Source of the DNA: Gemmatimonadota bacterium
GTDB lineage: Bacteria > JAAXHH01
DNA: 64,000 nt
NCBI GenBank assembly: GCA_009838645.1
Contig: VXRC01000049.1
Location: forward strand, 186,001 to 250,000
Reading direction: 5' to 3'
Shown here piece by piece: positions 1 through 64,000 of this stretch (the stretch's first letter is position 1; the number at the start of each line of letters is the position of its first letter). The notes below the pieces were generated by a model. That model searched no databases. It was given only the letters and a program-made list of their open reading frames with translations, and had not been told where the DNA came from. The translations under genes were made by a program, and so were the position numbers.

Positions 1-97
1 GCCCTGGGGGGCAGCCGGCATCCCATGGATGTATTCCGGGATTTCCGAGGACGGGAACCGACCACGGACGCGCTGCTCCGTCAAGGCGGATTGCTCC

Positions 98-1174
98 GTG
101 AGTGACACCGTTCGCATCGGCATGATCGGTGCCGGGCACATCGCCCAGTCTCACGCGAAGGCGTGGCAGAAAGAAGCCACGCTGACCGCGGTCGCCAGCC
201 GCCGTATCGAAAGCGCTCGATCCCTGGCGAAACGGCATGGCATTCCCTACGTGTGCCGGGACGCGAACGAGCTTTTTGATCGCAACGACATCGACGCCGT
301 CGGCATCGCCACGCCCCATCACCTGCACTACCCCATCGCCCTTGCCGCCCTGGCAACCGGTAAATCCGTGTTTTGCGAGAAACCCCTTGCACTCAACGGG
401 TTACAGGCTCGGGAGATGTGGTCCGCCGCGAATGCGAGCCGCGTGAAAACGGGCATGCAGTCGGGCATCCGTCTTTTCCCGGCGCTTCGGCTCCTTTCGC
501 GCCTGTTGCGGGAGGGACAGGCCGGCATGATCCATACTTTCGACGCCCACTGGTCCTTCGACTGGGCCAGGGATCCTCGCTTTCCGCTGACCTGGCGGTT
601 CAAGCGGGCCGAGGCGGGGACCGGGGCCTTGGGCGACCTCGGCGTATACATGATCGATGCCGCCCGCTGGCTGGTCGGAGAGATCCGGCAGGTAAACGCG
701 GAGATGACCACCTATGTTCCGCGGCGCCCGGTACTGACATCGGGCGGACATTTCGGCGAACTGCGCCGGCTGCATCGGGAGCAGAAACTGGATTTTCCCC
801 GGGAGACCGGACCGGTGGAAAACGATGATGTCTGCCAGGTACTGCTGCGGTTCGAGAACGGCGCCCGCGGGTCGATCCGGGCCAGCAGGCTCCACCAGGA
901 ACATTCCATCCGGGTAGATTGCGAACGGACCTCGTACCTCTGGCAGATGACGGGAGACCGGCGCCTCATGGAACGGTCCACGGAGACGGAATACAGGCCC
1001 GTCGAGATGGCGGAACCGTCGGTTGATGAAAGTATCGTGACGACTTTTCTTAACAACATCCGGCGGAATGAGGACGAACCGCCCACGTTCCGGGACGGCC
1101 TGGCAGCCCAGCTTGTCATCGACGCGGCGGTCAGGTCCAACGAAACGGGCGGTTGGGTCGATGTCGAATGCTGA
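98..1174 (+). CDS. Gfo/Idh/MocA family oxidoreductase
   Basis: Probable NAD(P)-dependent sugar or polyol dehydrogenase. The N-terminal Rossmann fold has GAGHIA at residues 11-16, and the EKPLAL motif (substrate/cofactor lysine) is near residue 95. The C-terminal Gfo/Idh domain carries the D-x-G-x-Y-x-x-D motif. An ATG at 29 is in frame, but the GTG at 98 is preferred: it has AAGGCGG 8 nt upstream and puts the Rossmann strand at the usual distance from the start. The 3' end overlaps the methyltransferase start. Substrate cannot be told from sequence. A second member of the family lies at 9783-10799. Confidence 0.85.
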
Positions 1175-2004
1175 ATCAGGATAGGCGGAGGGGCGATAGA
1201 CGGAAAGTTGCGGATCGGGCGCGGGTACGCGCGCAAATGCCATCCGGAACGGAAGCGATCCTGGATGAACGAACGCTTTCTTCCTCGCACCGGCGGCTCG
1301 ACGAACTGCTCCAACCGGGGATGCGCGTACTGGACGTCGGTTGCGGAACCGGTGCGATCACACGGGGCATTCACGAGAAAAACGATTCCGGCGTCACCGT
1401 GGGGCTCGATGTCGACGCAGGCCTGATCCGCCAGGCCGTCAACGCAAGCCCTTGCGGCCCCGGTTTTACCGCAGCCGACATTCACCATCTGCCATTCAAC
1501 CGCGCGTTTGACCTGGCCAGCGCGGCGCGGGTGATTCAATGGCTTTCCTCTCCGAGACGGGCGATCGCATGCTGCATAAGCGCCATCAAGCCGGGCGGGT
1601 GGTTTCTGGCCCTGGACTACAACCACGAGAAGATCGTATGGGATCCGCGACCACCCGCGAGCATGAAGGCGTTTTACGAAGCGTTCCTGGCCTGGCGTTC
1701 CGATGCCGGCATGGACAACGCGATCGCCGACCATCTCGCGCCTGCATTGGAGCGGCTGGGACTCGTTGATATCCGGGTAACCGCGCAGCACGAACACGCC
1801 GACCGTTTTAACGGAGACGGCAGAACCCGGCTGGGTATCTGGTCGACGGTCGCCGCGACCCGTGGGTTACAACTGGTTCAGGATGGGTACATTACCGAAG
1901 CGCAGAGAGCGGCCGCAGAAGCGGACTACCACGAATGGGTGGACTCCACGGCCGTTTCCCAAACCCTCTACCTGCTGGCCGTCGAGGGCCGGGTACCGGG
2001 GTGA
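1168..2004 (+). CDS. Class I SAM-dependent methyltransferase
   Basis: SAM-binding motif I (VLDVGCGTG) lies about 55-60 residues in, followed by the acidic motif II (VGLDVD), the D-x-x-x-LPF strand and the GGW post-motif, so this is the UbiE/Methyltransf_11-25 fold. The methyl acceptor is unknown. The start is uncertain: ATG 1168 overlaps the previous stop, ATG 1153 is also in frame, and ATG 1237 (MPSGTEAILDER) begins where recognisable sequence begins, the stretch before it being Arg-rich. It ends 3 nt before mqnB, so translation is probably coupled. The link to menaquinone genes is only positional; it does not look like MenG/UbiE proper. Confidence 0.8.
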   Translation: MLNQDRRRGDRRKVADRARVRAQMPSGTEAILDERTLSSSHRRLDELLQPGMRVLDVGCGTGAITRGIHEKNDSGVTVGLDVDAGLIRQAVNASPCGPGFTAADIHHLPFNRAFDLASAARVIQWLSSPRRAIACCISAIKPGGWFLALDYNHEKIVWDPRPPASMKAFYEAFLAWRSDAGMDNAIADHLAPALERLGLVDIRVTAQHEHADRFNGDGRTRLGIWSTVAATRGLQLVQDGYITEAQRAAAEADYHEWVDSTAVSQTLYLLAVEGRVPG

Positions 2005-2007
2005 GCC

Positions 2008-2757
2008 ATGAACCTGGACATTCTACTCATCACCGCGACGGAACTGGAACAGGAACCGGTCCGGGCACGGATGGAAATCTCCGGGACGGACCATCCACTG
2101 GTCCGGCCCTGGCACCTCGGCTCGTTGTACGGGAAGTCGGTGCTCCTGATCGAGGGCGGCGTCGGCCAGGTCAATACGGCCGCGACCCTGACCCTCGCGC
2201 TGACGCGTCATGACCCCGCCATGATTCTGCAATTCGGGGTGGGCGGCGCGTACGTGCGGTCCGGTCTCGAAGTGGGTGACCTGGCTGTTGCAACGGAGGA
2301 ATGCTACGGCGATACCGGCGTCCTGACCCCGGAAGGCTGGATGGACCTGGAGGGGATGGGCTTTCCCATGCTTCCCGCCCGGGCGCTCAACAAGCCCCTG
2401 TACAACCGGATACCGCTCGACGTCCTCCGCGCAGAGCACATCCGCCGGTGCCTTGAATCCGGGTTGGATGACCGATCGTCGCACCAGGTCGTCTCCGGTC
2501 CCTTCATCACCGTGCAGCAGTGCAGCGGCGTGAAGGCGGTCGGCGATACGCTTGCCGCCCGTTTCGGCGGGATATGCGAGAATATGGAAGGAGCGGCGGC
2601 CGCCTACGTTGCCGAGGTCAACGAGATCCCTTTCGTGGAGATACGCGGCATCAGCAACCGGGTGGTCGACCGGGACCTGTCGAAGTGGGATCTGCCCCTG
2701 GCGATCCGGCACTGTCAGCGAGCGGTCGAACGGATCGTTAAAAGCGAGGTTTGCTGA
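2008..2757 (+). CDS. mqnB: Futalosine hydrolase MqnB
   Basis: Nucleoside-phosphorylase-fold hydrolase that cleaves futalosine to dehypoxanthine futalosine and hypoxanthine in the alternative menaquinone route. Visible motifs are GGVGQVNTA (50-58), QFGVGGAY (75-82), GDTGVLTPEGW around 101-111, and the purine-nucleosidase signature ENMEGAAAAY (181-190) followed by RGISNRV. Length (249 aa) is normal. The next gene encodes a later step of the same pathway (mqnD), which supports MqnB over MTA/SAH nucleosidase. Confidence 0.9.
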   Translation: MNLDILLITATELEQEPVRARMEISGTDHPLVRPWHLGSLYGKSVLLIEGGVGQVNTAATLTLALTRHDPAMILQFGVGGAYVRSGLEVGDLAVATEECYGDTGVLTPEGWMDLEGMGFPMLPARALNKPLYNRIPLDVLRAEHIRRCLESGLDDRSSHQVVSGPFITVQQCSGVKAVGDTLAARFGGICENMEGAAAAYVAEVNEIPFVEIRGISNRVVDRDLSKWDLPLAIRHCQRAVERIVKSEVC

Positions 2758-2833
2758 TGCGCCGCAAGGCCCTGGTGCCTCCCTTTTCAGGTAGTTTGTA
2801 CGACGTTGGTCCGGCACGAAGACGGATATTACC

Positions 2834-3661
2834 ATGACCGCCCTTTCTCTCGGCTACTCGCCCTGTCCCAACGACACCTTCATCTTCTGCGCCATGACCC
2901 AGAGGCGAATCCCCGACGCGCCGAAGTGCCGGGAGGTGCTGGAGGATATCGAGACCCTGAATACGCTGGCCCGGGAACGCAGACTGGATCTGACGAAGAT
3001 CTCCTTTCACGCCTTTGGTCACCTGCGAGATCACTACGTCCTGCTCCGGTCCGGCGGGGCCCTGGGCAGGGGTTGCGGTCCGCTTGTGGTTTCGAGAGAA
3101 CCGCTGCAGCCGGAACAACTGAAGGACATGAAGATCGCCCTGCCCGGCCGGCTGACCACGGCGGCGCTGCTGCTGAGGCTCTTCGATCCCGGCCTGGAAC
3201 GCCTAGTCTACCTGCCCTTCGACCAGATCATGCCGGCCTGCCAGCGCGGCGACGTCGACGCCGGAGTGATCATCCATGAAAGCCGGTTCACCTTCGCCGA
3301 ACACGGTCTGTCCCAGGTAATCGACCTCGGTGCGTGGTGGGAGGAGGAAACGGAGCACCCGATTCCTCTGGGCGGTATCCTTGCGCGGAGAGACCTGGGC
3401 GTCGCCATGCACGAACGGCTCGACCGGTCAATACGATCGAGCATCGAATACGCATACGCCCATCCTGAAGATGTGAAGCCCTATATCCGGCGTCATGCCC
3501 AAGAGATGGATGAACCGGTCATGCAACAACACATCGACCTCTACGTGAACCAGTATTCACTGCAGTACGGAGACGACGGAGAAGGGGCGATACGCGACCT
3601 GTTCGAACGGGCCGAAAGGGCGGGTATCGTCCCGTCGTCGAAGCGATCTCTGTTCGAATAG
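2834..3661 (+). CDS. mqnD: 1,4-dihydroxy-6-naphthoate synthase MqnD
   Basis: Converts cyclic dehypoxanthine futalosine to 1,4-dihydroxy-6-naphthoate. The protein has a periplasmic-binding-protein-like fold. Family marks are GYSPCPNDTFIF (7-18), GRGCGPLVV (78-86), HESRFTF from 148 with the catalytic-type His, and HPIPLGGI (175-182). It is 275 aa, as expected. mqnA and mqnC are not in the window, so they must be elsewhere if the pathway is complete. The gap from mqnB is about 75 nt with no clear terminator. Confidence 0.92.
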   Translation: MTALSLGYSPCPNDTFIFCAMTQRRIPDAPKCREVLEDIETLNTLARERRLDLTKISFHAFGHLRDHYVLLRSGGALGRGCGPLVVSREPLQPEQLKDMKIALPGRLTTAALLLRLFDPGLERLVYLPFDQIMPACQRGDVDAGVIIHESRFTFAEHGLSQVIDLGAWWEEETEHPIPLGGILARRDLGVAMHERLDRSIRSSIEYAYAHPEDVKPYIRRHAQEMDEPVMQQHIDLYVNQYSLQYGDDGEGAIRDLFERAERAGIVPSSKRSLFE

Positions 3662-3691
3662 CGGCCAACCTAAGCACGGAGAGGAATCACC

Positions 3692-4504
3692 ATGCGCATA
3701 CTGATGATGACGGACATGGAAGGCGTAAGCGGCATCGTGGCCTGGGACCAGGTAAACGGCGGCAAGCCCATGTACGAGGAAGGCCGGCGGCTGTATACTG
3801 AGGAGATCAACGCCGCCGTCCGGGGCGCCCGGGCCGCGGGCGCGGAGGAAATCGTGGTGGTGGACTGCCACGGCGCGGGCGGCGACTGGACCTTCAATTC
3901 ACTGGTGCCGGAGATGCTCGATCCGGGATGCGAGTGGGTGGCCAAGCATCCCTGGTCGCGTTACACGGAGATGTTCGAGACGGGCTGCGACGCCGCGGTG
4001 TTCGTCGGCATGCACGCCCGGGCGAATACGCCGGACGGCGTGATGTGCCATACGATCTCTACGACGGGCTGGCGCAGCCTGCGGTTCAATGACGACGAAG
4101 TGGGCGAAGTCGGCATCAACGCGGCCCTCTGCGGACACTACGGCTGTCCCGTGCTGCTGGTCACCGGCGACGAGGCCGTTTGTCGCGAGTCCCGGGAGTT
4201 GCTCGGAGAAAACCTGCCGGTCGTGGCCGTGAAACGTGGCCTGTCCAGGTACTCGGCCCGGCAGATACCCCCGGTCCGCGCGCGGCAGATGATCGAGGAA
4301 GGCACGCGGCAGGCGCTGCACGACTTACCTGACATCAAACCCTATGTTCCGGCGGCTCCCACGAAGATCACCATCGAACTGGACACCGTGGACAACGCGG
4401 CACATTACAAGGGCCGGCCGGGGGTCTCGTTTCCCGACGACCTGACCGTCGTCAGCGATGGCCGGGACTGGATGGAGGCCTGGAACCGGATCTGGCACTG
4501 GTAG
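3692..4504 (+). CDS. M55 family D-aminopeptidase (DppA-like)
   Basis: Zinc D-aminopeptidase family that releases N-terminal D-amino acids, as DppA of Bacillus does. The family metal ligands are visible as D8 and E10 (MTDMEG), H60 (VVDCHGAG) and H108 (GMHARA), with a further Glu near 138 (GEVGINAAL). The gene has a GGAGAG ribosome site and normal length (270 aa). It converges with the gene at 4507, with only 2 nt between the stops. No peptide-transport genes adjoin it here. Confidence 0.88.
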   Translation: MRILMMTDMEGVSGIVAWDQVNGGKPMYEEGRRLYTEEINAAVRGARAAGAEEIVVVDCHGAGGDWTFNSLVPEMLDPGCEWVAKHPWSRYTEMFETGCDAAVFVGMHARANTPDGVMCHTISTTGWRSLRFNDDEVGEVGINAALCGHYGCPVLLVTGDEAVCRESRELLGENLPVVAVKRGLSRYSARQIPPVRARQMIEEGTRQALHDLPDIKPYVPAAPTKITIELDTVDNAAHYKGRPGVSFPDDLTVVSDGRDWMEAWNRIWHW

Positions 4505-4506
4505 GC

Positions 4507-5325
4507 CTACTGCTGTTCCATCAGGTTCCGGATGAAGCGCAGGTCCGACCGGGCAAGGTCGACGACCGTGTCCACGGGTTCTCCTCCGTATTCGCTGTGC
4601 ATGGTGACGGGCCCGTCGAATCCCTGGGCCTTCAGCGTGGACAGCACCGTCTTCCAGTCCCCGAAGCCCGTGCCCAGGCGCACCACGTCGACCTCCCACC
4701 GCCGCTCGCCGTCAAGGACCCGCTGCACCCGCGCAAGGTCTTTGAAGGACATGACAGACAGGTATTCCCGGACGATGTTGAGGGCCATGTCGATCGGCTC
4801 TCCGCAGATGGACAGGTGTCCCACGTCCGCGAAAACGCCGACGTGGCGCGGGTCGAATCCCTGCACGACGTGCATGACGGCGGACGAGTTCAGGCCCATG
4901 GAGTGGCCCGAATGGTTGTGCACCACGGTTTTGACGCCGGTTTTCTCGGATAGGCGCTGAAATCCCTCCAGTTCCTTCCGCGCACGGTCCAGTTCCGTCC
5001 AGTAGTCCGATCCCGGCGACCAGTGCCAGTACCCCAGCTTGATGTGCCTAACCCCGTTCTCCCCGCAGGCCTGGTAGTACCTCTCCGCGTAGTCCAGCGT
5101 GGCCGAAGTGAAATCCCCCGGTGCGGTTACGAGCGGGATGGTAAGTCCTTCGGCGGAAAGCACCCGCGCGGCTTCCGGCAGGGCCCGGTCGATATTCCCG
5201 GGATTTACCGGATATCCGTCGCGCACGCACAGGTCGGCGCCGGAAACGCCCACGCTGTTCAGCTTCTCCGCGATTTCCGCCAGCGTGAGACCCTCGAGGT
5301 GCTTGGTGAACATGATGAACTGCAT
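4507..5325 (-). CDS. Sugar phosphate isomerase/epimerase-like TIM barrel
   Basis: A xylose-isomerase-like (AP endonuclease 2 superfamily) barrel of 272 aa. Putative metal and substrate residues are D168/H170 (FADVGH) and E245 (MHSEYG). The first usual Glu ligand is replaced by a His-rich VVHNHSGH stretch (about 135-141), so specificity may differ from ordinary epimerases. It lies 17 nt downstream of the DUF6785-like membrane gene. The same epimerase plus DUF6785 pairing recurs at 34228-37162, suggesting uptake and conversion of a sugar-like compound. Confidence 0.78.
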   Translation of the reverse strand: MQFIMFTKHLEGLTLAEIAEKLNSVGVSGADLCVRDGYPVNPGNIDRALPEAARVLSAEGLTIPLVTAPGDFTSATLDYAERYYQACGENGVRHIKLGYWHWSPGSDYWTELDRARKELEGFQRLSEKTGVKTVVHNHSGHSMGLNSSAVMHVVQGFDPRHVGVFADVGHLSICGEPIDMALNIVREYLSVMSFKDLARVQRVLDGERRWEVDVVRLGTGFGDWKTVLSTLKAQGFDGPVTMHSEYGGEPVDTVVDLARSDLRFIRNLMEQQ

Positions 5326-5342
5326 GCGTCAATTCCCCTTTC

Positions 5343-7352
5343 TCAGTAGGACTCCCAGCGATGAGGCCGGTCCGGGAACCAGGCCAGGTCTACTCCCATG
5401 GCGACCAGCTGCCAGAAGAGATAGGCGAGCAATATGCCAATAAACAACCTGCGGACCTTCTGGTAAAGCGTCGGACCACCGATGCGGAACACGATGGCCT
5501 GTACCAGCCAGGCAAGGAAGATCGTCAGGAACGCGTTCCGTACCGGGGCGGACATGACGACCACCATGCCGATGGGATGAAGCGGCCACCACGGAAGGAG
5601 AACCCGCCCGGCCAGGAGCACGATCATCATCACGACCCCGCTGCCGAAAAACAGGATTTCGAGGTCACTGATCTGCGTTGCGTTGTTGACCCAGGTCACG
5701 ATCAGGTCGTAGAACCGGATGCCCCGGTCCGTGCCCAGGTCGGTCCGCAGGTTCTGGGCGCCGAAAGTGTTCCCGGCGTAGATCACGTAGCCGATGGAGG
5801 CCACGGCACTCAGGCAGAACGCGACGGCCACACCGGCGAAGAGGTGCCTGGAAGAGATTTCGCTCGCGGAGACTTCGCCCGCGGAAACCCGCCCGGGCGG
5901 CAGCGGATCGGCCCCGGCTTGCCGGTGCTGGCGCCACCGGGATTTCAGCCAGGCGACGTGAGACGTGCCGATCATGGTGAAGGTGCGCCAGTTTCGCGCG
6001 AACCCGTTGGCCATGCCCAGGGCCGTGAGGTCGCCGCGGCCGATCTGCGCGGATCCCACGATGGCGATGGAGAACTGATGGCTGTTGATGGGCAGGTCGA
6101 GCGTCACCACGCCCGTTTCCGCCACGACGCGGGCCAGGGCGATGTAGAAGATGAAGAGCAGGCTGATGAACAGCGCCATGATCGGAAGGGACATCCCGGC
6201 GGCGTACAGCCAGCAGATGATGAAGAGCAGGCCGAGCAGGAAGCCGAAGACGGCCGTGCGGTAGGAGAACAGCTCTTCCGCGTCGTCCAGTTCGTCTCGC
6301 CGTCCCAGGGCGTGGCGCCATACGGCCCGGAGGTGCCGGCGGGCCATCCATAGGCCAAAGAGGACGAAGGTAACCAGGCCGGCAATGGACTGAATACCGG
6401 CCAGGCCGCCGTGAATGATGGTGCCGGAGGTGGATCCTACGCCGAGCAGGTTGAGCGATCCCTCCTGGAGCACGTAGAAGACGAGAAAGAGCCACATGCT
6501 GAGCAACACGTCCCGGTTGACGAAGATCAGCAGGCAGAAGACGAACACGTTCATCCGGAAGATGAGCCCGGGAAAGGCGGGATCGAGGGAAAGTACCCGG
6601 GAGTGTTCGGCCATGATCGGGACCGGAGGCCATACGCCCCAGAAAGAAACGACATTCCAGATCATGACCAGGGACATGGCCGCGGCACCGGCCTGGATCC
6701 AGCGGTTGCCGCTCTGCCCTCTGCCGCCGCCCAGGGAAATCAGGTGCAGGCCCACTTCGCCCAGCGGGAACTGGAGCCGTTCGTGTTCGACCCACTGCTT
6801 GCGAAGCATGACGACGATGCACGCACCGACGAAAAGCAGGATCAGGATGAAGGAACCCCACCAGAAAAGGGGAGACAGCCACGCGCCCCAGGGAATCGAC
6901 TGGCCGGACTGGAGTCCCTCGTAGAAAACCCGCGCCGCCGCGCGGTCGCTGAGGACCAGCCATTCGGGCAGATAGGGAAAGAAGATGGTCTCCCAGCTGT
7001 TTTCCGGCGAGGCGAAGTAGAACGGCGCGGTGATCACGACGAGCAGGTATTTCGTCATGGCCTGGTCAGGCACCGTGGAAGCGATCCATCCCATGGCGAA
7101 AACCATAATCATTTCGAAGAACGAGAGCGCCGACGCGGGACGGATCCAAGCGACCAGGGCATTGGGCAGCAGCACGCAGAAGAGGAAGGGAACGAGGAAC
7201 ACCGGGGGAAGGTGGGTCGCCGCCGGTTCGTAGCCGATCTGGTTGGCGGAGTATTCCCCCGTGAAGCCGATGAATACCGAAAGCGCGGCACCGATGAGGA
7301 CGGCCCGGAAGGCACGGAAGCGCTGGAGGAAGACCGGTGCGATCAATGTCAT
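5343..7352 (-). CDS. DUF6785/DUF6784-like polytopic membrane protein
   Basis: 669-aa integral membrane protein with roughly a dozen or more hydrophobic segments. It resembles the DUF6785 (N-terminal) and DUF6784 (C-terminal) proteins, which look like oligopeptide-transporter-type carriers but have no established substrate. Recognisable blocks are LRKQWVEHERLQFPL, ARVVAETGVVTLDLP and the C-terminal LPWWPLHPIGM. A paralogue at 34228 shares all three blocks. No clear Shine-Dalgarno precedes the ATG. It is downstream of the NhaC gene and upstream of an epimerase. Confidence 0.72.
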   Translation of the reverse strand: MTLIAPVFLQRFRAFRAVLIGAALSVFIGFTGEYSANQIGYEPAATHLPPVFLVPFLFCVLLPNALVAWIRPASALSFFEMIMVFAMGWIASTVPDQAMTKYLLVVITAPFYFASPENSWETIFFPYLPEWLVLSDRAAARVFYEGLQSGQSIPWGAWLSPLFWWGSFILILLFVGACIVVMLRKQWVEHERLQFPLGEVGLHLISLGGGRGQSGNRWIQAGAAAMSLVMIWNVVSFWGVWPPVPIMAEHSRVLSLDPAFPGLIFRMNVFVFCLLIFVNRDVLLSMWLFLVFYVLQEGSLNLLGVGSTSGTIIHGGLAGIQSIAGLVTFVLFGLWMARRHLRAVWRHALGRRDELDDAEELFSYRTAVFGFLLGLLFIICWLYAAGMSLPIMALFISLLFIFYIALARVVAETGVVTLDLPINSHQFSIAIVGSAQIGRGDLTALGMANGFARNWRTFTMIGTSHVAWLKSRWRQHRQAGADPLPPGRVSAGEVSASEISSRHLFAGVAVAFCLSAVASIGYVIYAGNTFGAQNLRTDLGTDRGIRFYDLIVTWVNNATQISDLEILFFGSGVVMMIVLLAGRVLLPWWPLHPIGMVVVMSAPVRNAFLTIFLAWLVQAIVFRIGGPTLYQKVRRLFIGILLAYLFWQLVAMGVDLAWFPDRPHRWESY

Positions 7353-7442
7353 CTCACGGTCGGAGGGACGGACTCGGTCCGCGCGGTCGAGCGAGAACGG
7401 TCAGGCGCAGGCCGTCACGTGCAGGATGGCAGGTGCGGGCCG

Positions 7443-8849
7443 TCAGGTCCACACGGTCAGCCCCATGACGAGGTATACGACACCGGTCAGCACGGCGGCG
7501 ACCAAAGCATAGGGGATCTGGGTCCTGACGTGATCGATATGATCCGATGCCGCGCCGGTCGAAGCGAGAATCGAGGTATCGGAGAGTGGAGAGCAGTGGT
7601 CGCCGAAGACCCCGCCGCCGGCCACGGCCGCGATGGTCGCGTATACGATGTCGGTCAATGCGTCCCCGGAATAAACCAGGGCCACGGGCACCGCGATCGG
7701 CAGCATGATGGCGAATGTGCCCCAGGAAGTGCCGGTGGAAAAGGCCATCACGGCCGCCAGCAGGTAGGTGGCCAGGGGGAGCATGGACGGGGTGAGGAAA
7801 TCCCTAGAAATAGAGACCATGTAGTCGGCCGTGCCCATGTCTCTGCTCAACTGGTTGATCGTGTAGGCGAAAACCAGGATCATGATGGCCGGCATGATCC
7901 CCTTGATGCCCGTCATCGCCGTGTCCATGATGTCGTTCAGCCGAATGCCCTGGATGCGGATCGATATGCCAAGGAAGATGACGACGGCGAGATAGGCCTC
8001 CAGCGTCTTCGCGGATCCCGTGAGCACAAAGGAACCCAGTACGATGACGATGATCAGGATGACGGGCAGGATGAAGTTCAGGAACAGGCGGGGTTTTATG
8101 TCCGGGAACATGGGGGTCTCGGTCAGTTCCCGTCCGATGAGCGGGACCGCGCCGTCTCTCAGTACCTTGCCTTCGTCCATGGCCCGGCGTTCCGCTTTCT
8201 TCATGGGGCCGAACTCCGGGACCAGTCCGGCGGCGATCAGTCCGACGAGGATGACTGCCGTGATGGCGTAAATATTGTAGGGAATGGAGTGAATGAAGGC
8301 GTTCAGCGCATCGCCGGCATCGGCGATGGGTCCCATGCCGATGGTGAGTCCCGAGATGTAGATCGCCCAGCCCGTGAAGGGCAGGAGGACGATGACCGGG
8401 GCGGAGGTGGAGTCGGCGATATAGGCCAGTTTCTCCCTGGATATCCGCGCCTTGTCGGCCAGGCTCCGCATCGTGGTCCCGACGAAGAGCGGGCTGAAAT
8501 AGTCGCTGAAGAATACGAACATGCCCAGCATCCACGTCCAGAGCTGTACGCCTTTGCGCGACAACTTCCGGTACGCCACGAACTGGGTGAAAGCCTCGAT
8601 GGCGCCGGTCCGCATGAAGAAGGCGATCATGATCCCGATGCAGATCTCAAGCATGAATACCCAGGAGAAACTGGTATTCCCGATCGCGTCGATCATCAAC
8701 TGCGAAAACCCCAGGGGCCCCTGGCCCGCGATCAGGACGCCCACCAGGCAGGCCACCGCCAGGGAATACACGGCGTTCCGGGTCAGGAAGGCCAGTACGA
8801 TGGCAAGGGCCGGCGGCACGATGGAGAGGATACCGAGGTCGGTTTCCAT
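7443..8849 (-). CDS. NhaC-family Na+/H+ antiporter-like transporter
   Basis: 468-aa polytopic inner-membrane protein of the Na_H_antiporter (NhaC) type. It has many hydrophobic helices, the conserved FFSDYFSPLFVGTTMRSLADK block, and GGGVFGDHCSPLSDTSILAS near the C terminus, which is the strongest family mark. An ATG 66 nt further upstream is in frame, but the ATG at 8849 has GGAGA at a good distance and starts just before the first helix. The family exchanges Na+ for H+, sometimes coupled to organic acids; here the true substrate is unknown. Confidence 0.85.
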   Translation of the reverse strand: METDLGILSIVPPALAIVLAFLTRNAVYSLAVACLVGVLIAGQGPLGFSQLMIDAIGNTSFSWVFMLEICIGIMIAFFMRTGAIEAFTQFVAYRKLSRKGVQLWTWMLGMFVFFSDYFSPLFVGTTMRSLADKARISREKLAYIADSTSAPVIVLLPFTGWAIYISGLTIGMGPIADAGDALNAFIHSIPYNIYAITAVILVGLIAAGLVPEFGPMKKAERRAMDEGKVLRDGAVPLIGRELTETPMFPDIKPRLFLNFILPVILIIVIVLGSFVLTGSAKTLEAYLAVVIFLGISIRIQGIRLNDIMDTAMTGIKGIMPAIMILVFAYTINQLSRDMGTADYMVSISRDFLTPSMLPLATYLLAAVMAFSTGTSWGTFAIMLPIAVPVALVYSGDALTDIVYATIAAVAGGGVFGDHCSPLSDTSILASTGAASDHIDHVRTQIPYALVAAVLTGVVYLVMGLTVWT

Positions 8850-8920
8850 GGGGATCTCCGGATTGGGATTGGATCGGATCTCAACTAAGAAACATCTATC
8901 AGGCGCTTCGGGCAACTACC

Positions 8921-8936
8921 TATATTGTGATTCATG
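8921..8936 (+). promoter_or_regulatory. Possible -10 element of a leaderless transcript
   Basis: TATATT at 8921-8926 ends 7 nt before the ATG at 8934, so a transcript from it would begin at or next to the start codon. No Shine-Dalgarno is present before this ATG. No convincing -35 hexamer lies 16-18 nt upstream, so the call is weak. Confidence 0.3.
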
Positions 8937-9731
8937 AATCATCTCGGTTTTATGCTGATCGATCCGCCGTCCGGATGGGGCGGAAGTGTAGACGAAACCT
9001 TCCGTTACATACGTTCCATTGGATATGACGGCGTGGAATTGAACCTTACCCCGGAACTGGCCGGCCTGCTGGATCAGGTCGAGGACGCCGCCCGCGCGAA
9101 TGAACTGCCGGTCGTATCGCTGCTCACGGGTGCGGCGTACGGGGAGGGACTCTGTCTCAGCGTCCCGGACGCGTCCATCCGCGACCGAACGGTCGAGCGC
9201 CTGGTGGATAACATGGAGACCGCAAATCGGTTCGGCGCCATCCTGGTGGTGGGCCTGTTGCAGGGCCTGCGCTCCGACGAACCGGATCCGGCGGTCGCCC
9301 AGGCGCGTATCGTTTCCTGTCTGCGACGGGTGGGGCGGGAAGCCGAGGGCAGGGGGGTCGAAATCGTGATCGAACCGGTAAACCACCTCCAGGTGGGATT
9401 CAACAACAGCGTCGGGGAAGTGCTGCGCCTGATCCGGGACACCGGATCCACCGCCTTCCATCCCATGGTCGACACCATCCACATGAATATCGAGGAGACC
9501 TCCCTCATACAGCCGATCCACGACTGCGGCGCCCGTCTCAGGCACGTTCATCTCTGCGAGAGCCACGGCGGACTGCCGGGTACCGGCCGCATCGACTTCG
9601 CGGCCGTCCTCGATGCCCTGGAAGACGTCGGGTATCCCCATTTCGCTTCGGTGAAGGTCTACAGGAAGGTCGGGTTGCGCGATGCGGCGGAGCAAAGCAT
9701 GGCCTTTTTCAGGGAACTGAAGCCGGGCTAG
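8934..9731 (+). CDS. Sugar phosphate isomerase/epimerase (TIM barrel)
   Basis: 265-aa xylose-isomerase-like barrel. Candidate metal ligands are E147 (VIEPVNH), D180 with H183 (MVDTIHMNIEE), and H206/E209 (VHLCES), the usual arrangement for hydroxypyruvate isomerase or tagatose/psicose epimerase relatives. The late G-x-G-x-I-DF motif is also present. It is divergent from the antiporter gene and convergent with an oxidoreductase gene. The product is probably a ketose or inosose epimerase, but the substrate is not deducible. Confidence 0.85.
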   Translation: MNHLGFMLIDPPSGWGGSVDETFRYIRSIGYDGVELNLTPELAGLLDQVEDAARANELPVVSLLTGAAYGEGLCLSVPDASIRDRTVERLVDNMETANRFGAILVVGLLQGLRSDEPDPAVAQARIVSCLRRVGREAEGRGVEIVIEPVNHLQVGFNNSVGEVLRLIRDTGSTAFHPMVDTIHMNIEETSLIQPIHDCGARLRHVHLCESHGGLPGTGRIDFAAVLDALEDVGYPHFASVKVYRKVGLRDAAEQSMAFFRELKPG

Positions 9732-9733
9732 CG

Positions 9734-9778
9734 CGCCGCGACGACTTTGGCCGTCGCGGCGACTCGCGGTCGCCGCGA
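9734..9778. terminator. Alternative GC hairpins at a convergent gene junction
   Basis: Two perfect 10-bp stems compete for the same central arm: 9734-9743 pairs with 9752-9761, and 9754-9763 pairs with 9769-9778. The element fills the 51-nt gap between convergent stops, so it may end transcription from both sides. There is no U-tract on either strand, so classical intrinsic termination is not shown. Confidence 0.35.
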
Positions 9779-9782
9779 TGAC

Positions 9783-10799
9783 TCACGGCCATTCAGGTTT
9801 TTGCGGCCGGCCGGTGCGGACGGACTCGAGCCCGGCCTCGCAGACGGCCACGACGCGGGCGCCCATGCGGGCGGGAATCGGGTTTTCGATGCGCCCGTCG
9901 AGCGTATCCAGGAAGTCGATGACGGAACGGCCCCAGCCGTGACCGCCCACGGCGGCCTCGTCGGAGACATTGGGCAGCGACACGGGTTCCTCCCCTCTAC
10001 GATACAGCTTGCCGTTCCAGAGCGTCCCTGCGGTGCCGTATACGGCCAGCATGCCGCCTCCCATGCCGTGTCCCGAGCAGCCGCTGGACACAAAGACTTT
10101 GCCCATCACCCCGTTCTCGAACTTCAGCATGAGGATATAGCAGTCGTCCGCGGGAAACTCGGGCACGCTCATCTTGCTACTGTAGGCGAAGACCTCTACG
10201 ACCGGCGAGTCTACCGTGGACAGGATGTTGTCGATGGGATGGCAGCCGCCTCCCAGCAGGATGTTCTGCGGATTACGGTCGTCAATCCGCCAGGGAGTAT
10301 GCCTGCGCTCGCCGGGATGGTAGATGGACCACATGTCGTGGATGTAGTCGCCCTGGATGAAGAAGATCTCGCCGATTTCGCCCGATCGGGCGGCGCGGGA
10401 CATCTCCTGCCAGGGATACATGTACCGGCTGGTATGATCCGTCATCACGGTCAGGCCCTTCCGATCGGCGGCGTCCATGATGCGCCGGGCGTCGGCCATG
10501 GTCGTGGCCAGCGGTTTTTCCACCAGGGTATGGGCGCCGTGTTCCAGGGCCTGGACGGTCTGGTCGGCGTGCAGGTGGTCCGGTCCGGCCACGGCGACGA
10601 TGTCCGGTCGCACATCGGCGATCAGCGATCCGAGGTCGTCGCCCGTCACCGCATCGGGGTAGCGCGTCCTGGCCGCCGCGAGCTGCTCCCCGGACGGATC
10701 GAAGAGGGCGGCCACCCGAGTGCGCCCGCTTCGCTCGGCCACCTGGGCCACGTACATTCCCGCGCCGCCGCAACCGCTCAGGAGTATGGAATAGGTCAT
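9783..10799 (-). CDS. Gfo/Idh/MocA family oxidoreductase
   Basis: 338-aa dehydrogenase-like protein. The dinucleotide loop GCGGAG is at 9-14 and EKPLATT at 94-100. Later GGGCHPID matches the D/H-containing catalytic region of the family, and the C-terminal beta-sheet domain is intact. It is the last gene of the minus-strand run that includes the amidohydrolases. NAD(P)-dependent oxidation of a sugar, inositol or related ligand is the family function; the substrate is unknown. Confidence 0.87.
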   Translation of the reverse strand: MTYSILLSGCGGAGMYVAQVAERSGRTRVAALFDPSGEQLAAARTRYPDAVTGDDLGSLIADVRPDIVAVAGPDHLHADQTVQALEHGAHTLVEKPLATTMADARRIMDAADRKGLTVMTDHTSRYMYPWQEMSRAARSGEIGEIFFIQGDYIHDMWSIYHPGERRHTPWRIDDRNPQNILLGGGCHPIDNILSTVDSPVVEVFAYSSKMSVPEFPADDCYILMLKFENGVMGKVFVSSGCSGHGMGGGMLAVYGTAGTLWNGKLYRRGEEPVSLPNVSDEAAVGGHGWGRSVIDFLDTLDGRIENPIPARMGARVVAVCEAGLESVRTGRPQKPEWP

Positions 10800-10828
10800 G
10801 TCATGGTGCTGGATTCAGCGACCGGATC

Positions 10829-12226
10829 TCACTTCACCTGCTCCAGCCGGGTCCTGTATTTATCGTATAGATCGGTATGCTTGCTGCTGATATCGACCGG
10901 CCGTCCCTGGATGAAGGCATGTTCCACCTGTGTCATGATTTCGAGCGGGTCTCCACTGGTCACGATCAGCGTGGCGTCCTTGCCCGTCTCCAGGGAGCCG
11001 AGCCGGTCCTCCACCCCGAGGATACGCGCGGGGTAAAGGGTGACGGACTTGAGCGCCTCTTCCTTCGGGAGGCCGTAGGCCGCCGCGGTGGCCGCGTGAT
11101 ACGGGAGGTTCCTGACGTTTGAGGCGCCACCGCCCTCGCCGATACAGAAGGCCAGGCCGGCCTCATGCAGCTTCAGGGCGTTGGTAAACGGCGCGTCGTA
11201 GGCCTCCCAACGACGGGCGGGCAGGTAATGCACGGAACCGATGATTACGGGGATATCGTTCTCCTTCAAACGGTCCGCCACACGCCAGACGTCGGCGCCG
11301 CCGACAAGGACGATCCTGAGGTCCTCGGCAAGGGCCCAGTCGAGGGCGGCGTGGATCTGCTTCTCTTCAGAGGCGTGTATAAAGACGGGCATTTCCTTTT
11401 TGAGCACCGGGATCATGGACTCCCAGCCGAGGTCCGAGGGATGAAAAGGCCCGCCACCGCGCTCGGCCGCCTTCGCAATCATGTACGCCCTGGCATCCCG
11501 GAAGGCGTCGCGAAGCCGGGTAAGGGCAGCTCTGCGATCCTTGATCTGATCATCCCGGCTGCCCAGGCCGGGAAAGTCGCGAACACGGTAGGATGGCCAT
11601 CGAACGTGAAGCCCCACTGTCGCGACAAGGGTCATTTCCTCGGTGGTCCAGCCATCCATCGCGATCAGCCCGGAAAGACCGGAGATCAATCCCCCGCCCG
11701 GCATGGTCAGGGCGGTCAGGATCCCGTTGGCCCGGGCGACCGGGAAGTATTCACTGTCGGGATTCACGGCGGTCACCGCACGGACGCTAGGGGTCACGTT
11801 CCCGGTTTCGATATTGTCATGGGTCGCCCACACCGAGCCGATCTCGGTGAGGCCAAGGGTCGTCGGTGCGGCGATCAAGCCGGGATACACGTGTTTTCCC
11901 GTAACATCGATCACCAGGGTGTTGTCGGGCAGGACCAGATCCGTCCCGATGCCGGAAATGACGCCGGACTCGAAAAGCACCGTGGCGCCCTCGATGACGC
12001 CGCCACTCACCGTATGGACCGTTCCGCCGGCCAGCGCGATGGGTTGTTCCTGCGGGCCGGCGGGCTTCTGTTTGGAAGCCGCCGCTTCGTGAACCAGGGG
12101 ACCGTAAGCGAGTTCCGATATAAGCAAAAGAAAAATCAATGAAACCGCGGTTCGCTTCCACCACGTACCGGCGGCGGTTTTCGCCGACGGGTCCGTCCCC
12201 AGTGATACACGGGGTAATGCCACCAT
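10829..12226 (-). CDS. Secreted amidohydrolase-like protein lacking the metal motif
   Basis: 465-aa member of the imidazolonepropionase-like amidohydrolase group with an N-terminal hydrophobic signal segment (about 25-42). The family layout is clear: a beta-sandwich start, VYPGLIAAPTTLG where PG-x-IDxHxH normally stands, NVRNLPYHAA in the position typical of HutI-like proteins, and the C-terminal LGSLETGKDATLIV. The HxH pair is missing, and the usual late Asp region reads CIGEGGGAS, so metal-dependent hydrolysis is doubtful. It lies 39 nt downstream of the larger amidohydrolase, which may be a functional partner. Confidence 0.8.
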   Translation of the reverse strand: MVALPRVSLGTDPSAKTAAGTWWKRTAVSLIFLLLISELAYGPLVHEAAASKQKPAGPQEQPIALAGGTVHTVSGGVIEGATVLFESGVISGIGTDLVLPDNTLVIDVTGKHVYPGLIAAPTTLGLTEIGSVWATHDNIETGNVTPSVRAVTAVNPDSEYFPVARANGILTALTMPGGGLISGLSGLIAMDGWTTEEMTLVATVGLHVRWPSYRVRDFPGLGSRDDQIKDRRAALTRLRDAFRDARAYMIAKAAERGGGPFHPSDLGWESMIPVLKKEMPVFIHASEEKQIHAALDWALAEDLRIVLVGGADVWRVADRLKENDIPVIIGSVHYLPARRWEAYDAPFTNALKLHEAGLAFCIGEGGGASNVRNLPYHAATAAAYGLPKEEALKSVTLYPARILGVEDRLGSLETGKDATLIVTSGDPLEIMTQVEHAFIQGRPVDISSKHTDLYDKYRTRLEQVK

Positions 12227-12265
12227 TTCCAGCCTCCATTCGCCGGGATACCGGCTTGTACGTGC

Positions 12266-15250
12266 CTACGCCTCCGGCGCCTGTTCTTCGGTCTCGGACT
12301 CGTCTGCTTCCGGTGATCTGAGCAGTTTCTGAATCAGCCGGGTCCGTTCTTTTTCGACTTCGATCCGCATCTGCCGGTCCTCTTCGATATCGAAGTACCT
12401 CCTTCCGTCGATCCACGTCTGTTCGCACTTCGTATAAGTGGACAGGGGATGGCCGTTCCAGATCACGAAGTCGGCGTCCTTGCCCGGCTCGAGCGATCCG
12501 ACCCAGGGATCGACGGCCAGTTGGATCGCCGCGTTCAATGTGACGAACTTCAGGGCTTCCACCTCGTCCACCCCGCCGTACTTCACCGCCTTGGCGGCTT
12601 CCGTGTTCAAACGCCGGGCGAGTTCGTTGCTGTCGGAGTTGAAGGTGACCAGCACGCCCGCGTCGTGCATCAACGCCCCGTTATGGGGAATGGCGTCGTA
12701 GGCTTCCACTTTGAAGGCCCACCAGTCGCTGAAAGCGGATGCGCCTGCGCCGTGGGCGGCTAACTCCGGCGCGACCTTGTATCCCTCCAGCACGTGCTGG
12801 AAGGTACCGATCGTGAACCCGAATTCATCGGCCACCCGGAGGAGCATCAGGATCTCGTCCTGCCGATAGGAGTGGCAGTGGACGAGGCGCTCACCGGTGA
12901 GGACTTCCTGCAGCGTTTCCAGTTCGAGATCCCGGCGGGGCGGCACGACGTCGGACTTGTCCGCCAGCGCCTCGTATCTGTCCCACGCCTGATGGTATTC
13001 CCGGGCTGCCCGGAACCGGTCGCGGATGATCTGCTCGACCCCCATGCGGCTCTGTGGGTAGCGGTCGCTGAGGATGCGCCAGTTGCTGCGCTTGACGTTT
13101 TCGCCCAGGGCGAACTTGATCCCCGCCTTGGCCTCTGTGAACTTGAGCGCCTCGGGACCGCCGCCCCACCTCAGCTTGATGATCTGGTTCTTCCCTCCGA
13201 TGGGGTTGGCCGAACCGTGCAGCACATTGGCCACCGTGAGTCCTCCGGCCAGTTCCCGGTACATGGCGATATCGTGGCTGTCGATGACGTCGCCGATGCC
13301 CACCTCGGCGGTCACGGCCTGCGTTCCTTCGTTAATACCCTCCAGGATAGCCGTGTGCGAATGGGCGTCGATGATACCGGGCGTGACGTGCTTGCCGGTC
13401 CCGTCGATCACCACGGCGTTTTCCGGTGCGGTGATGCCCGTGCCGACTTCCGCGATCTTTCCTTCGCGGATCAACACATCCGCGTTCTCCAGCCTGCCCC
13501 GCTCGTCCAGCGTCCACACCGTGGCGTTCCGGACGACGAGATGTTCCGTTTGTACTGGTACGCTTTCCCTGCCGAAGGCGCCCGGAGGGTACAGCGCCGG
13601 AGGTTCAGCCACATCGGCCGGCGCGGGTACGTCCTTCGTTTCCGCTTCCCGCGGTGCGGTGCGTTCGGCCGACCAGACCACACTTTCGCCGCCGGGGCGG
13701 ATCCCCCGGCCGGTAATCCGGTCTCCCTGGATCGAACCCGAGAAACGCCATACGCCGGTTTCTCCCAGCGTCTCGTCCTCCACGCTGAATGCGAGACGCG
13801 CGTCTTCCAACGCCATGCTGACCGCCCTCATGGAGTTCCCGTCCTTGTCCAGGGTCCCTTTCGGCGCCCCCGGTGTGCCTTCGATGGACAGCGACAGGCT
13901 GTCGCCCTCCAGCACGACCACCCACGCGCCCCGGGGATCGGTGACCGGCCGTGGGGTGACCACGTGGCGGTTGCCCGCGACCCAGACGTCCTGCACGTTC
14001 ACGTTCTCCGCGAAGAGGGGGCTGTCGGTAATGGTCATGTTGGCCAGCTTACCGGGATCCAGGGTTCCGAGGCGGCTACTCAGTCCGAGCATGGACGCGG
14101 GCGTCGTGGTCAACGCGGCCAGCGCCGCTTCATATTCCAAACCGTGCTCGATCGCCTCACGCACCCTTTCGTGGAATTCGGCGCCCTTGTCCAGCCTCGT
14201 ACTGCTCAGTGCGATGGGGATTCCGGCCCGTTGCAGCCTTCCGGGGTTCCCGGGCGCCAGTTCCCAGTGCCGCAGTGCTGCCAGGGTGACGTCCAGGGCG
14301 TCTTCCGGCGTGGAGACGGAGAGATCGTCCGACCGGGGAAAATCGAGGGGCAGGATGACAGGCGCACCCGCTTCGCGGACTGCGTCCAGCATGCGGTATT
14401 CATGGCCGCTGCCCCGCACGAGGAGCCGCAATCCGAATTCATCGGCCAGGCGGACGGCGCGCAGGAAGGCGTGGTCGTCATCGACACTCACTAGCACGGC
14501 CTGGTCGCGGGCGGCCACCCTGTCCAGCGCCGCCAGCGCGTCGTTGTCCTCCGGACGGTCCTGGCGGGGATTCGCGGCGTAGGCCGCGTGAGCATCCCGG
14601 TACCACTGCGCGTCGAGGATCGTCTGCCGCATGAGGGCCACGACGCCCATCATGGAGGCCGGATAGGTGCGGTTCCGGTTCCGTTCCATGCGCAGGTGCT
14701 GAAAGACGTCGCGCTTCAGAATGTTCTCATTGGGGGATCCGGATCCCAGGTTGACGACCGCGCTGCTGCCCGCGAACACGCCGCGGTCGGCCACGACCAT
14801 GGCCGCCGCGAATCCGGTTTTCCTTAACCGTTCTATCTCAGACTCGCTGACGCGGTACGCTTCGGCGGCGGAACGCTCCGGACGGACGGTGGGGTTCCAG
14901 TGGGCGGACCCCGAGGACGGACCCCCTTCCTCTTCCGGCAGTCCGGCCTGCGTGAACATCTCGATCAAACCGGGATAAATCGTCTGGCCGGAGTAGTCCC
15001 ACCGCTGGGCATCCGGCGGAATGATGACGGAGGCCCCCGCCTCGACGATCAGCCCGTCCCGGATGACCACGACCCCCTCTTCGATCACGAGATCGGGGCG
15101 GACGTATATCCGGGCGTTTTCAAGGGCGTGTACCCGCGAAGGGTTTTCCCGCAGACCCGCCTGCGGCGCCGTCTGCTGGGCTTCCGCGGCGAGGTTGACG
15201 ATTCCGGCCAGCAGCGCGGCCGGGACCAGTTTCCAACCGATTTTAAACAT
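12266..15250 (-). CDS. Tandem two-domain secreted amidohydrolase
   Basis: 994-aa exported protein with a signal peptide (LVPAALLAGIVNLAAEAQ) and a strong GGAGG ribosome site. Two amidohydrolase modules are fused. The first (about 40-440) has the framework, including LGTLDPGKLANMTI, but its metal site reads YPGLIEMFTQAG without HxH. The second (about 570-960) is complete: PGIIDAHSHTA gives HxH, LVHCHS and the FQH strand give later His residues, and FNSDSNE gives the terminal Asp. Only the second half is likely catalytic. With the neighbouring degenerate single-domain protein it may form a periplasmic assembly. Substrate unknown. Confidence 0.85.
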   Translation of the reverse strand: MFKIGWKLVPAALLAGIVNLAAEAQQTAPQAGLRENPSRVHALENARIYVRPDLVIEEGVVVIRDGLIVEAGASVIIPPDAQRWDYSGQTIYPGLIEMFTQAGLPEEEGGPSSGSAHWNPTVRPERSAAEAYRVSESEIERLRKTGFAAAMVVADRGVFAGSSAVVNLGSGSPNENILKRDVFQHLRMERNRNRTYPASMMGVVALMRQTILDAQWYRDAHAAYAANPRQDRPEDNDALAALDRVAARDQAVLVSVDDDHAFLRAVRLADEFGLRLLVRGSGHEYRMLDAVREAGAPVILPLDFPRSDDLSVSTPEDALDVTLAALRHWELAPGNPGRLQRAGIPIALSSTRLDKGAEFHERVREAIEHGLEYEAALAALTTTPASMLGLSSRLGTLDPGKLANMTITDSPLFAENVNVQDVWVAGNRHVVTPRPVTDPRGAWVVVLEGDSLSLSIEGTPGAPKGTLDKDGNSMRAVSMALEDARLAFSVEDETLGETGVWRFSGSIQGDRITGRGIRPGGESVVWSAERTAPREAETKDVPAPADVAEPPALYPPGAFGRESVPVQTEHLVVRNATVWTLDERGRLENADVLIREGKIAEVGTGITAPENAVVIDGTGKHVTPGIIDAHSHTAILEGINEGTQAVTAEVGIGDVIDSHDIAMYRELAGGLTVANVLHGSANPIGGKNQIIKLRWGGGPEALKFTEAKAGIKFALGENVKRSNWRILSDRYPQSRMGVEQIIRDRFRAAREYHQAWDRYEALADKSDVVPPRRDLELETLQEVLTGERLVHCHSYRQDEILMLLRVADEFGFTIGTFQHVLEGYKVAPELAAHGAGASAFSDWWAFKVEAYDAIPHNGALMHDAGVLVTFNSDSNELARRLNTEAAKAVKYGGVDEVEALKFVTLNAAIQLAVDPWVGSLEPGKDADFVIWNGHPLSTYTKCEQTWIDGRRYFDIEEDRQMRIEVEKERTRLIQKLLRSPEADESETEEQAPEA

Positions 15251-15322
15251 GGTTCACCTCCTGAAGCCACGGAATTTACCGTAATTGAAACCGATTGTTA
15301 CACCTTTACTTACATGAATTTC

Positions 15323-15853
15323 CTACATCAACAGTTCAATGACTTCATCCACCGCCTGGCCGATCCGATCGGCGAGTCCGCTTTCGTCGATCCGGCCGAT
15401 GGGATGATCGATTTCGACGATCGGATAGTCGCCGCGTCCGAGCTGCTCCGCCAGTACCCGGGCGGTGTGCGTGAAATTGGTCGTACACAGCAGTACGGAC
15501 GGTAGTTCGAGGTGCTCCAGGATGAGGGCATCGTGCATGCTGCACGCGCTGCAGGAGCCTCAGTCGCCGACGCCCACGAGGGCGAAATGGCAGCGCCGCA
15601 CGATGAGACCGGTCATCTCGTCGGACAGCACGCGGCTGGCGCTTTCCTTGGTGAATTCGAGCGATTCCACGGGATGGTCCAGGCGTTTGCTCAACCGCTC
15701 GAAGACGCCGCGCAGGATGACATCGGAATTGGGCTTTCCGTTGCCCACCAGCGCGGCTGCGGTGTGCCCGGGACCGAGCGGACGACGGGCCGGCCGAAGG
15801 ACCGCTTCTGCGGCTGCGGCCGTGGACGTGGGATCGACGAGAGTTATGGGCAT
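15323..15853 (-). CDS. UGSC family selenoprotein (in-frame UGA as Sec)
   Basis: One 176-residue reading frame interrupted only by a TGA at 15560-15562. Reading it as selenocysteine gives Sec98-Gly-Ser-Cys101, then S-A-Cys104, exactly the U-G-S-C motif that names this (seleno)protein family. The part before the stop (97 aa) and after it (78 aa) are in the same frame, and the second half has no ribosome site of its own. A SECIS-like hairpin follows the UGA. The start ATG 15853 has GGAG 9 nt upstream. The family is presumed to be a thiol/selenol redox protein; its substrate is not known. It follows the 335-aa gene by 69 nt. Confidence 0.85.
15532..15546 (-). promoter_or_regulatory. Bacterial SECIS-like hairpin
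   Basis: In the mRNA a perfect 6-bp stem (CGTGCA/TGCACG) closes a GCA loop that begins 20 nt after the UGA. This fits what is recalled of the bacterial SECIS model: loop 16-37 nt from the UGA, 3-14 nt long, with a G at its first or second position. A wider pairing of GCTCC with GGAGC (2-6 and 42-46 nt after the UGA) could enclose it. Selenocysteine insertion would need SelB, which is not in the window. Confidence 0.65.
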
Positions 15854-15922
15854 ATTCCATGCTCCGTGAGCCTGTGGGGTGACGACGGATCGGCGGCGTG
15901 CATTGCGGTCGTTATACGGTCG

Positions 15923-16930
15923 TTACGATCGGGAGACCAGGCGCGTCACAGGCCTCGACCCGACTCCCCTTCCGGCTCCCAGCCAGGAGGGGATGATGGC
16001 GGAATGTCCGCCCGCCGAGCCTCCCGCGAAGACGATCCAAATCCCTTCCCGGTCCGGCGTCAGCGTGATGCGTTCATCGGGTTCCAGGTCGTCGTGCCGG
16101 CCCGTTGCGTGGATTTCGCGTCCCGCGGCCGCCGTACGTTCGAACAGCGCGTCCCGGATCGTATCGCGCGTCCACCCGGCCCGGCCGAAGACCGACCGGT
16201 GTTCCGGGCAGATGACGAAAACCATGGCGGCGCCGGCGTAGTTGGTCGTGCGGGCGACGCGCGCGAACGAGTCGATCAGGCCGTCAGGCACGTCGTTCAC
16301 GTGGTCGGCCACGGAATGGGGGGCTTCAGCGGCAAATACCGTTACGGCGCCGCGGTCCGTGGGAACACCCAATTCCTCGCCCAGGGTCGGCCAGCCGGGG
16401 CAACGCGCTTCCGGCAGGCAGTACGCGATGCGTCCAGCATGGGATACCGTCGCCCGGTCCAGGTCCCCGGGCACGCTGCCGATACCGTTCCGGATCACCA
16501 GGTTCAGGGCCCTGCCCAGCGTCAGATTGGACCGGTTGCCCGCGCCGAGCACCGCCGTCTCCGCATTGAAACCCAGCGCTGTCACGACAGGACCGTGAAC
16601 GATAACCAGCGGCGCGGCTCCTCCCGTGCTGGCCGAGGGGCCGACGATGTTGAATGCCGGGTCCAGGACGGCTTCCACTGCGGCCAGTACCACGGGGAGT
16701 AGCGCGTCTGTGCAACCGGCCATCACCGCGTTGGCCGCGACCCGTTCCGCCGTGACGGTTCGCTTTCGTTCGGGCACCCGCCCGATTACCCGGCCGGGCT
16801 CGAGTCCGTTTGCGTCCAGCATCCGGTCGATGCGATCGCGGGTGGGCGGTACGACGGGCAGGCCGTCCGACCAGCCCCGGTCATAGGCGTACCCGATAGC
16901 ATCGATTTCTGACTCGACCTGGTGGGACAT
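15923..16930 (-). CDS. Conserved protein of unknown function, UGSC neighbour
   Basis: 335-aa soluble-looking protein that I recognise only as a conserved family with an N-terminal WSDGLPVVPPT signature (about 20-30) and a VAANAVMAGC block (about 84-93). There is no signal peptide, membrane helix or known cofactor motif. Cysteines occur at AGC, YC-LPEARC and IC-PEH. It starts 8 nt after the cytochrome stop and precedes the UGSC selenoprotein, so the three are probably co-transcribed. The composition near the end (FAGGSAGGHSA) is Gly-rich. Function should not be inferred beyond this context. Confidence 0.75.
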   Translation of the reverse strand: MSHQVESEIDAIGYAYDRGWSDGLPVVPPTRDRIDRMLDANGLEPGRVIGRVPERKRTVTAERVAANAVMAGCTDALLPVVLAAVEAVLDPAFNIVGPSASTGGAAPLVIVHGPVVTALGFNAETAVLGAGNRSNLTLGRALNLVIRNGIGSVPGDLDRATVSHAGRIAYCLPEARCPGWPTLGEELGVPTDRGAVTVFAAEAPHSVADHVNDVPDGLIDSFARVARTTNYAGAAMVFVICPEHRSVFGRAGWTRDTIRDALFERTAAAGREIHATGRHDDLEPDERITLTPDREGIWIVFAGGSAGGHSAIIPSWLGAGRGVGSRPVTRLVSRS

Positions 16931-16938
16931 CGGGACCG

Positions 16939-17331
16939 CTACTTGCCGTAGTAGTTTTCGAGATAGGTCAGGATGGTGTCTTCGGTCTTGCTATCGAATG
17001 TCTTCAGGCCCTTCTCATCCTGCATCCACCGGATGGCGTCCAGCCACTCCTCGCGGTTCGCCCGGTACGAGCGGATGATCTGGGTCGGATGGCACTGCGC
17101 GCATTCCCTTTCCACGACGGGGTAGCCGTCGCCCATGATCAGCCGGGTCCGGTGATTCAGTTCCAATCCGGTCCGGGGATCGAACATGGCCACGGGCTTG
17201 GCCGCCTCGGCCTGTGCATTGGCCAGTGCGACTTTCGATCGCTCCGCTTCGTAGTAGATCACGCCGATCACGAGGGCATCGAGGACGATCACGAAGGCGA
17301 TCTGGCCAAGGACGCGCATAAACCTATTCAT
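16939..17331 (-). CDS. Membrane-anchored monohaem cytochrome c
   Basis: 130-aa protein with one N-terminal hydrophobic segment (about 9-27), read as an uncleaved anchor or signal, and one c-type haem motif CAQCH at 77-81. M103 (RWMQDE) is a candidate distal ligand. The tail resembles small cytochromes paired with periplasmic dehydrogenases such as sulfite dehydrogenase. AGGAG lies before the ATG. It is likely the electron acceptor for a periplasmic reaction; neighbours suggest either the PQQ dehydrogenase upstream or the 335-aa/UGSC pair downstream. Confidence 0.82.
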   Translation of the reverse strand: MNRFMRVLGQIAFVIVLDALVIGVIYYEAERSKVALANAQAEAAKPVAMFDPRTGLELNHRTRLIMGDGYPVVERECAQCHPTQIIRSYRANREEWLDAIRWMQDEKGLKTFDSKTEDTILTYLENYYGK

Positions 17332-17383
17332 GTGCGGACTCCTGTGTCTTCATTGGGAACGGCTCATCCGGCCCGGCGGGATG

Positions 17384-19591
17384 TCATCTCGAACCCGCAC
17401 CGATGGGAAGGCCGAGTCCCACGTACCACGTCCGGTCCGCGGCCGGTTCGAAGAAGCGGTCCCCGAAGGCGTTGGGGACGATGGAACCATTATAACGCGT
17501 ATTGAACAGGTTGTTGACTCCGGCGAACAGGACGCCGCCGACCATTTCTCCAGTATAGGTGATTCCCGTGCGCACATCAACGAGGCCGTAGCCGTCGTTG
17601 ACGAAGTCGGATTCGGGCTTTCCGCTCCCCGGAGCGGGCCCGTTGAAGTCGTTGGCAAAGTACTCCGCCGTCCATTGCGCATTCAACTCCACGAACGCGC
17701 CATTGTCCGGATGGGTGTAGGTGAATCCGGCGAACAGGTGGTGGGGCGGCACGCCGGGCACTTCGTTGTCCGACAACTGGAAGCGCGAGGCGCTTCCATC
17801 GACCTCCCGCTCGACTTCGAAGTCGTCGAACCTGAATTTCATGCCTGTATAGGCCAACGCCAGGTTGACCGCGGGCAGGGGAGACCAGGTCAGCTTAAGT
17901 TCGATGCCCCGGTTCCGCGTTTTGCCCGCATTGCGGAAGAAGACCTCGTCCGTCTCCGGATTGTCGATCTGGAAAGGCACGAGCATATTGCGTATGCCGA
18001 AGGTGAAGAGGGCCGCGTCATAGGCCAACCCGGCATCGGGCAGGAATCCCTTGATACCTGCCTCGAAGCCGCGGATTCGTTCGGGCTCGAGATCCGGGTT
18101 GAAACCGCCGGCCTGCGTGGGCTGGTTGCTCAGTTCCGTGGTGGTCGGCGTCTGGAAGGCGGTGGAGAAATTGCCGTATACCGCCGTGAGCGGAGCAGGC
18201 CGGAAGGCCACGCCCAGGTGGGGACTGAACTGCGCCATGTTCCGCGTTCCCGAATCGTCGGTCCGGTCATTCAGGAACCGGTCCGTCGCCTCGTACCGGA
18301 ACCGGTCGTACCGCCCGCCCAAGGTGACCGAAACATCGGTAACGGGTGACCACTCCAGCTCCACGAAGGGGCCGATTCCATCCACGCCTTCCTCCTGGTC
18401 CAGCCGTTTGTCGCCGCGCGAGATTTCGTCGAAGACGCGGGCGTCGTCCAGCGAGCCCACGAGGTCTCCCGGAATGCCGCCATTGCCGTATTCACGCCGT
18501 TCGTCGCGCTGCATCTCCAGGTCTACTCCGGCCGTCATCCGGTATCCACCGTTTCCGATCCCGCCCTCGCGGCTGTACACGCCCCGGATTCCCCCGGCCT
18601 TGCGGTCCAGGTCGATGATCCGGCCCGGTATGGGGTTGAACAGCGTGCGTCCCATGCCAAAGACCGTGATCTCACCCTCGGTTCCGGGTGTCTCGTAACG
18701 AAGGGACAGACCGCCCTGGACCTGTCTGACTTTCTTGGACGCGCCCTGGCGCTGGACGAAGGCCCTCGCGCTGGCGGGGTCCGATTCGGCCGTGGCCTTG
18801 TCGAGAGAGCTCGGGTTGTACTGGTACGGGGCGTTATAGTAATTGGCCACGGCCGTGACGGTCCAGGTATCGTCGATCTTCCGTTTCCCGATCGAATTAA
18901 TGCCAGTCGAACGTGCGAAGGCATGGTCGCGGAACCCGTCGAACCAGAGCGTATTGAAATTCACCAGAAACCGGCTGCTGCCCGCGGTGCCGGCCGCCTT
19001 GCCCTGCATGCGCCGCAGGCCGTGGGAACCGGTCATGAAACGGGGGGTGACTTCGAGAGGCCGGTGCGAGGCCTCTTCGGTGCGGATCTGGATGACGCCG
19101 CCTGCCGCGTTGCCGTAAAGCGACGAACTCGGACCGCGCAGTACTTCAATCTGACCCGCCGAGGTGAGATCGAGATTGTTGAGCTGGGACTGGCCGTCGG
19201 CCATGGTCAGCGGTATGCCGTCCAGCACCAGCTTCACCCCGCGCACGCCGAAGGACGCCCGGCTGCCCAGGCCGCGGATGCTGATCCGGTCGCCCTGGGA
19301 CACGTTGTTCCGGTTGTTTACGATGATGCCCGGAAGTCCACGGACGCTCTCCTCCAGGGACAGCCCGGGTTCGGCGAGCTGGATCTCGTCCCGGTCCACC
19401 CGGTCCACGGCATAGGGTATGTCGAGGATCTCCCGGATGTAGCGGGTAGCGGTGACTTCAATGGGTTGGAGGACGTGATCTACGGCAACTTCGGTGGTGT
19501 CCGGAGTCGACTGCGGCCAGGTGTGGGCGGGGAGCGGATGCAGAAACAGATGCAGAAAAAGGGCGCCGCAGGCTGGGAGAATCGTTTTCAT
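17384..19591 (-). CDS. TonB-dependent outer-membrane receptor
   Basis: 735-aa receptor: signal peptide in the first 24 residues, a plug domain from about 45 to 160 (VTATRY, ESVRGLPGIIVNNR, ISIRGLGSRASFGVRG, IEVLRGPSSSLYGNAAGGVIQI), then a long barrel rich in alternating aromatic strands with typical ALYTGMKF/FAGFTYTH segments. The C-terminal strand (TWYVGLGLP) is followed by a short AGSR tail rather than ending in an aromatic residue. It imports a siderophore, metal complex or organic ligand with TonB/ExbBD energy. It lies downstream of the DUF1080 gene after a strong hairpin. Confidence 0.92.
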   Translation of the reverse strand: MKTILPACGALFLHLFLHPLPAHTWPQSTPDTTEVAVDHVLQPIEVTATRYIREILDIPYAVDRVDRDEIQLAEPGLSLEESVRGLPGIIVNNRNNVSQGDRISIRGLGSRASFGVRGVKLVLDGIPLTMADGQSQLNNLDLTSAGQIEVLRGPSSSLYGNAAGGVIQIRTEEASHRPLEVTPRFMTGSHGLRRMQGKAAGTAGSSRFLVNFNTLWFDGFRDHAFARSTGINSIGKRKIDDTWTVTAVANYYNAPYQYNPSSLDKATAESDPASARAFVQRQGASKKVRQVQGGLSLRYETPGTEGEITVFGMGRTLFNPIPGRIIDLDRKAGGIRGVYSREGGIGNGGYRMTAGVDLEMQRDERREYGNGGIPGDLVGSLDDARVFDEISRGDKRLDQEEGVDGIGPFVELEWSPVTDVSVTLGGRYDRFRYEATDRFLNDRTDDSGTRNMAQFSPHLGVAFRPAPLTAVYGNFSTAFQTPTTTELSNQPTQAGGFNPDLEPERIRGFEAGIKGFLPDAGLAYDAALFTFGIRNMLVPFQIDNPETDEVFFRNAGKTRNRGIELKLTWSPLPAVNLALAYTGMKFRFDDFEVEREVDGSASRFQLSDNEVPGVPPHHLFAGFTYTHPDNGAFVELNAQWTAEYFANDFNGPAPGSGKPESDFVNDGYGLVDVRTGITYTGEMVGGVLFAGVNNLFNTRYNGSIVPNAFGDRFFEPAADRTWYVGLGLPIGAGSR

Positions 19592-19610
19592 CGAGTACCG
19601 AGTCGATGTG

Positions 19611-19637
19611 GCGGGGCGGACAACGGGTCCGCCCCGC
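19611..19637 (-). terminator. Stable 11-bp hairpin between DUF1080 and TonB receptor genes
   Basis: A perfect 11-bp GC stem (19611-19621 with 19627-19637) encloses a 5-nt loop in the short gap between two co-oriented genes. No U-tract follows on the minus strand, so it may be an attenuating or mRNA-stabilising element rather than a full terminator. Confidence 0.4.
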
Positions 19638-19645
19638 GGTGTTCA

Positions 19646-20275
19646 CTAATCCAATGAACGAATCTTGACGTTCTTGAAACGAATTTTGCCCTGGCCGAAG
19701 GCCTGCAGCACGACGACGCCGCTGTAATGGGAGGCATTCTGGATATTTACGGCCTCTTCCCCGTTCAGCGTAACCGTGATGTCACGTCCGTCGGCGGTGA
19801 TGACCATGGTATTCCACTGGCCTTCGGTCTTCGGCGGCGGTTCGTACTTGGCCAGCGCCACGATGCTGCCGGTGGTGTAGCCCGAGCCGTGGGTATCCGC
19901 GATATTGATCTCGTAGAAGGAGTACTGGTTCACTCCCGCCCCGGTATCGCGCGGTCCGCGCACGAAGACACCGCTGTTGTGACCGGCGTCCTGGTTGAAC
20001 TGCACGCTCAACTCGAAATTCGTGAACTCGTCGTAGGTGCCGATGTAACCGGGTCCCCGGCCCGTCACCTCACCGGTGAGCATGCCGTCTTCGACCGCCC
20101 ACGTGGCGTTGCCGCCGCGGTGGGTCCAGCCCAGGAGGGTCTGGCCGTCGAACAGCAGTTTCCAGCCCGCCTCCTGCTCCGCTTCGGTCAGCACATTGTC
20201 CTGCGCGGCCGCCGTGCCCTGCATGCAGGCCGCGATCAGGGCGGCGGCCGCCAGGCTCCAGATGTAGCGTTTCAT
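19646..20275 (-). CDS. DUF1080 (3-keto-disaccharide hydrolase-like) exported protein
   Basis: 209-aa single-domain concanavalin-like protein. It has an N-terminal export signal with a lipobox-like IAAC at about 14-17, or signal peptidase I cleavage after AAAQ. The DUF1080 marks are GWKLLFDGQTLLGW at the domain start, EFTNFELSVQFN, NSGVFVRG, and KIRFKNVKIRSL at the end. Proteins of this family bind or hydrolyse glycans, some acting on 3-keto sugars. The PQQ dehydrogenase encoded 50 nt upstream could supply oxidised sugars, but that is inference. Confidence 0.87.
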   Translation of the reverse strand: MKRYIWSLAAAALIAACMQGTAAAQDNVLTEAEQEAGWKLLFDGQTLLGWTHRGGNATWAVEDGMLTGEVTGRGPGYIGTYDEFTNFELSVQFNQDAGHNSGVFVRGPRDTGAGVNQYSFYEINIADTHGSGYTTGSIVALAKYEPPPKTEGQWNTMVITADGRDITVTLNGEEAVNIQNASHYSGVVVLQAFGQGKIRFKNVKIRSLD

Positions 20276-20325
20276 TGCGAATCTCCTGTTTTAGTCGCCA
20301 ACTGCGGCGATCCCGGTCCTGCCGG

Positions 20326-22332
20326 TTATTCGCCTTCTTCGGCTTCGGGTTCCGGACCCAGCTTCAATGCGATCAGTTCGGCGGGATGGCCACCGGCGCC
20401 AACCGTCATGATGAGGTACTGCACGTCATTGTGCATGTAGGTCATGGGCATGCCGCTCTGGGCCGCCGGCAGTTCGATCGACGCGACGACTTCGCCCGTC
20501 GCCTTGTCGTAGGCGTGAAGATAAGGATCTCCCCCGAAGCCCTCGCCGGCGAAGAGCAGCGTGCTCGTCACCAGGGAACCGATCCGGGTGGCCTTGCCGG
20601 TACGGGGCAGATCGACGCCCGCCAGCTCAGGCAAGTCCTTGATGGCCTGCGGCGTATCGCCGTTCGGCGCCATCCAGACGTGATCGCCCGTGTTCATGTC
20701 GACCGCGGTGATCCGTCCCCAGGGCGGCCTGACCAGCGGGATCTGGCCGAAGACCCGCGGCGCTCTCAGACCGGCCGAGAAGTAGTCCATGTCGGACTCC
20801 TCGGGATCCGGCGCCCGCAACGCCAGCTTCGATATGCTGGTGTTGGAGGGTATGAAATTGACGCCGGTGACCGGGTCGAGGCAGGTCATGTTCCAGTTGA
20901 CCCCGCCGTTCGCGCCCGGGATCTGGATCGTGCCGATGGTACCGTCCGGCGCCTCCGCGAGCGAAGGCGGCTGGTAAAGCGGTCCGTACCGGTGGTTGGC
21001 CATCAGGTTGATTGCCTCCTGGCGCACCGCCGGTGTGAAGTCCACCAGGTCGTCCTGGCTGATGCCCTGGTGTTCCCACGGGGCGGGCTTCACGGGAATC
21101 GGCTGCGTGGGCGAAGCCCGGTCGCCCGGAACGTCCGACGCGGGGACGTCCGTCTCGGGCATGTCCCAGATCGGTTCGCCGGTTACCCGGTCGAAGACGT
21201 AGGAATAGCCCTGTTTGGTGTTCTGGATCACGATCTTGCGCGGCTCGCCGTCGATCGTCACGTCGGCCAGGATCGGCGCGGCGGGATTGTCATAGTCCCA
21301 GATATCGTGATGGACGATCTGGAAATGCCAGATCTTCTCGCCCGTCGTGTAATCCACGGCCACCAGGCTGTTCGCGTACAGGTTGTCACCCAGGCGATGC
21401 CCGCCGTAATAGTCGTTCGTCGGCGCCTCTACGGGCAGATAGGCATAGCCCAGTTCGGTGTCGGCGGAGATGGAGGTCCATACGCCGGCGTTACCGGTAT
21501 AGGATCTCGAATTCTGCTCCCAGGTCTCCGCGCCTTCTTCTCCCTCGTCCGGAATGACCTTGAACTTCCAGAGGATCGCGCCGGAACGGGCGTCGTAGGC
21601 CACGACGTCTCCCGGCGAGTTGGTCATCGATCGGGGCCGGAATCCCGCGGCGAGGGCCGGCGGAACGAGGATGATGTCCCCCACAACCGTCGCGGGAGAC
21701 GTGTTGGCCAGGTTGCCGACGGGCGTGACGTTTTCGGCATTACGCCAGCCTTCCATCATGTCGACCACGCCGTTATTGCCGAATTCGGCCACCGGGATGC
21801 CTGTTTGGGCGTCGAGGGCTACCAGGTAGAAGCCCCGGGTGATCAGGATGACCCGGTTGTCGCCCTGCCCATCGGTCCAGAACGAGACGCCGCGGCCCGA
21901 ATTTCGCCGCGGAGCCGTCGCCCAGCGTTCTTCGTCCTCCACCGGGCGGTAGGTCCACATCGTCTCGCCGGTTTCAGGCTCGATGGCCATGGCGCTGCGC
22001 CGCGTACCCGCCGTGGAATAAAGCATGCCCCCCACGTAGATGGGTACCGGCTGGGCATAGTATTCGGGACGTGGGCCGAAGTTGTCCTGCTTCCATCGCC
22101 AGGCTACCTCAAGGCGGTCCACGTTATCCGCGTTGATCTGGTCCAGCGGGGAATACCGCGTATAGGCCAGGTCGCGGCCCAGCATGCGCCATTCGCTGTC
22201 AGGCTGCTCCACCGGGATAATCTTGCCCGGCGCCCTTTGTGCCGCGGGTTCGCAGGATGCTAATACCGTGATCGCCATGGCCAGCGCGATCACCGGCGGC
22301 GTCCATCGAAACAAGGGGGAAAATCTACTCAT
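20326..22332 (-). CDS. PQQ-dependent dehydrogenase lipoprotein
   Basis: 668-aa quinoprotein of the eight-bladed propeller type, closest in feel to membrane glucose dehydrogenase. The lipobox LASC (24-27) predicts a lipid-anchored periplasmic enzyme without the N-terminal transmembrane block of Gcd. Visible blocks are WRMLGRDLAYTRYSPL (about 48-63), the WTYRP strand, GYSYVFDRVTGEPIW, and the terminal SGMPMTYMHNDVQYLI with GAGGHPAELIALKL. The ATG at 22332 has GGAGG; an ATG 54 nt upstream is less likely. It should pass electrons to ubiquinone/menaquinone or a cytochrome such as the one at 16939. Confidence 0.9.
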   Translation of the reverse strand: MSRFSPLFRWTPPVIALAMAITVLASCEPAAQRAPGKIIPVEQPDSEWRMLGRDLAYTRYSPLDQINADNVDRLEVAWRWKQDNFGPRPEYYAQPVPIYVGGMLYSTAGTRRSAMAIEPETGETMWTYRPVEDEERWATAPRRNSGRGVSFWTDGQGDNRVILITRGFYLVALDAQTGIPVAEFGNNGVVDMMEGWRNAENVTPVGNLANTSPATVVGDIILVPPALAAGFRPRSMTNSPGDVVAYDARSGAILWKFKVIPDEGEEGAETWEQNSRSYTGNAGVWTSISADTELGYAYLPVEAPTNDYYGGHRLGDNLYANSLVAVDYTTGEKIWHFQIVHHDIWDYDNPAAPILADVTIDGEPRKIVIQNTKQGYSYVFDRVTGEPIWDMPETDVPASDVPGDRASPTQPIPVKPAPWEHQGISQDDLVDFTPAVRQEAINLMANHRYGPLYQPPSLAEAPDGTIGTIQIPGANGGVNWNMTCLDPVTGVNFIPSNTSISKLALRAPDPEESDMDYFSAGLRAPRVFGQIPLVRPPWGRITAVDMNTGDHVWMAPNGDTPQAIKDLPELAGVDLPRTGKATRIGSLVTSTLLFAGEGFGGDPYLHAYDKATGEVVASIELPAAQSGMPMTYMHNDVQYLIMTVGAGGHPAELIALKLGPEPEAEEGE

Positions 22333-22600
22333 CACACGCTGCCTCCGTTGATGCAGGTTGATTGGTGCTACGAATCGCATGTACAAAATCGTTTAGACAC
22401 AGAGAAGTCACGGACCGGCGTAGGGATTCAAGCCCGTATTCCCTGTATACAAGACAGGCGATCTGATATTGAAAAGTTTTGCAAATATTTGGCCAATGTA
22501 GTGTCTCGCTTTTTTGATGTAAAGCCCTTTATGGCAGGAGCCGCATTGCCGCGACTTCATGATGGGCGGGATCGCAGGGTCGAGGGTGCAAGCTGGACAT
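22333..22600. other. Intergenic stretch, relatively AT-rich
   Basis: A 268-nt gap between the HAD phosphatase stop and the PQQ dehydrogenase start, noticeably more AT-rich than the coding flanks around 22470-22530. It probably holds the promoter of the PQQ-DUF1080-TonB run, but I found no hexamer pair good enough to name and no hairpin with a U-tract. Confidence 0.4.
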
Positions 22601-23209
22601 TCAAACCGGCAGGCCGTGGAGCTCCAGGGCGCGTTTCAGGCGTCCGATCGTCGTGTAGTGATGTCCACCCATGCCCAATTCGGCCGCGGCGTTTACGTTT
22701 TCGGCCCTGTCGTCGATAAAGAACGCCTCGTCCGCCTTGATGCCGAGCAGCTCGAGGGCCGTGTTGAAGATCCCAGGTTGCGGTTTTACCAATCCGATCG
22801 ACGAGGAATTCACGACGTGGTCGAATGCCGGGCCGATGCCCAGCCGCTTGAGATCGGAGTCAAGTTTGGTCGTGGCATTCGTGATGAGCACCAGGCTCGC
22901 ACTGTCGCGACATCGCAGCAGCAGATCCAACACATCGGTATCGATCTCGCCCGGCGAACGGGACCACAACCGCACCGCTTCCCGGCCGTCCGCAGTCGGA
23001 TACCGAAGCCGGAGCCGTTCAGCCACCTCCGACCGCCAGCTTTCATCGTCGATCTGCCCCGTCGTGGCGTGGAGCAACAGATCAGGTTCGAATGCCGTAT
23101 TGGGTAGGGCACCAGGCGGGAGCCCCGCGGTGGATTCCGCCTGGTGCATGATCCCGGGATCCCACCTGCGGACTACGCCGTCCAGGTCGGTCAGCACCGC
23201 CTTGACCAT
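22601..23209 (-). CDS. HAD-IA family hydrolase
   Basis: 202-aa haloacid-dehalogenase-type phosphatase. Motif I is TDLDGV with D8 and D10, motif II is LITNAT (about 112-117), motif III the K in VKPQPGIF, and motif IV FIDDRAENV. An alpha-helical C1 cap is inserted after motif I, as in HAD-IA enzymes. It starts 3 nt after the LVIVD gene stop, so it is in the same operon. Likely a small-molecule phosphatase with unknown substrate. Confidence 0.87.
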   Translation of the reverse strand: MVKAVLTDLDGVVRRWDPGIMHQAESTAGLPPGALPNTAFEPDLLLHATTGQIDDESWRSEVAERLRLRYPTADGREAVRLWSRSPGEIDTDVLDLLLRCRDSASLVLITNATTKLDSDLKRLGIGPAFDHVVNSSSIGLVKPQPGIFNTALELLGIKADEAFFIDDRAENVNAAAELGMGGHHYTTIGRLKRALELHGLPV

Positions 23210-23212
23210 GGT

Positions 23213-24970
23213 TTAGTTCCTGCGTGGCCAGGGCGTCTCGGTTGGACCGAGATGCGGTTCGCCCAGCACGGGGGAGGACAGGCAGTAGAAGCCGTGATTG
23301 GTGAACAGCCAGACCAGGTTGCGGTCGTATTCGACGTATATGCCGTGGGTCAGGTTGCCCAGGGCATATTCCGGGGTGCGGGACGGGTCGAATTTCGGTA
23401 CGAAGTAAGCGGTAATCTTCGGATCGGTGAGGTCGGAGACATCGAACACCTGCACGCCGGCGTTGTAGAAGGCATAGAGGAGGATGTCCTCCTTCGGCGT
23501 GCCGGGTTGGGTATAATAGCCGCTTCTTTTCGGCCCGAAACTTCCGCGCCGCTGGACGAAATCCGTGAACGGCGCATCCGCGGGCGGCGCCGGCCTGGGC
23601 AGCGTACCGAGCAGTCCGGGATTATCGGGATCACTCACGTCGATCATGAAGATGTCCTTGTAGGGCTCCCAGCCGTCTTCGTTCAGCGGATAACCGGAGA
23701 AGTAGACCACGCCGGTCTTTTCCACCTGGGTCACGTTGATATAGTCCCCTTCCGTGCCCGCTACGCTGGGCGGGAAGTTGAGATGCCCCAGCGCCTTGAT
23801 TTCGGTCGGGTCCGAGATGTCCAGCACGTAGAACCCCAGGCCGCCCATGGCGGCATAACCGTACCTCCCGCCTTCCTCCACGGGCCTGGCCATGAAGATC
23901 GACATGCGCGCGCCGAACCAGGAGGTCCGGTTCCCCGCGCGGGGATTGGCCCGGTAGGCGGCCTCGTCATCGGGATCGCCCAGCTTCTGGCCCGGCACGT
24001 TGAACTGGCTGAGAAACACGGGATCGGCCGGGTCGGTCATGTCCCACGCCTGGTAGCCGGCCGAGTACAGGTCGCTCGGGTATTCCGTAAGCGCGTATTC
24101 CTCGCTGGGCGCCGCGGCGACGAACATGTACTCTCCGCCGTGCCAGGCCGGGATGTCCCGGACGCCGGAGCCCTGTTGCTGTCCGATCGGCGCGTCGGGG
24201 TGCTCGTAGTCTGTGGTTCGTTCAGCGATCAATGTCCAGTCATCCGGCAGGGGCCCGTTCATCTCGTATACCCTGAACCCCTTGAGATGATTGGCGTGGC
24301 GTATCGCCATCACCTTGTCCGGTTCCGCGCGCTTGTCGCTCAGTACGCCGAAGCGCCGGATCTCGAAGGCCTGCACCATGATGTACTTGCCCAGATCCTC
24401 GTTCCACTGGATGGACGCGGCGCCGAACATGTCGCCTTCGTCATAGGGATTGACCTCCTCGCCGGGCCCTTCACCGGTCCACGTACTGCCCTTCTCGTGG
24501 ACGACCCGCAAGTCCTTCGGATCGGTGATATCGTAGATTTTCAGGGCGCGCCGCACGTACTGGTACATGTACCTTCGGCCGTCGAAGTCCACGATGTTCT
24601 GCCAGGTATGGAAGGGTTCGACCGTAATCGGGTAGTAAGCCTCTACGGTCATGGCCTTCGCGTACTCGTTCGTATCCCAGTAGTCCAGCTGACCTTCGAA
24701 GGGTCTAGACTCATGCTGATGGGGCGTGACCGCGGGGTAGACGAACCGCCCGGTTTCCGGGTCCATTCCGTAGCTCGCGGGATCGGGTTCGGGGGGCGTA
24801 CGATCCTCCGCCAGCGCGTCGGCGCGGAGGACGTATTCGTCCGTTATGGCGGTCTGGGGCGGGGATTCGACTACCGGGGCAGCATCGCCCTCCGCAGCAT
24901 CGCCCTCCGGTGAAGATCCGCAGCCAGCGGCGATCGCTCCGCTCAAAAGCGCGGCAACAAGGGTCTTCAT
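23213..24970 (-). CDS. LVIVD-repeat lipoprotein
   Basis: 585-aa secreted beta-propeller-like protein. A lipobox (IAAGC, cysteine at about 17) follows a short signal. Several LVIVD-type blades are visible, each with a V-x-D-x-SDPxxP core: IYDITDPKDLRVV, AWDMTDPADPVFL, VLDISDPTEIKAL, MIDVSDPDNPGLL, VFDVSDLTDPKIT. The family has no established enzymatic function and is usually on the cell surface. The ATG overlaps the FAH-family stop by 4 nt (translational coupling). Confidence 0.86.
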   Translation of the reverse strand: MKTLVAALLSGAIAAGCGSSPEGDAAEGDAAPVVESPPQTAITDEYVLRADALAEDRTPPEPDPASYGMDPETGRFVYPAVTPHQHESRPFEGQLDYWDTNEYAKAMTVEAYYPITVEPFHTWQNIVDFDGRRYMYQYVRRALKIYDITDPKDLRVVHEKGSTWTGEGPGEEVNPYDEGDMFGAASIQWNEDLGKYIMVQAFEIRRFGVLSDKRAEPDKVMAIRHANHLKGFRVYEMNGPLPDDWTLIAERTTDYEHPDAPIGQQQGSGVRDIPAWHGGEYMFVAAAPSEEYALTEYPSDLYSAGYQAWDMTDPADPVFLSQFNVPGQKLGDPDDEAAYRANPRAGNRTSWFGARMSIFMARPVEEGGRYGYAAMGGLGFYVLDISDPTEIKALGHLNFPPSVAGTEGDYINVTQVEKTGVVYFSGYPLNEDGWEPYKDIFMIDVSDPDNPGLLGTLPRPAPPADAPFTDFVQRRGSFGPKRSGYYTQPGTPKEDILLYAFYNAGVQVFDVSDLTDPKITAYFVPKFDPSRTPEYALGNLTHGIYVEYDRNLVWLFTNHGFYCLSSPVLGEPHLGPTETPWPRRN

Positions 24971-26121
24971 GGCTTGGCTTCCATGGGTGTGACGAGCCGG
25001 CCGATGCCCTCGATCTCCATTTCCACCACGTCGCCCGGTTGGAGGTATTCGGGCGGATTCTGGGCGCGGCCCACGCCGTCCGGCGTGCCCGTGGCGATCA
25101 CGTCGCCCGGATAGAGGGTCTGGACGGAGGTCAGGTACCGGATCATGTGCGCTACATCGTAGATCATGTAGCTGGTGTTGCTGTCCTGCTTGATGACGCC
25201 GTTGACCCAGGTCTTAATTTCGAGATCGTCATGCTGGATGAACTCCTTGGGCACGATGTAGGGCCCGAAGGGGGCGGCGCGGTCGCTGCTCTTGCCATTG
25301 AACCAGTTCGGACCGGGGAACATGCGGTTGATCGGCTTCAGTCCTGAGCCGCCCCTGCGGCTGACGTCGAACACGATGCTGTAGCCGAAGACATAGTCGT
25401 GGGCATTTTCGAGGGTCAGGTCCAGGGCCGGCCTGCCGATGATGATGGCCAGTTCGACTTCCCAGTCGATGTTCACGTCCTTCGGCACGTAGTAGGGTTC
25501 GCCCGGATCGATGATGGTGGATCTTGGCGACTTGGCGAAGAAATAGGGTTCTTCGGCGTCCACGTCCACTTCAACGGCGGTGAAACCCGCGCCTCCGATG
25601 GCCGATTCCTCCATCTCGTCCGCGTGGGCCCGGTAGTTTGCCGCGGCCGCCAGCAGGTTGTAGGGATACTTGATCGGCGCCTTGAAGGAGACGTTCATCG
25701 GATCGAAAACGAAGGGCAGGTCCGGGTTCGACAGGCGGTTTTCCGCGCCCATGTAGTTCGCGATCGTGTACATGCGGTTGGCAACGGCGTCGTACTGCTC
25801 GATCAGTGCGCGCATTTCCTTGGGAACGGATACCACGGGCAATCCAAGCTGCCGGGTGACGTAGGCGTTCGCCTCGTGCAGGTCCATCAGCCTTTCCTGG
25901 CCCGCCTGGTCCGTCTGGTCAGCCTGGCTCGCCTGGTCGGTCTGGCCCGACTGAACCGCCATGCCGATGCGGATCGTTCCCGTGGCCTCGAAGGTGGCGA
26001 GTTTGAAGGGGGTATCCGGCTGGTCCGAGACCTGGGACCGGACCGTGCCCGGTGTGATCATCCATAGCGCGGCGCCAATGAATAGGACGACGGCCGGCAG
26101 AACGCGTATCCGGTACGACAT
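24967..26121 (-). CDS. Exported fumarylacetoacetate hydrolase family protein
   Basis: 384-aa protein with an N-terminal signal segment (MSYRIRVLPAVVLFIGAALW) and a C-terminal FAH domain from about 135. The metal/catalytic block is DWEVELAIIIG, followed by the FDVSRR, FNGKSSD and PGDVIATGTPDGVG motifs typical of FAHD1/2-oxo-acid decarboxylase and hydrolase relatives. An exported FAH protein is uncommon. The ATG at 26121 has GGAGG; an ATG 48 nt upstream would weaken the signal. A Q-rich 9-bp tandem repeat sits just before residue 75. Confidence 0.85.
   Translation of the reverse strand: MSYRIRVLPAVVLFIGAALWMITPGTVRSQVSDQPDTPFKLATFEATGTIRIGMAVQSGQTDQASQADQTDQAGQERLMDLHEANAYVTRQLGLPVVSVPKEMRALIEQYDAVANRMYTIANYMGAENRLSNPDLPFVFDPMNVSFKAPIKYPYNLLAAAANYRAHADEMEESAIGGAGFTAVEVDVDAEEPYFFAKSPRSTIIDPGEPYYVPKDVNIDWEVELAIIIGRPALDLTLENAHDYVFGYSIVFDVSRRGGSGLKPINRMFPGPNWFNGKSSDRAAPFGPYIVPKEFIQHDDLEIKTWVNGVIKQDSNTSYMIYDVAHMIRYLTSVQTLYPGDVIATGTPDGVGRAQNPPEYLQPGDVVEMEIEGIGRLVTPMEAKP
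25897..25950 (-). repeat. In-frame 9-bp tandem repeat (six copies)
   Basis: Six units of the type CTGGTCCGT on the plus strand encode Q-[AT]-[DSG] triplets in the linker of the FAH-family protein. Copies differ at one to three positions. The repeat keeps frame, so it lengthens a linker without disrupting the domain. Confidence 0.85.
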
Positions 26122-26312
26122 GGCGGTATCCTCCTTGATGACCGGTCGATCAGGGCGCGTTCGTATCATCGGGACGAGACAGCGCGCCAGATCGCGGTAC
26201 TACGTAATCGGCGACCTGCCGGAGCATCCGGCGGTGAAGTCGCGGGGTAACGGGGTACGGAAGCGAAAAGGTAGGATGGCTGTGCTGAATTTCTATTGTT
26301 TGAGAAATCGGA

Positions 26313-26387
26313 TCGGGGCGGGGAGATTTGAACTCCCGACCTCCTGCTCCCGAAGCAGGCGCGCTGACCGGGCTGCGCTACGCCCCG
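26313..26387 (-). tRNA. tRNA-Pro (anticodon CGG)
   Basis: Full cloverleaf on the minus strand: acceptor CGGGGCG/CGCCCCG with discriminator A, D-arm GCGC/GCGC, anticodon stem CCTGC/GCAGG with loop TTCGGGA giving anticodon CGG, and T-arm GGGAG-TTCAAAT-CTCCC. CCA is not encoded. It reads codon CCG. Confidence 0.95.
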
Positions 26388-26436
26388 ATATATGACCGAT
26401 CTAGGGGCAAGGGCCCGGTGGGCTGCCTTGCCGGAA

Positions 26437-26510
26437 TCGGGGCGACTGGATTTGAACCAGCGACCACCAGCCCCCCATGCTGGTGCGCTACCTGACTGCG
26501 CTACGCCCCG
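26437..26510 (-). tRNA. tRNA-Pro (anticodon GGG)
   Basis: Cloverleaf with the same acceptor stem and D-arm as the tRNA-Pro 50 nt downstream. The anticodon stem is CCAGC/GCTGG with loop ATGGGGG, giving anticodon GGG (codons CCC/CCU), and the T-arm GCTGG-TTCAAAT-CCAGT has one G-U pair. CCA is not encoded. The two tRNA-Pro genes probably share one transcript. Confidence 0.95.
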
Positions 26511-26525
26511 AAAACTTCGGCGTAT

Positions 26526-26554
26526 AATGTATGCCGAGGAGGGGTTTCGGGCAA
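26526..26554 (-). promoter_or_regulatory. Sigma-70-type promoter of the tRNA-Pro pair
   Basis: TTGCCC (26549-26554) and TACATT (26526-26531) are separated by 17 nt, and the -10 lies 15 nt before the first tRNA-Pro. It sits in the 47-nt gap after the kinase gene. Confidence 0.55.
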
Positions 26555-26557
26555 GGG

Positions 26558-27505
26558 TTATTTTGGCGACTGACGCGTGGCCCGGCACGATCCCATACGG
26601 CTGCGCGCCTGCTCGACGAACCAGTGATGATCGGCGCGAATCAGGGATACGTCCCGTTCGTCCGTGGCGAGAAAGTCGAGTTTGTTCACCACGCGAAACG
26701 CCGTGTAGAAATCCCACCAGGGCAGGCATCCGGAATCCACGGGATTCAGGGATTCGTAGTGGCGGGTGAAGGTATCCATGATTTCGGCGCCGAAGAGCAT
26801 CAGGATCTCGAACCGGGCGTTCGATACGTCGAAGAGCGGGTCCCCTCGCCGGGTGTCCTCCCAATCGATGACCGCCGTGAGATGTCCATCCCGCCAGAGG
26901 GTGTTCCCCGGCCAGTAGTCGCCGTGCAGGACGACCGGCGTATTGTTGCGGGGAAGCGGCCAGCACGGCGCGAGCAGCGCGAGGAGTTCGCGTTCGCCCG
27001 CGGTAATGCCGGGAGCATCCGGCGGCCTCCCGACTGCCGAAGCGCAGTCATCCTCCACCCGCAGAAGAAAGGAAAGATCCCGGCCGGCCGTATCCATCCT
27101 GTGGATCCTGGCCAGTTCACGGGCCATCTGCATCACATACTCCGCCGGATCGCCGGGCTTCAGATCGGTAACGCCTTCCGCATATTCCAGCACCAGGGAG
27201 GGCGTGGGGAAAAGAGGATCCCTCGCGTCCAGGTAGACCGGGGCGGGCGTGGCCAGCCCCGCGGCGTGGGTCAGTTGCAGCACGCGGAACTCGTCCGCGG
27301 CCACGTTCGGGTTCTGCTGGAGGTCCACCTCGCCGTGCAGCCGGTGAATGAGCTTTCTCGACGTACCTACCCAGGTTTCGAGTTCCAGGACGGTCACATC
27401 GGCCGAGTAGCCGCCGGGCAGGCTGCGATGGCGCTTCAGCTTGGCGTGCGGATCGAATCGATGGACGAGCTTCTCGAACCGGTTGTATTCGTCGACGTTT
27501 TCCAC
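26558..27505 (-). CDS. APH-type phosphotransferase (small-molecule kinase)
   Basis: Aminoglycoside-phosphotransferase/choline-kinase fold. The catalytic loop is HGDYWPGN and the metal-binding motif is VIDWED (the DFG equivalent), with an N-terminal lobe carrying VLEYAEG as the hinge. The GTG at 27505 has GGAA upstream and follows the sulfatase-like stop by 11 nt; an ATG at 27544 is also in frame but adds a non-conserved stretch and overlaps the previous gene. Such kinases more often phosphorylate sugars or amino alcohols than antibiotics; no resistance role should be assumed. Confidence 0.82.
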   Translation of the reverse strand: MENVDEYNRFEKLVHRFDPHAKLKRHRSLPGGYSADVTVLELETWVGTSRKLIHRLHGEVDLQQNPNVAADEFRVLQLTHAAGLATPAPVYLDARDPLFPTPSLVLEYAEGVTDLKPGDPAEYVMQMARELARIHRMDTAGRDLSFLLRVEDDCASAVGRPPDAPGITAGERELLALLAPCWPLPRNNTPVVLHGDYWPGNTLWRDGHLTAVIDWEDTRRGDPLFDVSNARFEILMLFGAEIMDTFTRHYESLNPVDSGCLPWWDFYTAFRVVNKLDFLATDERDVSLIRADHHWFVEQARSRMGSCRATRQSPK

Positions 27506-27516
27506 GGAAGGTTTTC

Positions 27517-28965
27517 CTATTCCCCGGGATAGTCTATGGCCCATTTGCCCTTGAGGTTCCCGCTGCCGCCCGCCTTGCTCCAGAGAGCGGCCACGTCTTC
27601 CGGAGCGTGGTGTTCCGCCAGGTGGGCCAGGAATAGGGCATGCAGGTCATCCAGGACAGCCTCGTTGCCGTCGGCGATGTTCTGCTGGGCCAGACGGTCC
27701 TTCTGCAGGTCGTAGAGCTCGGGTCGTCCGTCTGCTCCGACGGGTGCGTAGCCCCAACGATCGGTAACGAGAAAGGGCGTCGTGGCGCGCCTCGCCAGGC
27801 CTTCTGACGGGTCCGCCAGGTGGCAGCCGCTTACCGCATACTCGCGGTGGGTGGCCCGGCCTTCCAGCACCGCCCCGGCAAAGGACAAACCATCGAAAGA
27901 TTTCGGCGGGTCCACTGTGACGCCGGCCAGGTCGCAGAGACTCGGGAACAGGTCGATCGTCTGCGTAATCAGGGGAAGTTGTGCCCCGCGGGGCACGCCG
28001 CCACCGGCCAGCATCAGCATGACGTGGCCGATCTCCGGGTAGATGGGCCAGAACCTTCCGTCGTCCTCCTGGATGTTGGACTTGCCGGTCCGATCGTGTT
28101 CGCCGATGGACATGCCGTGGTCCGACATGACGGTCACGATGGTATCGTCCCAGAGACCCAGGTCGTCGATCTTCTGCAGGACCTGGCCGATATGGCGGTC
28201 CACCAGTTCCGTCTCCGCGGCGTAATGGGCCCACAGGTTATGCAGTTCCTCCGGCGTATAGGCCGAGGACGGTCCGTAGTTCGGATGCAGCATGGGCGGT
28301 CCCGTGTAATCGGGGTCGTAGCGCCGCACCATATATTCCGGCGGATCCCAGGGTTCGTGGGGATCGAAGAAATCCACCCACAGGAAGAACGGGCCGGATT
28401 CCGCGTTTTCCTCGAGCCATCGAACGGCGGTCTGCGCGGTCTGCGCGGAGAAGACGTCGGATTCATACCGGTAGTAATGGTTGATCCAGCGGTGCTGATT
28501 GACGAGTGCATGGCCCCGATAGCGCGGGTGACCGCGGGTTTTGTCGTCCTGGACGACGCGTTCTATGGGGTCGTTGAGGTGGAGCAGCGGTCTGTCGCCC
28601 TCCTGGCCCCGGTTCTGGTACGCCGCGTCGAAGCCATCGGTGAAACGGGCCTTGAACAGGTGGGGACAGTCGCAGATCAACTGCGTGGCGTAACCCTGTT
28701 CGCCGAGCATCCTGCCCGCGTGGTTGGGCCCGCTCAGGTCGATGGGCTGCCAGCCGTAATGGGGCCATCCGGTGACCCCCGTCGCGAAATCGGTACGATG
28801 GGGGATCGTGGGAAAGCTACCCATGTGGGCTTTTGTGATCTCCGTCGCCCGTTCCGCGGCGAAACGGTCCAACTCCGGCGTTCGCACGGACCGCTCCGCC
28901 CGGTTTCCCAGGTTGTCGTGGCGGAAGGTATCCGTGATGAGTACGACGATGTTCTTGGGCATCAT
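27517..28965 (-). CDS. Sulfatase-fold hydrolase with Thr at the nucleophile site
   Basis: 482-aa alkaline-phosphatase-superfamily enzyme. The metal site is ITDTFRHDN (D12) and SDHGMSIGEHD. The sulfatase C/S-x-P-x-R signature appears as T53-I-P-H-R57 followed by TDFATG, so the formylglycine residue is Thr. Thr nucleophiles are known in phosphodiesterase/pyrophosphatase relatives, so this may act on phosphate or phosphonate esters rather than sulfate esters. There is no signal peptide, so it is cytoplasmic. It lies upstream of a small-molecule kinase gene, which may act on the same compound. Confidence 0.85.
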   Translation of the reverse strand: MMPKNIVVLITDTFRHDNLGNRAERSVRTPELDRFAAERATEITKAHMGSFPTIPHRTDFATGVTGWPHYGWQPIDLSGPNHAGRMLGEQGYATQLICDCPHLFKARFTDGFDAAYQNRGQEGDRPLLHLNDPIERVVQDDKTRGHPRYRGHALVNQHRWINHYYRYESDVFSAQTAQTAVRWLEENAESGPFFLWVDFFDPHEPWDPPEYMVRRYDPDYTGPPMLHPNYGPSSAYTPEELHNLWAHYAAETELVDRHIGQVLQKIDDLGLWDDTIVTVMSDHGMSIGEHDRTGKSNIQEDDGRFWPIYPEIGHVMLMLAGGGVPRGAQLPLITQTIDLFPSLCDLAGVTVDPPKSFDGLSFAGAVLEGRATHREYAVSGCHLADPSEGLARRATTPFLVTDRWGYAPVGADGRPELYDLQKDRLAQQNIADGNEAVLDDLHALFLAHLAEHHAPEDVAALWSKAGGSGNLKGKWAIDYPGE

Positions 28966-29075
28966 GGTCCTTTCGTTACAGTGCGATCGTGTGTACGAAG
29001 GAATCGTCTTTCGACCCGCCGGCGACCCGCCGATGCCGGCCGGCAGCCAACGCGCTCAGCCGTCGACTAACGCGT

Positions 29076-29975
29076 TCAACCGTCGATCTTGCAGTCTTCC
29101 AGGTAACGGTCCACCGACGCCTTCAGCGGTATCTCACCGCTCATCACCCGGTCTTCGTATTCGCGGTACCAACCCGGAATCAGGGACCGGGCCTCGCGGA
29201 ACTCGGCGAGGATGAGCCTTGCGAAGTCTCCGCTGTCCTCCAGATAGCCGGATTCGTAAAAGCGCGTGATCGCCCGCTCGCGGTCGTAGTCGAGCCGGAT
29301 GATCTCCGCCTTCCACGCACCGGCCTCGAACGTCATCTGGGCGTAGGCCGCGCGGGGGTCCTGGTCGAAAGGCGCGCCCACCGCGCCCACGTTGACGACC
29401 AGGGCATCGTCCACGGTCCGGATCAGGGGCCGGTGGGTGTGTCCCACCACCAGCACCTTCGGCGCCGGAGCGATTTTCTCGCGCAGCGATGCTTCGGTAT
29501 CATCGGGGAAGATCCCTTTGCGGTCTCCCAGCATGGATGCGTGCACCATGCGGAGTTCATTCCCTGCCTCATCGGTCATTGACCACTGAAAGGGCAGCGC
29601 TTCGAGGCGTGCGACCAGCCTGTCCGGGCTTTCCGGGCGACTCGTGCTGTCGGGGCCGGCCTGTCCAGTCTGACCGGCCAGTTGATCGTACGTCCACTTC
29701 GCATGCCGGATGATCTCGAATTCGGGCCCGCGGTCGGGCAGGCTACCCCTTCCGAACTTCAGCACGTACCGCTCGTGGTTCCCGTAAATCATGCCCCAGT
29801 CTTCCGCCAGGGCACGGGTCACAACGCGTTCGGTGCACTCACGTGGCTTCGGTCCCCGGTTGATTATGTCGCCCGCGCACAGTACCCGGTCGGGTCGCCA
29901 GCGGTCGATATGGTCCAGGACGGTTTCCAGCGCGTCCAGGTTGCTGTGCACATCGGCGAAAACGGCGATCTTCAT
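29076..29975 (-). CDS. Calcineurin-like metallophosphoesterase
   Basis: 299-aa phosphoesterase with the full dimetal motif set: FADVHSN (D8, H10), AGDIINRGP (D37 region), YGNHE (about 64-68), VHASM and VGHTHRP. There is no export signal. It is of the YfcE/MJ0936-like cytoplasmic class with an extended C-terminal helical tail after about 240. It starts 5 nt after the dimethylformamidase-like stop. A short GQTGQAG stretch near residue 100 is another small tandem insertion. Substrate unknown. Confidence 0.88.
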   Translation of the reverse strand: MKIAVFADVHSNLDALETVLDHIDRWRPDRVLCAGDIINRGPKPRECTERVVTRALAEDWGMIYGNHERYVLKFGRGSLPDRGPEFEIIRHAKWTYDQLAGQTGQAGPDSTSRPESPDRLVARLEALPFQWSMTDEAGNELRMVHASMLGDRKGIFPDDTEASLREKIAPAPKVLVVGHTHRPLIRTVDDALVVNVGAVGAPFDQDPRAAYAQMTFEAGAWKAEIIRLDYDRERAITRFYESGYLEDSGDFARLILAEFREARSLIPGWYREYEDRVMSGEIPLKASVDRYLEDCKIDG

Positions 29976-29980
29976 GATGA

Positions 29981-32221
29981 TCAGGGCCGGCCAGGCCGAC
30001 CGGACCGACCTTTGGGTTCGGCGGCCAGGAACCGGTGCAGCACGTTGGACACAATCCTGGAAATGTCGTTGTCGGCATCGTTGTACAGCAGGCTGCCGCA
30101 GAAGGTGATGGATCCCGTGGAGAAAAGCTGGCTCCCGGAGTCCGATTTCTGGTAAACCATGTCCGCCCGGACCAGTTTCTCAGGTAGCTCCCCGGACCAG
30201 GTCGTGATGTGTGTGAGCAGCTCTTCGGGAACGGGTATGAAGGATTCGTGGTGGTTTTCGGAACTCGCGATGACGCGGGTGTTTTCGGGGGTGCCCAGCC
30301 GGGAGTCCGCGCGGTCGAGTTCGAACCCGGCGGCGCCGTTTCCGCTGAACCCGTAATCGCCCACGGTCTCGCCCTCCACCCCCTCGAAGATCCACGCGGT
30401 CTCCGGGTTGGCACGGGCGTTCGGATCAATGCGATAGTACGATCCATGGAAATTGCCCTGGGCCGAAAACCCCACACCGGCAAGCTGCTGCGGGGGACGG
30501 TTGTTCCTGCGCCAGAGTCCGCCGTAACCGCCGTCAAAGGCCTGGAAGTACTCGCCCGGTTCGGCCGCCCAGGCCCGTATGCCGCCTTCGTTCCGGCGTA
30601 TTTCGAGGGTCCCGTTGCCCTCCGGGTGGACGGCGATGCGCCAGTAGAACCCGTTTCCCCCCAGGTACATGAAGTGGCCGCCCTGTTCCCGGAAATGGCG
30701 CAGGGCGTCGAGCGTGCGCGGCGTATGGTACTCTGGATGTGAACCCGTGGTTACGGCGCGGTAGCCTTTAATTGCCTCGACACCGTCGTCGTGCAGTTCC
30801 TGGTCGGTGACGATGTCGTAAGGGATACCCTGTTTCTCGAGCCACGCGTACAGGTGAGTGTCCGCCTGAAGGTGCCTCAGCCCGGAGCAGTCGCCTTCCG
30901 TGGCACCGAAAGTGATGTAGCCCGGGCGGAGCGAGAACAGCGGGCGCCGGTGGTTGGCGTGGCAGATGCCGCTGCCGTCCCGGTGAAAGTTGTAGGTGGA
31001 AAGCCCGTATTCCGGGTGGACGGCGGGATTCCAGGGATAGGCGTTCCATTCGCCGATCCGCTCGAGCCAGGAAGGATGGTAATTCGGACGGGCGTGATTG
31101 CCGTATACGGTATAGGTGAAGGTAGACGCGAGGACGCAGAGATCCGCCGTGGGCCCGCCCCGTGGCGCACAGACGTAAAACGGCATCATGTCCTCGTGTT
31201 CGCCGCACCGAATGCGGGCCGCGTAGAGTCCCGATCGCATGCCGTCCGGGATTTTGAAGGTGAAATCCGTCTCCCATCCGAAGTCGTAGATGTCGTCGTC
31301 GTGGAAGTGGATGGCGCCGTACTGATCCGGTGCGTGCTTCCAGGACATTTCCTCGCCGGTCCACCTGGAACCGGTCATGGCGCGGGCCGGCATGTTGACC
31401 AGGCGGCCGTGCAGGCCCTTCGGCCCGACGTCCACGATCCGCGTCGAACCCGTGTCCTGGGCGAAGTCCCATAGGGCCCACGCGCCTCGATGGCCATTGA
31501 CGTCGTATTCCTGGTGGTCGGTTTCTTCCACAGGGATGTCGACGAGGGATGGCGCTTCGATCTTGCCATTGAAGTGGCCGTGAACGGGATCGCCGTCCTG
31601 TCCACCGATGATGATCCGGGCCAGGTCGCCCAGGGGAACGGGGCCGACGGCCTCAACCGTGATATTGGACGGTCCGGGAGGTGCATGGATTGCCCGGAAC
31701 CCCACACTCACAGTCCAGCTTCCGGCATCGTAGCTCGCCCACACCCGATACCATTGCCGGGTCTTGATCGGCTCGCTTCGACAGACGGTGCGGGTCTCCC
31801 CGTTCGTCGATGAACGGACGACCGCGGTCAAGGCGCTGCGGTCCAGGCAGAGGCTGAGGACCGGCTTTCGTCCGCCGGTTCCACAACTGACGATGCCCTG
31901 GTCCGCCTTCTCGGGGGTCGTGGGCCATATCGTGGCGGTAAGGGTAAGGCCGCTGACCGGGCGGAAGCGGCCGTCGAGGGGGATGACGGCGTAAGAGCCC
32001 GGGTGAAACGGCTGGGACCTGGAGGGGTATTCGCCCTCGAAGGGCAGGCCGGCTTCCTCCAGCTGCAGTCCGGGACCGGCAGGATTGGGGTCGGCGCATA
32101 TCACGCGAACGAGGCTGGCCCGGAAGGGTTCCGCGGCTGCGCTGCTGACCTTGAAGGCAATTTCGTCGCCGGGCCGTCCGGACAACCGGTCGGTGTAACC
32201 CAGCAGGGGAATGTCGGCCAT
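29981..32221 (-). CDS. N,N-dimethylformamidase large-subunit-like protein with LamG-type insert
   Basis: 746-aa protein resembling the DmfA2 large subunit of dimethylformamidase. An N-terminal C2-like region and a concanavalin/LamG-like segment (about 90-225, ending in GHFNGKIEAPSLV) are followed by the long catalytic-type region with TYTVYGNHARPNYHP, EYGLSTYNFHRDGSG, the GATase-like DIVTDQELHDDG and GSHPEYHTPRTLDALRHF strands, and YLGGNGFYWRI. Cytoplasmic by sequence. The small subunit is absent nearby. The ATG overlaps the phytanoyl-CoA dioxygenase stop by one base (TGATG). It may cleave an amide bond in some natural substrate; that is family inference. Confidence 0.8.
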   Translation of the reverse strand: MADIPLLGYTDRLSGRPGDEIAFKVSSAAAEPFRASLVRVICADPNPAGPGLQLEEAGLPFEGEYPSRSQPFHPGSYAVIPLDGRFRPVSGLTLTATIWPTTPEKADQGIVSCGTGGRKPVLSLCLDRSALTAVVRSSTNGETRTVCRSEPIKTRQWYRVWASYDAGSWTVSVGFRAIHAPPGPSNITVEAVGPVPLGDLARIIIGGQDGDPVHGHFNGKIEAPSLVDIPVEETDHQEYDVNGHRGAWALWDFAQDTGSTRIVDVGPKGLHGRLVNMPARAMTGSRWTGEEMSWKHAPDQYGAIHFHDDDIYDFGWETDFTFKIPDGMRSGLYAARIRCGEHEDMMPFYVCAPRGGPTADLCVLASTFTYTVYGNHARPNYHPSWLERIGEWNAYPWNPAVHPEYGLSTYNFHRDGSGICHANHRRPLFSLRPGYITFGATEGDCSGLRHLQADTHLYAWLEKQGIPYDIVTDQELHDDGVEAIKGYRAVTTGSHPEYHTPRTLDALRHFREQGGHFMYLGGNGFYWRIAVHPEGNGTLEIRRNEGGIRAWAAEPGEYFQAFDGGYGGLWRRNNRPPQQLAGVGFSAQGNFHGSYYRIDPNARANPETAWIFEGVEGETVGDYGFSGNGAAGFELDRADSRLGTPENTRVIASSENHHESFIPVPEELLTHITTWSGELPEKLVRADMVYQKSDSGSQLFSTGSITFCGSLLYNDADNDISRIVSNVLHRFLAAEPKGRSGRPGRP

Positions 32222-33033
32222 CAGTTACCCGGGAGCAGTTCGTCGCCTTCTCGCCGTTCGCGGTACCCGCAGACCATGAGGCCCGGCCGTCCGAAGCTCT
32301 GACCGTACTCCTGCCGGTTGTCCGGGTTCCGGTAGCCCATGCGCACGAGCCTGCGGGGCCGTTTCGTCTGGTTGATGTAGGAGCCGTGCACGGTGTCGAT
32401 GCAGAAGATGACCACGTCGCCGGCCCGTGCCGGTACCGCCACCGTGTCTTCCAGCTTGTACTCGTCCGTCGGCAGATGAGGCGCGCAGGGACCTTCTTCC
32501 GATTCGGTGATGTGCTGCAGATGGCCGGATTTGTGAGATCCCGCCAGGAATCGGATTTCGCCGTTTTCGTGACGGGTGTCGTCCAGGTGGACGAGTACGT
32601 CGATGTACCGGCCGTCGTGATGGCCGTAGAAGGGGTTGTCCTGGTGCAGGGGAAAGGGATGTCCGGTCTGGGGCGGCTTGATGTGCAGCGTGGTGTGGTG
32701 CAGCTCCACGTTCGGCCCAAGCAACTGGGACAGGGCCTCGACCAGCCGAGGATTGGCGACGGCTCGCGACCAGGCCTGGGAATAGAAGTGCAGGTCGTGC
32801 ATGGCCGTCAGTTTGGATTTGGCCTCCGTCTCCGGATCCATGTAGGCCAGGCGCCAGGGACCGTTCCATCCCGGGCTCGTGAACGCCCAGTCCTCGACGA
32901 GCCGGTCCATCTGATCCGACAGTTCTGCCGTCTCTTCCGGCGTGAATACCTCCGGAATGTGGAGAAATCCATTATCCTGGTAGAACGCGATCTGCTCGTC
33001 GCTCAGCACGGCTTGTTCCATGACCACGGTCAT
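32221..33033 (-). CDS. Phytanoyl-CoA dioxygenase (PhyH) family protein
   Basis: 270-aa Fe(II)/2-oxoglutarate-dependent oxygenase. The facial triad is seen as H130-x-D132 (PLHQDNPFYGHH) and H216 (DTVHGS), with an Arg-rich strand (RPRRLVRMGYRN) supplying the 2-oxoglutarate arginine. Length is normal. It is first in the transcript feeding the dimethylformamidase-like and phosphoesterase genes, and a promoter is visible upstream. The family hydroxylates many small molecules, not only phytanoyl-CoA; the substrate is unknown. Confidence 0.9.
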   Translation of the reverse strand: MTVVMEQAVLSDEQIAFYQDNGFLHIPEVFTPEETAELSDQMDRLVEDWAFTSPGWNGPWRLAYMDPETEAKSKLTAMHDLHFYSQAWSRAVANPRLVEALSQLLGPNVELHHTTLHIKPPQTGHPFPLHQDNPFYGHHDGRYIDVLVHLDDTRHENGEIRFLAGSHKSGHLQHITESEEGPCAPHLPTDEYKLEDTVAVPARAGDVVIFCIDTVHGSYINQTKRPRRLVRMGYRNPDNRQEYGQSFGRPGLMVCGYRERREGDELLPGN

Positions 33034-33083
33034 GACAGATGCTCCTTGTTCGGTTGTCGCGAGCGGGGAGTTGAGGCCATCAC

Positions 33084-33112
33084 AATGTAGTCATTCTGGT
33101 TCCTGCAGGCAA
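33084..33112 (-). promoter_or_regulatory. Sigma-70-type promoter before the PhyH gene
   Basis: TTGCCT (33107-33112) and TACATT (33084-33089) with 17-nt spacing lie about 50 nt before the ATG. The -10 hexamer matches that of the tRNA-Pro promoter, and the downstream GTGAT is shared with the 8921 element. Confidence 0.5.
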
Positions 33113-33147
33113 TCCAATTTGAAGCGATCTACCTGAATCGCGGCAAT

Positions 33148-34125
33148 CTACCCGTACACATCGGACAAAAGTTCATAGGACCGCAGCCGGGCTTCGAAAT
33201 CGTGAGTGATCGTCACGGCCATGACCTCTTCGGCTCCGAACTGGCCGGCAAGCCGGTCGATGGTGTCCCGGACCTGGTCCGGACTGCCCACGGCCGCCAG
33301 GCGGAACTTGTCGTCCAGAAAGGCTTTCTCGGCTTCGCTGAAACGATGCTTTTCAGCCTCCTCCATGGTGGGTACGACGTTGCTGGGCTTGCCCGAGGCG
33401 AAACGGGCGAAGAGCAGGTCGCGGCTGAGTGCGAGGCGTTTGGCCTCCGCCTCGGTGTCGGCGCAGATGACGTTGATCGCGATGCAGGTCTCGGGCTGCG
33501 GCGTCTGGGCGGAGGGCTCGAAGTAGTGCCGGTAGAATTCGAGGATGCGCGGGTCGATGTTGCTGTTGATGAAGAGGGCGAAATTGTAGGGCAGTCCCAA
33601 CCTGGCGGCGAGCATCGCGCTTTCCGGACTGGACCCGAGCATCCATACGGGGGGCGGAGACTGGATGGGCGGCGTGACCCGAGGCTCGAAATCCCTGTTC
33701 TGAAGGATCTCCACCAGCTGGGCGACGAGTTCGGGGAACGCTTCGAACCGGGGTCCCGCGCCAGGCGCCAGCATGCGGGCGGTCTTCATGTCGCCGCCGG
33801 GCGCCCGTCCGACCCCCAGGTCGACCCGGTCCGGATAGAGATTCGTGAGCACGGCAAAGCTCTCGGCGACTTTGAAGGGGCTGTAGTAGGGCAGCATGAC
33901 GCCCCCGGAACCGATCCGCATGTCCTCCGTGGCCGCCCCGATGGCGGCGAGCAGCACTTCGGGCGAACTGCCGGCCAGGCAGTGGGCGTTGTGGTGTTCG
34001 GACACCCAGAAGCGCCGGTAGCCCAGTCGTTCGGCCTCCCGGGCCATGGTCAGGGTTTCCTGGAAGGCCTGCACGGCCGTTACCCCATCACGTATGGGAG
34101 ACTGGTCGAGAATGGACAGATTCAT
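33148..34125 (-). CDS. Luciferase-like monooxygenase (LLM class, MsnO8-type)
   Basis: 325-aa flavin-dependent oxidoreductase of the bacterial luciferase fold. Family marks are the start LSILDQSPIRDG, RFWVSEHHNAHCLAGSSPEVLLAAI (about 38-62), RIGSGGVMLPYYSPFKVAE, and DLGVGRAPGGD, which match the MsnO8-like subgroup. It would use reduced FMN from a partner reductase and oxidise an unknown small molecule. It stands between PhyH and a DUF6785-like gene with about 100-nt gaps on both sides, so it may be a separate unit. Confidence 0.87.
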   Translation of the reverse strand: MNLSILDQSPIRDGVTAVQAFQETLTMAREAERLGYRRFWVSEHHNAHCLAGSSPEVLLAAIGAATEDMRIGSGGVMLPYYSPFKVAESFAVLTNLYPDRVDLGVGRAPGGDMKTARMLAPGAGPRFEAFPELVAQLVEILQNRDFEPRVTPPIQSPPPVWMLGSSPESAMLAARLGLPYNFALFINSNIDPRILEFYRHYFEPSAQTPQPETCIAINVICADTEAEAKRLALSRDLLFARFASGKPSNVVPTMEEAEKHRFSEAEKAFLDDKFRLAAVGSPDQVRDTIDRLAGQFGAEEVMAVTITHDFEARLRSYELLSDVYG

Positions 34126-34227
34126 GATGGATTGACTGCTCCTTGCGCTTTGAACTATCTGTTGATGAACCGCGCCGCGCCACTACGGGTCGGACCAAAC
34201 CGTACCGCTACGCCACGGGATACAACA

Positions 34228-36210
34228 CTACCACCCATCCACGACATGGCCGGCACCCGGGAACCAGGCCACGTCCACGAGGAATGAGAGGAATACACCC
34301 ACGGCGTAGCCGGCGAGAATACCGATAAACAGCGGCTGGCCCTTGCGATAGAGGGACACGCCCCCGAGGCGAAGGACCACGGATTTTGCGATCCAGACGA
34401 TCAGGATGGACAGGAAGGCCATATCCGACGCGTAGGTGGTGACGATCCCGAATCCCACGGGATGAAGGGGCCAGAAGTGAAGCCGGTGATGGGCCCAGAT
34501 CAGGAACGCCGAGATCAGGACGCCGCTCATTACCATGGTCAACTGGGATTGCGTCATGGCCTGGGGATTCGTAAGAAAAGTCTCCAATTGCGTCCAGTAA
34601 CCTTTCGCCCCGGATTCAAAACCGCCGGCCTTGAGCTGGGACGCCCCCATGTCATACCCCAGGTAGAGCGTGTATAACAGGGCCGTCATGAATCCGATGG
34701 CCAGCGAAAGCGCGATGGCGCCGAACACCCCCTTTCCCACGCCGCCCACGACGTCGCCCACCTTGGCGGCATGGGCCATGGAACACATGCCGAGCGTCCG
34801 CCAGTTCCTGGTGAAGGTCTGGCACAGCCACATCCCCGCGATGGTCCGGGCGTTGATGTGCTCCGATCCGACGAATCTGAGCGTAATCTCGTTTGCGCTG
34901 TTGTAGGGCAGGTCCAGGGACGCCAGGCCGGTCTCCGCCACCACGCGGGTTACGCCAATGTAAAGGACCAGCAGCACGAACATCATGAGGGCTACGACCC
35001 AGAGCGTCATGCCCGCGCTCCACAGGAGGAAAACCATGTAAATTGTACCGCCGGAAAAAGATAGCACGGCCGTACGGTATGTGAAGAACTCCCGCGAATC
35101 GTCGATTTCAGGGGCCCTTCCCAGGGCTTTCCGGATGACGTCGCGGATATGCCTTCGTGCCATCCACAGCCCGAACAGCACGAAGATCAGAAAGCCGGAC
35201 AGGTGCTGGAAGTGCATCATTTCCTGCGGACCCGGCACGCCGACGCGGGTCATCACGCCCTGCTGCACGATGCGGATTAGGTAGAACAGCCAGACGCTGA
35301 GCAGCACTTCCACCCTGGTGAAGTAGGCCACCCCGATCAGCAGGAAGTTAAAGCGGACCTGAATGGGATGAAACCCCTCGTACAGGGTCAGCGGGAAGGC
35401 GTGTCCCGCGCCGAGGGGGATGGGGGGCATGAGGCCGAAGAAGTCGAATATGTTCCAGGTCATGATGAACAGCGTGATGCCGAACCCCCACCAGAACAGT
35501 TTCACCCGGGCAATTCTGGGTAAAAGGGCCTTTTCCTCCGCGCCGTCTACCAGCGTCAGCGGCACCTGGGCCAGGGGGAAGGCCAGGCGCTCGTGTTCGA
35601 CCCACTGCTTCCGGAGCATGACCATGATCGAGGCGCCGACCAGGAACAGGGCAATGTAAAACGTCACCCACCAGAACATGGGTACGAACCAGATCTGCCA
35701 GCGGATGTTTCTCGTGGAATACACGCCTTCGTAGAACTGGTTCAACCCGCCCAGGTGGTTCGGGACCACCAGCCAGGACGGCAGATAGTCGAGGAACAGT
35801 TCCGCCCACCGGTTTTCAGGCGTGGCGTGGTAGAACGGGCCGCTGATGATCGATACGGCGTAATTACTGAAGGCCCAGCCGGGTATGACGGAAGCCGTGA
35901 AGACCAGGAAGAAGATCATGATGAGTTCCTGGCTGGTGAATGGACGGCTGAAGCCCGAGATTTTCAGGCAGGGATTGACCAGCAGGACCATCAGGAGGAA
36001 GGGCAGCAGTGCCGCCACCGGCAGATGGGTGACCGTGATGAATGACCCGCGCGTAACGAATTCGGAGGAGATCGACCAGATGGTCAACAGAATGGTGAAG
36101 ACGCATCCGATCACCACGGCCCGGAGGGTGAGTCCGGCGGAAACGGGCCGCGCTACGGGAGTTGCGGAGGACCTTTCCCGATCGGAGTGTGGCAATGTGG
36201 CTGTGGACAT
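34228..36210 (-). CDS. DUF6785/DUF6784-like polytopic membrane protein (paralogue)
   Basis: About 660-aa membrane protein, paralogous to the one at 5343-7352. Shared blocks are LRKQWVEHERLAFPL, TRVVAETGLASLDLPYNSANE and the C-terminal FWPLHPVGFG. It has many hydrophobic helices and presumably transports a solute. The ATG at 36210 starts shortly before the first helix; an ATG at 36312 is in frame, but the added residues are low-complexity and partly derive from a 19-bp repeat. The next gene upstream encodes a TIM-barrel epimerase, repeating the pairing seen at 4507-7352. Confidence 0.72.
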   Translation of the reverse strand: MSTATLPHSDRERSSATPVARPVSAGLTLRAVVIGCVFTILLTIWSISSEFVTRGSFITVTHLPVAALLPFLLMVLLVNPCLKISGFSRPFTSQELIMIFFLVFTASVIPGWAFSNYAVSIISGPFYHATPENRWAELFLDYLPSWLVVPNHLGGLNQFYEGVYSTRNIRWQIWFVPMFWWVTFYIALFLVGASIMVMLRKQWVEHERLAFPLAQVPLTLVDGAEEKALLPRIARVKLFWWGFGITLFIMTWNIFDFFGLMPPIPLGAGHAFPLTLYEGFHPIQVRFNFLLIGVAYFTRVEVLLSVWLFYLIRIVQQGVMTRVGVPGPQEMMHFQHLSGFLIFVLFGLWMARRHIRDVIRKALGRAPEIDDSREFFTYRTAVLSFSGGTIYMVFLLWSAGMTLWVVALMMFVLLVLYIGVTRVVAETGLASLDLPYNSANEITLRFVGSEHINARTIAGMWLCQTFTRNWRTLGMCSMAHAAKVGDVVGGVGKGVFGAIALSLAIGFMTALLYTLYLGYDMGASQLKAGGFESGAKGYWTQLETFLTNPQAMTQSQLTMVMSGVLISAFLIWAHHRLHFWPLHPVGFGIVTTYASDMAFLSILIVWIAKSVVLRLGGVSLYRKGQPLFIGILAGYAVGVFLSFLVDVAWFPGAGHVVDGW

Positions 36211-36281
36211 GGCAGCAGGGGATGTGCGGGGCTGACTGTGGTGCGTGTCGCCCGATTTGTTCGTCGGTTCCGATCCACGCG

Positions 36282-36338
36282 CATACTGCGTATTTACTTG
36301 CATACTGCGCATTTGATTGCTTACTGCGCATTCACACG
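36282..36338. repeat. Three imperfect 19-bp tandem repeats
   Basis: Units at 36282, 36301 and 36320 share (C)ATACTGCGCATTT-like cores. They span the junction between the epimerase stop and the membrane-protein gene. They could be operator sites or simply a small minisatellite. Confidence 0.6.
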
Positions 36339-37162
36339 GCTTCCACGCACGCCCGAAGCTTTGCCAGTCCTTTTCGTGCCGTGGCCACCGGCCCTTCGGC
36401 CCAGTAGGCGGGATTGAACAGTTCGAGCGACAGCATGCCCCGGTATTCCTGCCGCACCAGGCTGGCGACGATTTCGTCCCAGGGCGCCTCGCCGTCTCCG
36501 GGATAGACCCGGTGCTCGTCTTCGATGTCCGCGCGCGGCGGGTCGGAAGGATAGTCGTTCACGTGGACCAGACCCAGGCGGCCGGGATCGAGGTAGTCCA
36601 TCCCGCGCTGGTGCCCGCTTCCCTTGTACATGTGAAAGATGTCGGTCAGCAGTCTGGCGTCACGCACCCCGCTTTCGGCAGCCACGAGCAGGGCTTCTCC
36701 GACCGTTCCCAGCGTCCGGGACACGCCCCAGAACTCCAGCAGGGGTTTCGGGGAGAAATTGGAAACGGCATCCGTCAGTTCGGCGAATCTCCGTACCACG
36801 GAAAAAAGGTCGACTTCCCGGTCGTGGATTCCCTTCGGGGCCGTGGCTACGAAAGGGCAATCCAGGATCTGCGCCATTTCGAAACACCGCCGCGCCTCTT
36901 CCAAACCAAGGGCGTGGCGGTCGGCCTCGGGCACTGCCCATTCGAAAAAGGCGATCAGGTTCACGATCCGGATGCCCCGGCCGGCGGCGTGGTCCCGCAG
37001 TTGCGGCAGCGTACCGCCCCCTTCGACCCAGGCATCGATTTCCTCCACCCAGGGTTCGATCCCGTCATATCCGGCGTCGGCCGCGATATCCACGTATTCC
37101 AGCACGGAAACACCGGGCGACCGGATCGTGCTCGTATTGAGGCAGTAGTCAAAGCGTCCCAT
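36332..37162 (-). CDS. Sugar phosphate isomerase/epimerase (IolE/IolI-like TIM barrel)
   Basis: 276-aa barrel with a well-preserved metal site: E143 (LLEFWGV), D174 with H177 (TDIFHMYKG), H200 (LVHVNDYP) and a final Glu in LSLELFNPAYW. ATG 37162 with GGAGG is preferred to the ATG 99 nt further upstream. It belongs with inosose isomerase/dehydratase and hydroxypyruvate isomerase relatives. It lies just upstream of the second DUF6785-like transporter gene, so the two may handle one substrate. Confidence 0.86.
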   Translation of the reverse strand: MGRFDYCLNTSTIRSPGVSVLEYVDIAADAGYDGIEPWVEEIDAWVEGGGTLPQLRDHAAGRGIRIVNLIAFFEWAVPEADRHALGLEEARRCFEMAQILDCPFVATAPKGIHDREVDLFSVVRRFAELTDAVSNFSPKPLLEFWGVSRTLGTVGEALLVAAESGVRDARLLTDIFHMYKGSGHQRGMDYLDPGRLGLVHVNDYPSDPPRADIEDEHRVYPGDGEAPWDEIVASLVRQEYRGMLSLELFNPAYWAEGPVATARKGLAKLRACVEAV

Positions 37163-37310
37163 CGTAAGCTTCCCTCCGAGATATGCTTCACTTCGAGCGA
37201 CCGTCATTTCAACCGATAAAGGGTCGGGCACGGACGGTGCAACGGCTATGTCCATTTGCATGGTTCAAGCTTCGAATCAATTTAGTGCATGTTATAAAAA
37301 AAAGTACCGT

Positions 37311-37339
37311 TTTAACCGTCTTCGCCTATATTGTATATC
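37311..37339 (+). promoter_or_regulatory. Possible promoter of the binding-protein gene
   Basis: TTTAAC (37311-37316) and TATATC (37334-37339) are 17 nt apart, in an AT-rich gap that contains a run of eight A. A TATATT also occurs at 37327. No cobalamin riboswitch boxes are visible, although the gene product is BtuF-like. Confidence 0.3.
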
Positions 37340-37359
37340 GCTGTAAACAGTAACCTTCC

Positions 37360-38304
37360 ATGGTGACAACCGGTACGACTGTGAGGCACGTTTCGCGCTT
37401 CCCGAGGTCTGTTCTTCTCCTTTGCTTCCTGCTGATTTCCAGGGTTGCTGCCGGTCAGATGACCGAGACGGATGCCATCGGATCCACCGTGACCCTCCAC
37501 GTCACGCCGGAGCGCATCGTATCGCTCATTCCCAGCAATACCGAATTGCTGTTCGCCGTCGGAGCGGGAAGTTCGGTCGTGGGGGTCACGACCTACTGTG
37601 ATTATCCGCCGGAAGCCCGTGAAATCGAGAAGATCGGCGACGTCACGGCCATGAGCCTCGAGAAAATCGTGGCCCTCGATCCGGACCTCGTACTGGCCTC
37701 GAAGGGAAACGCCAGAGAACTGATATACAGCCTGAAGGCGCTGGACGTCCCGGTGTTCGTCCTAGACCCCCAGTCGATCGAGGAGGTGCTCGATGCGATC
37801 GGCACGGTGGGCAAGCTTACCGGTCGGGAAGAAGCGGCAAGCGGGCTCCTCGACGGATACCGTCAGCGGCTGGCCAGGGTGGCGGAGCGGATCAGCGGCC
37901 TGACCGAAGGTGAACGTCCCACGATTTTCGTCGGCAGCCCCTTCCGGGACGAGAACTGGACCCCCGGTCCGGAAACGTTCACCTCGGCCGTGATTCAACG
38001 GGCCGGCGGGCGGAACGTGGCCGACGACCTGGCACCGGGTACCTGGGCGGTGTACAACCTGGAACACATCGTGTCCAGGGATCCGCAGGTCCTTCTTTCC
38101 ACGCTGGGCGAAGGACAGGACGCGGAGGAAGTCCGTGCGAGATACCTTGAACGGGCGAAGTCGCTGAAAGGCTGGCAGAACCTGGACGCCGTGCGCAATG
38201 AACGCGTCGTCCTGATCACCGAAAACTGGCTGCTTCGTCCCGCGCCAAGACTCTTCCTCGCGATCGAGACCCTGGCTGCCGCCTTGCATCCGAACCTGTT
38301 CTGA
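37360..38304 (+). CDS. Periplasmic cobalamin/metal-complex binding protein (BtuF-like)
   Basis: 314-aa helical-backbone metal-receptor protein with a signal peptide (SVLLLCFLLISRVAAGQ). Family strands are RIVSLIPSNTELLFAVGAGSSVVGVT, EKIVALDPDLVLASKGN and the ENWTPGPETFTSAVIQRAGGRNVADD block. It would deliver cobalamin or a metal chelate to a BtuCD-type permease, which is not next to it. The following ABC gene is an exporter type and unrelated. A TonB receptor at 17384 could serve the same ligand. Confidence 0.85.
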   Translation: MVTTGTTVRHVSRFPRSVLLLCFLLISRVAAGQMTETDAIGSTVTLHVTPERIVSLIPSNTELLFAVGAGSSVVGVTTYCDYPPEAREIEKIGDVTAMSLEKIVALDPDLVLASKGNARELIYSLKALDVPVFVLDPQSIEEVLDAIGTVGKLTGREEAASGLLDGYRQRLARVAERISGLTEGERPTIFVGSPFRDENWTPGPETFTSAVIQRAGGRNVADDLAPGTWAVYNLEHIVSRDPQVLLSTLGEGQDAEEVRARYLERAKSLKGWQNLDAVRNERVVLITENWLLRPAPRLFLAIETLAAALHPNLF

Positions 38305-38366
38305 GGTACCTGGCCTATTCCTGACTGTAGATATGGAACGATACTGAACCCAACCGCATCACTTCC

Positions 38367-40559
38367 ATGCCGCTAATCAACAAGATACCATCCGAACTGA
38401 CCCGTCTGATCCCGTCCGGCGCGCCCGCTGGCGAGGACAGGGCCGACCTTCTCTTTGCCTGCAAGACGGACCTGGGGCCGGACGGCCGGATCGATGAATC
38501 GATGCTGGCCGTGACCAGGCGGCACCTGGTGGTTGCAACCCGGTCCGACGGTACGTGGACGCTGACCCATACCCTGTCCCTTGCGGAGATCACCGGTCTG
38601 ACCGTGGAGCCCCTGGTCGGTGCGAGCGCGCTCGTGGCCGAGGTGGACGGGAAGAGTATCCGGCTGCTTCGGTATACCCATGCCGTGGCGCAGGACATGA
38701 CCGACGCCGTCGAGTCCCTGTTGCATCTGATCGGCCCGAACGGAAGTACGGATCACACCGAGCCCGTGGCCGAGGAACCGGTTCCGGACTGGTCGAGCCG
38801 CGAAGCCCACTTGCGCACGTTCGGGCGCCTGTGGTCTTTCTGCCTGCCTCACTGGAAAACGCTGGTCATCGCCATGGTGGTCACGGTCGCCGCGTCGGCC
38901 ATCGACTTGCTGCCCCCGTACCTGACCATGATCCTCGTCGACCAGGTCCTGGTGGACCAGAGCATGTTCATCTGGCTTCCAACGATCGTCGCGCTCCTGG
39001 CCGTATCCCGGATCGTGCATACCGCGGTGACGATTATAAGCGGGAGAATGCTGGCCGTGCTGGGCGACCGCCTGGCCTATGACGCGCGGTCCGAACTGCT
39101 GAACGTCCTGCAGCTCCTGCCTTTGAAATACTACGACATGCAGCAGACGGGCGGTCTCATGGCCCGCATCGCCCGGGACGCAAAGTCGATCCACTACTTC
39201 TGGATCGATTTCGCGCCGCAGGTGGTCCAGCAGGGGCTGCTCGTGATCGGCATGACCGCGGTGCTGTTCTACCTCAACTGGGAACTGGCGCTCCTCGTCC
39301 TGATCCCCATTCCGGCCATCATCTTCGCCTCGATCCATATCAAGCGGTACCTGATGTGGTTCTACGGCAGGTCGTGGGACAGCTGGGCGACCTTCTTCGA
39401 GCGGGTGAACGACGCGCTGGCCGGCATCCGGGTCGTGAAGATCTTCGCCCAGGAAAAGCGGCAGAGCCGCGACATGCAGCTCGAGAACGAGAAGGTGTTC
39501 ACGGCCGAACGCAACATCCATGTCCGATCGCGCACGGTGCGCCCGCTGCTCGCTTTCCTCGTGTCCGTGGGCGGACTGCTCGTAATGTTGTACGGTGGCC
39601 TCCTGGTGCAGTCGAACGCTATGACGGTCGGCATGCTGGTGGCCTTCTTCCTCTACCTGGCAATGTTCTACAGTCCCGTGCAGCAACTCACGGGCATGGC
39701 AGACTGGATTCCGGAGATGATGACGGCCATAACCCGGACCTTCGAGGTCATCGACAGCCCCGTCGAGGAATACACGCCGGCCGATATCGTGGACGTACCC
39801 CGTTTCGAAGGACGCCTGGAGCTTCAGGACGTCAACTTCGGCTACGTGGCGCACCAGCCGGTGCTCAAGGGGATCAACCTGCACGTCGAACCGGGCGAGA
39901 TGATCGGGCTCGTGGGGCACTCGGGCGCCGGAAAGTCCACCCTGATCAAGCTGATGTGCCGGTTCTACGACGTGGACTGCGGACGGATCCTGATCGATGG
40001 AACCGATGTGCGCCGGATGGACCTGACGCAACTGCGCAGCCAGATCGGTTACGTGGAGCAGGACCCCTTCCTGTTCGCCGGTTCCGTGGCCGACAATATC
40101 CGCTTCGGCAACCAGGACGCGTCCCGGGAGGAGATCATCGAGGCCGCCATCAACGCGAACGCCCACGAGTTCATCGTCAAATTGCCGGACGGTTACGATA
40201 CGCCCGTTGGCGAGCGGGGCGGCAGGCTTTCGGGCGGGGAGCGCCAGCGGGTCGCGATCGCCCGGGCCATCCTGCACGATCCGAGGATCCTGATTCTCGA
40301 CGAACCCACGTCGGCCCTCGACCTGGAAACGGAGAAGAAGATCCAGGAAGCCCTGGGACGGCTCATGGAGGGCCGCACGACGCTCGCCATCGCCCATCGC
40401 CTGTCCACCCTGAGAGACGCCGACCGCCTGCTCGTCCTGAAGAACGGTGAGCCGGTGGAGTTGGGCACACACGAGGAACTGCTGGACCGGCAGGGCGAGT
40501 ATTACCGCCTGGTCCAGTTGCACACCAACGTCTCGAGCATCGTGGGCGTGGAGGGGTAG
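38367..40559 (+). CDS. ABC transporter, fused permease/ATPase, DUF1854-associated
   Basis: 730-aa type IV (exporter-fold) ABC protein. An extra N-terminal domain (about 1-115, starting near LLFACKTDLGPDGRIDESML) precedes the six-helix transmembrane domain (about 150-440). The ATPase has Walker A GHSGAGKST near 517, signature LSGGERQRVA near 621 and Walker B ILILDEPTS near 641. The next gene, 3 nt away, encodes a DUF1854 protein. This pair is what databases call the cyanophycin-metabolism-associated ABC transporter; no cyanophycin gene is in the window. It probably acts as a homodimer. Confidence 0.87.
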   Translation: MPLINKIPSELTRLIPSGAPAGEDRADLLFACKTDLGPDGRIDESMLAVTRRHLVVATRSDGTWTLTHTLSLAEITGLTVEPLVGASALVAEVDGKSIRLLRYTHAVAQDMTDAVESLLHLIGPNGSTDHTEPVAEEPVPDWSSREAHLRTFGRLWSFCLPHWKTLVIAMVVTVAASAIDLLPPYLTMILVDQVLVDQSMFIWLPTIVALLAVSRIVHTAVTIISGRMLAVLGDRLAYDARSELLNVLQLLPLKYYDMQQTGGLMARIARDAKSIHYFWIDFAPQVVQQGLLVIGMTAVLFYLNWELALLVLIPIPAIIFASIHIKRYLMWFYGRSWDSWATFFERVNDALAGIRVVKIFAQEKRQSRDMQLENEKVFTAERNIHVRSRTVRPLLAFLVSVGGLLVMLYGGLLVQSNAMTVGMLVAFFLYLAMFYSPVQQLTGMADWIPEMMTAITRTFEVIDSPVEEYTPADIVDVPRFEGRLELQDVNFGYVAHQPVLKGINLHVEPGEMIGLVGHSGAGKSTLIKLMCRFYDVDCGRILIDGTDVRRMDLTQLRSQIGYVEQDPFLFAGSVADNIRFGNQDASREEIIEAAINANAHEFIVKLPDGYDTPVGERGGRLSGGERQRVAIARAILHDPRILILDEPTSALDLETEKKIQEALGRLMEGRTTLAIAHRLSTLRDADRLLVLKNGEPVELGTHEELLDRQGEYYRLVQLHTNVSSIVGVEG

Positions 40560-40562
40560 GAC

Positions 40563-41042
40563 ATGTCCATTCTCGACCCGACCGCCGTTCACCTCGAGCG
40601 GCGGGACGACCAGCCGCCCACCCTGTCCATCGCGGGCGATCTGTTCTTCAACGTCAAGATACGACAGGCTTTTCCGCTTTCGCAGGAGAGCCGGTACATC
40701 ACCTTCTTCGACCAGGAAGACGAGTACCTGGGCATCCTGGCCGACCCGGGAGCATGTGACGAGGAAACCGGTCGCATCATCCGCGATGAGATCGAATGGC
40801 GCTATTTCCGCCCGAGGATAACACGCATCGTGGAGATGGAGGGTCGGGGAGGGACGTCGCTGTTCTCCGTGGAGACGGACCGCGGCGAAGTGAAGATCCC
40901 GATGCGGGACCTGAGGGAAGGCATGGTGGAGTTGTCGCCCGGCCGTATCCTGATCACGGACGAAAACGGCAACCGGTACGAGATCCCCGACCTCGACCGG
41001 CTGGACCGGCGCAGCCGCCGCCTGATTCGCCGTCTGATTTGA
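40563..41042 (+). CDS. DUF1854 family protein
   Basis: 159-aa small soluble protein that travels with the preceding ABC transporter. The DUF1854 region covers most of it, with FPLSQESRYITFFDQEDEYLG (about 38-58), the hydrophilic EIEWRYFRPRITRI (about 77-90) and a C-terminal ITDENGNRYEIPDLDRLDRRSRRLI. The function is unknown; a regulatory or structural role for the transporter is inferred from constant pairing. The gap of only 3 nt makes translation coupling likely. Confidence 0.85.
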   Translation: MSILDPTAVHLERRDDQPPTLSIAGDLFFNVKIRQAFPLSQESRYITFFDQEDEYLGILADPGACDEETGRIIRDEIEWRYFRPRITRIVEMEGRGGTSLFSVETDRGEVKIPMRDLREGMVELSPGRILITDENGNRYEIPDLDRLDRRSRRLIRRLI

Positions 41043-41076
41043 TGCTTAACCCCGCCTGATCTGACGACGATTTCGT

Positions 41077-41099
41077 ACGGCGCCCGCGCGGGCGTCCGT
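41077..41099. terminator. GC hairpin at a convergent junction
   Basis: CGCCCG/CGGGCG extended by ACGG/CCGT with one bulged base, between the convergent DUF1854 and small membrane-protein stops. No U-tract on either strand, so a terminator role is tentative. Confidence 0.35.
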
Positions 41100-41110
41100 C
41101 GTGATCCCCG

Positions 41111-41482
41111 CTAATTCAACAGGATCGGCGCGATCTTCGCATAGGCCGTTTTGAATCCCAGCACGGCCAGGTAGATCCCCACGCCCAGCAAGACGATCAG
41201 GATCGTGCCGATGGCGACCAGGAGCGATTTGCTCGCGGCGAACCGGACCTTGAGTTGTTCTACTTTGGCGTAGATGTCCGGATACTTCTTCTCCAGGCGG
41301 GCCAACATGCGCTGGGCAAAGGCGTAGCGCGTGGACAGGATCGTCAACCCGATGACGATGAACAGCACGCCCTGCAGCAGCGGCAGGAACAGGCCCAGGA
41401 CCCCGATGACGAGAAAGGTCCATCCGAATACGTCCTGGGCTATGCGTAGAAGTGGTTTGCGTGCTATCTGCTCGTTTCCAAT
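41111..41482 (-). CDS. Small PGPGW-type membrane protein, start codon unclear
   Basis: Short membrane protein with two or three helices. The conserved part begins GWTFLVIGVLGLFLPLLQG, continues LFIVIGLTILS, then a basic amphipathic stretch (RMLARLEKKYPD) and a final helix. The open frame runs back to a TAA at 41486-41488, but no ATG, GTG or TTG occurs before GTG 41368, which would cut off the first helix. The true start may be a rare codon (ATT at 41482 is in frame). Function unknown. Confidence 0.6.
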   Translation of the reverse strand: MGNEQIARKPLLRIAQDVFGWTFLVIGVLGLFLPLLQGVLFIVIGLTILSTRYAFAQRMLARLEKKYPDIYAKVEQLKVRFAASKSLLVAIGTILIVLLGVGIYLAVLGFKTAYAKIAPILLN

Positions 41483-41531
41483 CGTTTAGCGGTAGATCCG
41501 CCCGGTAACGGTTCGTCCTGTCGCATCCAGA

Positions 41532-41843
41532 TCAATCCAGAAACGCGAGGGCTTCCCGCATTTCGTCCAGGTCCTTGGCGTCGCCCTGGCGTTCCGCCAC
41601 GACGATCCCCTGCTCGTAACATCTGCGGGCTTCATCATCGCGGTCCAGCTGTTCGTAAACCCGTCCGGCCTGGTGATAACCCGCCGTGTAGTCCGGCGAT
41701 GCCGCCATGAGCCTTTCGAGGATAACCGCCGCTTCTTCGAGCCGGTGCGAACTCACGTATTCCAGCGCGATCGCGTACTGAATGAAGGGATCGCCGGGAT
41801 CCTTACTGGCGAGTTGTTCAAGCTGTTCGAGGCGCGAGTTCAT
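41532..41843 (-). CDS. Small tetratricopeptide repeat protein
   Basis: 103-aa all-helical protein with about two TPR units: PFIQYAIALEYVSSHRLEEAAVILERLMAASPDY and the following AGYHQAGRVYEQLDRDDEARRCYEQGI, each in the W/L-G-Y-A-F-A-P pattern. No signal or membrane segment. Presumably a protein-interaction adaptor. It stands alone, with about 50-nt gaps on both sides. Confidence 0.8.
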   Translation of the reverse strand: MNSRLEQLEQLASKDPGDPFIQYAIALEYVSSHRLEEAAVILERLMAASPDYTAGYHQAGRVYEQLDRDDEARRCYEQGIVVAERQGDAKDLDEMREALAFLD

Positions 41844-41896
41844 GCCGCGAATCCTCCTCGAATCGGTGTATCTACTTTGTATCTACTGCGTATAGC

Positions 41897-42667
41897 CTAT
41901 ATCAGCGAACGGGACTGGCAACCGTCCACGTTGATGCAGGCGCCGGTCACCCAGCTTGCCCGGTCGGATGACAGGAAGACTACCACGTCCGCGATCTCTT
42001 CGGGCTTGCCGAAGCGTCCGGCCGGAAGTTCCTGTTCTATGAATTTGCCGATGCCCTCCGGGTCCGCGTCCAGCCTCTTCTGCCAGTTGCCGCCCGGGAA
42101 TATGATTGAACCCGGCGCCACCGTGTTCACGCGGATGCCGGTCCTGGCCACTTCCTTGGCGAGCGTTTTGCCCATGGAGATCTCCGCGGCCTTCGTTGCG
42201 TTGTAGGTGGCGGGGCCGCCCGCTTCGCGTCCGAAGATCGAGGAAATCGTGATGATCGACCCGCTTTCCTGCGCGCGCATCGCAGGGAGCACGGCCCGCG
42301 TCGCCCGGACCGCCGCGAACATGTTCAGGTTGAATACGTGAAGCCATTCGTCATCGGAGACATCGTCGAAGGGATTCCAGACGCTGCCGCCCACGTTGTT
42401 GACCAGGATGTCGATGCGTCCCCACCGCGCCAGCGTCGCCTCCACGACCCGCTCAATACCTTCGGCAGTGGTCAGGTCCCCGGCCGTCGCCAGCGTCTCG
42501 ACGCCCGTCTGTGCGACTTCCTTCTCGGTTTCGAGCAGTTTCTCTTCGCCTCTGGCACTCAGGCTGACGTGACATCCCTCTTCCGCCAGGCCCAGGGCGA
42601 TCGATCGTCCAATGCCCCGGCTCGAGCCCGTTATCAGCGCGACTCTGTCCTTTAATCCCAGGTCCAT
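41897..42667 (-). CDS. SDR family NAD(P)-dependent oxidoreductase
   Basis: 256-aa classical short-chain dehydrogenase. The cofactor motif GSSRGIGRSIA is at about 14-24, NNVGG near 90, the catalytic Ser in TISSIFG near 145, and YNATKAA gives Y-x-x-x-K. The C-terminal CINVDGCQSRSL matches the family end. It lies 14 nt downstream of the zinc alcohol dehydrogenase gene, so the two may oxidise the same polyol or hydroxy acid in turn. Substrate unknown. Confidence 0.88.
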   Translation of the reverse strand: MDLGLKDRVALITGSSRGIGRSIALGLAEEGCHVSLSARGEEKLLETEKEVAQTGVETLATAGDLTTAEGIERVVEATLARWGRIDILVNNVGGSVWNPFDDVSDDEWLHVFNLNMFAAVRATRAVLPAMRAQESGSIITISSIFGREAGGPATYNATKAAEISMGKTLAKEVARTGIRVNTVAPGSIIFPGGNWQKRLDADPEGIGKFIEQELPAGRFGKPEEIADVVVFLSSDRASWVTGACINVDGCQSRSLI

Positions 42668-42681
42668 TTCAAGTCCTTTCT

Positions 42682-43707
42682 TTAGTCAACCGGTTCGAAC
42701 AGTATCTTCATGCCTTCTCTGTTCAACAGCCGGTGGAATGCGTTTTCCCACTCGGTTAAAGGAACCACGTCCGACACGATGGGTTCCAGTTCGATCCTGC
42801 GTTGATCCAGCATCACCATGGTGCGGTCCCAGGCATCCAGGGATCCGGCGAAGGAGGTCCGTATATCGATTTCCTTCAGTTCCGCCGGGAAGAAATCCAC
42901 CTCGAAGGGTCCGCCGTGCAGGCCGATCTGCATGATGGTGCCCTGCTTCCTGACGAGTTCGATGGCCGAGCGGGTCGCCGCCGCCGATCCGGAACATTCG
43001 TACACCACGTCGGCGCCGTAGCCCTGGGTCCGGTCTCGGACGAGATCGAGCAGGTCGACCTCTTCGATGTTGACGGTCTCGTCGGCCCACCGCGCGCCGA
43101 GTTCGAGCCGGTCTTCATCCGCCGAAGTGCCGGTCAGGATGACGTAGGCGCCTTCCGCCTTCGCCACCTGCGTGGTAAGCATGCCGATGGGGCCGGGTCC
43201 GGTCACCACCGCCACGTCGCCGGCGGTAACGGAAGTACGTATGGAAACGGCCTTCACACAGCAGCATAGAGGTTCGCTCAACGCGCCGATGGTGAGATCC
43301 AGGTGTTCCGGTATCCGCCGCAAGGCCCAGGTGGGCATGACCACGTACTTCGTAAATACGCCGTGCACCCCGCTGCCGATGGACAGGCGGCTGTCACACA
43401 GGCTGTGCTGGCCGGCCACACAGTACCGGCACACGCCGCAGACGACGGTGGTCGGAATGCCGGTCACCGCGTCGCCCGGCCGGTATTCGTCCGTGCCGGC
43501 CACCTCGTCCACGATGCCGGAGAACTCGTGGCCCATGATCACCGGCGGGTTGTAGGGATACTCGTCCTTGTAGATGTGGATGTCCGTACCGCAGATGCCC
43601 GCGGCCCGGATTACCACACGGACCTCCCCGGAACCAGGCTCCGGAACCGGCATGTCCCGGACTTCCATGTTGACCGGTCCATAGTCGTATTTAACCAGTC
43701 CTTGCAT
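42682..43707 (-). CDS. Zinc-dependent alcohol/polyol dehydrogenase
   Basis: 341-aa medium-chain dehydrogenase of the sorbitol/threonine-dehydrogenase type. AGICGTD supplies the catalytic Zn cysteine, GHEFSG the His-Glu pair, and CGVCRYCVAGQHSLC four structural-zinc cysteines. The nucleotide site is VTGPGPIGML. The ATG at 43707 has GAGGA; the frame is open 165 nt further up but without family similarity. It precedes the SDR in the same operon. NAD-dependent oxidation of a sugar alcohol is likely. Confidence 0.88.
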   Translation of the reverse strand: MQGLVKYDYGPVNMEVRDMPVPEPGSGEVRVVIRAAGICGTDIHIYKDEYPYNPPVIMGHEFSGIVDEVAGTDEYRPGDAVTGIPTTVVCGVCRYCVAGQHSLCDSRLSIGSGVHGVFTKYVVMPTWALRRIPEHLDLTIGALSEPLCCCVKAVSIRTSVTAGDVAVVTGPGPIGMLTTQVAKAEGAYVILTGTSADEDRLELGARWADETVNIEEVDLLDLVRDRTQGYGADVVYECSGSAAATRSAIELVRKQGTIMQIGLHGGPFEVDFFPAELKEIDIRTSFAGSLDAWDRTMVMLDQRRIELEPIVSDVVPLTEWENAFHRLLNREGMKILFEPVD

Positions 43708-43836
43708 CCTCGAATCCTCGCTAACACCGTACAGGATTTCTACCGCTCGATGCATTGCCGAATTAGAGGTCAGAATATATGCCGGTGTACAGGAGATGAC
43801 AAGATCATTCACTGCCCGGATGTCCGCATTAAGGCA

Positions 43837-43866
43837 TTGACAATCCGGCAGGCAGGTACATATGTT
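43837..43866 (+). promoter_or_regulatory. Sigma-70-type promoter of tRNA-Arg
   Basis: A perfect TTGACA (43837-43842) is followed after 18 nt by TATGTT (43861-43866), 35 nt before the tRNA. Confidence 0.6.
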
Positions 43867-43901
43867 GAGCACGGACCAAGCCGGACCGGAACTTCACTTC
43901 T

Positions 43902-43974
43902 GCCCCCGTAGCTCAGTGGATAGAGCAACGGTTTCCTAAACCGTTGGTCGGGTGTTCGACTCACCCCGGGGGTA
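43902..43974 (+). tRNA. tRNA-Arg (anticodon CCT)
   Basis: Cloverleaf with acceptor GCCCCCG/CGGGGGT (terminal G-U pair), D-arm GCTC/GAGC, anticodon stem ACGGT/ACCGT with loop TTCCTAA giving anticodon CCT (codon AGG), and T-arm GGGTG-TTCGACT-CACCC. CCA is not encoded. Confidence 0.95.
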
Positions 43975-44040
43975 TTCCCGGTCTATAGTCTGTCTCTCAT
44001 GTTTCCCCGCTTCCCCGTGCACATCCGCAGGAGGGTCTTC

Positions 44041-45342
44041 ATGTCCGATCTGTCCCGGTACATTCAGGAAACGCCGCTTATCGACACCCATGAGCATCTC
44101 AGGTTCGAAGAAGACTGGGTAGCCAACGGGCCGGACGTGTTGCAGGACCTCTTCGAGAACTACGTCCCTGCGGATCTCGTGGTCGCCGGCGCTTCGCAGG
44201 AGGATGTCAACACCCTGCTGGATCCCCGGAAGGGCGAAGTAGCGGCGCGCTTCGAGCCGGTCAAGCCGGCCTGGGAGGCCGTGAAGCATACGGGATACGG
44301 TGAAGCGGTGCGCATCCTGGCAGAAGACGTGTACGGCATGGCCGAGATTACCGCCGACGGCCTGGCGGCGGCACAGGCCGAGAACGACAGACTGCGGGGC
44401 CCCGGCCAGCGCCTGGCGCTGTTGCGGGACCGCGCGGGCCTGGATCACGTGCAGATCGACAACTTCGTCTGGGCGTGCGAACCGGATGTCTCCGGACCGG
44501 ATTTCTTTCTCTACGACCTGTCCTGGGTGGGATTCTGCAACGGCGAGGTGCCCGTGCAGAACATCGCGGAGGAAACGGGGATTACGGTGGACAGTCTTGG
44601 CAGCCTGCGCGAGGCCATGGCCGCCATCTTCGCGAAGCACGGTCCCCACGCCATCGCGGTTAAGGCGCAGCACGCCTATTCCAGGACGCTCCGGTGGGAG
44701 GAGCGCAGCGACGAGGAAGCGGCAAGGGCCCTGGATATCGTGCTGAGTAATCCCGATGGCGCACCGGAGGAAGCGTCATTGTGCCTGGGCGACTGGGGCT
44801 GGGCGCGGGGCGTGGAATTATCCATCGAACATAATTTGCCGTTCAAGATCCACACAGGTTACTACGCGGGTCACAGCCGGATGCCGGTGGACCGGATCAA
44901 GAGCGGGAATCTTTGCGGACTGCTGGCCCGCTACCTCGACGCCCGGTTCGTGCTGATGCACATCGCCTATCCCTACAGCCACGAGTTGATCGCCCTTGCC
45001 AAGCACTATCCCAACGTCTGGGTGGACCTCTGCTGGGCCTGGTCCATCGACCCTTTTAGTTCCTGCGATTTCGTCCGCCGCTTCATCCACGCCGTACCGA
45101 TCAACAAGCTGTTCGCTTTCGGAGGAGACACCGGCTGGCCCACCAGTGCCTATGCCTATGCCGTGCAGGCGCGAAGGTGGCTCGGCCGCGCCCTGGAAGG
45201 CGAAGTGAACGACGGCCTCCTCACCGAAAAACAGGCGATGGACGTAGCGCTCCGGCTCATGCAGACCAACCAGCGGGAGTGTTTTGATATCAGCGGAACG
45301 TGGGCGAATATCGCGCGGTCCCTGGAATCCGTCGGAGCCTAA
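44041..45342 (+). CDS. Amidohydrolase family TIM-barrel protein
   Basis: 433-aa cytoplasmic metal-dependent hydrolase or isomerase-like enzyme. The first strand carries H17-x-H19 (PLIDTHEHL). Later metal residues are in FKIHTGYYAGH, VLMHIAYPYSHE and the terminal Asp in FAFGGDTGWP. The last third (QARRWLGRALEGEVNDGLLTEKQAMDVALRLM) resembles the uronate-isomerase/amidohydrolase-2 group. ATG 44041 is chosen for its AGGAGG site; an ATG 42 nt upstream is also in frame. It stands alone between two tRNA genes. Substrate unknown. Confidence 0.84.
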   Translation: MSDLSRYIQETPLIDTHEHLRFEEDWVANGPDVLQDLFENYVPADLVVAGASQEDVNTLLDPRKGEVAARFEPVKPAWEAVKHTGYGEAVRILAEDVYGMAEITADGLAAAQAENDRLRGPGQRLALLRDRAGLDHVQIDNFVWACEPDVSGPDFFLYDLSWVGFCNGEVPVQNIAEETGITVDSLGSLREAMAAIFAKHGPHAIAVKAQHAYSRTLRWEERSDEEAARALDIVLSNPDGAPEEASLCLGDWGWARGVELSIEHNLPFKIHTGYYAGHSRMPVDRIKSGNLCGLLARYLDARFVLMHIAYPYSHELIALAKHYPNVWVDLCWAWSIDPFSSCDFVRRFIHAVPINKLFAFGGDTGWPTSAYAYAVQARRWLGRALEGEVNDGLLTEKQAMDVALRLMQTNQRECFDISGTWANIARSLESVGA

Positions 45343-45349
45343 AAACGGG

Positions 45350-45378
45350 TTGCGATCGGGTAGGTCGTGCCTTATATT
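45350..45378 (+). promoter_or_regulatory. Sigma-70-type promoter of tRNA-Thr
   Basis: TTGCGA (45350-45355), 17-nt spacer, TATATT (45373-45378); the tRNA begins 18 nt after the -10 element. Confidence 0.6.
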
Positions 45379-45395
45379 TAGCGCGGTTTTACCAG

Positions 45396-45468
45396 GCCAC
45401 GATAGCTCAGTTGGTAGAGCAATTCATTCGTAATGAATAGGTCGTCGGTTCGAGTCCGACTCGTGGCT
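45396..45468 (+). tRNA. tRNA-Thr (anticodon CGT)
   Basis: Cloverleaf with acceptor GCCACGA/TCGTGGC, D-arm GCTC/GAGC, anticodon stem ATTCA/TGAAT with loop TTCGTAA giving anticodon CGT (codon ACG), and T-arm GTCGG-TTCGAGT-CCGAC. CCA is not encoded. Its last 45 nt overlap, on the opposite strand, the 3' end of the polyketide synthase gene. Confidence 0.96.
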
Positions 45469-48400
45469 TTCCAACACCTCCAGCAACGTGTCGACTGTCT
45501 GTTCTATGGCGGTTTCCGACTGCAAGGTCTCTACCGGAATCGACACGTGTAATCCCGCTTCGATCCGGTTCCTCAATTCCACGGCCATGAGGGAATCCAC
45601 CCCCAGGCTGCGCCACGTGTACCCCAGGTCCACGCTCCCCCGGTCCACTTCCACGATCCGGCCGATCGCATCGGACACGAATTCCTCGATGTAAGCACGC
45701 AGTTTGTCCATGGGCAGCGCACTCAAGTCCGCTTTCGATAGCGGTGTAATCGACTGTGGTACGCGTTCCGGACGATCATCTGGAGACAGGTACGGCGCGA
45801 GCAGCGATTCTGCAGCGGGCTCCGTCGTGGGAATCACGCCAACGCGCTGGACATCACGGTGCAACAACCAGTCCAGCAACACACCGGCCTCATCTGGCAG
45901 GATCGATCGCAGTCCCTGGCGTCTGAGACGATCGACGGCGTGTTCGTCTGCCGCCATGCCCGTACCTTCCCAGGGACCCCAGTTGATCGACGTCACCGAC
46001 AGGCCCTTCTGGCGCCTGAGGTCCGCCAGACCGTCCAGATAGGCATTCGCGGCGGCGTAGGACGCCTGGCCCGTGGTGCCTACGAGGGAAGCCGCCGATG
46101 AAAACAGGACGAAGAAGTCCAGTTCGAGATCTTTTGTCAACTCGTGCAGTAGCCAGGCGCCGATTGTCTTGGGTCCGAGGACCTTGCGGAACCGTTCCAC
46201 GTTCTGGGTGAGCAGAATGCCGTCGTCCAGCACGCCGGCCGCGTGGAAAACGGCCCTGATCGGCCCGTGCTCCGCCCTCAGGTCCGCTATAAATTGTCCC
46301 ATTGCCTCCCGGTCGGTCACGTCGGCCTGCACATATCTGACTTTGCCAGTGGGATCGGCTTCTGGTGCCGCTTCCTCGATTCCCCTTCGGCCCGTGACGA
46401 CCACCACGCCAGCTCCTCGCTCAAGCAGCCAACCCGTCAGGAAACGGCCGATCCCACCCGCGCCGCCCGTAACGAGGTAGGTCCCTCCCGGGCGAATGAC
46501 AGGATCGTCATCGCCCAGGTGCACCGGAATTGGCGTTCCGTTATCCACGAGTACCAGTTTGCCCGTGTGCCGGGCCTGTGACATGAACCGGAAGGCCTCC
46601 GGTGCCTGTTCCATCGGGAAGGTCCGATAGGGCAGGGGACGTATCCTGCCATCCGCGGCCATGTCGACGATCTTCTGCAGCAAGCCGCCTGCTCGATCCG
46701 GCCGTTCCTCAATGAACTGCGCGAGATCGATGGTATGATAGGAACGGTTGTGGTCGAACAGGTTCAGGTCAATGGATCCGTGGTTCAGCAAATCGGTTTT
46801 CCCGAACTCGATAAATCGCCCGTTAGAAGCCAGCACGGACATCGAAGCCCGCATGGCGGTACCGGAAAGGGTGTTGAGCACGATGTCCATGCCCTTCCCA
46901 TCCGTCTGCTCCATGATCTCTTCGGCGAAAATCAGCGATCGGGAATCCATTACATGGGAAATGCCCATCTTCTTTAGATAAGCTCGTTTTTCAGGGGAAC
47001 CTGCCGTGGCGAACACCTCGGCCTCCGCCTGGTGCGCGATCTGAATAGCGGCCAGGCCCACCCCGCCGCTCGCGTTGTGTACGAGAATGCGGTCTCCGGC
47101 AGACATCCCGCCGCGTACCACGAGCCCCAGGTACGCCGTCAGAAAGGCTACGGGCAGCGTGGCGGCCTCCTCGGTGCCCAGATGTTCGGGCTTTCGGACG
47201 ACCAGGCCGGCCTTCACGGTTACGTGTCCGGCCATGGCACCAGGCATCATCCCCAGGACCACGTCGCCGATTTCCACGGAGTCCGCCCGATCGCCGCGCG
47301 CGATCACTTCGCCGACGCATTCCCACCCGAAGGACGGTGGCCGCCGTGATGGTACCTTCAGCATGCCGAGGGCGGTCAGCACGTCCCGGAAATTCAAAGC
47401 GGCGGAGCGCATGCGAATGACCACCTCGTCTGGTCCGGGTTGGGATTTCTGTTTCGTTTCGAAATGGAGGTCGTCGATGGACCCCGGTTTTGACTGTGAC
47501 AGTACATAGCTTGTTTTTGAAAAAGCGGTTACAGGTGCAGTTTGTGCCGTGCTACGTTCCAGGTCAAAGGGAACGAGTCGGCGGGTGAAAACACCGGCCC
47601 CTCGCAGTGCGATTTCACCGGGTAATGAGTCCGTGGCCACGATCTCCGCGAGACCTTCCATATCGATCTCGCCGGTCCCGGCCGGGAGATCGATCAGCGT
47701 ACAGTTCAACTCGGGATGTTCTCGCATGGCGACCCGGCCACAACCCCAGATCGATGCATATGCCGGCGATACAAGGTCGTCTGCTTTCACGGACTGCGCG
47801 CCCGCCGTAATCAGCCGCAGGCGGCACGGAAGATCCGGGTTGTCCAGCACGGTGCGGACCAGTTCGAAGGATTCCAGGGCGGGGCCGGTGTGTTGGCAAG
47901 ACTGCTCGCAGGACTGCTGACCGGACTGGCGGCCGGACTTCTGATCGCCGCCTCTCTTCCAGATCCCTGCCAAACCAATGTAGCTACTGTGGTCGCATTC
48001 CACGGATCCCAGTTTATCGGCCAGCACCCCCCAATCTGTTTCCGATCCACTGCCGGTTATGTCGATGAATTCACTCTCCACACCAGGGCGCGACAGGGCG
48101 TTGGCCAGTTTGCGCCCGAGTCGACGATCGTCCGAAAGCACGAACCAGTGGGAGGCCGGACCGAATTGCCGGTGCTCCGTCCAGCGGTTGTCGACCACCC
48201 ACTCTTCGCGGTACAGTCCGTGGGGGTTGTTATTGACGTCGCGACGGCCTCCCCAGCCGCTCGCCCGGGACAGGGACACGCCTTCCAGGGTCACCGCGGG
48301 AAGGCCCTTTTCGTCAACGAGGTACACGTCGGCCAACAGACCGCCGTCATCGGAGGATTTTCGCAGCCTCGCATAGGCAATCAGGACTTCATCGCGTTCC

Positions 48401-51400
48401 GGAAGTCTCTGCAGCACAACGGTTTTCACGCCGACTGGTAAATGTGGGCGGTCATCCGGAGCAAGCAGCAACAAGGCCTGCAGACCAGCATCCAGGACAC
48501 CGGGGTGCAGGCGGTAGGACCCGTGTCCTTCATCCCGGGGCGCCAGAGTGACCAGCGCTTCCCGGTCGGAGTATACGACGTCGTCGACTTGGCGGAAGGC
48601 GGGGCCGTATTCAAACCCCGATTCGGAGGCGCGTTCGTAGAATCGGCGGTTCGTGATCCGGCGGTCGCAGCGGGATCTGACGCCTTCCAGGTCGATGTTT
48701 TCGGTCATCCCGGCTACCTCAGTCGCCCCGGCCCCCTGAGATCTTTCGGTACGCATGTGCGCCAGCCACGTCGAAGCCGTTTCCTGAGAATCAGATTTGG
48801 AGGACAGGGTATACCGGTTCTGCCCGCGCACAACCTGGACGAGGTGGGCACCGGTTTCGGGCAAAATCAGCGGATGCAGGAGTTTGAGGTCGGTGAAGGC
48901 GACGGGGACCTCCGGTAACTTCACAACCTCCGTCTCGTCGAGCGTCTCGATGAGCATTTCGATCTGCCCGGCAAACGGCATGATGGATCGGTCCAAAACC
49001 GTGTGGTCCGCCAGGATCGGATGGGATGCCAGGCTGATCGCTCGTTCCCATACCTGGGAGTCGGGGTCGACGGACGATTCGATGGCCCGACCGATCAACG
49101 GGCGCGGGAACCGGCCGTCTATACCGCCCGAACCACCCGGACGGTCCGCTCCGCCCTGGCTGTCCAGGCCACCCGGATGTGTTGTCAAGCCATCCAGCCA
49201 GTACCGTTCCTTCTGCCAGGGGTATGGCGGCAACGGAACCCGCGTATTAGGCGGGTCTACAAGGCGCTTCCAGTGGATATCGTGTCCATGGACGTAGCAC
49301 TTGGCCACGGATTCGAGCAGGACGTCCCACGCATCGCGATCACGCCGCAACGAAGCCAGCGCGTGGCCCGTCCGCCCGTATTGAGCCAGGTTCTCGTAAA
49401 TAGCCGAGGAAAGCACCGGGTGGGGGCCGATCTGGATGTACAGTGCCTCCCCTTCACCAGGGATCTGCTCGAATATCCGGTTGAAAAGGATGGGACTCCG
49501 TATGTTCCGCCACCAGTGGCCCGCGTCTAGTTCCGTTCCGTCTGCCTGCGCGCCCGTGACCGTCGACAACAGGGGTACGCGGGTTTTCGCGGGAGACAAC
49601 CCGTTCAGGGACGCCAGGAATTCGTCGCGGATCCCATCCATTTGGCCACTGTGATAGGCGATCCCCGTGTGCAGTTTCTGGCAGAAAAGCCGTCGATCTT
49701 CGAGCGTGGCCTGCAACCGGTCGACATCCTCTGACTCCCCCGAAATCGTCGCGGATAACGGGCTGTTGACCGCGGCGATGGACAGGCCGTCGCCGTAGGA
49801 TTCTATTAGCTCCTCGGCCTCGATCGACGACACCCCCACGGCCAGCATCTCACCCCTGCCCTGCAGCTCCTTCTGTAGCCTGCTGCGCTGGTAGATGATG
49901 CGAACGCCTTCCTCCAGGGACAGTGCGTCCGCGACACAGGCTCCGGCGATTTCCCCGACGCTGTGGCCGACGACGATCTGCGGCTCGATGCCCAGGGACT
50001 TCCACAGGGCGGTCAGCGCCCACTGCAGGGCCATGTTGGCGGGTTGGGCGATTTCGACGTCGGTGATTCGTTCTCCGTCTGAGCCACTCCACATCGCGTC
50101 CTTGATCGATCTCCCTGCTGTTTCCTCGTACAGAAGATCGAACGCGTCCATCGCATCGCGAAAGACGGGGTCCGTGCGATAAAGTGCTTTCCCCATGCCG
50201 AACCATTGCGGCCCCATGCCGGTAAAGACGAAAACGACGGGCGCCGGTTTCGCGCCTATCCGTGCCGTCTCGAGCCGATCGGGGATGCCGCCCGCGCAAA
50301 ACTCCTCAAGATTTCGGGCGGCTTCTCCCAGCTCCTCGAACACCAGCGCCAGGCGGTGATCGAGATCGGACCGGTGCAGGGCGAGCGTAGCCGTGAAATC
50401 GCCGGGCGGTATATCGGGGTGGCTTCGCAGCAAGGTAACCGTGTCCGCCGCTTTCTGCTTCAATGCGCCGGCACTGTGGGCGGACAAGGTAAGCAGCAGA
50501 GGATCGTACGGGTCGGCCTCGCTCTGCGAACTGTCCTCACCGTGTGATCCGCCCTTTTTGACCGTCGCCGCTCCGTTTCCGGTTCGCGCATCGGCTGGAT
50601 GTCTATGGGATTCCGTGACCGGTGGAGACCCGAGCACGACGTGGGCGTTGGCGCCGCCGAATCCGAAGGAATTCACACCGGCGAAGGCGGGACCGGGGAT
50701 GCTGACCGGCTCGGTGGCCACCTTCAGGCCGAGTTCTTCGAAGGGGATGTCGGGATTCGGCTGATCGAAATGCAGGGAGGGCGGCAGGATGCCGTGCTTC
50801 AGCGACAGCGCCGTCTTGATGAGACCTGCGACTCCGGCCGCGGCCTCGGTGTGGCCGATATTGGTCTTCACCGAACCGATCAGGCAGCCCGCGCCGTCCG
50901 TGACGCGTCCTTCCCCCGTGGCGCGTCCGATGGCCATCGCTTCAATGGGGTCGCCTGTGGGCGTTCCCGTGCCATGGGCTTCCACGAAGGCAAGCTGAGC
51001 GGCGTCTACGCCCCCTTCGCGTGCGGCCGCCTCGATGACGGCTTCCTGCGCGCTTTGCCTCGGGACCGTCAGGCCGCGGCTGCGCCCGTCCTGGTTGATC
51101 GCGGACCCGTGAATGACCGCGTAGATCGCATCGCCGTCCTCCACCGCGTCGGACAGGCGTTTCAGCACCACGATGCCCGCGCCGTCGCTGCGTCCATATC
51201 CGTTCGCCCCCTGGTCGAAGGCCCTGCAGCGCCCATCCGGCGATAACATCTGCGCCTGCTCGAATCCGCGCGTCGTCTGGGGCGTCAACAGTAGATTGGC
51301 GCCGCCGGCGAGGGCGGCCGTGCACGTCCCGGCATGGATGTCGCGGCAGGCCAGGTGTATGGCGGTCAGTGACGAAGAACAGGCCGTGTCCACCGCAATG

Positions 51401-51891
51401 CTCGGGCCCTTCAGGTCCAGGTAGTAGGAGATCCGGTTCGCCGCGATGCTCAGCGTCCCGCCCGTGTTGGTGTGCATGCCGACTTGCGAAGGCGCCGCGT
51501 ACCGCTGGAGGTCCCAGTATTCGTCAAGGAAGATCCCCATGTACACCCCGACGGGCCGGCCTTCCAGCCTGGCCGGGGGGATCCGCGCGTCTTCCAGCGC
51601 TTCCCAGGCGAGTTCGAGCAGGATGCGCTGTTGGGGATCGATGTGGCGGGCTTCCCGGGGAGAGATGTTGAAGAACGCCGCGTCGAACCGGTCGATTTCG
51701 TCGACGAAACCGCCCCATTCGGGAAAGTCCCCGCCTTCCGGCCACGGTTTCCACAGCGATTTCCGCTCATCCGGAACCGGACGAATGGCGTCTCCGCCGT
51801 TCAGGACGAACTCCCAGAAGGATCGGGGCGTCGATATATCCCCGGGAAACCGGCAGGCGATGCCGGTTATGGCAATAGGTTCACCGGACAT
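45424..51891 (-). CDS. Type I highly reducing polyketide synthase (KS-AT-DH-ER-KR-ACP)
   Basis: 2155-aa single-module synthase. KS (about 1-430) has Cys171 in DTACSSS, plus EAHGTGT and KTNIGH. AT (about 550-850) has Ser644 in GHSVGE. DH (about 930-1210) has His963 in the HxxxGxxxxP box, where the G is D, and the second motif DAGLQ. ER (about 1460-1780) has NASGGVGLAAIQ. KR (about 1800-2000) has TGGAGGIG and SSAASLVGTTGQASYAAAN. ACP has Ser2100 in GVDSL. No methyltransferase or thioesterase. It should build a fully reduced, fatty-acid-like chain, perhaps iteratively. The ATG overlaps the lipoate-ligase-like stop by 11 nt. The last 14 codons lie antisense to tRNA-Thr. Confidence 0.93.
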   Translation of the reverse strand: MSGEPIAITGIACRFPGDISTPRSFWEFVLNGGDAIRPVPDERKSLWKPWPEGGDFPEWGGFVDEIDRFDAAFFNISPREARHIDPQQRILLELAWEALEDARIPPARLEGRPVGVYMGIFLDEYWDLQRYAAPSQVGMHTNTGGTLSIAANRISYYLDLKGPSIAVDTACSSSLTAIHLACRDIHAGTCTAALAGGANLLLTPQTTRGFEQAQMLSPDGRCRAFDQGANGYGRSDGAGIVVLKRLSDAVEDGDAIYAVIHGSAINQDGRSRGLTVPRQSAQEAVIEAAAREGGVDAAQLAFVEAHGTGTPTGDPIEAMAIGRATGEGRVTDGAGCLIGSVKTNIGHTEAAAGVAGLIKTALSLKHGILPPSLHFDQPNPDIPFEELGLKVATEPVSIPGPAFAGVNSFGFGGANAHVVLGSPPVTESHRHPADARTGNGAATVKKGGSHGEDSSQSEADPYDPLLLTLSAHSAGALKQKAADTVTLLRSHPDIPPGDFTATLALHRSDLDHRLALVFEELGEAARNLEEFCAGGIPDRLETARIGAKPAPVVFVFTGMGPQWFGMGKALYRTDPVFRDAMDAFDLLYEETAGRSIKDAMWSGSDGERITDVEIAQPANMALQWALTALWKSLGIEPQIVVGHSVGEIAGACVADALSLEEGVRIIYQRSRLQKELQGRGEMLAVGVSSIEAEELIESYGDGLSIAAVNSPLSATISGESEDVDRLQATLEDRRLFCQKLHTGIAYHSGQMDGIRDEFLASLNGLSPAKTRVPLLSTVTGAQADGTELDAGHWWRNIRSPILFNRIFEQIPGEGEALYIQIGPHPVLSSAIYENLAQYGRTGHALASLRRDRDAWDVLLESVAKCYVHGHDIHWKRLVDPPNTRVPLPPYPWQKERYWLDGLTTHPGGLDSQGGADRPGGSGGIDGRFPRPLIGRAIESSVDPDSQVWERAISLASHPILADHTVLDRSIMPFAGQIEMLIETLDETEVVKLPEVPVAFTDLKLLHPLILPETGAHLVQVVRGQNRYTLSSKSDSQETASTWLAHMRTERSQGAGATEVAGMTENIDLEGVRSRCDRRITNRRFYERASESGFEYGPAFRQVDDVVYSDREALVTLAPRDEGHGSYRLHPGVLDAGLQALLLLAPDDRPHLPVGVKTVVLQRLPERDEVLIAYARLRKSSDDGGLLADVYLVDEKGLPAVTLEGVSLSRASGWGGRRDVNNNPHGLYREEWVVDNRWTEHRQFGPASHWFVLSDDRRLGRKLANALSRPGVESEFIDITGSGSETDWGVLADKLGSVECDHSSYIGLAGIWKRGGDQKSGRQSGQQSCEQSCQHTGPALESFELVRTVLDNPDLPCRLRLITAGAQSVKADDLVSPAYASIWGCGRVAMREHPELNCTLIDLPAGTGEIDMEGLAEIVATDSLPGEIALRGAGVFTRRLVPFDLERSTAQTAPVTAFSKTSYVLSQSKPGSIDDLHFETKQKSQPGPDEVVIRMRSAALNFRDVLTALGMLKVPSRRPPSFGWECVGEVIARGDRADSVEIGDVVLGMMPGAMAGHVTVKAGLVVRKPEHLGTEEAATLPVAFLTAYLGLVVRGGMSAGDRILVHNASGGVGLAAIQIAHQAEAEVFATAGSPEKRAYLKKMGISHVMDSRSLIFAEEIMEQTDGKGMDIVLNTLSGTAMRASMSVLASNGRFIEFGKTDLLNHGSIDLNLFDHNRSYHTIDLAQFIEERPDRAGGLLQKIVDMAADGRIRPLPYRTFPMEQAPEAFRFMSQARHTGKLVLVDNGTPIPVHLGDDDPVIRPGGTYLVTGGAGGIGRFLTGWLLERGAGVVVVTGRRGIEEAAPEADPTGKVRYVQADVTDREAMGQFIADLRAEHGPIRAVFHAAGVLDDGILLTQNVERFRKVLGPKTIGAWLLHELTKDLELDFFVLFSSAASLVGTTGQASYAAANAYLDGLADLRRQKGLSVTSINWGPWEGTGMAADEHAVDRLRRQGLRSILPDEAGVLLDWLLHRDVQRVGVIPTTEPAAESLLAPYLSPDDRPERVPQSITPLSKADLSALPMDKLRAYIEEFVSDAIGRIVEVDRGSVDLGYTWRSLGVDSLMAVELRNRIEAGLHVSIPVETLQSETAIEQTVDTLLEVLESHESDSNRRPIHYE
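47886..47945 (-). repeat. In-frame 12-bp tandem repeat in the PKS
   Basis: About five units of the type CGGACTGCTGAC (plus strand) encode four-residue Q-S-G/C blocks in the PKS stretch between DH and ER, outside any catalytic motif. Confidence 0.75.
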
Positions 51892-52813
51892 GGCTCGCGG
51901 TCCTGCGATAGGTCCAGTCGGCGTTTGCGTACCGGGTGCGGACCAACGACTCGGCTGCCCGCCGCTCCACTGCATCCAGCACGTCCGTTCGGCCTTCCAC
52001 GTTCAGGCGGTCGAGCATCGAACGGGACAGGCGGTTGGTCCATTCCTCGAAGGAGGGCAGATCGGGGATCAATTCGGCAACGGAGACGGTCCGGTGGTTC
52101 AGCAACCGGGCGATGGTCTCCCGGCGTTCCGGTTCGTGGGCGGGCATCAACAGGGGAAGCCTGCGGTGCCCCGGACCCAGGAGCATGGATCCGTGCTGCA
52201 GCACGACCCCGCGAGATCGGCGCTGGGCGCTGCCGGCCAGTTTTCTGCCGGCCACCGTGATCTCGTAACGTCCAGTGGCCGTGAAGCATACGTCGTCATT
52301 GCCACCCGAACCGCAACGCCCTTCCTTCGCCAGTTCGGCCGGTATATCGAAGTGCTTCAGCGTTTCAACCAGCGCCTCGCTCACCGTGCGGAGCATCACG
52401 CCGGACCGGCCTCCCAGCGCGGGATGGGATTCCGGCGCGACCAGGCTGTAGGCCAGTTCCTGGTCGTGCAGCACCGCGCGCCCCCCGGTGATCCGCCGGA
52501 CCACGCCGATACCGTACCGTTCGCACTGACCGAAATCGACTTCTTTTTCGGCCTCCTGCCCGTATCCAATGGACACGGCGGGCGGACACCACGAATAGAT
52601 GCGCAACGCCATCATCTCCGCGTCTCCCCGGCTCGCGTCCCGCTGGCTCGCGTCGTCCCAGCCCGCGTCGCCTCGGCTCGCGTCGTCCCGGCCCGCGTCC
52701 CGCCGGCTCGCGTCCCGCTGGCTCGCGGCTCGCCGGCACGTGTCCAGCAGCGCTTCGTCCACGGCCATGTTGTACGCGGCGAAACATCCGGGCGTGGAGA
52801 GTACGCGGATCAT
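51881..52813 (-). CDS. Lipoate-protein ligase A family protein
   Basis: 310-aa BPL_LplA_LipB-fold protein. The signature RRITGGRAVLHDQELAYS and the lysine motif GRKLAGSAQRR with the LQHGSMLL strand are both present, so lipoyl/octanoyl-adenylate chemistry is plausible. The N-terminal start (FAAYNMAVDEALL) is typical, but a 35-residue charged insert built from a 15-bp repeat separates it from SIGYGQ. It overlaps rnc by 4 nt and the PKS by 11 nt, so all three are translationally coupled. It may serve the usual dehydrogenase complexes or acylate a carrier for the PKS; the latter is speculation. Confidence 0.85.
   Translation of the reverse strand: MIRVLSTPGCFAAYNMAVDEALLDTCRRAASQRDASRRDAGRDDASRGDAGWDDASQRDASRGDAEMMALRIYSWCPPAVSIGYGQEAEKEVDFGQCERYGIGVVRRITGGRAVLHDQELAYSLVAPESHPALGGRSGVMLRTVSEALVETLKHFDIPAELAKEGRCGSGGNDDVCFTATGRYEITVAGRKLAGSAQRRSRGVVLQHGSMLLGPGHRRLPLLMPAHEPERRETIARLLNHRTVSVAELIPDLPSFEEWTNRLSRSMLDRLNVEGRTDVLDAVERRAAESLVRTRYANADWTYRRTASHVR
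52630..52734 (-). repeat. In-frame 15-bp tandem repeat (seven copies)
   Basis: Seven units of the type GGCTCGCGTCGTCCC (plus strand) encode five-residue [RDG]-D-A-[SG]-x blocks near the N terminus of the lipoate-ligase-like protein. Copies vary at one to five positions. Confidence 0.88.
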
Positions 52814-53637
52814 GACCGATCGAAGTCGCGGTCGGACTGCAACTGCTCCACGGCCTGTCGCGCTGCATCCTGTTCCGCGTTCTTCTTGCTGGTGCCCGTG
52901 CCTTTGCTGACGGGGTTTCCCGCGACGAAGACTTCGATGGTGAAGATCTTTTCGTGATCGGGACCCACGGCGGAATCGACGCGGTATTCCGGCTGGCCGA
53001 TGCCTTCGCCCTGCGTGTATTCCAGCAGCGCGCTTTTGTAGTTCAGCGTGTGATCGATATGGGAGGGACGTTCCGCGCTCAGTTCCTGCAGGAGGGTACG
53101 GTCCAGGAAGCGTCGGACCGGCTGAAGCCCGCCGTCCAGGTAGATAGCGCCGATGAGGGATTCGTAGGCATCGGACAGGATCGAGTGGCGAAACCGGCCG
53201 CCGGATCGGGCTTCACTGGTACTCAGCAGCACATAGCTTCCGAGCTTCATCGCCCGGGCCTGGCGGGCGAGCGCCTTCCGGTTGACCAGCGTGGACCGGA
53301 GCTGGGTCAGTTGGCCCTCGCGGCGCCCGGGGTACTTGTGGTATATGAACTCGCCGACCACGAGATCCAGCACCGCGTCGCCCAGGAACTCCAGCCGTTC
53401 GTTGGAGTGCACGCCCGACTGCTCCCGGGAATATACGTAGGAACGGTGCTTGAGCGCCGTGATCAGGTAATCGGGGTTCTTGAAGCGGTAGTCGATGTAT
53501 TTCTGAACCTGGCGGACGTTTTCACGTTCAAGGGCCGTTCGGTTCGCGGCGTGACCGGATGCACCGCTATTCAGGCCCGAGACCAGGGCACTGGCCGCGC
53601 GTCGCAGCTTCTGCAGAATGGAATGCCGATTTGGCAC
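52810..53637 (-). CDS. rnc: Ribonuclease III
   Basis: 275-aa double-strand-specific endoribonuclease. The signature NERLEFLGDAVLDLV (about 78-92) and DAYESLIGAIYLDGG carry the catalytic acidic residues. A C-terminal dsRNA-binding domain runs from about 200 (NYKSALLEYTQGEG to GTSKKNAEQDAARQAVEQL). An N-terminal basic extension of about 35 residues precedes the domain. Placement directly after fabF in the acpP-fabF-rnc order is common in bacteria. The stop overlaps the next ATG by 4 nt. Confidence 0.95.
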   Translation of the reverse strand: MPNRHSILQKLRRAASALVSGLNSGASGHAANRTALERENVRQVQKYIDYRFKNPDYLITALKHRSYVYSREQSGVHSNERLEFLGDAVLDLVVGEFIYHKYPGRREGQLTQLRSTLVNRKALARQARAMKLGSYVLLSTSEARSGGRFRHSILSDAYESLIGAIYLDGGLQPVRRFLDRTLLQELSAERPSHIDHTLNYKSALLEYTQGEGIGQPEYRVDSAVGPDHEKIFTIEVFVAGNPVSKGTGTSKKNAEQDAARQAVEQLQSDRDFDRS

Positions 53638-53677
53638 GGTAGTCCCCGAAGCACGTCCGAGGCTTTTCGGAAAGAAG

Positions 53678-54919
53678 CTACGCCGTGTATTTCCTGATCA
53701 CGAGCGTCACGTTGTGCCCTCCGAAACCGAACGAATTGGTTAGGGCCGCCCTCACTTCCCGTTCCCGGCCCGCGTTGGGGACGTAGTCCAGGTCGCAATC
53801 GGGATCGGGCTCCTCGTGGTTGATGGTAGGATGGACGAAATCGCGGGCGACGGACAGCGTGGTCGCGATGAACTCGACTCCTCCGGACGCCCCCAGGAGG
53901 TGGCCGACGAGCGATTTGGTGGAGCTGATCGCCAGGCTATGCGCTTGATCCCCGAAGACCTTTTTGATGGCCAGGGTTTCGATGCGGTCATTGAATGGCG
54001 TGGACGTGCCATGGGCGTTGATGTAATCGATTTCGTCCACGGCCAGTCCGGCGTTCCGAAGCGCCAGGTGCATGGATCGCGCCGCGCCTTCACCCGATTC
54101 ATGGGGTTGAGTGATATGAAAGGCATCCGCCGTCGCGGCGTAACCCGCCAGTTCGGCGTAGATCGTTGCACCGCGCCGCTTCGCGTGAGCCAGGGTCTCG
54201 AGGACGACCATGCCGGCGCCTTCGCCGAGTACGAATCCGTCCCGTTGGGCATCGAAAGGCCTGCTTGCCCGCTCCGGCTCTTCATTTCGCAGGGACAGGG
54301 CCCGCATGTTGCTGAACCCGGCCACGGCCATGGGGGATATGCTGGCCTCCGTGCCGCCGGTGACCATGACGTCCGCGTCCCCGTGCTGCAGGATCCGGAA
54401 CGCGTCGCCGATGCCGTGCGCGCCGCTGGAACAGGCCGATACCGTGGTGTAGTTGGGCCCTTTCAGGCCGTGAATCATTGAGATATGGCCGGGCGCCATG
54501 TCCGCGATCATCATGGGGATGAAAAAGGGACTCACGCGTCCCGGTCCCTTGTGCACCAGGTTGGCATGCTGGTTTTCGAAAGTCCATATCCCGCCGACGC
54601 CCGTACCCAACACCACCCCGATGCGGTCCCGGTCCTCGGCGTCGAGATCCAGCCCGGAGTCGTCGATCGCCATTTGCGCCGCGATCACGGCGTATTGGAC
54701 GTTCTCGTCCATTCGCCGCACTTCTTTCCGGTCGATGTAGTCCGCCGCGTTGAAGTCCTTCAATTCGGCGGCGATTTTCGCCGGAAAGGCGCTCACATCG
54801 AATTTCGTAATAGGCCCTACGCCGCTCTGACCCGCGCAAAGAGCCTTCCAGTAAGTATCGAGCGTGAGACCCACGGGACTCAGGACGCCCATACCGGTGA
54901 CGACAACGCGTTCAGCCAC
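53678..54919 (-). CDS. fabF: Beta-ketoacyl-ACP synthase II
   Basis: 413-aa condensing enzyme of type II fatty-acid synthesis. It has the Cys-His-His triad: C163 in VSACSSG, His near 303 in INAHGTSTPFND, and His near 340 in KSLVGHLLGASGG. It elongates acyl-ACP with malonyl-ACP. It follows acpP after a 127-nt gap that holds an 18-bp tandem repeat. Length and motifs are normal. Confidence 0.96.
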   Translation of the reverse strand: MAERVVVTGMGVLSPVGLTLDTYWKALCAGQSGVGPITKFDVSAFPAKIAAELKDFNAADYIDRKEVRRMDENVQYAVIAAQMAIDDSGLDLDAEDRDRIGVVLGTGVGGIWTFENQHANLVHKGPGRVSPFFIPMMIADMAPGHISMIHGLKGPNYTTVSACSSGAHGIGDAFRILQHGDADVMVTGGTEASISPMAVAGFSNMRALSLRNEEPERASRPFDAQRDGFVLGEGAGMVVLETLAHAKRRGATIYAELAGYAATADAFHITQPHESGEGAARSMHLALRNAGLAVDEIDYINAHGTSTPFNDRIETLAIKKVFGDQAHSLAISSTKSLVGHLLGASGGVEFIATTLSVARDFVHPTINHEEPDPDCDLDYVPNAGREREVRAALTNSFGFGGHNVTLVIRKYTA

Positions 54920-54960
54920 CCCGACGCCTCCCGAAATCAGCCAGTCGAGTCACCCAGCCT

Positions 54961-55032
54961 GCGTGGAAATCCCGATCTGCATGGATATCCCGGTCTGCAT
55001 GGATATCCCAGTCTGCATGGATATCCCGGCCG
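54961..55032 (-). repeat. 18-bp tandem repeat between acpP and fabF (four copies)
   Basis: Units begin at 54961, 54979, 54997 and 55015 (GCATGGATATCCCGGTCT type). The central units differ by single bases and the outer two by more. Each central copy contains the palindrome GATATC and, on the transcript strand, an ATG. The gap is not coding on the minus strand as far as can be seen. Confidence 0.9.
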
Positions 55033-55046
55033 GGCCTCGATATGAA

Positions 55047-55277
55047 TCAGCCGTCTAAATTGGACTGGAGATACTTGATCGCGTCGCCGACCGTGACGAT
55101 CTTTTCGGCATCCTCGTCGGGGATCTCAATGTCGAACTCTTCTTCGAGGGCCATGACGAGTTCGACCGTATCAAGCGAGTCGGCGCCCAGGTCGTCGGTG
55201 AACGAGGCATTGTCGGTGACCTGGTCACCGTCCACACCAAGTTGTTCGGCGATGATCTCCTTTACGCGGTCTTCCAT
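55047..55277 (-). CDS. acpP: Acyl carrier protein
   Basis: 76-aa acidic four-helix carrier of fatty-acid synthesis. Ser34 in GADSLD is the 4'-phosphopantetheine site. Acidic helix II ([24 protein letters not shown]) is typical for partner binding. AGGAGG-like site before the ATG. It lies between fabG and fabF as usual. It is distinct from the ACP domain of the downstream PKS. Confidence 0.97.
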
Positions 55278-55323
55278 CTTCTTTCCTCCTGTACAGATGA
55301 TTGTAAAAAACCGGCTGCTTTCC

Positions 55324-56067
55324 TCACATGCCCATGCCGCCGTCGACGCGCATCACCTGGCCGGTTACGAAAGCGGCGTCGTCGGACGCCAGAAAGGCCG
55401 CGATGCCGGCGACGTCATCGGGTTGTCCGGCCCTGGACAGCGGCGTGGCTTCCAGGAACGCGGACCGCACCGCCTCGGGAAGCGCTTCCGTCATGGCCGT
55501 TTCGATGTATCCCGGAGCGATCGCGTTGACCGTGATGCCCCTGCTGCCCACCTCTTTAGCCACCGATTTGGTGAAACCGATGATTCCGGCCTTGGAAGCG
55601 GCGTAGTTGGCCTGGCCCGGGTTGCCCGTAAGGCCCACGATTGAGGTCATGTTAATGATCCTGCCGCTGCGCTGCCGCATCATCTGGCGGATTACGGCCT
55701 GCGTACAGACGAACACGCCGCCCAGGTTCACGTGGATGACTTCGTCCCAGTCATCCTGTTTCATGCGCATCAGGAGCGTGTCCTTGACCGTCGCCGCGTT
55801 ATTGATCAGGACGTCGATGGACCCGTAGTCCTCGACCACGCTGTCGACCAGGTTCTTCACGCTGTCCCGGTCATCGATGCTCAGGGAAACGCCCCGGGCA
55901 TCGCCGCCCTTGCGGTTCAGCGCGTCGGCGGCTTCCTGCGCCTTCGCGCCGTCGCGGCTGGACAGGATGATCCGGGCGCCTTCCGCGGCGAAGCGTTCGG
56001 CGACGGCGGAACCGATACCCTGCGCTCCGCCCGTTACGATGGTGACCTTGTCCTTTAAGCCCCGCAA
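55324..56067 (-). CDS. fabG: 3-oxoacyl-ACP reductase
   Basis: 247-aa SDR enzyme that reduces 3-oxoacyl-ACP with [16 protein letters not shown] (about 12-22), NNAA, the catalytic Ser in [16 protein letters not shown], and YAASK are all present, with the C-terminal [14 protein letters not shown] that marks FabG. Position between fabD and acpP confirms the role. Confidence 0.95.
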
Positions 56068-56117
56068 ACTTGAAGTACTCCGCGCGTGCGTGTCGTTATC
56101 CGTAAAACGAAACCGGT

Positions 56118-57113
56118 TTACCGCGATTCCAACCGATCGGCCACGAGCCGTCCGTGCGTTTCCGCCACAGGCCGACCGATCGATTCCGCCACGGCCGTGA
56201 CGTCGGCAAGTTTGTCCGCGTTCAGGACGGCGATGCCGCGGTGCATCCGCTTCATCAGCCCCGTGAGCACGTTGCCCGGTCCTGCTTCCACCACGGTGTC
56301 CACCTCTTGATCGGCCAGCGTCTGCATCGATTCCGCCCAGCGCACGGGGTGGGTCAGCTGTTCGATCAGCAGGCGGCGGATTTCATCGGGCTCCGTCACG
56401 GCCCGGGCGTTCACGTTGGCCACTACCGGCGTTTCCAAGCGGGAAAAGGGGGTCTTTTCAATCGCCTCGGAGAGGCCGTGCCGAGCATATTCCATGAGTT
56501 CGGAATGGAAGGCGCCGCTGACCTTGAGCGGAACGACCCGTTTCGCGCCCGCCGACCTGGCACCGTCCATCGCCCGTTCTACGGCCGGCACGGCCCCGGC
56601 GATGACCGTCTGTACCGGTGCGTTGTAGTTCGCCGGTTGAACGGGTTCGTCATCCGCGCAGGCGGCCCGGCAGACTTCGTCGATCTCTCGTGGAGACAGG
56701 CCGATCACGGCCGCCATGGTTCCCCGACGCCGCTGTCCGGCCTCGTGCATCAGTGCACTGCGCAGTCGGACCAGGCGCAGCGACTCCTCGAAATCGAGGG
56801 CGCCGGCCGCCACCAGCGCCGAATACTCGCCCAGGCTGTGGCCGGCGACGAAATCCGGTTCGATCCCATGCGCTTTCAGCATGGATGCGACCGCCACGCT
56901 GTGCACCAGGATGGCCAGCTGCGTGTAGTTCGTCTGCTTCAGGGTTTCGGCGGGGCCGTCGAAGGAGACGCCGGCGATATCGGCGCCGGTGATCTCGCGG
57001 GCCTGCTGGTAAAGCGATCGAACCTGCGGATACCGGTCGTGCAGGTCCCGGCCCATGCCGACGTACTGCGAGGCCTGGCCCGGAAACAAGAAGGCGATCC
57101 TGGCTTGGGTCAT
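56118..57113 (-). CDS. fabD: Malonyl-CoA:ACP transacylase
   Basis: 331-aa acyltransferase that loads malonate onto ACP. FLFPGQASQYVGMG opens the protein, GHSLGEYSAL carries the nucleophilic Ser, and SGAFHSELM the catalytic His. ATG 57113 is chosen because the family start follows immediately; an ATG 114 nt upstream would run through rpmF. It lies 17 nt after rpmF. plsX and fabH, often found here, are absent. Confidence 0.95.
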   Translation of the reverse strand: MTQARIAFLFPGQASQYVGMGRDLHDRYPQVRSLYQQAREITGADIAGVSFDGPAETLKQTNYTQLAILVHSVAVASMLKAHGIEPDFVAGHSLGEYSALVAAGALDFEESLRLVRLRSALMHEAGQRRRGTMAAVIGLSPREIDEVCRAACADDEPVQPANYNAPVQTVIAGAVPAVERAMDGARSAGAKRVVPLKVSGAFHSELMEYARHGLSEAIEKTPFSRLETPVVANVNARAVTEPDEIRRLLIEQLTHPVRWAESMQTLADQEVDTVVEAGPGNVLTGLMKRMHRGIAVLNADKLADVTAVAESIGRPVAETHGRLVADRLESR

Positions 57114-57130
57114 GGGTATCGGCGCCGAAC

Positions 57131-57313
57131 CTAAATCGCTTCGACTTCCTGGACTTCCCTTCCTTGGTAGTGTCCGCAGTGGGGACAAACGCGGTGTGCG
57201 CGTTTCATCTCCCCGCAATGGGAGCATTCCACCAGCGTCGGCATCTGCAGCACCCAGTGCGTACGGCGCTTACGACTCCGTGCCCGAGATTGGCGTCGCT
57301 TGGGCAGGGCCAT
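57131..57313 (-). CDS. rpmF: 50S ribosomal protein L32
   Basis: 60-aa basic ribosomal protein. MALPKRRQSRARSRKRRTHW is the standard start, and CSHCGEMKRAHRVCPHC gives the four-cysteine zinc ribbon, so this is the zinc-containing (C+) form. It starts 2 nt after the YceD-family stop, the classical yceD-rpmF arrangement ahead of fab genes. Confidence 0.96.
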   Translation of the reverse strand: MALPKRRQSRARSRKRRTHWVLQMPTLVECSHCGEMKRAHRVCPHCGHYQGREVQEVEAI

Positions 57314-57315
57314 CT

Positions 57316-57837
57316 TTAATCCTCCTTCAATAACGTTTTCAAGGTGTGCCAGCGTGGGTCCTCCTGCCGCGTACCGCAACTGCAGGCACCCTCGTTGAGG
57401 TTCCTGCCGCAATCGGGACAGAGGCCCTTGCATGCTTCGCTGCACAGGGGTTTCATGGGGATATTCAGGTTGACGAGTTCGGCGATGCGCCGACTGAGGT
57501 CGATCGTCTTCGCGCTGTAGTCCAGGATTTCCACGTCGTCCGATTCGGTCAGCTCCTCGCCATCGGGTATGGCCCGGTCGGTCTTCTCGTAGTAGGTCGC
57601 GATTTCGCCGCTGATATGTTCTTCGACCTCTTCGAGGCACCTGCCGCAGGAGAACGTCATGGAGACCGCGATGTCGGCCTGCAGCACGAGCGAATTCTCG
57701 GAGACTGTCAGCGTGCCGTCCACCTTGACGGGCGAAGCGAAACGGCATTCCTCGTCCGGAATGAAATCGGCGGCGGGTGTGTCTTCCAGGTGGATGGGAT
57801 GCAGACCTTCGGCCAGATGCTCGATCGCTATTTGCAT
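57316..57837 (-). CDS. DUF177/YceD family protein
   Basis: 173-aa protein of the YceD (DUF177) family, linked in other bacteria to 23S rRNA accumulation and nearly always encoded before rpmF. Family marks are FSCGRCLEEVEEHISGE (about 62-78) and the C-terminal CSEACKGLCPDCGRNLNEGACSC cysteine cluster, likely a zinc site. First gene of the fab operon, with a good promoter 100 nt upstream. Confidence 0.92.
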   Translation of the reverse strand: MQIAIEHLAEGLHPIHLEDTPAADFIPDEECRFASPVKVDGTLTVSENSLVLQADIAVSMTFSCGRCLEEVEEHISGEIATYYEKTDRAIPDGEELTESDDVEILDYSAKTIDLSRRIAELVNLNIPMKPLCSEACKGLCPDCGRNLNEGACSCGTRQEDPRWHTLKTLLKED

Positions 57838-57938
57838 ATTGACGGCTTGTTCACGGGACTACGACCACGTTCCACACGCGATTTAAACGCCACATTCCGG
57901 ATGCGCCGGACTATATCCCAATCAGCCGGAAGCCACTA

Positions 57939-57968
57939 ATAATAGGGAGGTTACCCCTGTCATGTCAA
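57939..57968 (-). promoter_or_regulatory. Sigma-70 promoter of the yceD-rpmF-fab-PKS operon
   Basis: TTGACA (57963-57968), 18-nt spacer and TATTAT (57939-57944) lie in the gap between sucD and yceD, about 100 nt before the start codon. No fatty-acid regulator operator was recognised. Confidence 0.65.
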
Positions 57969-57984
57969 GAGTAAAATCCCCGGA

Positions 57985-58854
57985 TCAGGCGAGTGCGGAC
58001 CGAATCGAATCCACCACGTCGGCCGACCGGTCGGCTACCGGAATGCCCGCCTCGTTCAGCGCGCTCACTTTCTCCTCGGCGCCGCCCGTTCCCCCCGATA
58101 TGATCGCGCCGGCGTGCCCCATGCGCTTGCCGGGAGGCGCCGTGCGTCCCGCGATGAAACCGACCACCGGCTTCTTCATGTGCTGCCGCACGAACTCGGC
58201 CGCCCGTTCCTCGTCGGAGCCGCCAATCTCGCCGATCATGACCACGGCGTGGGTATCCGGGTCCGCTTCGAAGGCCTCGAGGGCGTCGATGAAGCCCGTA
58301 CCGATGATCGGATCGCCGCCGATTCCCAGGCAGGTCGACTGACCGATGCCCGCGGCTGTCAACTGGTGGACGATCTCGTAGGTCAACGTGCCGCTGCGGG
58401 AGACCACGCCCACATGTCCGGGCCGGTGGATGTGGCCGGGCATGATGCCCACCTTGGTGACCCCGGGCGTGATGGCGCCGGGACAGTTCGGCCCCAGGAG
58501 CCGTACGCCGGAATGCTGCAGGACGGCGTAGACCCGGGCCATGTCCAGCGTCGGGATGCCTTCCGTGATGCAGATCACCAGGTCCATTTCGGCGTCGATG
58601 GCCTCGTGGATCGCGTCGGCCGCGAAGGCGGGGCGGACGTAGATGATGGACGTGTTGGCGCCGGTCGCCCCTGCCGCTTCCCCGAGGGTATCGTAGATCG
58701 GGATGCCGTCCAGGTCCTGGCCGCCCTTCCCCGGAGTGACTCCGGACACGATGTTCGTGCCGTAGGCCGCCATCTGGCGCGTGTGAAAGGAACCGTCCCT
58801 TCCGGTGATCCCTTGCACGACGACGCGGGTGTTTGCGTCAACCAGGATGCTCAT
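57985..58854 (-). CDS. sucD: Succinyl-CoA ligase, ADP/GDP-forming, alpha subunit
   Basis: 289-aa TCA-cycle subunit. CoA-binding Rossmann fold with [16 protein letters not shown], and the phosphorylated His region [21 protein letters not shown] (about 247-267). [17 protein letters not shown] is the other family block. It overlaps sucC by 4 nt. Together they interconvert succinyl-CoA and succinate with NTP formation. Confidence 0.96.
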
Positions 58855-60008
58855 CTTGCCCCCTTCCCGAGCGCTACGGCCTTCTGAACGGCTTCCGCCA
58901 TGGTGTCTACGGCAACGAGCCCCACGGATTCGAGTATTTTCCGGCCCTCGGCTTCATTGGTCCCGGTGAGCCGGATGACGATAGGCAGTGTGAGCGGTCC
59001 GCCAGGACCGGCGGCGATACGGTCCAGGGCGGTCACGATGCCGTTGGCCACGTCGTCGCAGCGCGTGATCCCGCCGAATATGTTGAAAAGCACGGCCTTG
59101 ACCCGGTCGTCGGACGTGATGATGTTCATGGCGGTGACGACCTTGTCCGGGTTCGAGCTCCCGCCGATATCGAGAAAGTTGGCGGGCATGCCCCCGTAGA
59201 ACTTCACCATGTCCATGGTCGCCATTGCCAGGCCGGCGCCGTTGACGATGCAGCCGATGTCGCCATCGAGCTTGACGAAGCTGAGATCCGCGTCCCGCGC
59301 CTCGGTCTCGGTGGGCTCTTCGGATTCGGGATCGCGCATGGCCTCGATTTCCTCGTGTCTGAATAGCGCGTTGTCATCGATGTTCACCTTGCCGTCCAGG
59401 ATCCACAGTTTGCCTTCCGGCGTGCTCACGAGGGGGTTGATCTCCGCCAGGGACGCGTCGCTTTCGATAAAGGCGTCGTAGAGCCGGGCTAGCATGCCGG
59501 CGGCCTGTTTGACCAGCGCGGAATCGGAATAGAGTTTGAAAGCCAGGGACCTGGCCTGATACGGTTGCAGGCCGAGCAGCGGGTCGACGGCCAGCTTGTG
59601 AATCTTCTCCGGCGTATCCCGGGCGACTTCCTCGATGTCGACGCCTCCCGCCGCGCTGACCATGAACACCGGCCGCCGGGTCTGCCGGTCGAGGATGATC
59701 CCGATGTAGGCTTCGTGGTCGATCTCCACCGCTTCGGCCACGAGGACCTGCCGGACCGTCAGCCCCTTGATGTCCATGCCCAGGATCCGGCCCGCGATTT
59801 CGAATGCCTCATCGGGCGTCGAGGCCAGTTTCACACCGCCCGCCTTGCCCCGTCCGCCGACGTGCACCTGGGCCTTGACCACCACCCGCGTGCCCAGTTC
59901 CTCGGCGATACGCCGGGCTTCATCGGGCGTCCGGGCCACCTGTTCCCGCGGGATCGCCATCCCGTGCCGGGCGAAGATGCCCTTCGCCTGGAATTCGTGT
60001 ATGTTCAA
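58851..60008 (-). CDS. sucC: Succinyl-CoA ligase, beta subunit
   Basis: 385-aa ATP-grasp subunit. [22 protein letters not shown] is the family start, [18 protein letters not shown] the nucleotide-binding loop, and [11 protein letters not shown] with [16 protein letters not shown] the C-terminal ligase domain. The start codon is TTG at 60008, with GGAG about 7 nt upstream. The first codon overlaps the TGA of a vestigial kinase frame. Confidence 0.95.
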
Positions 60009-60064
60009 ATCCTGCTCCTTTGCTTTTCCACCATGCCTCCCAGGGCGTCGAAGCCTGGCTTGAG
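60005..60064 (-). pseudogene. Vestigial 3' end of a second xylulokinase
   Basis: The gap between xylB and sucC, in another frame from xylB, encodes LKPGFDALGGMVEK plus a short tail and TGA. This matches the xylB end LKPSFDALGGMVSK at 12 of 14 residues, but six of the matching codons differ only at synonymous positions. It looks like the last codons of a lost paralogue. Its TGA overlaps the sucC TTG (TTGA). Confidence 0.6.
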
Positions 60065-60084
60065 GGCCGCCGTCTCACCCGTCC

Positions 60085-61623
60085 TTACGTCAGCTTGCTT
60101 ACCATGCCGCCCAGAGCGTCGAAGCTCGGTTTCAGGGACGGGTACATTGATTTGAAGATCCCGTAACACTCCTCGTAGCGTTCCGACGTCTCCGGTTCCG
60201 GCTCCGTCCTGGACACGACGTCGACCAGTTCGTCCGCGGCTTCCTCGACCGTGCCGTACACGCCGGTGCCGACCGCGGCCAGGATGGCGGCGCCGAAGGC
60301 GGGGCCTTCCTCGGCGTTCACGGTAACGACTTCCGCCCCGTAGACATCGGCCTGGATCTGCCGCCAGAGGCTGCTCCGCGCCCCACCGCCCGTGGAACGG
60401 ACCTGCGTGACGGACAGCCCGAGCTCCCGCATGATTTCTATGGAATCCCGCAGGGCGAAGGTCACGCCCTCCATCACGGAACGGATCATGTGGGGCCGTC
60501 CGTGCCGTCCCGTGATACCGATGAACGCGCCCCGCGCGTTGGCGTCCTTGTGGGGGGTGCGCTCGCCCATGAGGTAGGGGAGAAACACCAGGCCCTCGCT
60601 GCCCGCCGGCGCGCGGGCCGCCTGGGCCGTCAGCAGTTCGTAGGGGTCGGTGTCCAGCATCCGGGCCGCGCTGACCTCGACTTCGCCCAGCGTATTGCGC
60701 AGCCACTGGAAGGCGCCGCCCGCGAAGAGGGTCACCCCCATGAGGTACCACTTGTCGGGGACACTGTGGCAGAAGGTATGGACGCGCAGTTCCGGGTCCA
60801 CGCGGACGTCGTCGGTGTGGGCGAAGACCACGCCCGACGTACCCAGGCTGGCCAGGATCCGGCCGGACCGGACGATACCGGCGCCCACGGCGCCGCAGGT
60901 GTTGTCGGCGCCGCCGCCGACCACGGGCGTGCCGGGCCTCAGTCCCATATCCGCGGCCACCTCCTCCGTCACGCGGCCGCAGACGTCGATGGATTCGAAG
61001 GTGGGCGGCAGGAACTCCGCAGGCAGGCCGATGGCTTCCAGCATGGCGCCGGACCATCTCCGCTCGCGCACGTCGAACATGAGCGTGCCCGCGGCGTCGG
61101 AGACTTCCATGGCGAATTCGCCGGTCATGCGGAACCGGATGTAGTCCTTGGGCAGCAGGACTCTCCGGATGCGGTCGTAAACAACCGGTTCGTGGTCGCG
61201 GACCCAGATCAGCTTGGGTGCGGTGAAGCCTTCGAGGGCCGGATTGGACACCCAGTCCACCAGGTTCTCCTCGCCCGCCTGTTCCGTGATCCATCGGCAC
61301 TGTTCGGACGTCCGCGTATCGCACCACAGGATGGAAGGCCGGAGCACCTCGTCCCGTTCATCCAGCAGGACCGAACTGTGCATCTGTCCCGACAGGCCGA
61401 TCCCGGCGATGGATTCGGCTGGCACGCCGGCGGCGCCCATGGCTTCGCGCACCGTATTCGATGCCGCGCGCCACCAGTCCGCCGGATCCTGCTCGGCCCA
61501 GTTGGGACGGGGCGTGTGCAGGGGGATCTCCTCGAAGGCCCGGGCCGCCAGGCCGCCCCGTTCGTCGACGATGATCGTCTTGATGCCCGAGGTGCCGATG
61601 TCGATGCCGATCATGTGTCTCAT
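60085..61623 (-). CDS. xylB: Xylulokinase
   Basis: 512-aa FGGY-family sugar kinase that phosphorylates D-xylulose. It has IGIDIGTSGIKTIIVDERG (phosphate 1), GLSGQMHSSVLLDE (xylulokinase QMH motif), GTPVVGGGADNTCGAVGAG (FGGY signature region) and LASLGTSGVVF. ATG 61623 starts at the family N terminus; the open frame extends upstream through the terminator of rpoD. No xylose isomerase is adjacent, though several epimerase barrels are in the window. Confidence 0.92.
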   Translation of the reverse strand: MRHMIGIDIGTSGIKTIIVDERGGLAARAFEEIPLHTPRPNWAEQDPADWWRAASNTVREAMGAAGVPAESIAGIGLSGQMHSSVLLDERDEVLRPSILWCDTRTSEQCRWITEQAGEENLVDWVSNPALEGFTAPKLIWVRDHEPVVYDRIRRVLLPKDYIRFRMTGEFAMEVSDAAGTLMFDVRERRWSGAMLEAIGLPAEFLPPTFESIDVCGRVTEEVAADMGLRPGTPVVGGGADNTCGAVGAGIVRSGRILASLGTSGVVFAHTDDVRVDPELRVHTFCHSVPDKWYLMGVTLFAGGAFQWLRNTLGEVEVSAARMLDTDPYELLTAQAARAPAGSEGLVFLPYLMGERTPHKDANARGAFIGITGRHGRPHMIRSVMEGVTFALRDSIEIMRELGLSVTQVRSTGGGARSSLWRQIQADVYGAEVVTVNAEEGPAFGAAILAAVGTGVYGTVEEAADELVDVVSRTEPEPETSERYEECYGIFKSMYPSLKPSFDALGGMVSKLT

Positions 61624-61663
61624 GGTTGGACCTGTGCCTGCCTGAAGCGTGCCATTCCGGCAC

Positions 61664-61688
61664 AAAAAAACCTGCGCAAGACCGCAGG
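61664..61688 (-). terminator. Rho-independent terminator after the sigma factor gene
   Basis: CCTGCG/CGCAGG stem with a 6-nt loop is followed on the minus strand by seven T. It lies 30 nt beyond the sigma factor stop and before xylB. Confidence 0.85.
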
Positions 61689-61717
61689 GACGAGATGATT
61701 GGAACTGGGAGCCGGAT

Positions 61718-62602
61718 TCACCCCATGTAGGCGTGCAGCCGGACACTGCGGGACGTATGGCGCAATCGCCGGATCGCCCGCTCCTTGATCTGTCGCACCC
61801 TTTCGCGGGTCAGGCCGAACTGCTTCCCGATCTCGTCCAGGGTCATCGGCTTTTCCCGGTTGATCCCGAAATAGAAACGGATCACGGCGGCTTCGCGGTC
61901 CGTGAGCGTATTGAGGGCCCAGACCACTTCCTCCTTCAACGACTTCTCCATGACCGGCGTATCCGGCGATTCGATGTTCGTGTCTTCGATCACGTCGAGC
62001 AGGCGCCCCTCTTCCCCCGGTGAAAAAGGCGCGTCGAGCGAAAGGTGGGGACTGAACGTCCGCATGATGTCGACCACTTCACGGTGGTCCTGCGACAATC
62101 TGCCCGCGATTTCGAGGGTCGTGGGCTCCCGGCCCAATTCCTGCTTGAGGCCCCGTACGACCTTGTTGATCCTTCGCAGCTCCTCGGCCCGGTTCAACGG
62201 AAGACGGAAGATCCGGGACTGTTCGGCCAGGGCCTGCATGATCGCCTGGCGCACCCACCAGACCGCGTAGGAAATGAATTTGAATCCCTTGTGCTCGTCG
62301 TAGCGCTGCGCGGCCTTGATCAGGCCGATATTGCCCTCGTTGATCAGGTCGGACAGCGGCAGGCCCTGGTTCTGGTACTGCCTGGCCACAACGACGACAA
62401 ACCGCAGGTTGGCCTGGATCAGCTTGTTGATGGCGCCGTTCACTCCGTTGCGCGCATCGCGCGCCAGCGCCATTTCTTCTTCCAGATTCAATACCGGGAT
62501 GGTCCTGATTTCTTTCAGGTAGGTATCGAGCGACCGGTCATCACCGGAATTCCGTGATCCAACCCGGGAAATGTTGACTTCCGACTGGGCGGACTTGGGC
62601 AT
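61718..62602 (-). CDS. rpoD: Sigma-70 family RNA polymerase sigma factor (primary type)
   Basis: 294-aa sigma factor without region 1.1. Region 1.2 starts at DTYLKEIRTIPVL, region 2 has LRFVVVVARQYQNQGLPLSDLINEGNIGLIKAAQRYDEHKGFKFISYAVWWVRQAI in sequence (core binding and -10 recognition), then regions 3 and 4 with TLDEIGKQFGLTRERVRQIKERAIRRLR. The short form resembles RpoD of Bacteroidetes-type bacteria. It may be the housekeeping factor or a group 2 sigma. It has its own promoter and terminator. Confidence 0.9.
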   Translation of the reverse strand: MPKSAQSEVNISRVGSRNSGDDRSLDTYLKEIRTIPVLNLEEEMALARDARNGVNGAINKLIQANLRFVVVVARQYQNQGLPLSDLINEGNIGLIKAAQRYDEHKGFKFISYAVWWVRQAIMQALAEQSRIFRLPLNRAEELRRINKVVRGLKQELGREPTTLEIAGRLSQDHREVVDIMRTFSPHLSLDAPFSPGEEGRLLDVIEDTNIESPDTPVMEKSLKEEVVWALNTLTDREAAVIRFYFGINREKPMTLDEIGKQFGLTRERVRQIKERAIRRLRHTSRSVRLHAYMG

Positions 62603-62752
62603 GAACTTTCTCCGGTACCGAATGCAGACCGGTTGAAGACAGCCGGATGCTGTCCCGCCGAACTGTTTGTGGCAGCGGTTGTTGCGGATTTGGATCGGTT
62701 AAAGGCGAACCGACACCTGCGTGATACATCCGGTTCTTTAGAAACTTACAAA

Positions 62753-62782
62753 ACTATAATAGTGGCCCGGTCGGGGCGTCAA
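62753..62782 (-). promoter_or_regulatory. Sigma-70-type promoter of the sigma factor gene
   Basis: TTGACG (62777-62782) with TATAGT (62753-62758, 18-nt spacer) or TATTAT (62756-62761, 15-nt spacer), leaving a leader of about 150 nt before the sigma factor ATG. Confidence 0.6.
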
Positions 62783-62821
62783 GGTATTTTAAGGCAAACT
62801 CCGCAGTGAGGCAACCCCGGC

Positions 62822-64000
62822 TTAGAACACCCGTTTCTCGACGTTGTTGCCGATATAGATGTCCATCATCGTGGTCCGGTTGCCCCAGAAGTGATCCTGT
62901 CCCCACGAATTGGGCTCCAGGCCTTTGAACCAGGGCTTGCGCAGGTCCAGCACGTGGGTGTGATAGATGAAAACGCCCCCCGCGTCTTCCACCAGGATGC
63001 GTTCGGCCTGCCCGTAGTACGCCATGCGTTTCACCTCGTCCATCGTCGTTCCCCCGGCCTGCAGCAGCCGGTCGAAGGCGTCGTTCTTCCAGTCATGCCG
63101 GCCGTGGCCGACCGGTTGAGAATGCCAGACCTGGGACAGCATGTTGTCGGGATCGGGGTAGTCGTACTGGTAGGGGATCAGCCCGAAGGGAATGGCGTAC
63201 TGGTACATGTTGTCCATGTAGAGTCCGATTTCCTGGTTCCGGATCTCGACGCGCATGCCCAGGGTTTCCAGCAGCATGCCCTGGATCGCCTGGGCGATGC
63301 CCATCTGGGTCGGGTCCGCCTGGCGAAGCCAGAATTCAATCTCGGGCAGGCCCTTGCCGTCCGGATAGCCGGCTTCCGCGAGCAGGCGCCGCGCCTCGGG
63401 CGGGTCGTAACGCTGGACATCCTTCAGCAGGTCGCCCGTGTATCCGGGGAAGTTGGGCGGCAGCATCGTGTAGGCGGGCGTGCCGTGGCCCTGCAGGATG
63501 ACCCGGCAGATGGTCTCGCGGTCGATGGCGTGGCCGACGGCCCGGCGGACCCGCACGTCGTCGAAGGGAGGGATCGCGGTCCGGAAGAAGAGGTACCAGG
63601 TCTGGAAATGGGCGTTGGAAGACAAATCCCGGGTCAGTTCGGGGCTGTTTTCGATCTCTCCCAGGAATTGGGCAAAGACGCCCTGGCGGTCGACTTCGTT
63701 GTTCTCGTAGGGCGCGATGCCGGGATGGGTGCCGGCGATGATGAACTTCAGCAGGATCTTCTCCAGGTAGCCCGGGTAAGGCCCGTTATAGTGGGGATTC
63801 AGGTCGTAGGAGATGTACCGGTCGGTGATCCATTCATCCAGCTTGTAACTGTAGTTGCTGACCATATTGCCGGGCTCGGTCCAGCGACGGCCGTATTTCT
63901 GCACCTGCCAGGGCGGCACGGGCGCCGCGGAATTGTAGGCCATGATGTGGGGAAGAAAGGGGCAGGGGGCCTCGGCCTCGATTTCCAGCGTCAGGTCGTC
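62822..64000 (-). CDS. Peptide/solute ABC transporter substrate-binding protein (partial)
   Basis: Family 5 extracellular solute-binding protein (DppA/OppA/NikA type). The window ends inside the gene: the frame stays open to 64000 (DDLTLEIEAEAPCPFLPHI before the first internal Met), so the N terminus and signal peptide lie outside. Visible marks are DDVRVRRAVGHAIDRETI, the YDPPEARRLLAEAGYPDGKGLP block and the NxxxxDRLLQ region near the end. It would bind oligopeptides or another solute for an import permease that is not visible. Confidence 0.9.
   Translation of the reverse strand, partial: DDLTLEIEAEAPCPFLPHIMAYNSAAPVPPWQVQKYGRRWTEPGNMVSNYSYKLDEWITDRYISYDLNPHYNGPYPGYLEKILLKFIIAGTHPGIAPYENNEVDRQGVFAQFLGEIENSPELTRDLSSNAHFQTWYLFFRTAIPPFDDVRVRRAVGHAIDRETICRVILQGHGTPAYTMLPPNFPGYTGDLLKDVQRYDPPEARRLLAEAGYPDGKGLPEIEFWLRQADPTQMGIAQAIQGMLLETLGMRVEIRNQEIGLYMDNMYQYAIPFGLIPYQYDYPDPDNMLSQVWHSQPVGHGRHDWKNDAFDRLLQAGGTTMDEVKRMAYYGQAERILVEDAGGVFIYHTHVLDLRKPWFKGLEPNSWGQDHFWGNRTTMMDIYIGNNVEKRVF

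Follow-up and report, generated by a model that had tools for sequence, protein, structure and literature searches.

Glycine reductase protein B (GrdB) and the D-proline reductase PrdB are selenocysteine (Sec) enzymes that carry a UxxC motif, in GrdB extended to UxxCxxC (PMC13188914). In the glycine and D-proline reductases, Sec cleaves a carbon-heteroatom bond, after which dithiols reduce the Se-S bond (PMC10298544). The UGSC family of selenoproteins has also been known for a long time, and it is uncharacterised (PMC2398784; PF24696; NF041046). The 2008 GOS paper reports a fusion of UGSC to a domain named 'Unknown_1' (PMC2398784).

Here we describe a further member of this family, located in a 64,000-nucleotide stretch of DNA (the window; contig VXRC01000049.1, 186001-250000) from a Gemmatimonadota bacterium, whose genome of 3.81 Mb is 97% complete. 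The gene had been predicted from the sequence alone as a selenoprotein gene hidden as two open reading frames (ORFs). That original prediction missed the more informative part of the locus, namely an upstream partner gene, the thioredoxin fusions of the partner, and a relationship between UGSC and GrdB/PrdB. Together these turn a family defined by its motif only into a testable two-component reductase hypothesis, and provide a first idea of its function. The accessible literature, which was mostly without subscription papers, yielded no account of the partner family, its fusion to thioredoxin or the link between UGSC and GrdB/PrdB, and we regard their novelty as provisional.

Table 1 Features of the UGSC locus, in coordinates of the window
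Feature	Coordinates	Strand	Description	Evidence
UGSC-family selenoprotein gene	15323..15853	minus	176 aa including Sec98; stop codon 15325-15323	Bridged translation, PF24696, NF041046, dN/dS after the UGA
In-frame TGA	15560..15562	minus	Read as Sec98 of the U-G-S-C-x-x-C motif	Homologues with TGA in the aligned column, others with Cys
Bacterial SECIS hairpin	15532..15546	minus	6-bp stem, 3-nt loop GCA	Recoding test, covariation, invariant loop G
Conserved partner protein	15923..16930	minus	335 aa; DGLPVVPPT and MAGC motifs, Cys73, Cys171	Pairing counts
Membrane-anchored protein	16939..17331	minus	130 aa; one CAQCH motif of the haem-c type; lies 8 bp upstream of the partner	
Amidohydrolase-family protein	12266..15250	minus	Directly downstream of UGSC	PF01979 and PF07969

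The UGSC gene and its selenocysteine codon

The original prediction had joined two same-frame ORFs of 97 and 71 residues across a TGA, leaving the strand unstated. This was borne out, with everything on the minus strand: the ORFs at 15560-15853 (97 aa, ending in the TGA) and 15323-15538 (71 aa) belong to one frame and flank the TGA at 15562-15560. When this TGA is translated as Sec, the bridged frame of 176 residues reads ...CHFALVGVGD-U-GSCSACSMHDA..., and thus contains the Sec-Gly-Ser-Cys sequence that had been named as the hallmark of the UGSC family. The PF24696 profile (UGSC) confirmed the assignment, matching the bridged protein with an E-value of 2.8e-39 and 135.5 bits (cut-off 25) over residues 5-175, across the stop and over profile positions 2-170 of 172. 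NF041046 from NCBIfam gave 113.7 bits, just below its cut-off of 125 bits, and covered profile positions 6-146 of 147. Within the motif U98-G-S-C101, the residues C98, G99, S100 and C101 were invariant in an alignment of 52 sequences (with Sec written as C).

The frame after the stop had been described as open and domain-like, which agrees both with the PF24696 match that spans the stop and with the dN/dS values obtained after the UGA (0.15-0.34 against relatives from the genus and the order). This substitution pattern indicates that, beyond the UGA, the sequence evolves as a protein-coding one, with purifying selection acting there as it does on the preceding part. Alignment of the homologues at this position, which had been suggested as a check, showed that they continue beyond it and have either Sec or Cys there. 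In the small phylum to which this genome belongs, the UGSC gene was present in 13 of 16 genomes, and all 13 had the in-frame TGA at the same column. For a wider sample, unselected for Sec or Cys, we scanned a profile of the upstream partner against 84,980 genomes, confirmed 580 relatives of the partner, and kept the best 80 loci of the 580. Of these 80 loci, 77 contained a UGSC gene, with TGA as the codon in 75, Cys in one (Cupriavidus), and the remaining gene cut by the end of its contig before the motif. Cys, encoded by TGC or TGT, occupied the Sec site in homologues from haloarchaea, Cupriavidus, Roseovarius and Arthrobacter, and Cys was likewise found in a homologue on an Embleya plasmid. 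The Cys-type protein of the Arthrobacter plasmid (locus coordinates 9908-10720) has a long C-terminal extension, and it is most likely the sequence in the UGSC alignment that matches the NifU-like domain PF01106 with an E-value of 4.3e-6.

The hairpin downstream of the UGA proved to be as originally described, with a stem of 6 bp and a loop that begins with G, 20 nt after the UGA. Nucleotides 14-19 after the UGA (CGUGCA) pair with nucleotides 23-28 (UGCACG), and in homologues the stem is longer, reaching up to 10 bp. We scored as SECIS-type any predicted hairpin with a stem of 4 bp or more and a G within the first two loop bases, located 14-38 nt after the UGA. Because the hairpin overlaps codons of a conserved protein segment, the comparison that matters is the one with synonymous recoding: such a hairpin was present in 74 of the 78 TGA-bearing UGSC genes, against 15.3 expected when the sequences were recoded synonymously with the protein preserved, an excess well above chance. 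The loop G at nucleotide 20 was invariant (54/54 distinct sequences), and in four of the eight pairs both bases had changed together, as in the replacement of C-G by G-C at columns 18/24. The covariation score was 0.141, compared with 0.073 +/- 0.007 in shuffles, and none of 500 shuffles reached it. An Rfam search of positions 15300-15900 gave no match to a SECIS family. The proposed SECIS search thus finds its support in the recoding statistics and the covariation, by which we conclude that the hairpin is a SECIS.

A further check concerned the presence of selA, selB, selC and selD, and all four were identified in the same genome. A single strong tRNA-Sec (71.8 bits, anticodon tca) lies directly after selB, and the gene matches scored 336.9 bits for selB, 492.3 bits for selA and 258.5 bits for selD. 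Among the 13 phylum genomes that bear UGSC, a tRNA-Sec was found in 11, the other two being the least complete of the 13. In addition, the selD of this genome (142344-143288 of another contig) lies within a frame of 881 aa, whose N-terminal part is an NADH-dehydrogenase-like flavoprotein domain; this Ndh-SelD architecture is reported in the GOS selenoproteome paper (PMC2398784). In six loci, a gene encoding the GHVDHGKT motif of the SelB type also lay near the UGSC/partner pair.

The reading of this locus as a broken gene, in which the UGA ends a 97-residue protein and the frame downstream is dead, has the presence of the stop codon as its only support, and with a UGA at the same codon in 13/13 phylum homologues and 75/77 wider UGSC genes, Cys at that site in others, low dN/dS beyond it, a SECIS hairpin, complete Sec machinery in the genome and an HMM match that continues across the stop, its probability is negligible and we consider it already refuted by the sequence evidence. 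As judged from the sequence, 15853-15323(-) is a genuine UGSC-family selenoprotein, in which Sec98 would be inserted at the UGA by means of the SECIS and the genome's own SelA, SelB, SelC and SelD.

That annotation would treat such a gene as broken had also been anticipated, and this does happen. The homologue on the IncP conjugative plasmid NZ_CP021650.1 of Acidovorax sp. T1 (UGSC gene at 8640-9197, locus coordinates), which has both the in-frame TGA and a SECIS, is mis-annotated, having been deposited as a truncated 'hypothetical protein' of 96 aa whose end is the UGA.

The upstream partner, its thioredoxin fusions and the likely operon

The protein encoded immediately upstream of UGSC matched no Pfam or NCBIfam family, and its DGLP, PPT, MAGC (with Cys73), Cys171 and GG motifs were invariant or nearly so among its relatives. 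Across the 16 phylum genomes its distribution was identical to that of UGSC, with both present in 13 and both absent from three. In the best 80 loci, which were picked by similarity to the window's partner, so that the pairing figures describe its closer relatives, UGSC lay less than 1 kb from the partner in 76 and directly downstream on the same strand in 72, with a median gap between the two genes of 38 bp. By this co-occurrence, the partner and UGSC form a conserved two-gene unit with almost obligate pairing.

The pair was also found in haloarchaea, Actinomycetota and Proteobacteria, and the partner's nearest named relative, at 91% identity, is encoded in a Candidatus Latescibacterota MAG. 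The 'Unknown_1' domain mentioned in the GOS paper (PMC2398784) may be this partner family. With 580 relatives and no Pfam or NCBIfam model, the family can help annotators to recognise UGSC genes truncated at their UGA. On a Sporomusa termitida plasmid (locus coordinates 7317-9041) UGSC and the partner are fused and the UGSC motif has become MGTSS, with Sec and Cys both lost, so some UGSC relatives would appear to work without the redox motif.

The structural model of the partner reached a pLDDT of 90, and a Foldseek search with it against the PDB returned no convincing relative. Folds of the fumarate hydratase and cyanuric-acid-hydrolase types, with TM values of about 0.2-0.3, were rejected as uninformative, and the possibility that the partner is the equivalent of the GrdB N-terminal part was rejected on an hhalign score of 0.2%.

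The partners of 42 loci carry a fused N-terminal domain, some 90 residues long, in which CxTC and VP[TSC] motifs occur. Most of the individual domain sequences fall below the Pfam cut-offs; a profile built from 32 of them, when compared with the PDB, retrieved thioredoxins first, with an E-value of 1.8e-6. Genes for thioredoxin reductase, in one case together with thioredoxin, flank the pair or lie near it in Arthrobacter, Roseovarius and Variovorax, and a TrxB-like gene was found within 7 kb of the pair in eight loci. The partner encoded in the window lacks a fused thioredoxin, and no trx gene was observed next to the pair; this genome does encode a thioredoxin reductase (398.5 bits).

The position of the CAQCH protein upstream of the partner is kept throughout the genus and in two further loci, one of them on a MAG contig labelled as gammaproteobacterial. 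This protein had no Pfam match, and belongs, at the genus level, to the likely operon. The amidohydrolase-family gene is conserved in the loci of the genus, where it is probably co-transcribed with UGSC, and stands outside the wider conserved pair. Clustering of the genes neighbouring the pair gave recurrent SDR-, transport-component-, CoA-transferase- and thiolase-like clusters, from which no single substrate pathway emerged.

Remote homology to GrdB/PrdB and the predicted fold

For comparison with UGSC, GrdB/PrdB-type genes were taken from genomes that bear UGSC, of which 25 out of 40 had a match, and from one relative in the phylum, and were read through their own in-frame TGA. In hhalign, a UGSC profile of 85 sequences matched GrdB/PrdB at a probability of 93.6% with an E-value of 2.1e-7, Sec aligning on Sec, in a match that is limited to about 90 UGSC residues, has 12-24% identity, and whose E-values are those of single comparisons. 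The downstream GIP and HP.G motifs were aligned as well. Reversed or column-shuffled profiles, used as controls, did not exceed 1.0%. With the 12 residues around the motif masked, 80.8% remained, and none of 38 unrelated decoy families gave more than 2.3% against GrdB/PrdB or more than 6.1% against UGSC. Conversely, PF07355 did not match UGSC members at E-values up to 10, and within the phylum it matched in one genome and had no match in the genome studied here. On the strength of these profile comparisons we conclude that UGSC and the Sec domain of GrdB/PrdB are remotely homologous, and that UGSC is not a member of PF07355. Sequence searches of the PDB, which is without a GrdB/PrdB structure, gave no significant relative for UGSC, the partner or GrdB, and no gene for a pyruvoyl precursor of the GrdE/PrdA type was noticed beside the pair.

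Many of the genomes that carry UGSC also hold short PrdB-like selenoprotein genes with an in-frame TGA. Most of these encode a U-P-x-C motif instead of U-G-x-C, and they apparently represent another uncharacterised branch of GrdB/PrdB.

The AlphaFold2 model of UGSC (mean pLDDT 91, pTM 0.87) consists of five alternating beta-alpha units and places Sec98 (as Cys in the model) where the helix that follows strand 3 begins. Among the PDB neighbours listed for this model the flavodoxin-like proteins predominated, the Foldseek matches being weak (best E-value 3e-3, TM about 0.4-0.5), and the comparison of the UGSC profile with the partner's own thioredoxin domain gave 0.8%. The fold predicted by the model is flavodoxin-like and not thioredoxin-like. 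A thioredoxin-like fold has been proposed for UGSC in the literature (PMC2398784), and we rejected it on the alternating beta-alpha model, the flavodoxin-like neighbours and the low profile score.

Proposed function and comparison with known systems

We consider it somewhat more probable than not that the Sec98 selenoprotein and its partner, acting as the substrate-binding component, form one enzyme, a thioredoxin-driven two-component reductase that resembles GrdB. Within this proposal we infer the formation of the complex, the substrate class and the chemistry alike. In such an enzyme the partner would bind and activate an organic substrate, and the selenolate of Sec98, placed at the N-terminus of the helix after the third strand of the flavodoxin-like domain, would attack it, so that a carbon-heteroatom bond would be cleaved reductively as in GrdB/PrdB. 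The selenenylsulfide that Sec98 would then form with Cys101 (or Cys104) would be reduced by thioredoxin; this thioredoxin is fused to the partner in many lineages, and in the others, this genome among them, TrxR/Trx would provide it in trans. Judging from the catabolic genes around the pair, the substrate may be of the carboxylate type.

More tentatively, UGSC and the partner, often as a thioredoxin-partner fusion, could constitute an unrecognised and widespread class of thioredoxin-driven selenoenzymes, in which a selenolate of the GrdB/PrdB type cleaves the carbon-heteroatom bond of a catabolic substrate, with representatives in many bacterial phyla and a Cys form in haloarchaea. If true, this would extend amino-acid-reductase chemistry outside the fermenting anaerobes.

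The thioredoxin fusions and the trxB neighbours would suit any thiol-redox role, and the UGSC selenoprotein might therefore be a generic thiol-disulfide oxidoreductase, a redox relay or a peroxidase-like protein instead of a GrdB-like substrate reductase. We regard this as unlikely, although it retains some plausibility: the predicted fold has five alternating beta-alpha units, with Sec following strand 3, its listed PDB neighbours are mainly flavodoxin-like, the UGSC profile has no match in the thioredoxin domain of the partner, the match to GrdB/PrdB is specific when compared with the decoys, and the catabolic neighbourhoods suggest metabolism over housekeeping redox. It is considerably more doubtful that the pair transforms a metal, a metalloid or an organo-element instead of carrying out a reductive carbon-heteroatom cleavage. 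Other Sec-containing families have been discussed in heavy-metal detoxification (PMC13188914), and the several conserved Cys residues of UGSC and the partner could bind metals, but no metal-resistance gene stood out among the neighbours that were annotated or clustered.

Compared with the described systems, the proposed two-component reductase shares with GrdB/PrdB (PF07355; TIGR04483) an aligned Sec in U-x-x-C and the downstream E..GIP..V and HP.G motifs, and we count as a further likeness that thioredoxin is the electron donor of glycine reductase. It differs from them in that only the C-terminal Sec half is common to both, the UGSC partner being unrelated to GrdB, and in that UGSC has no known pyruvoyl subunit. 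The domain fused to many partners resembles thioredoxin in its CxTC active site and VPT motif, whereas it differs in being divergent, in being joined to an undescribed partner family, and in being absent from the partner of the window. From the UGSC family as curated by NCBIfam, the window's gene departs in its score just under the threshold, and it shares with that family the full-length match, the U-G-S-C motif, the occurrence of Sec and Cys forms, and a SECIS after the UGA.
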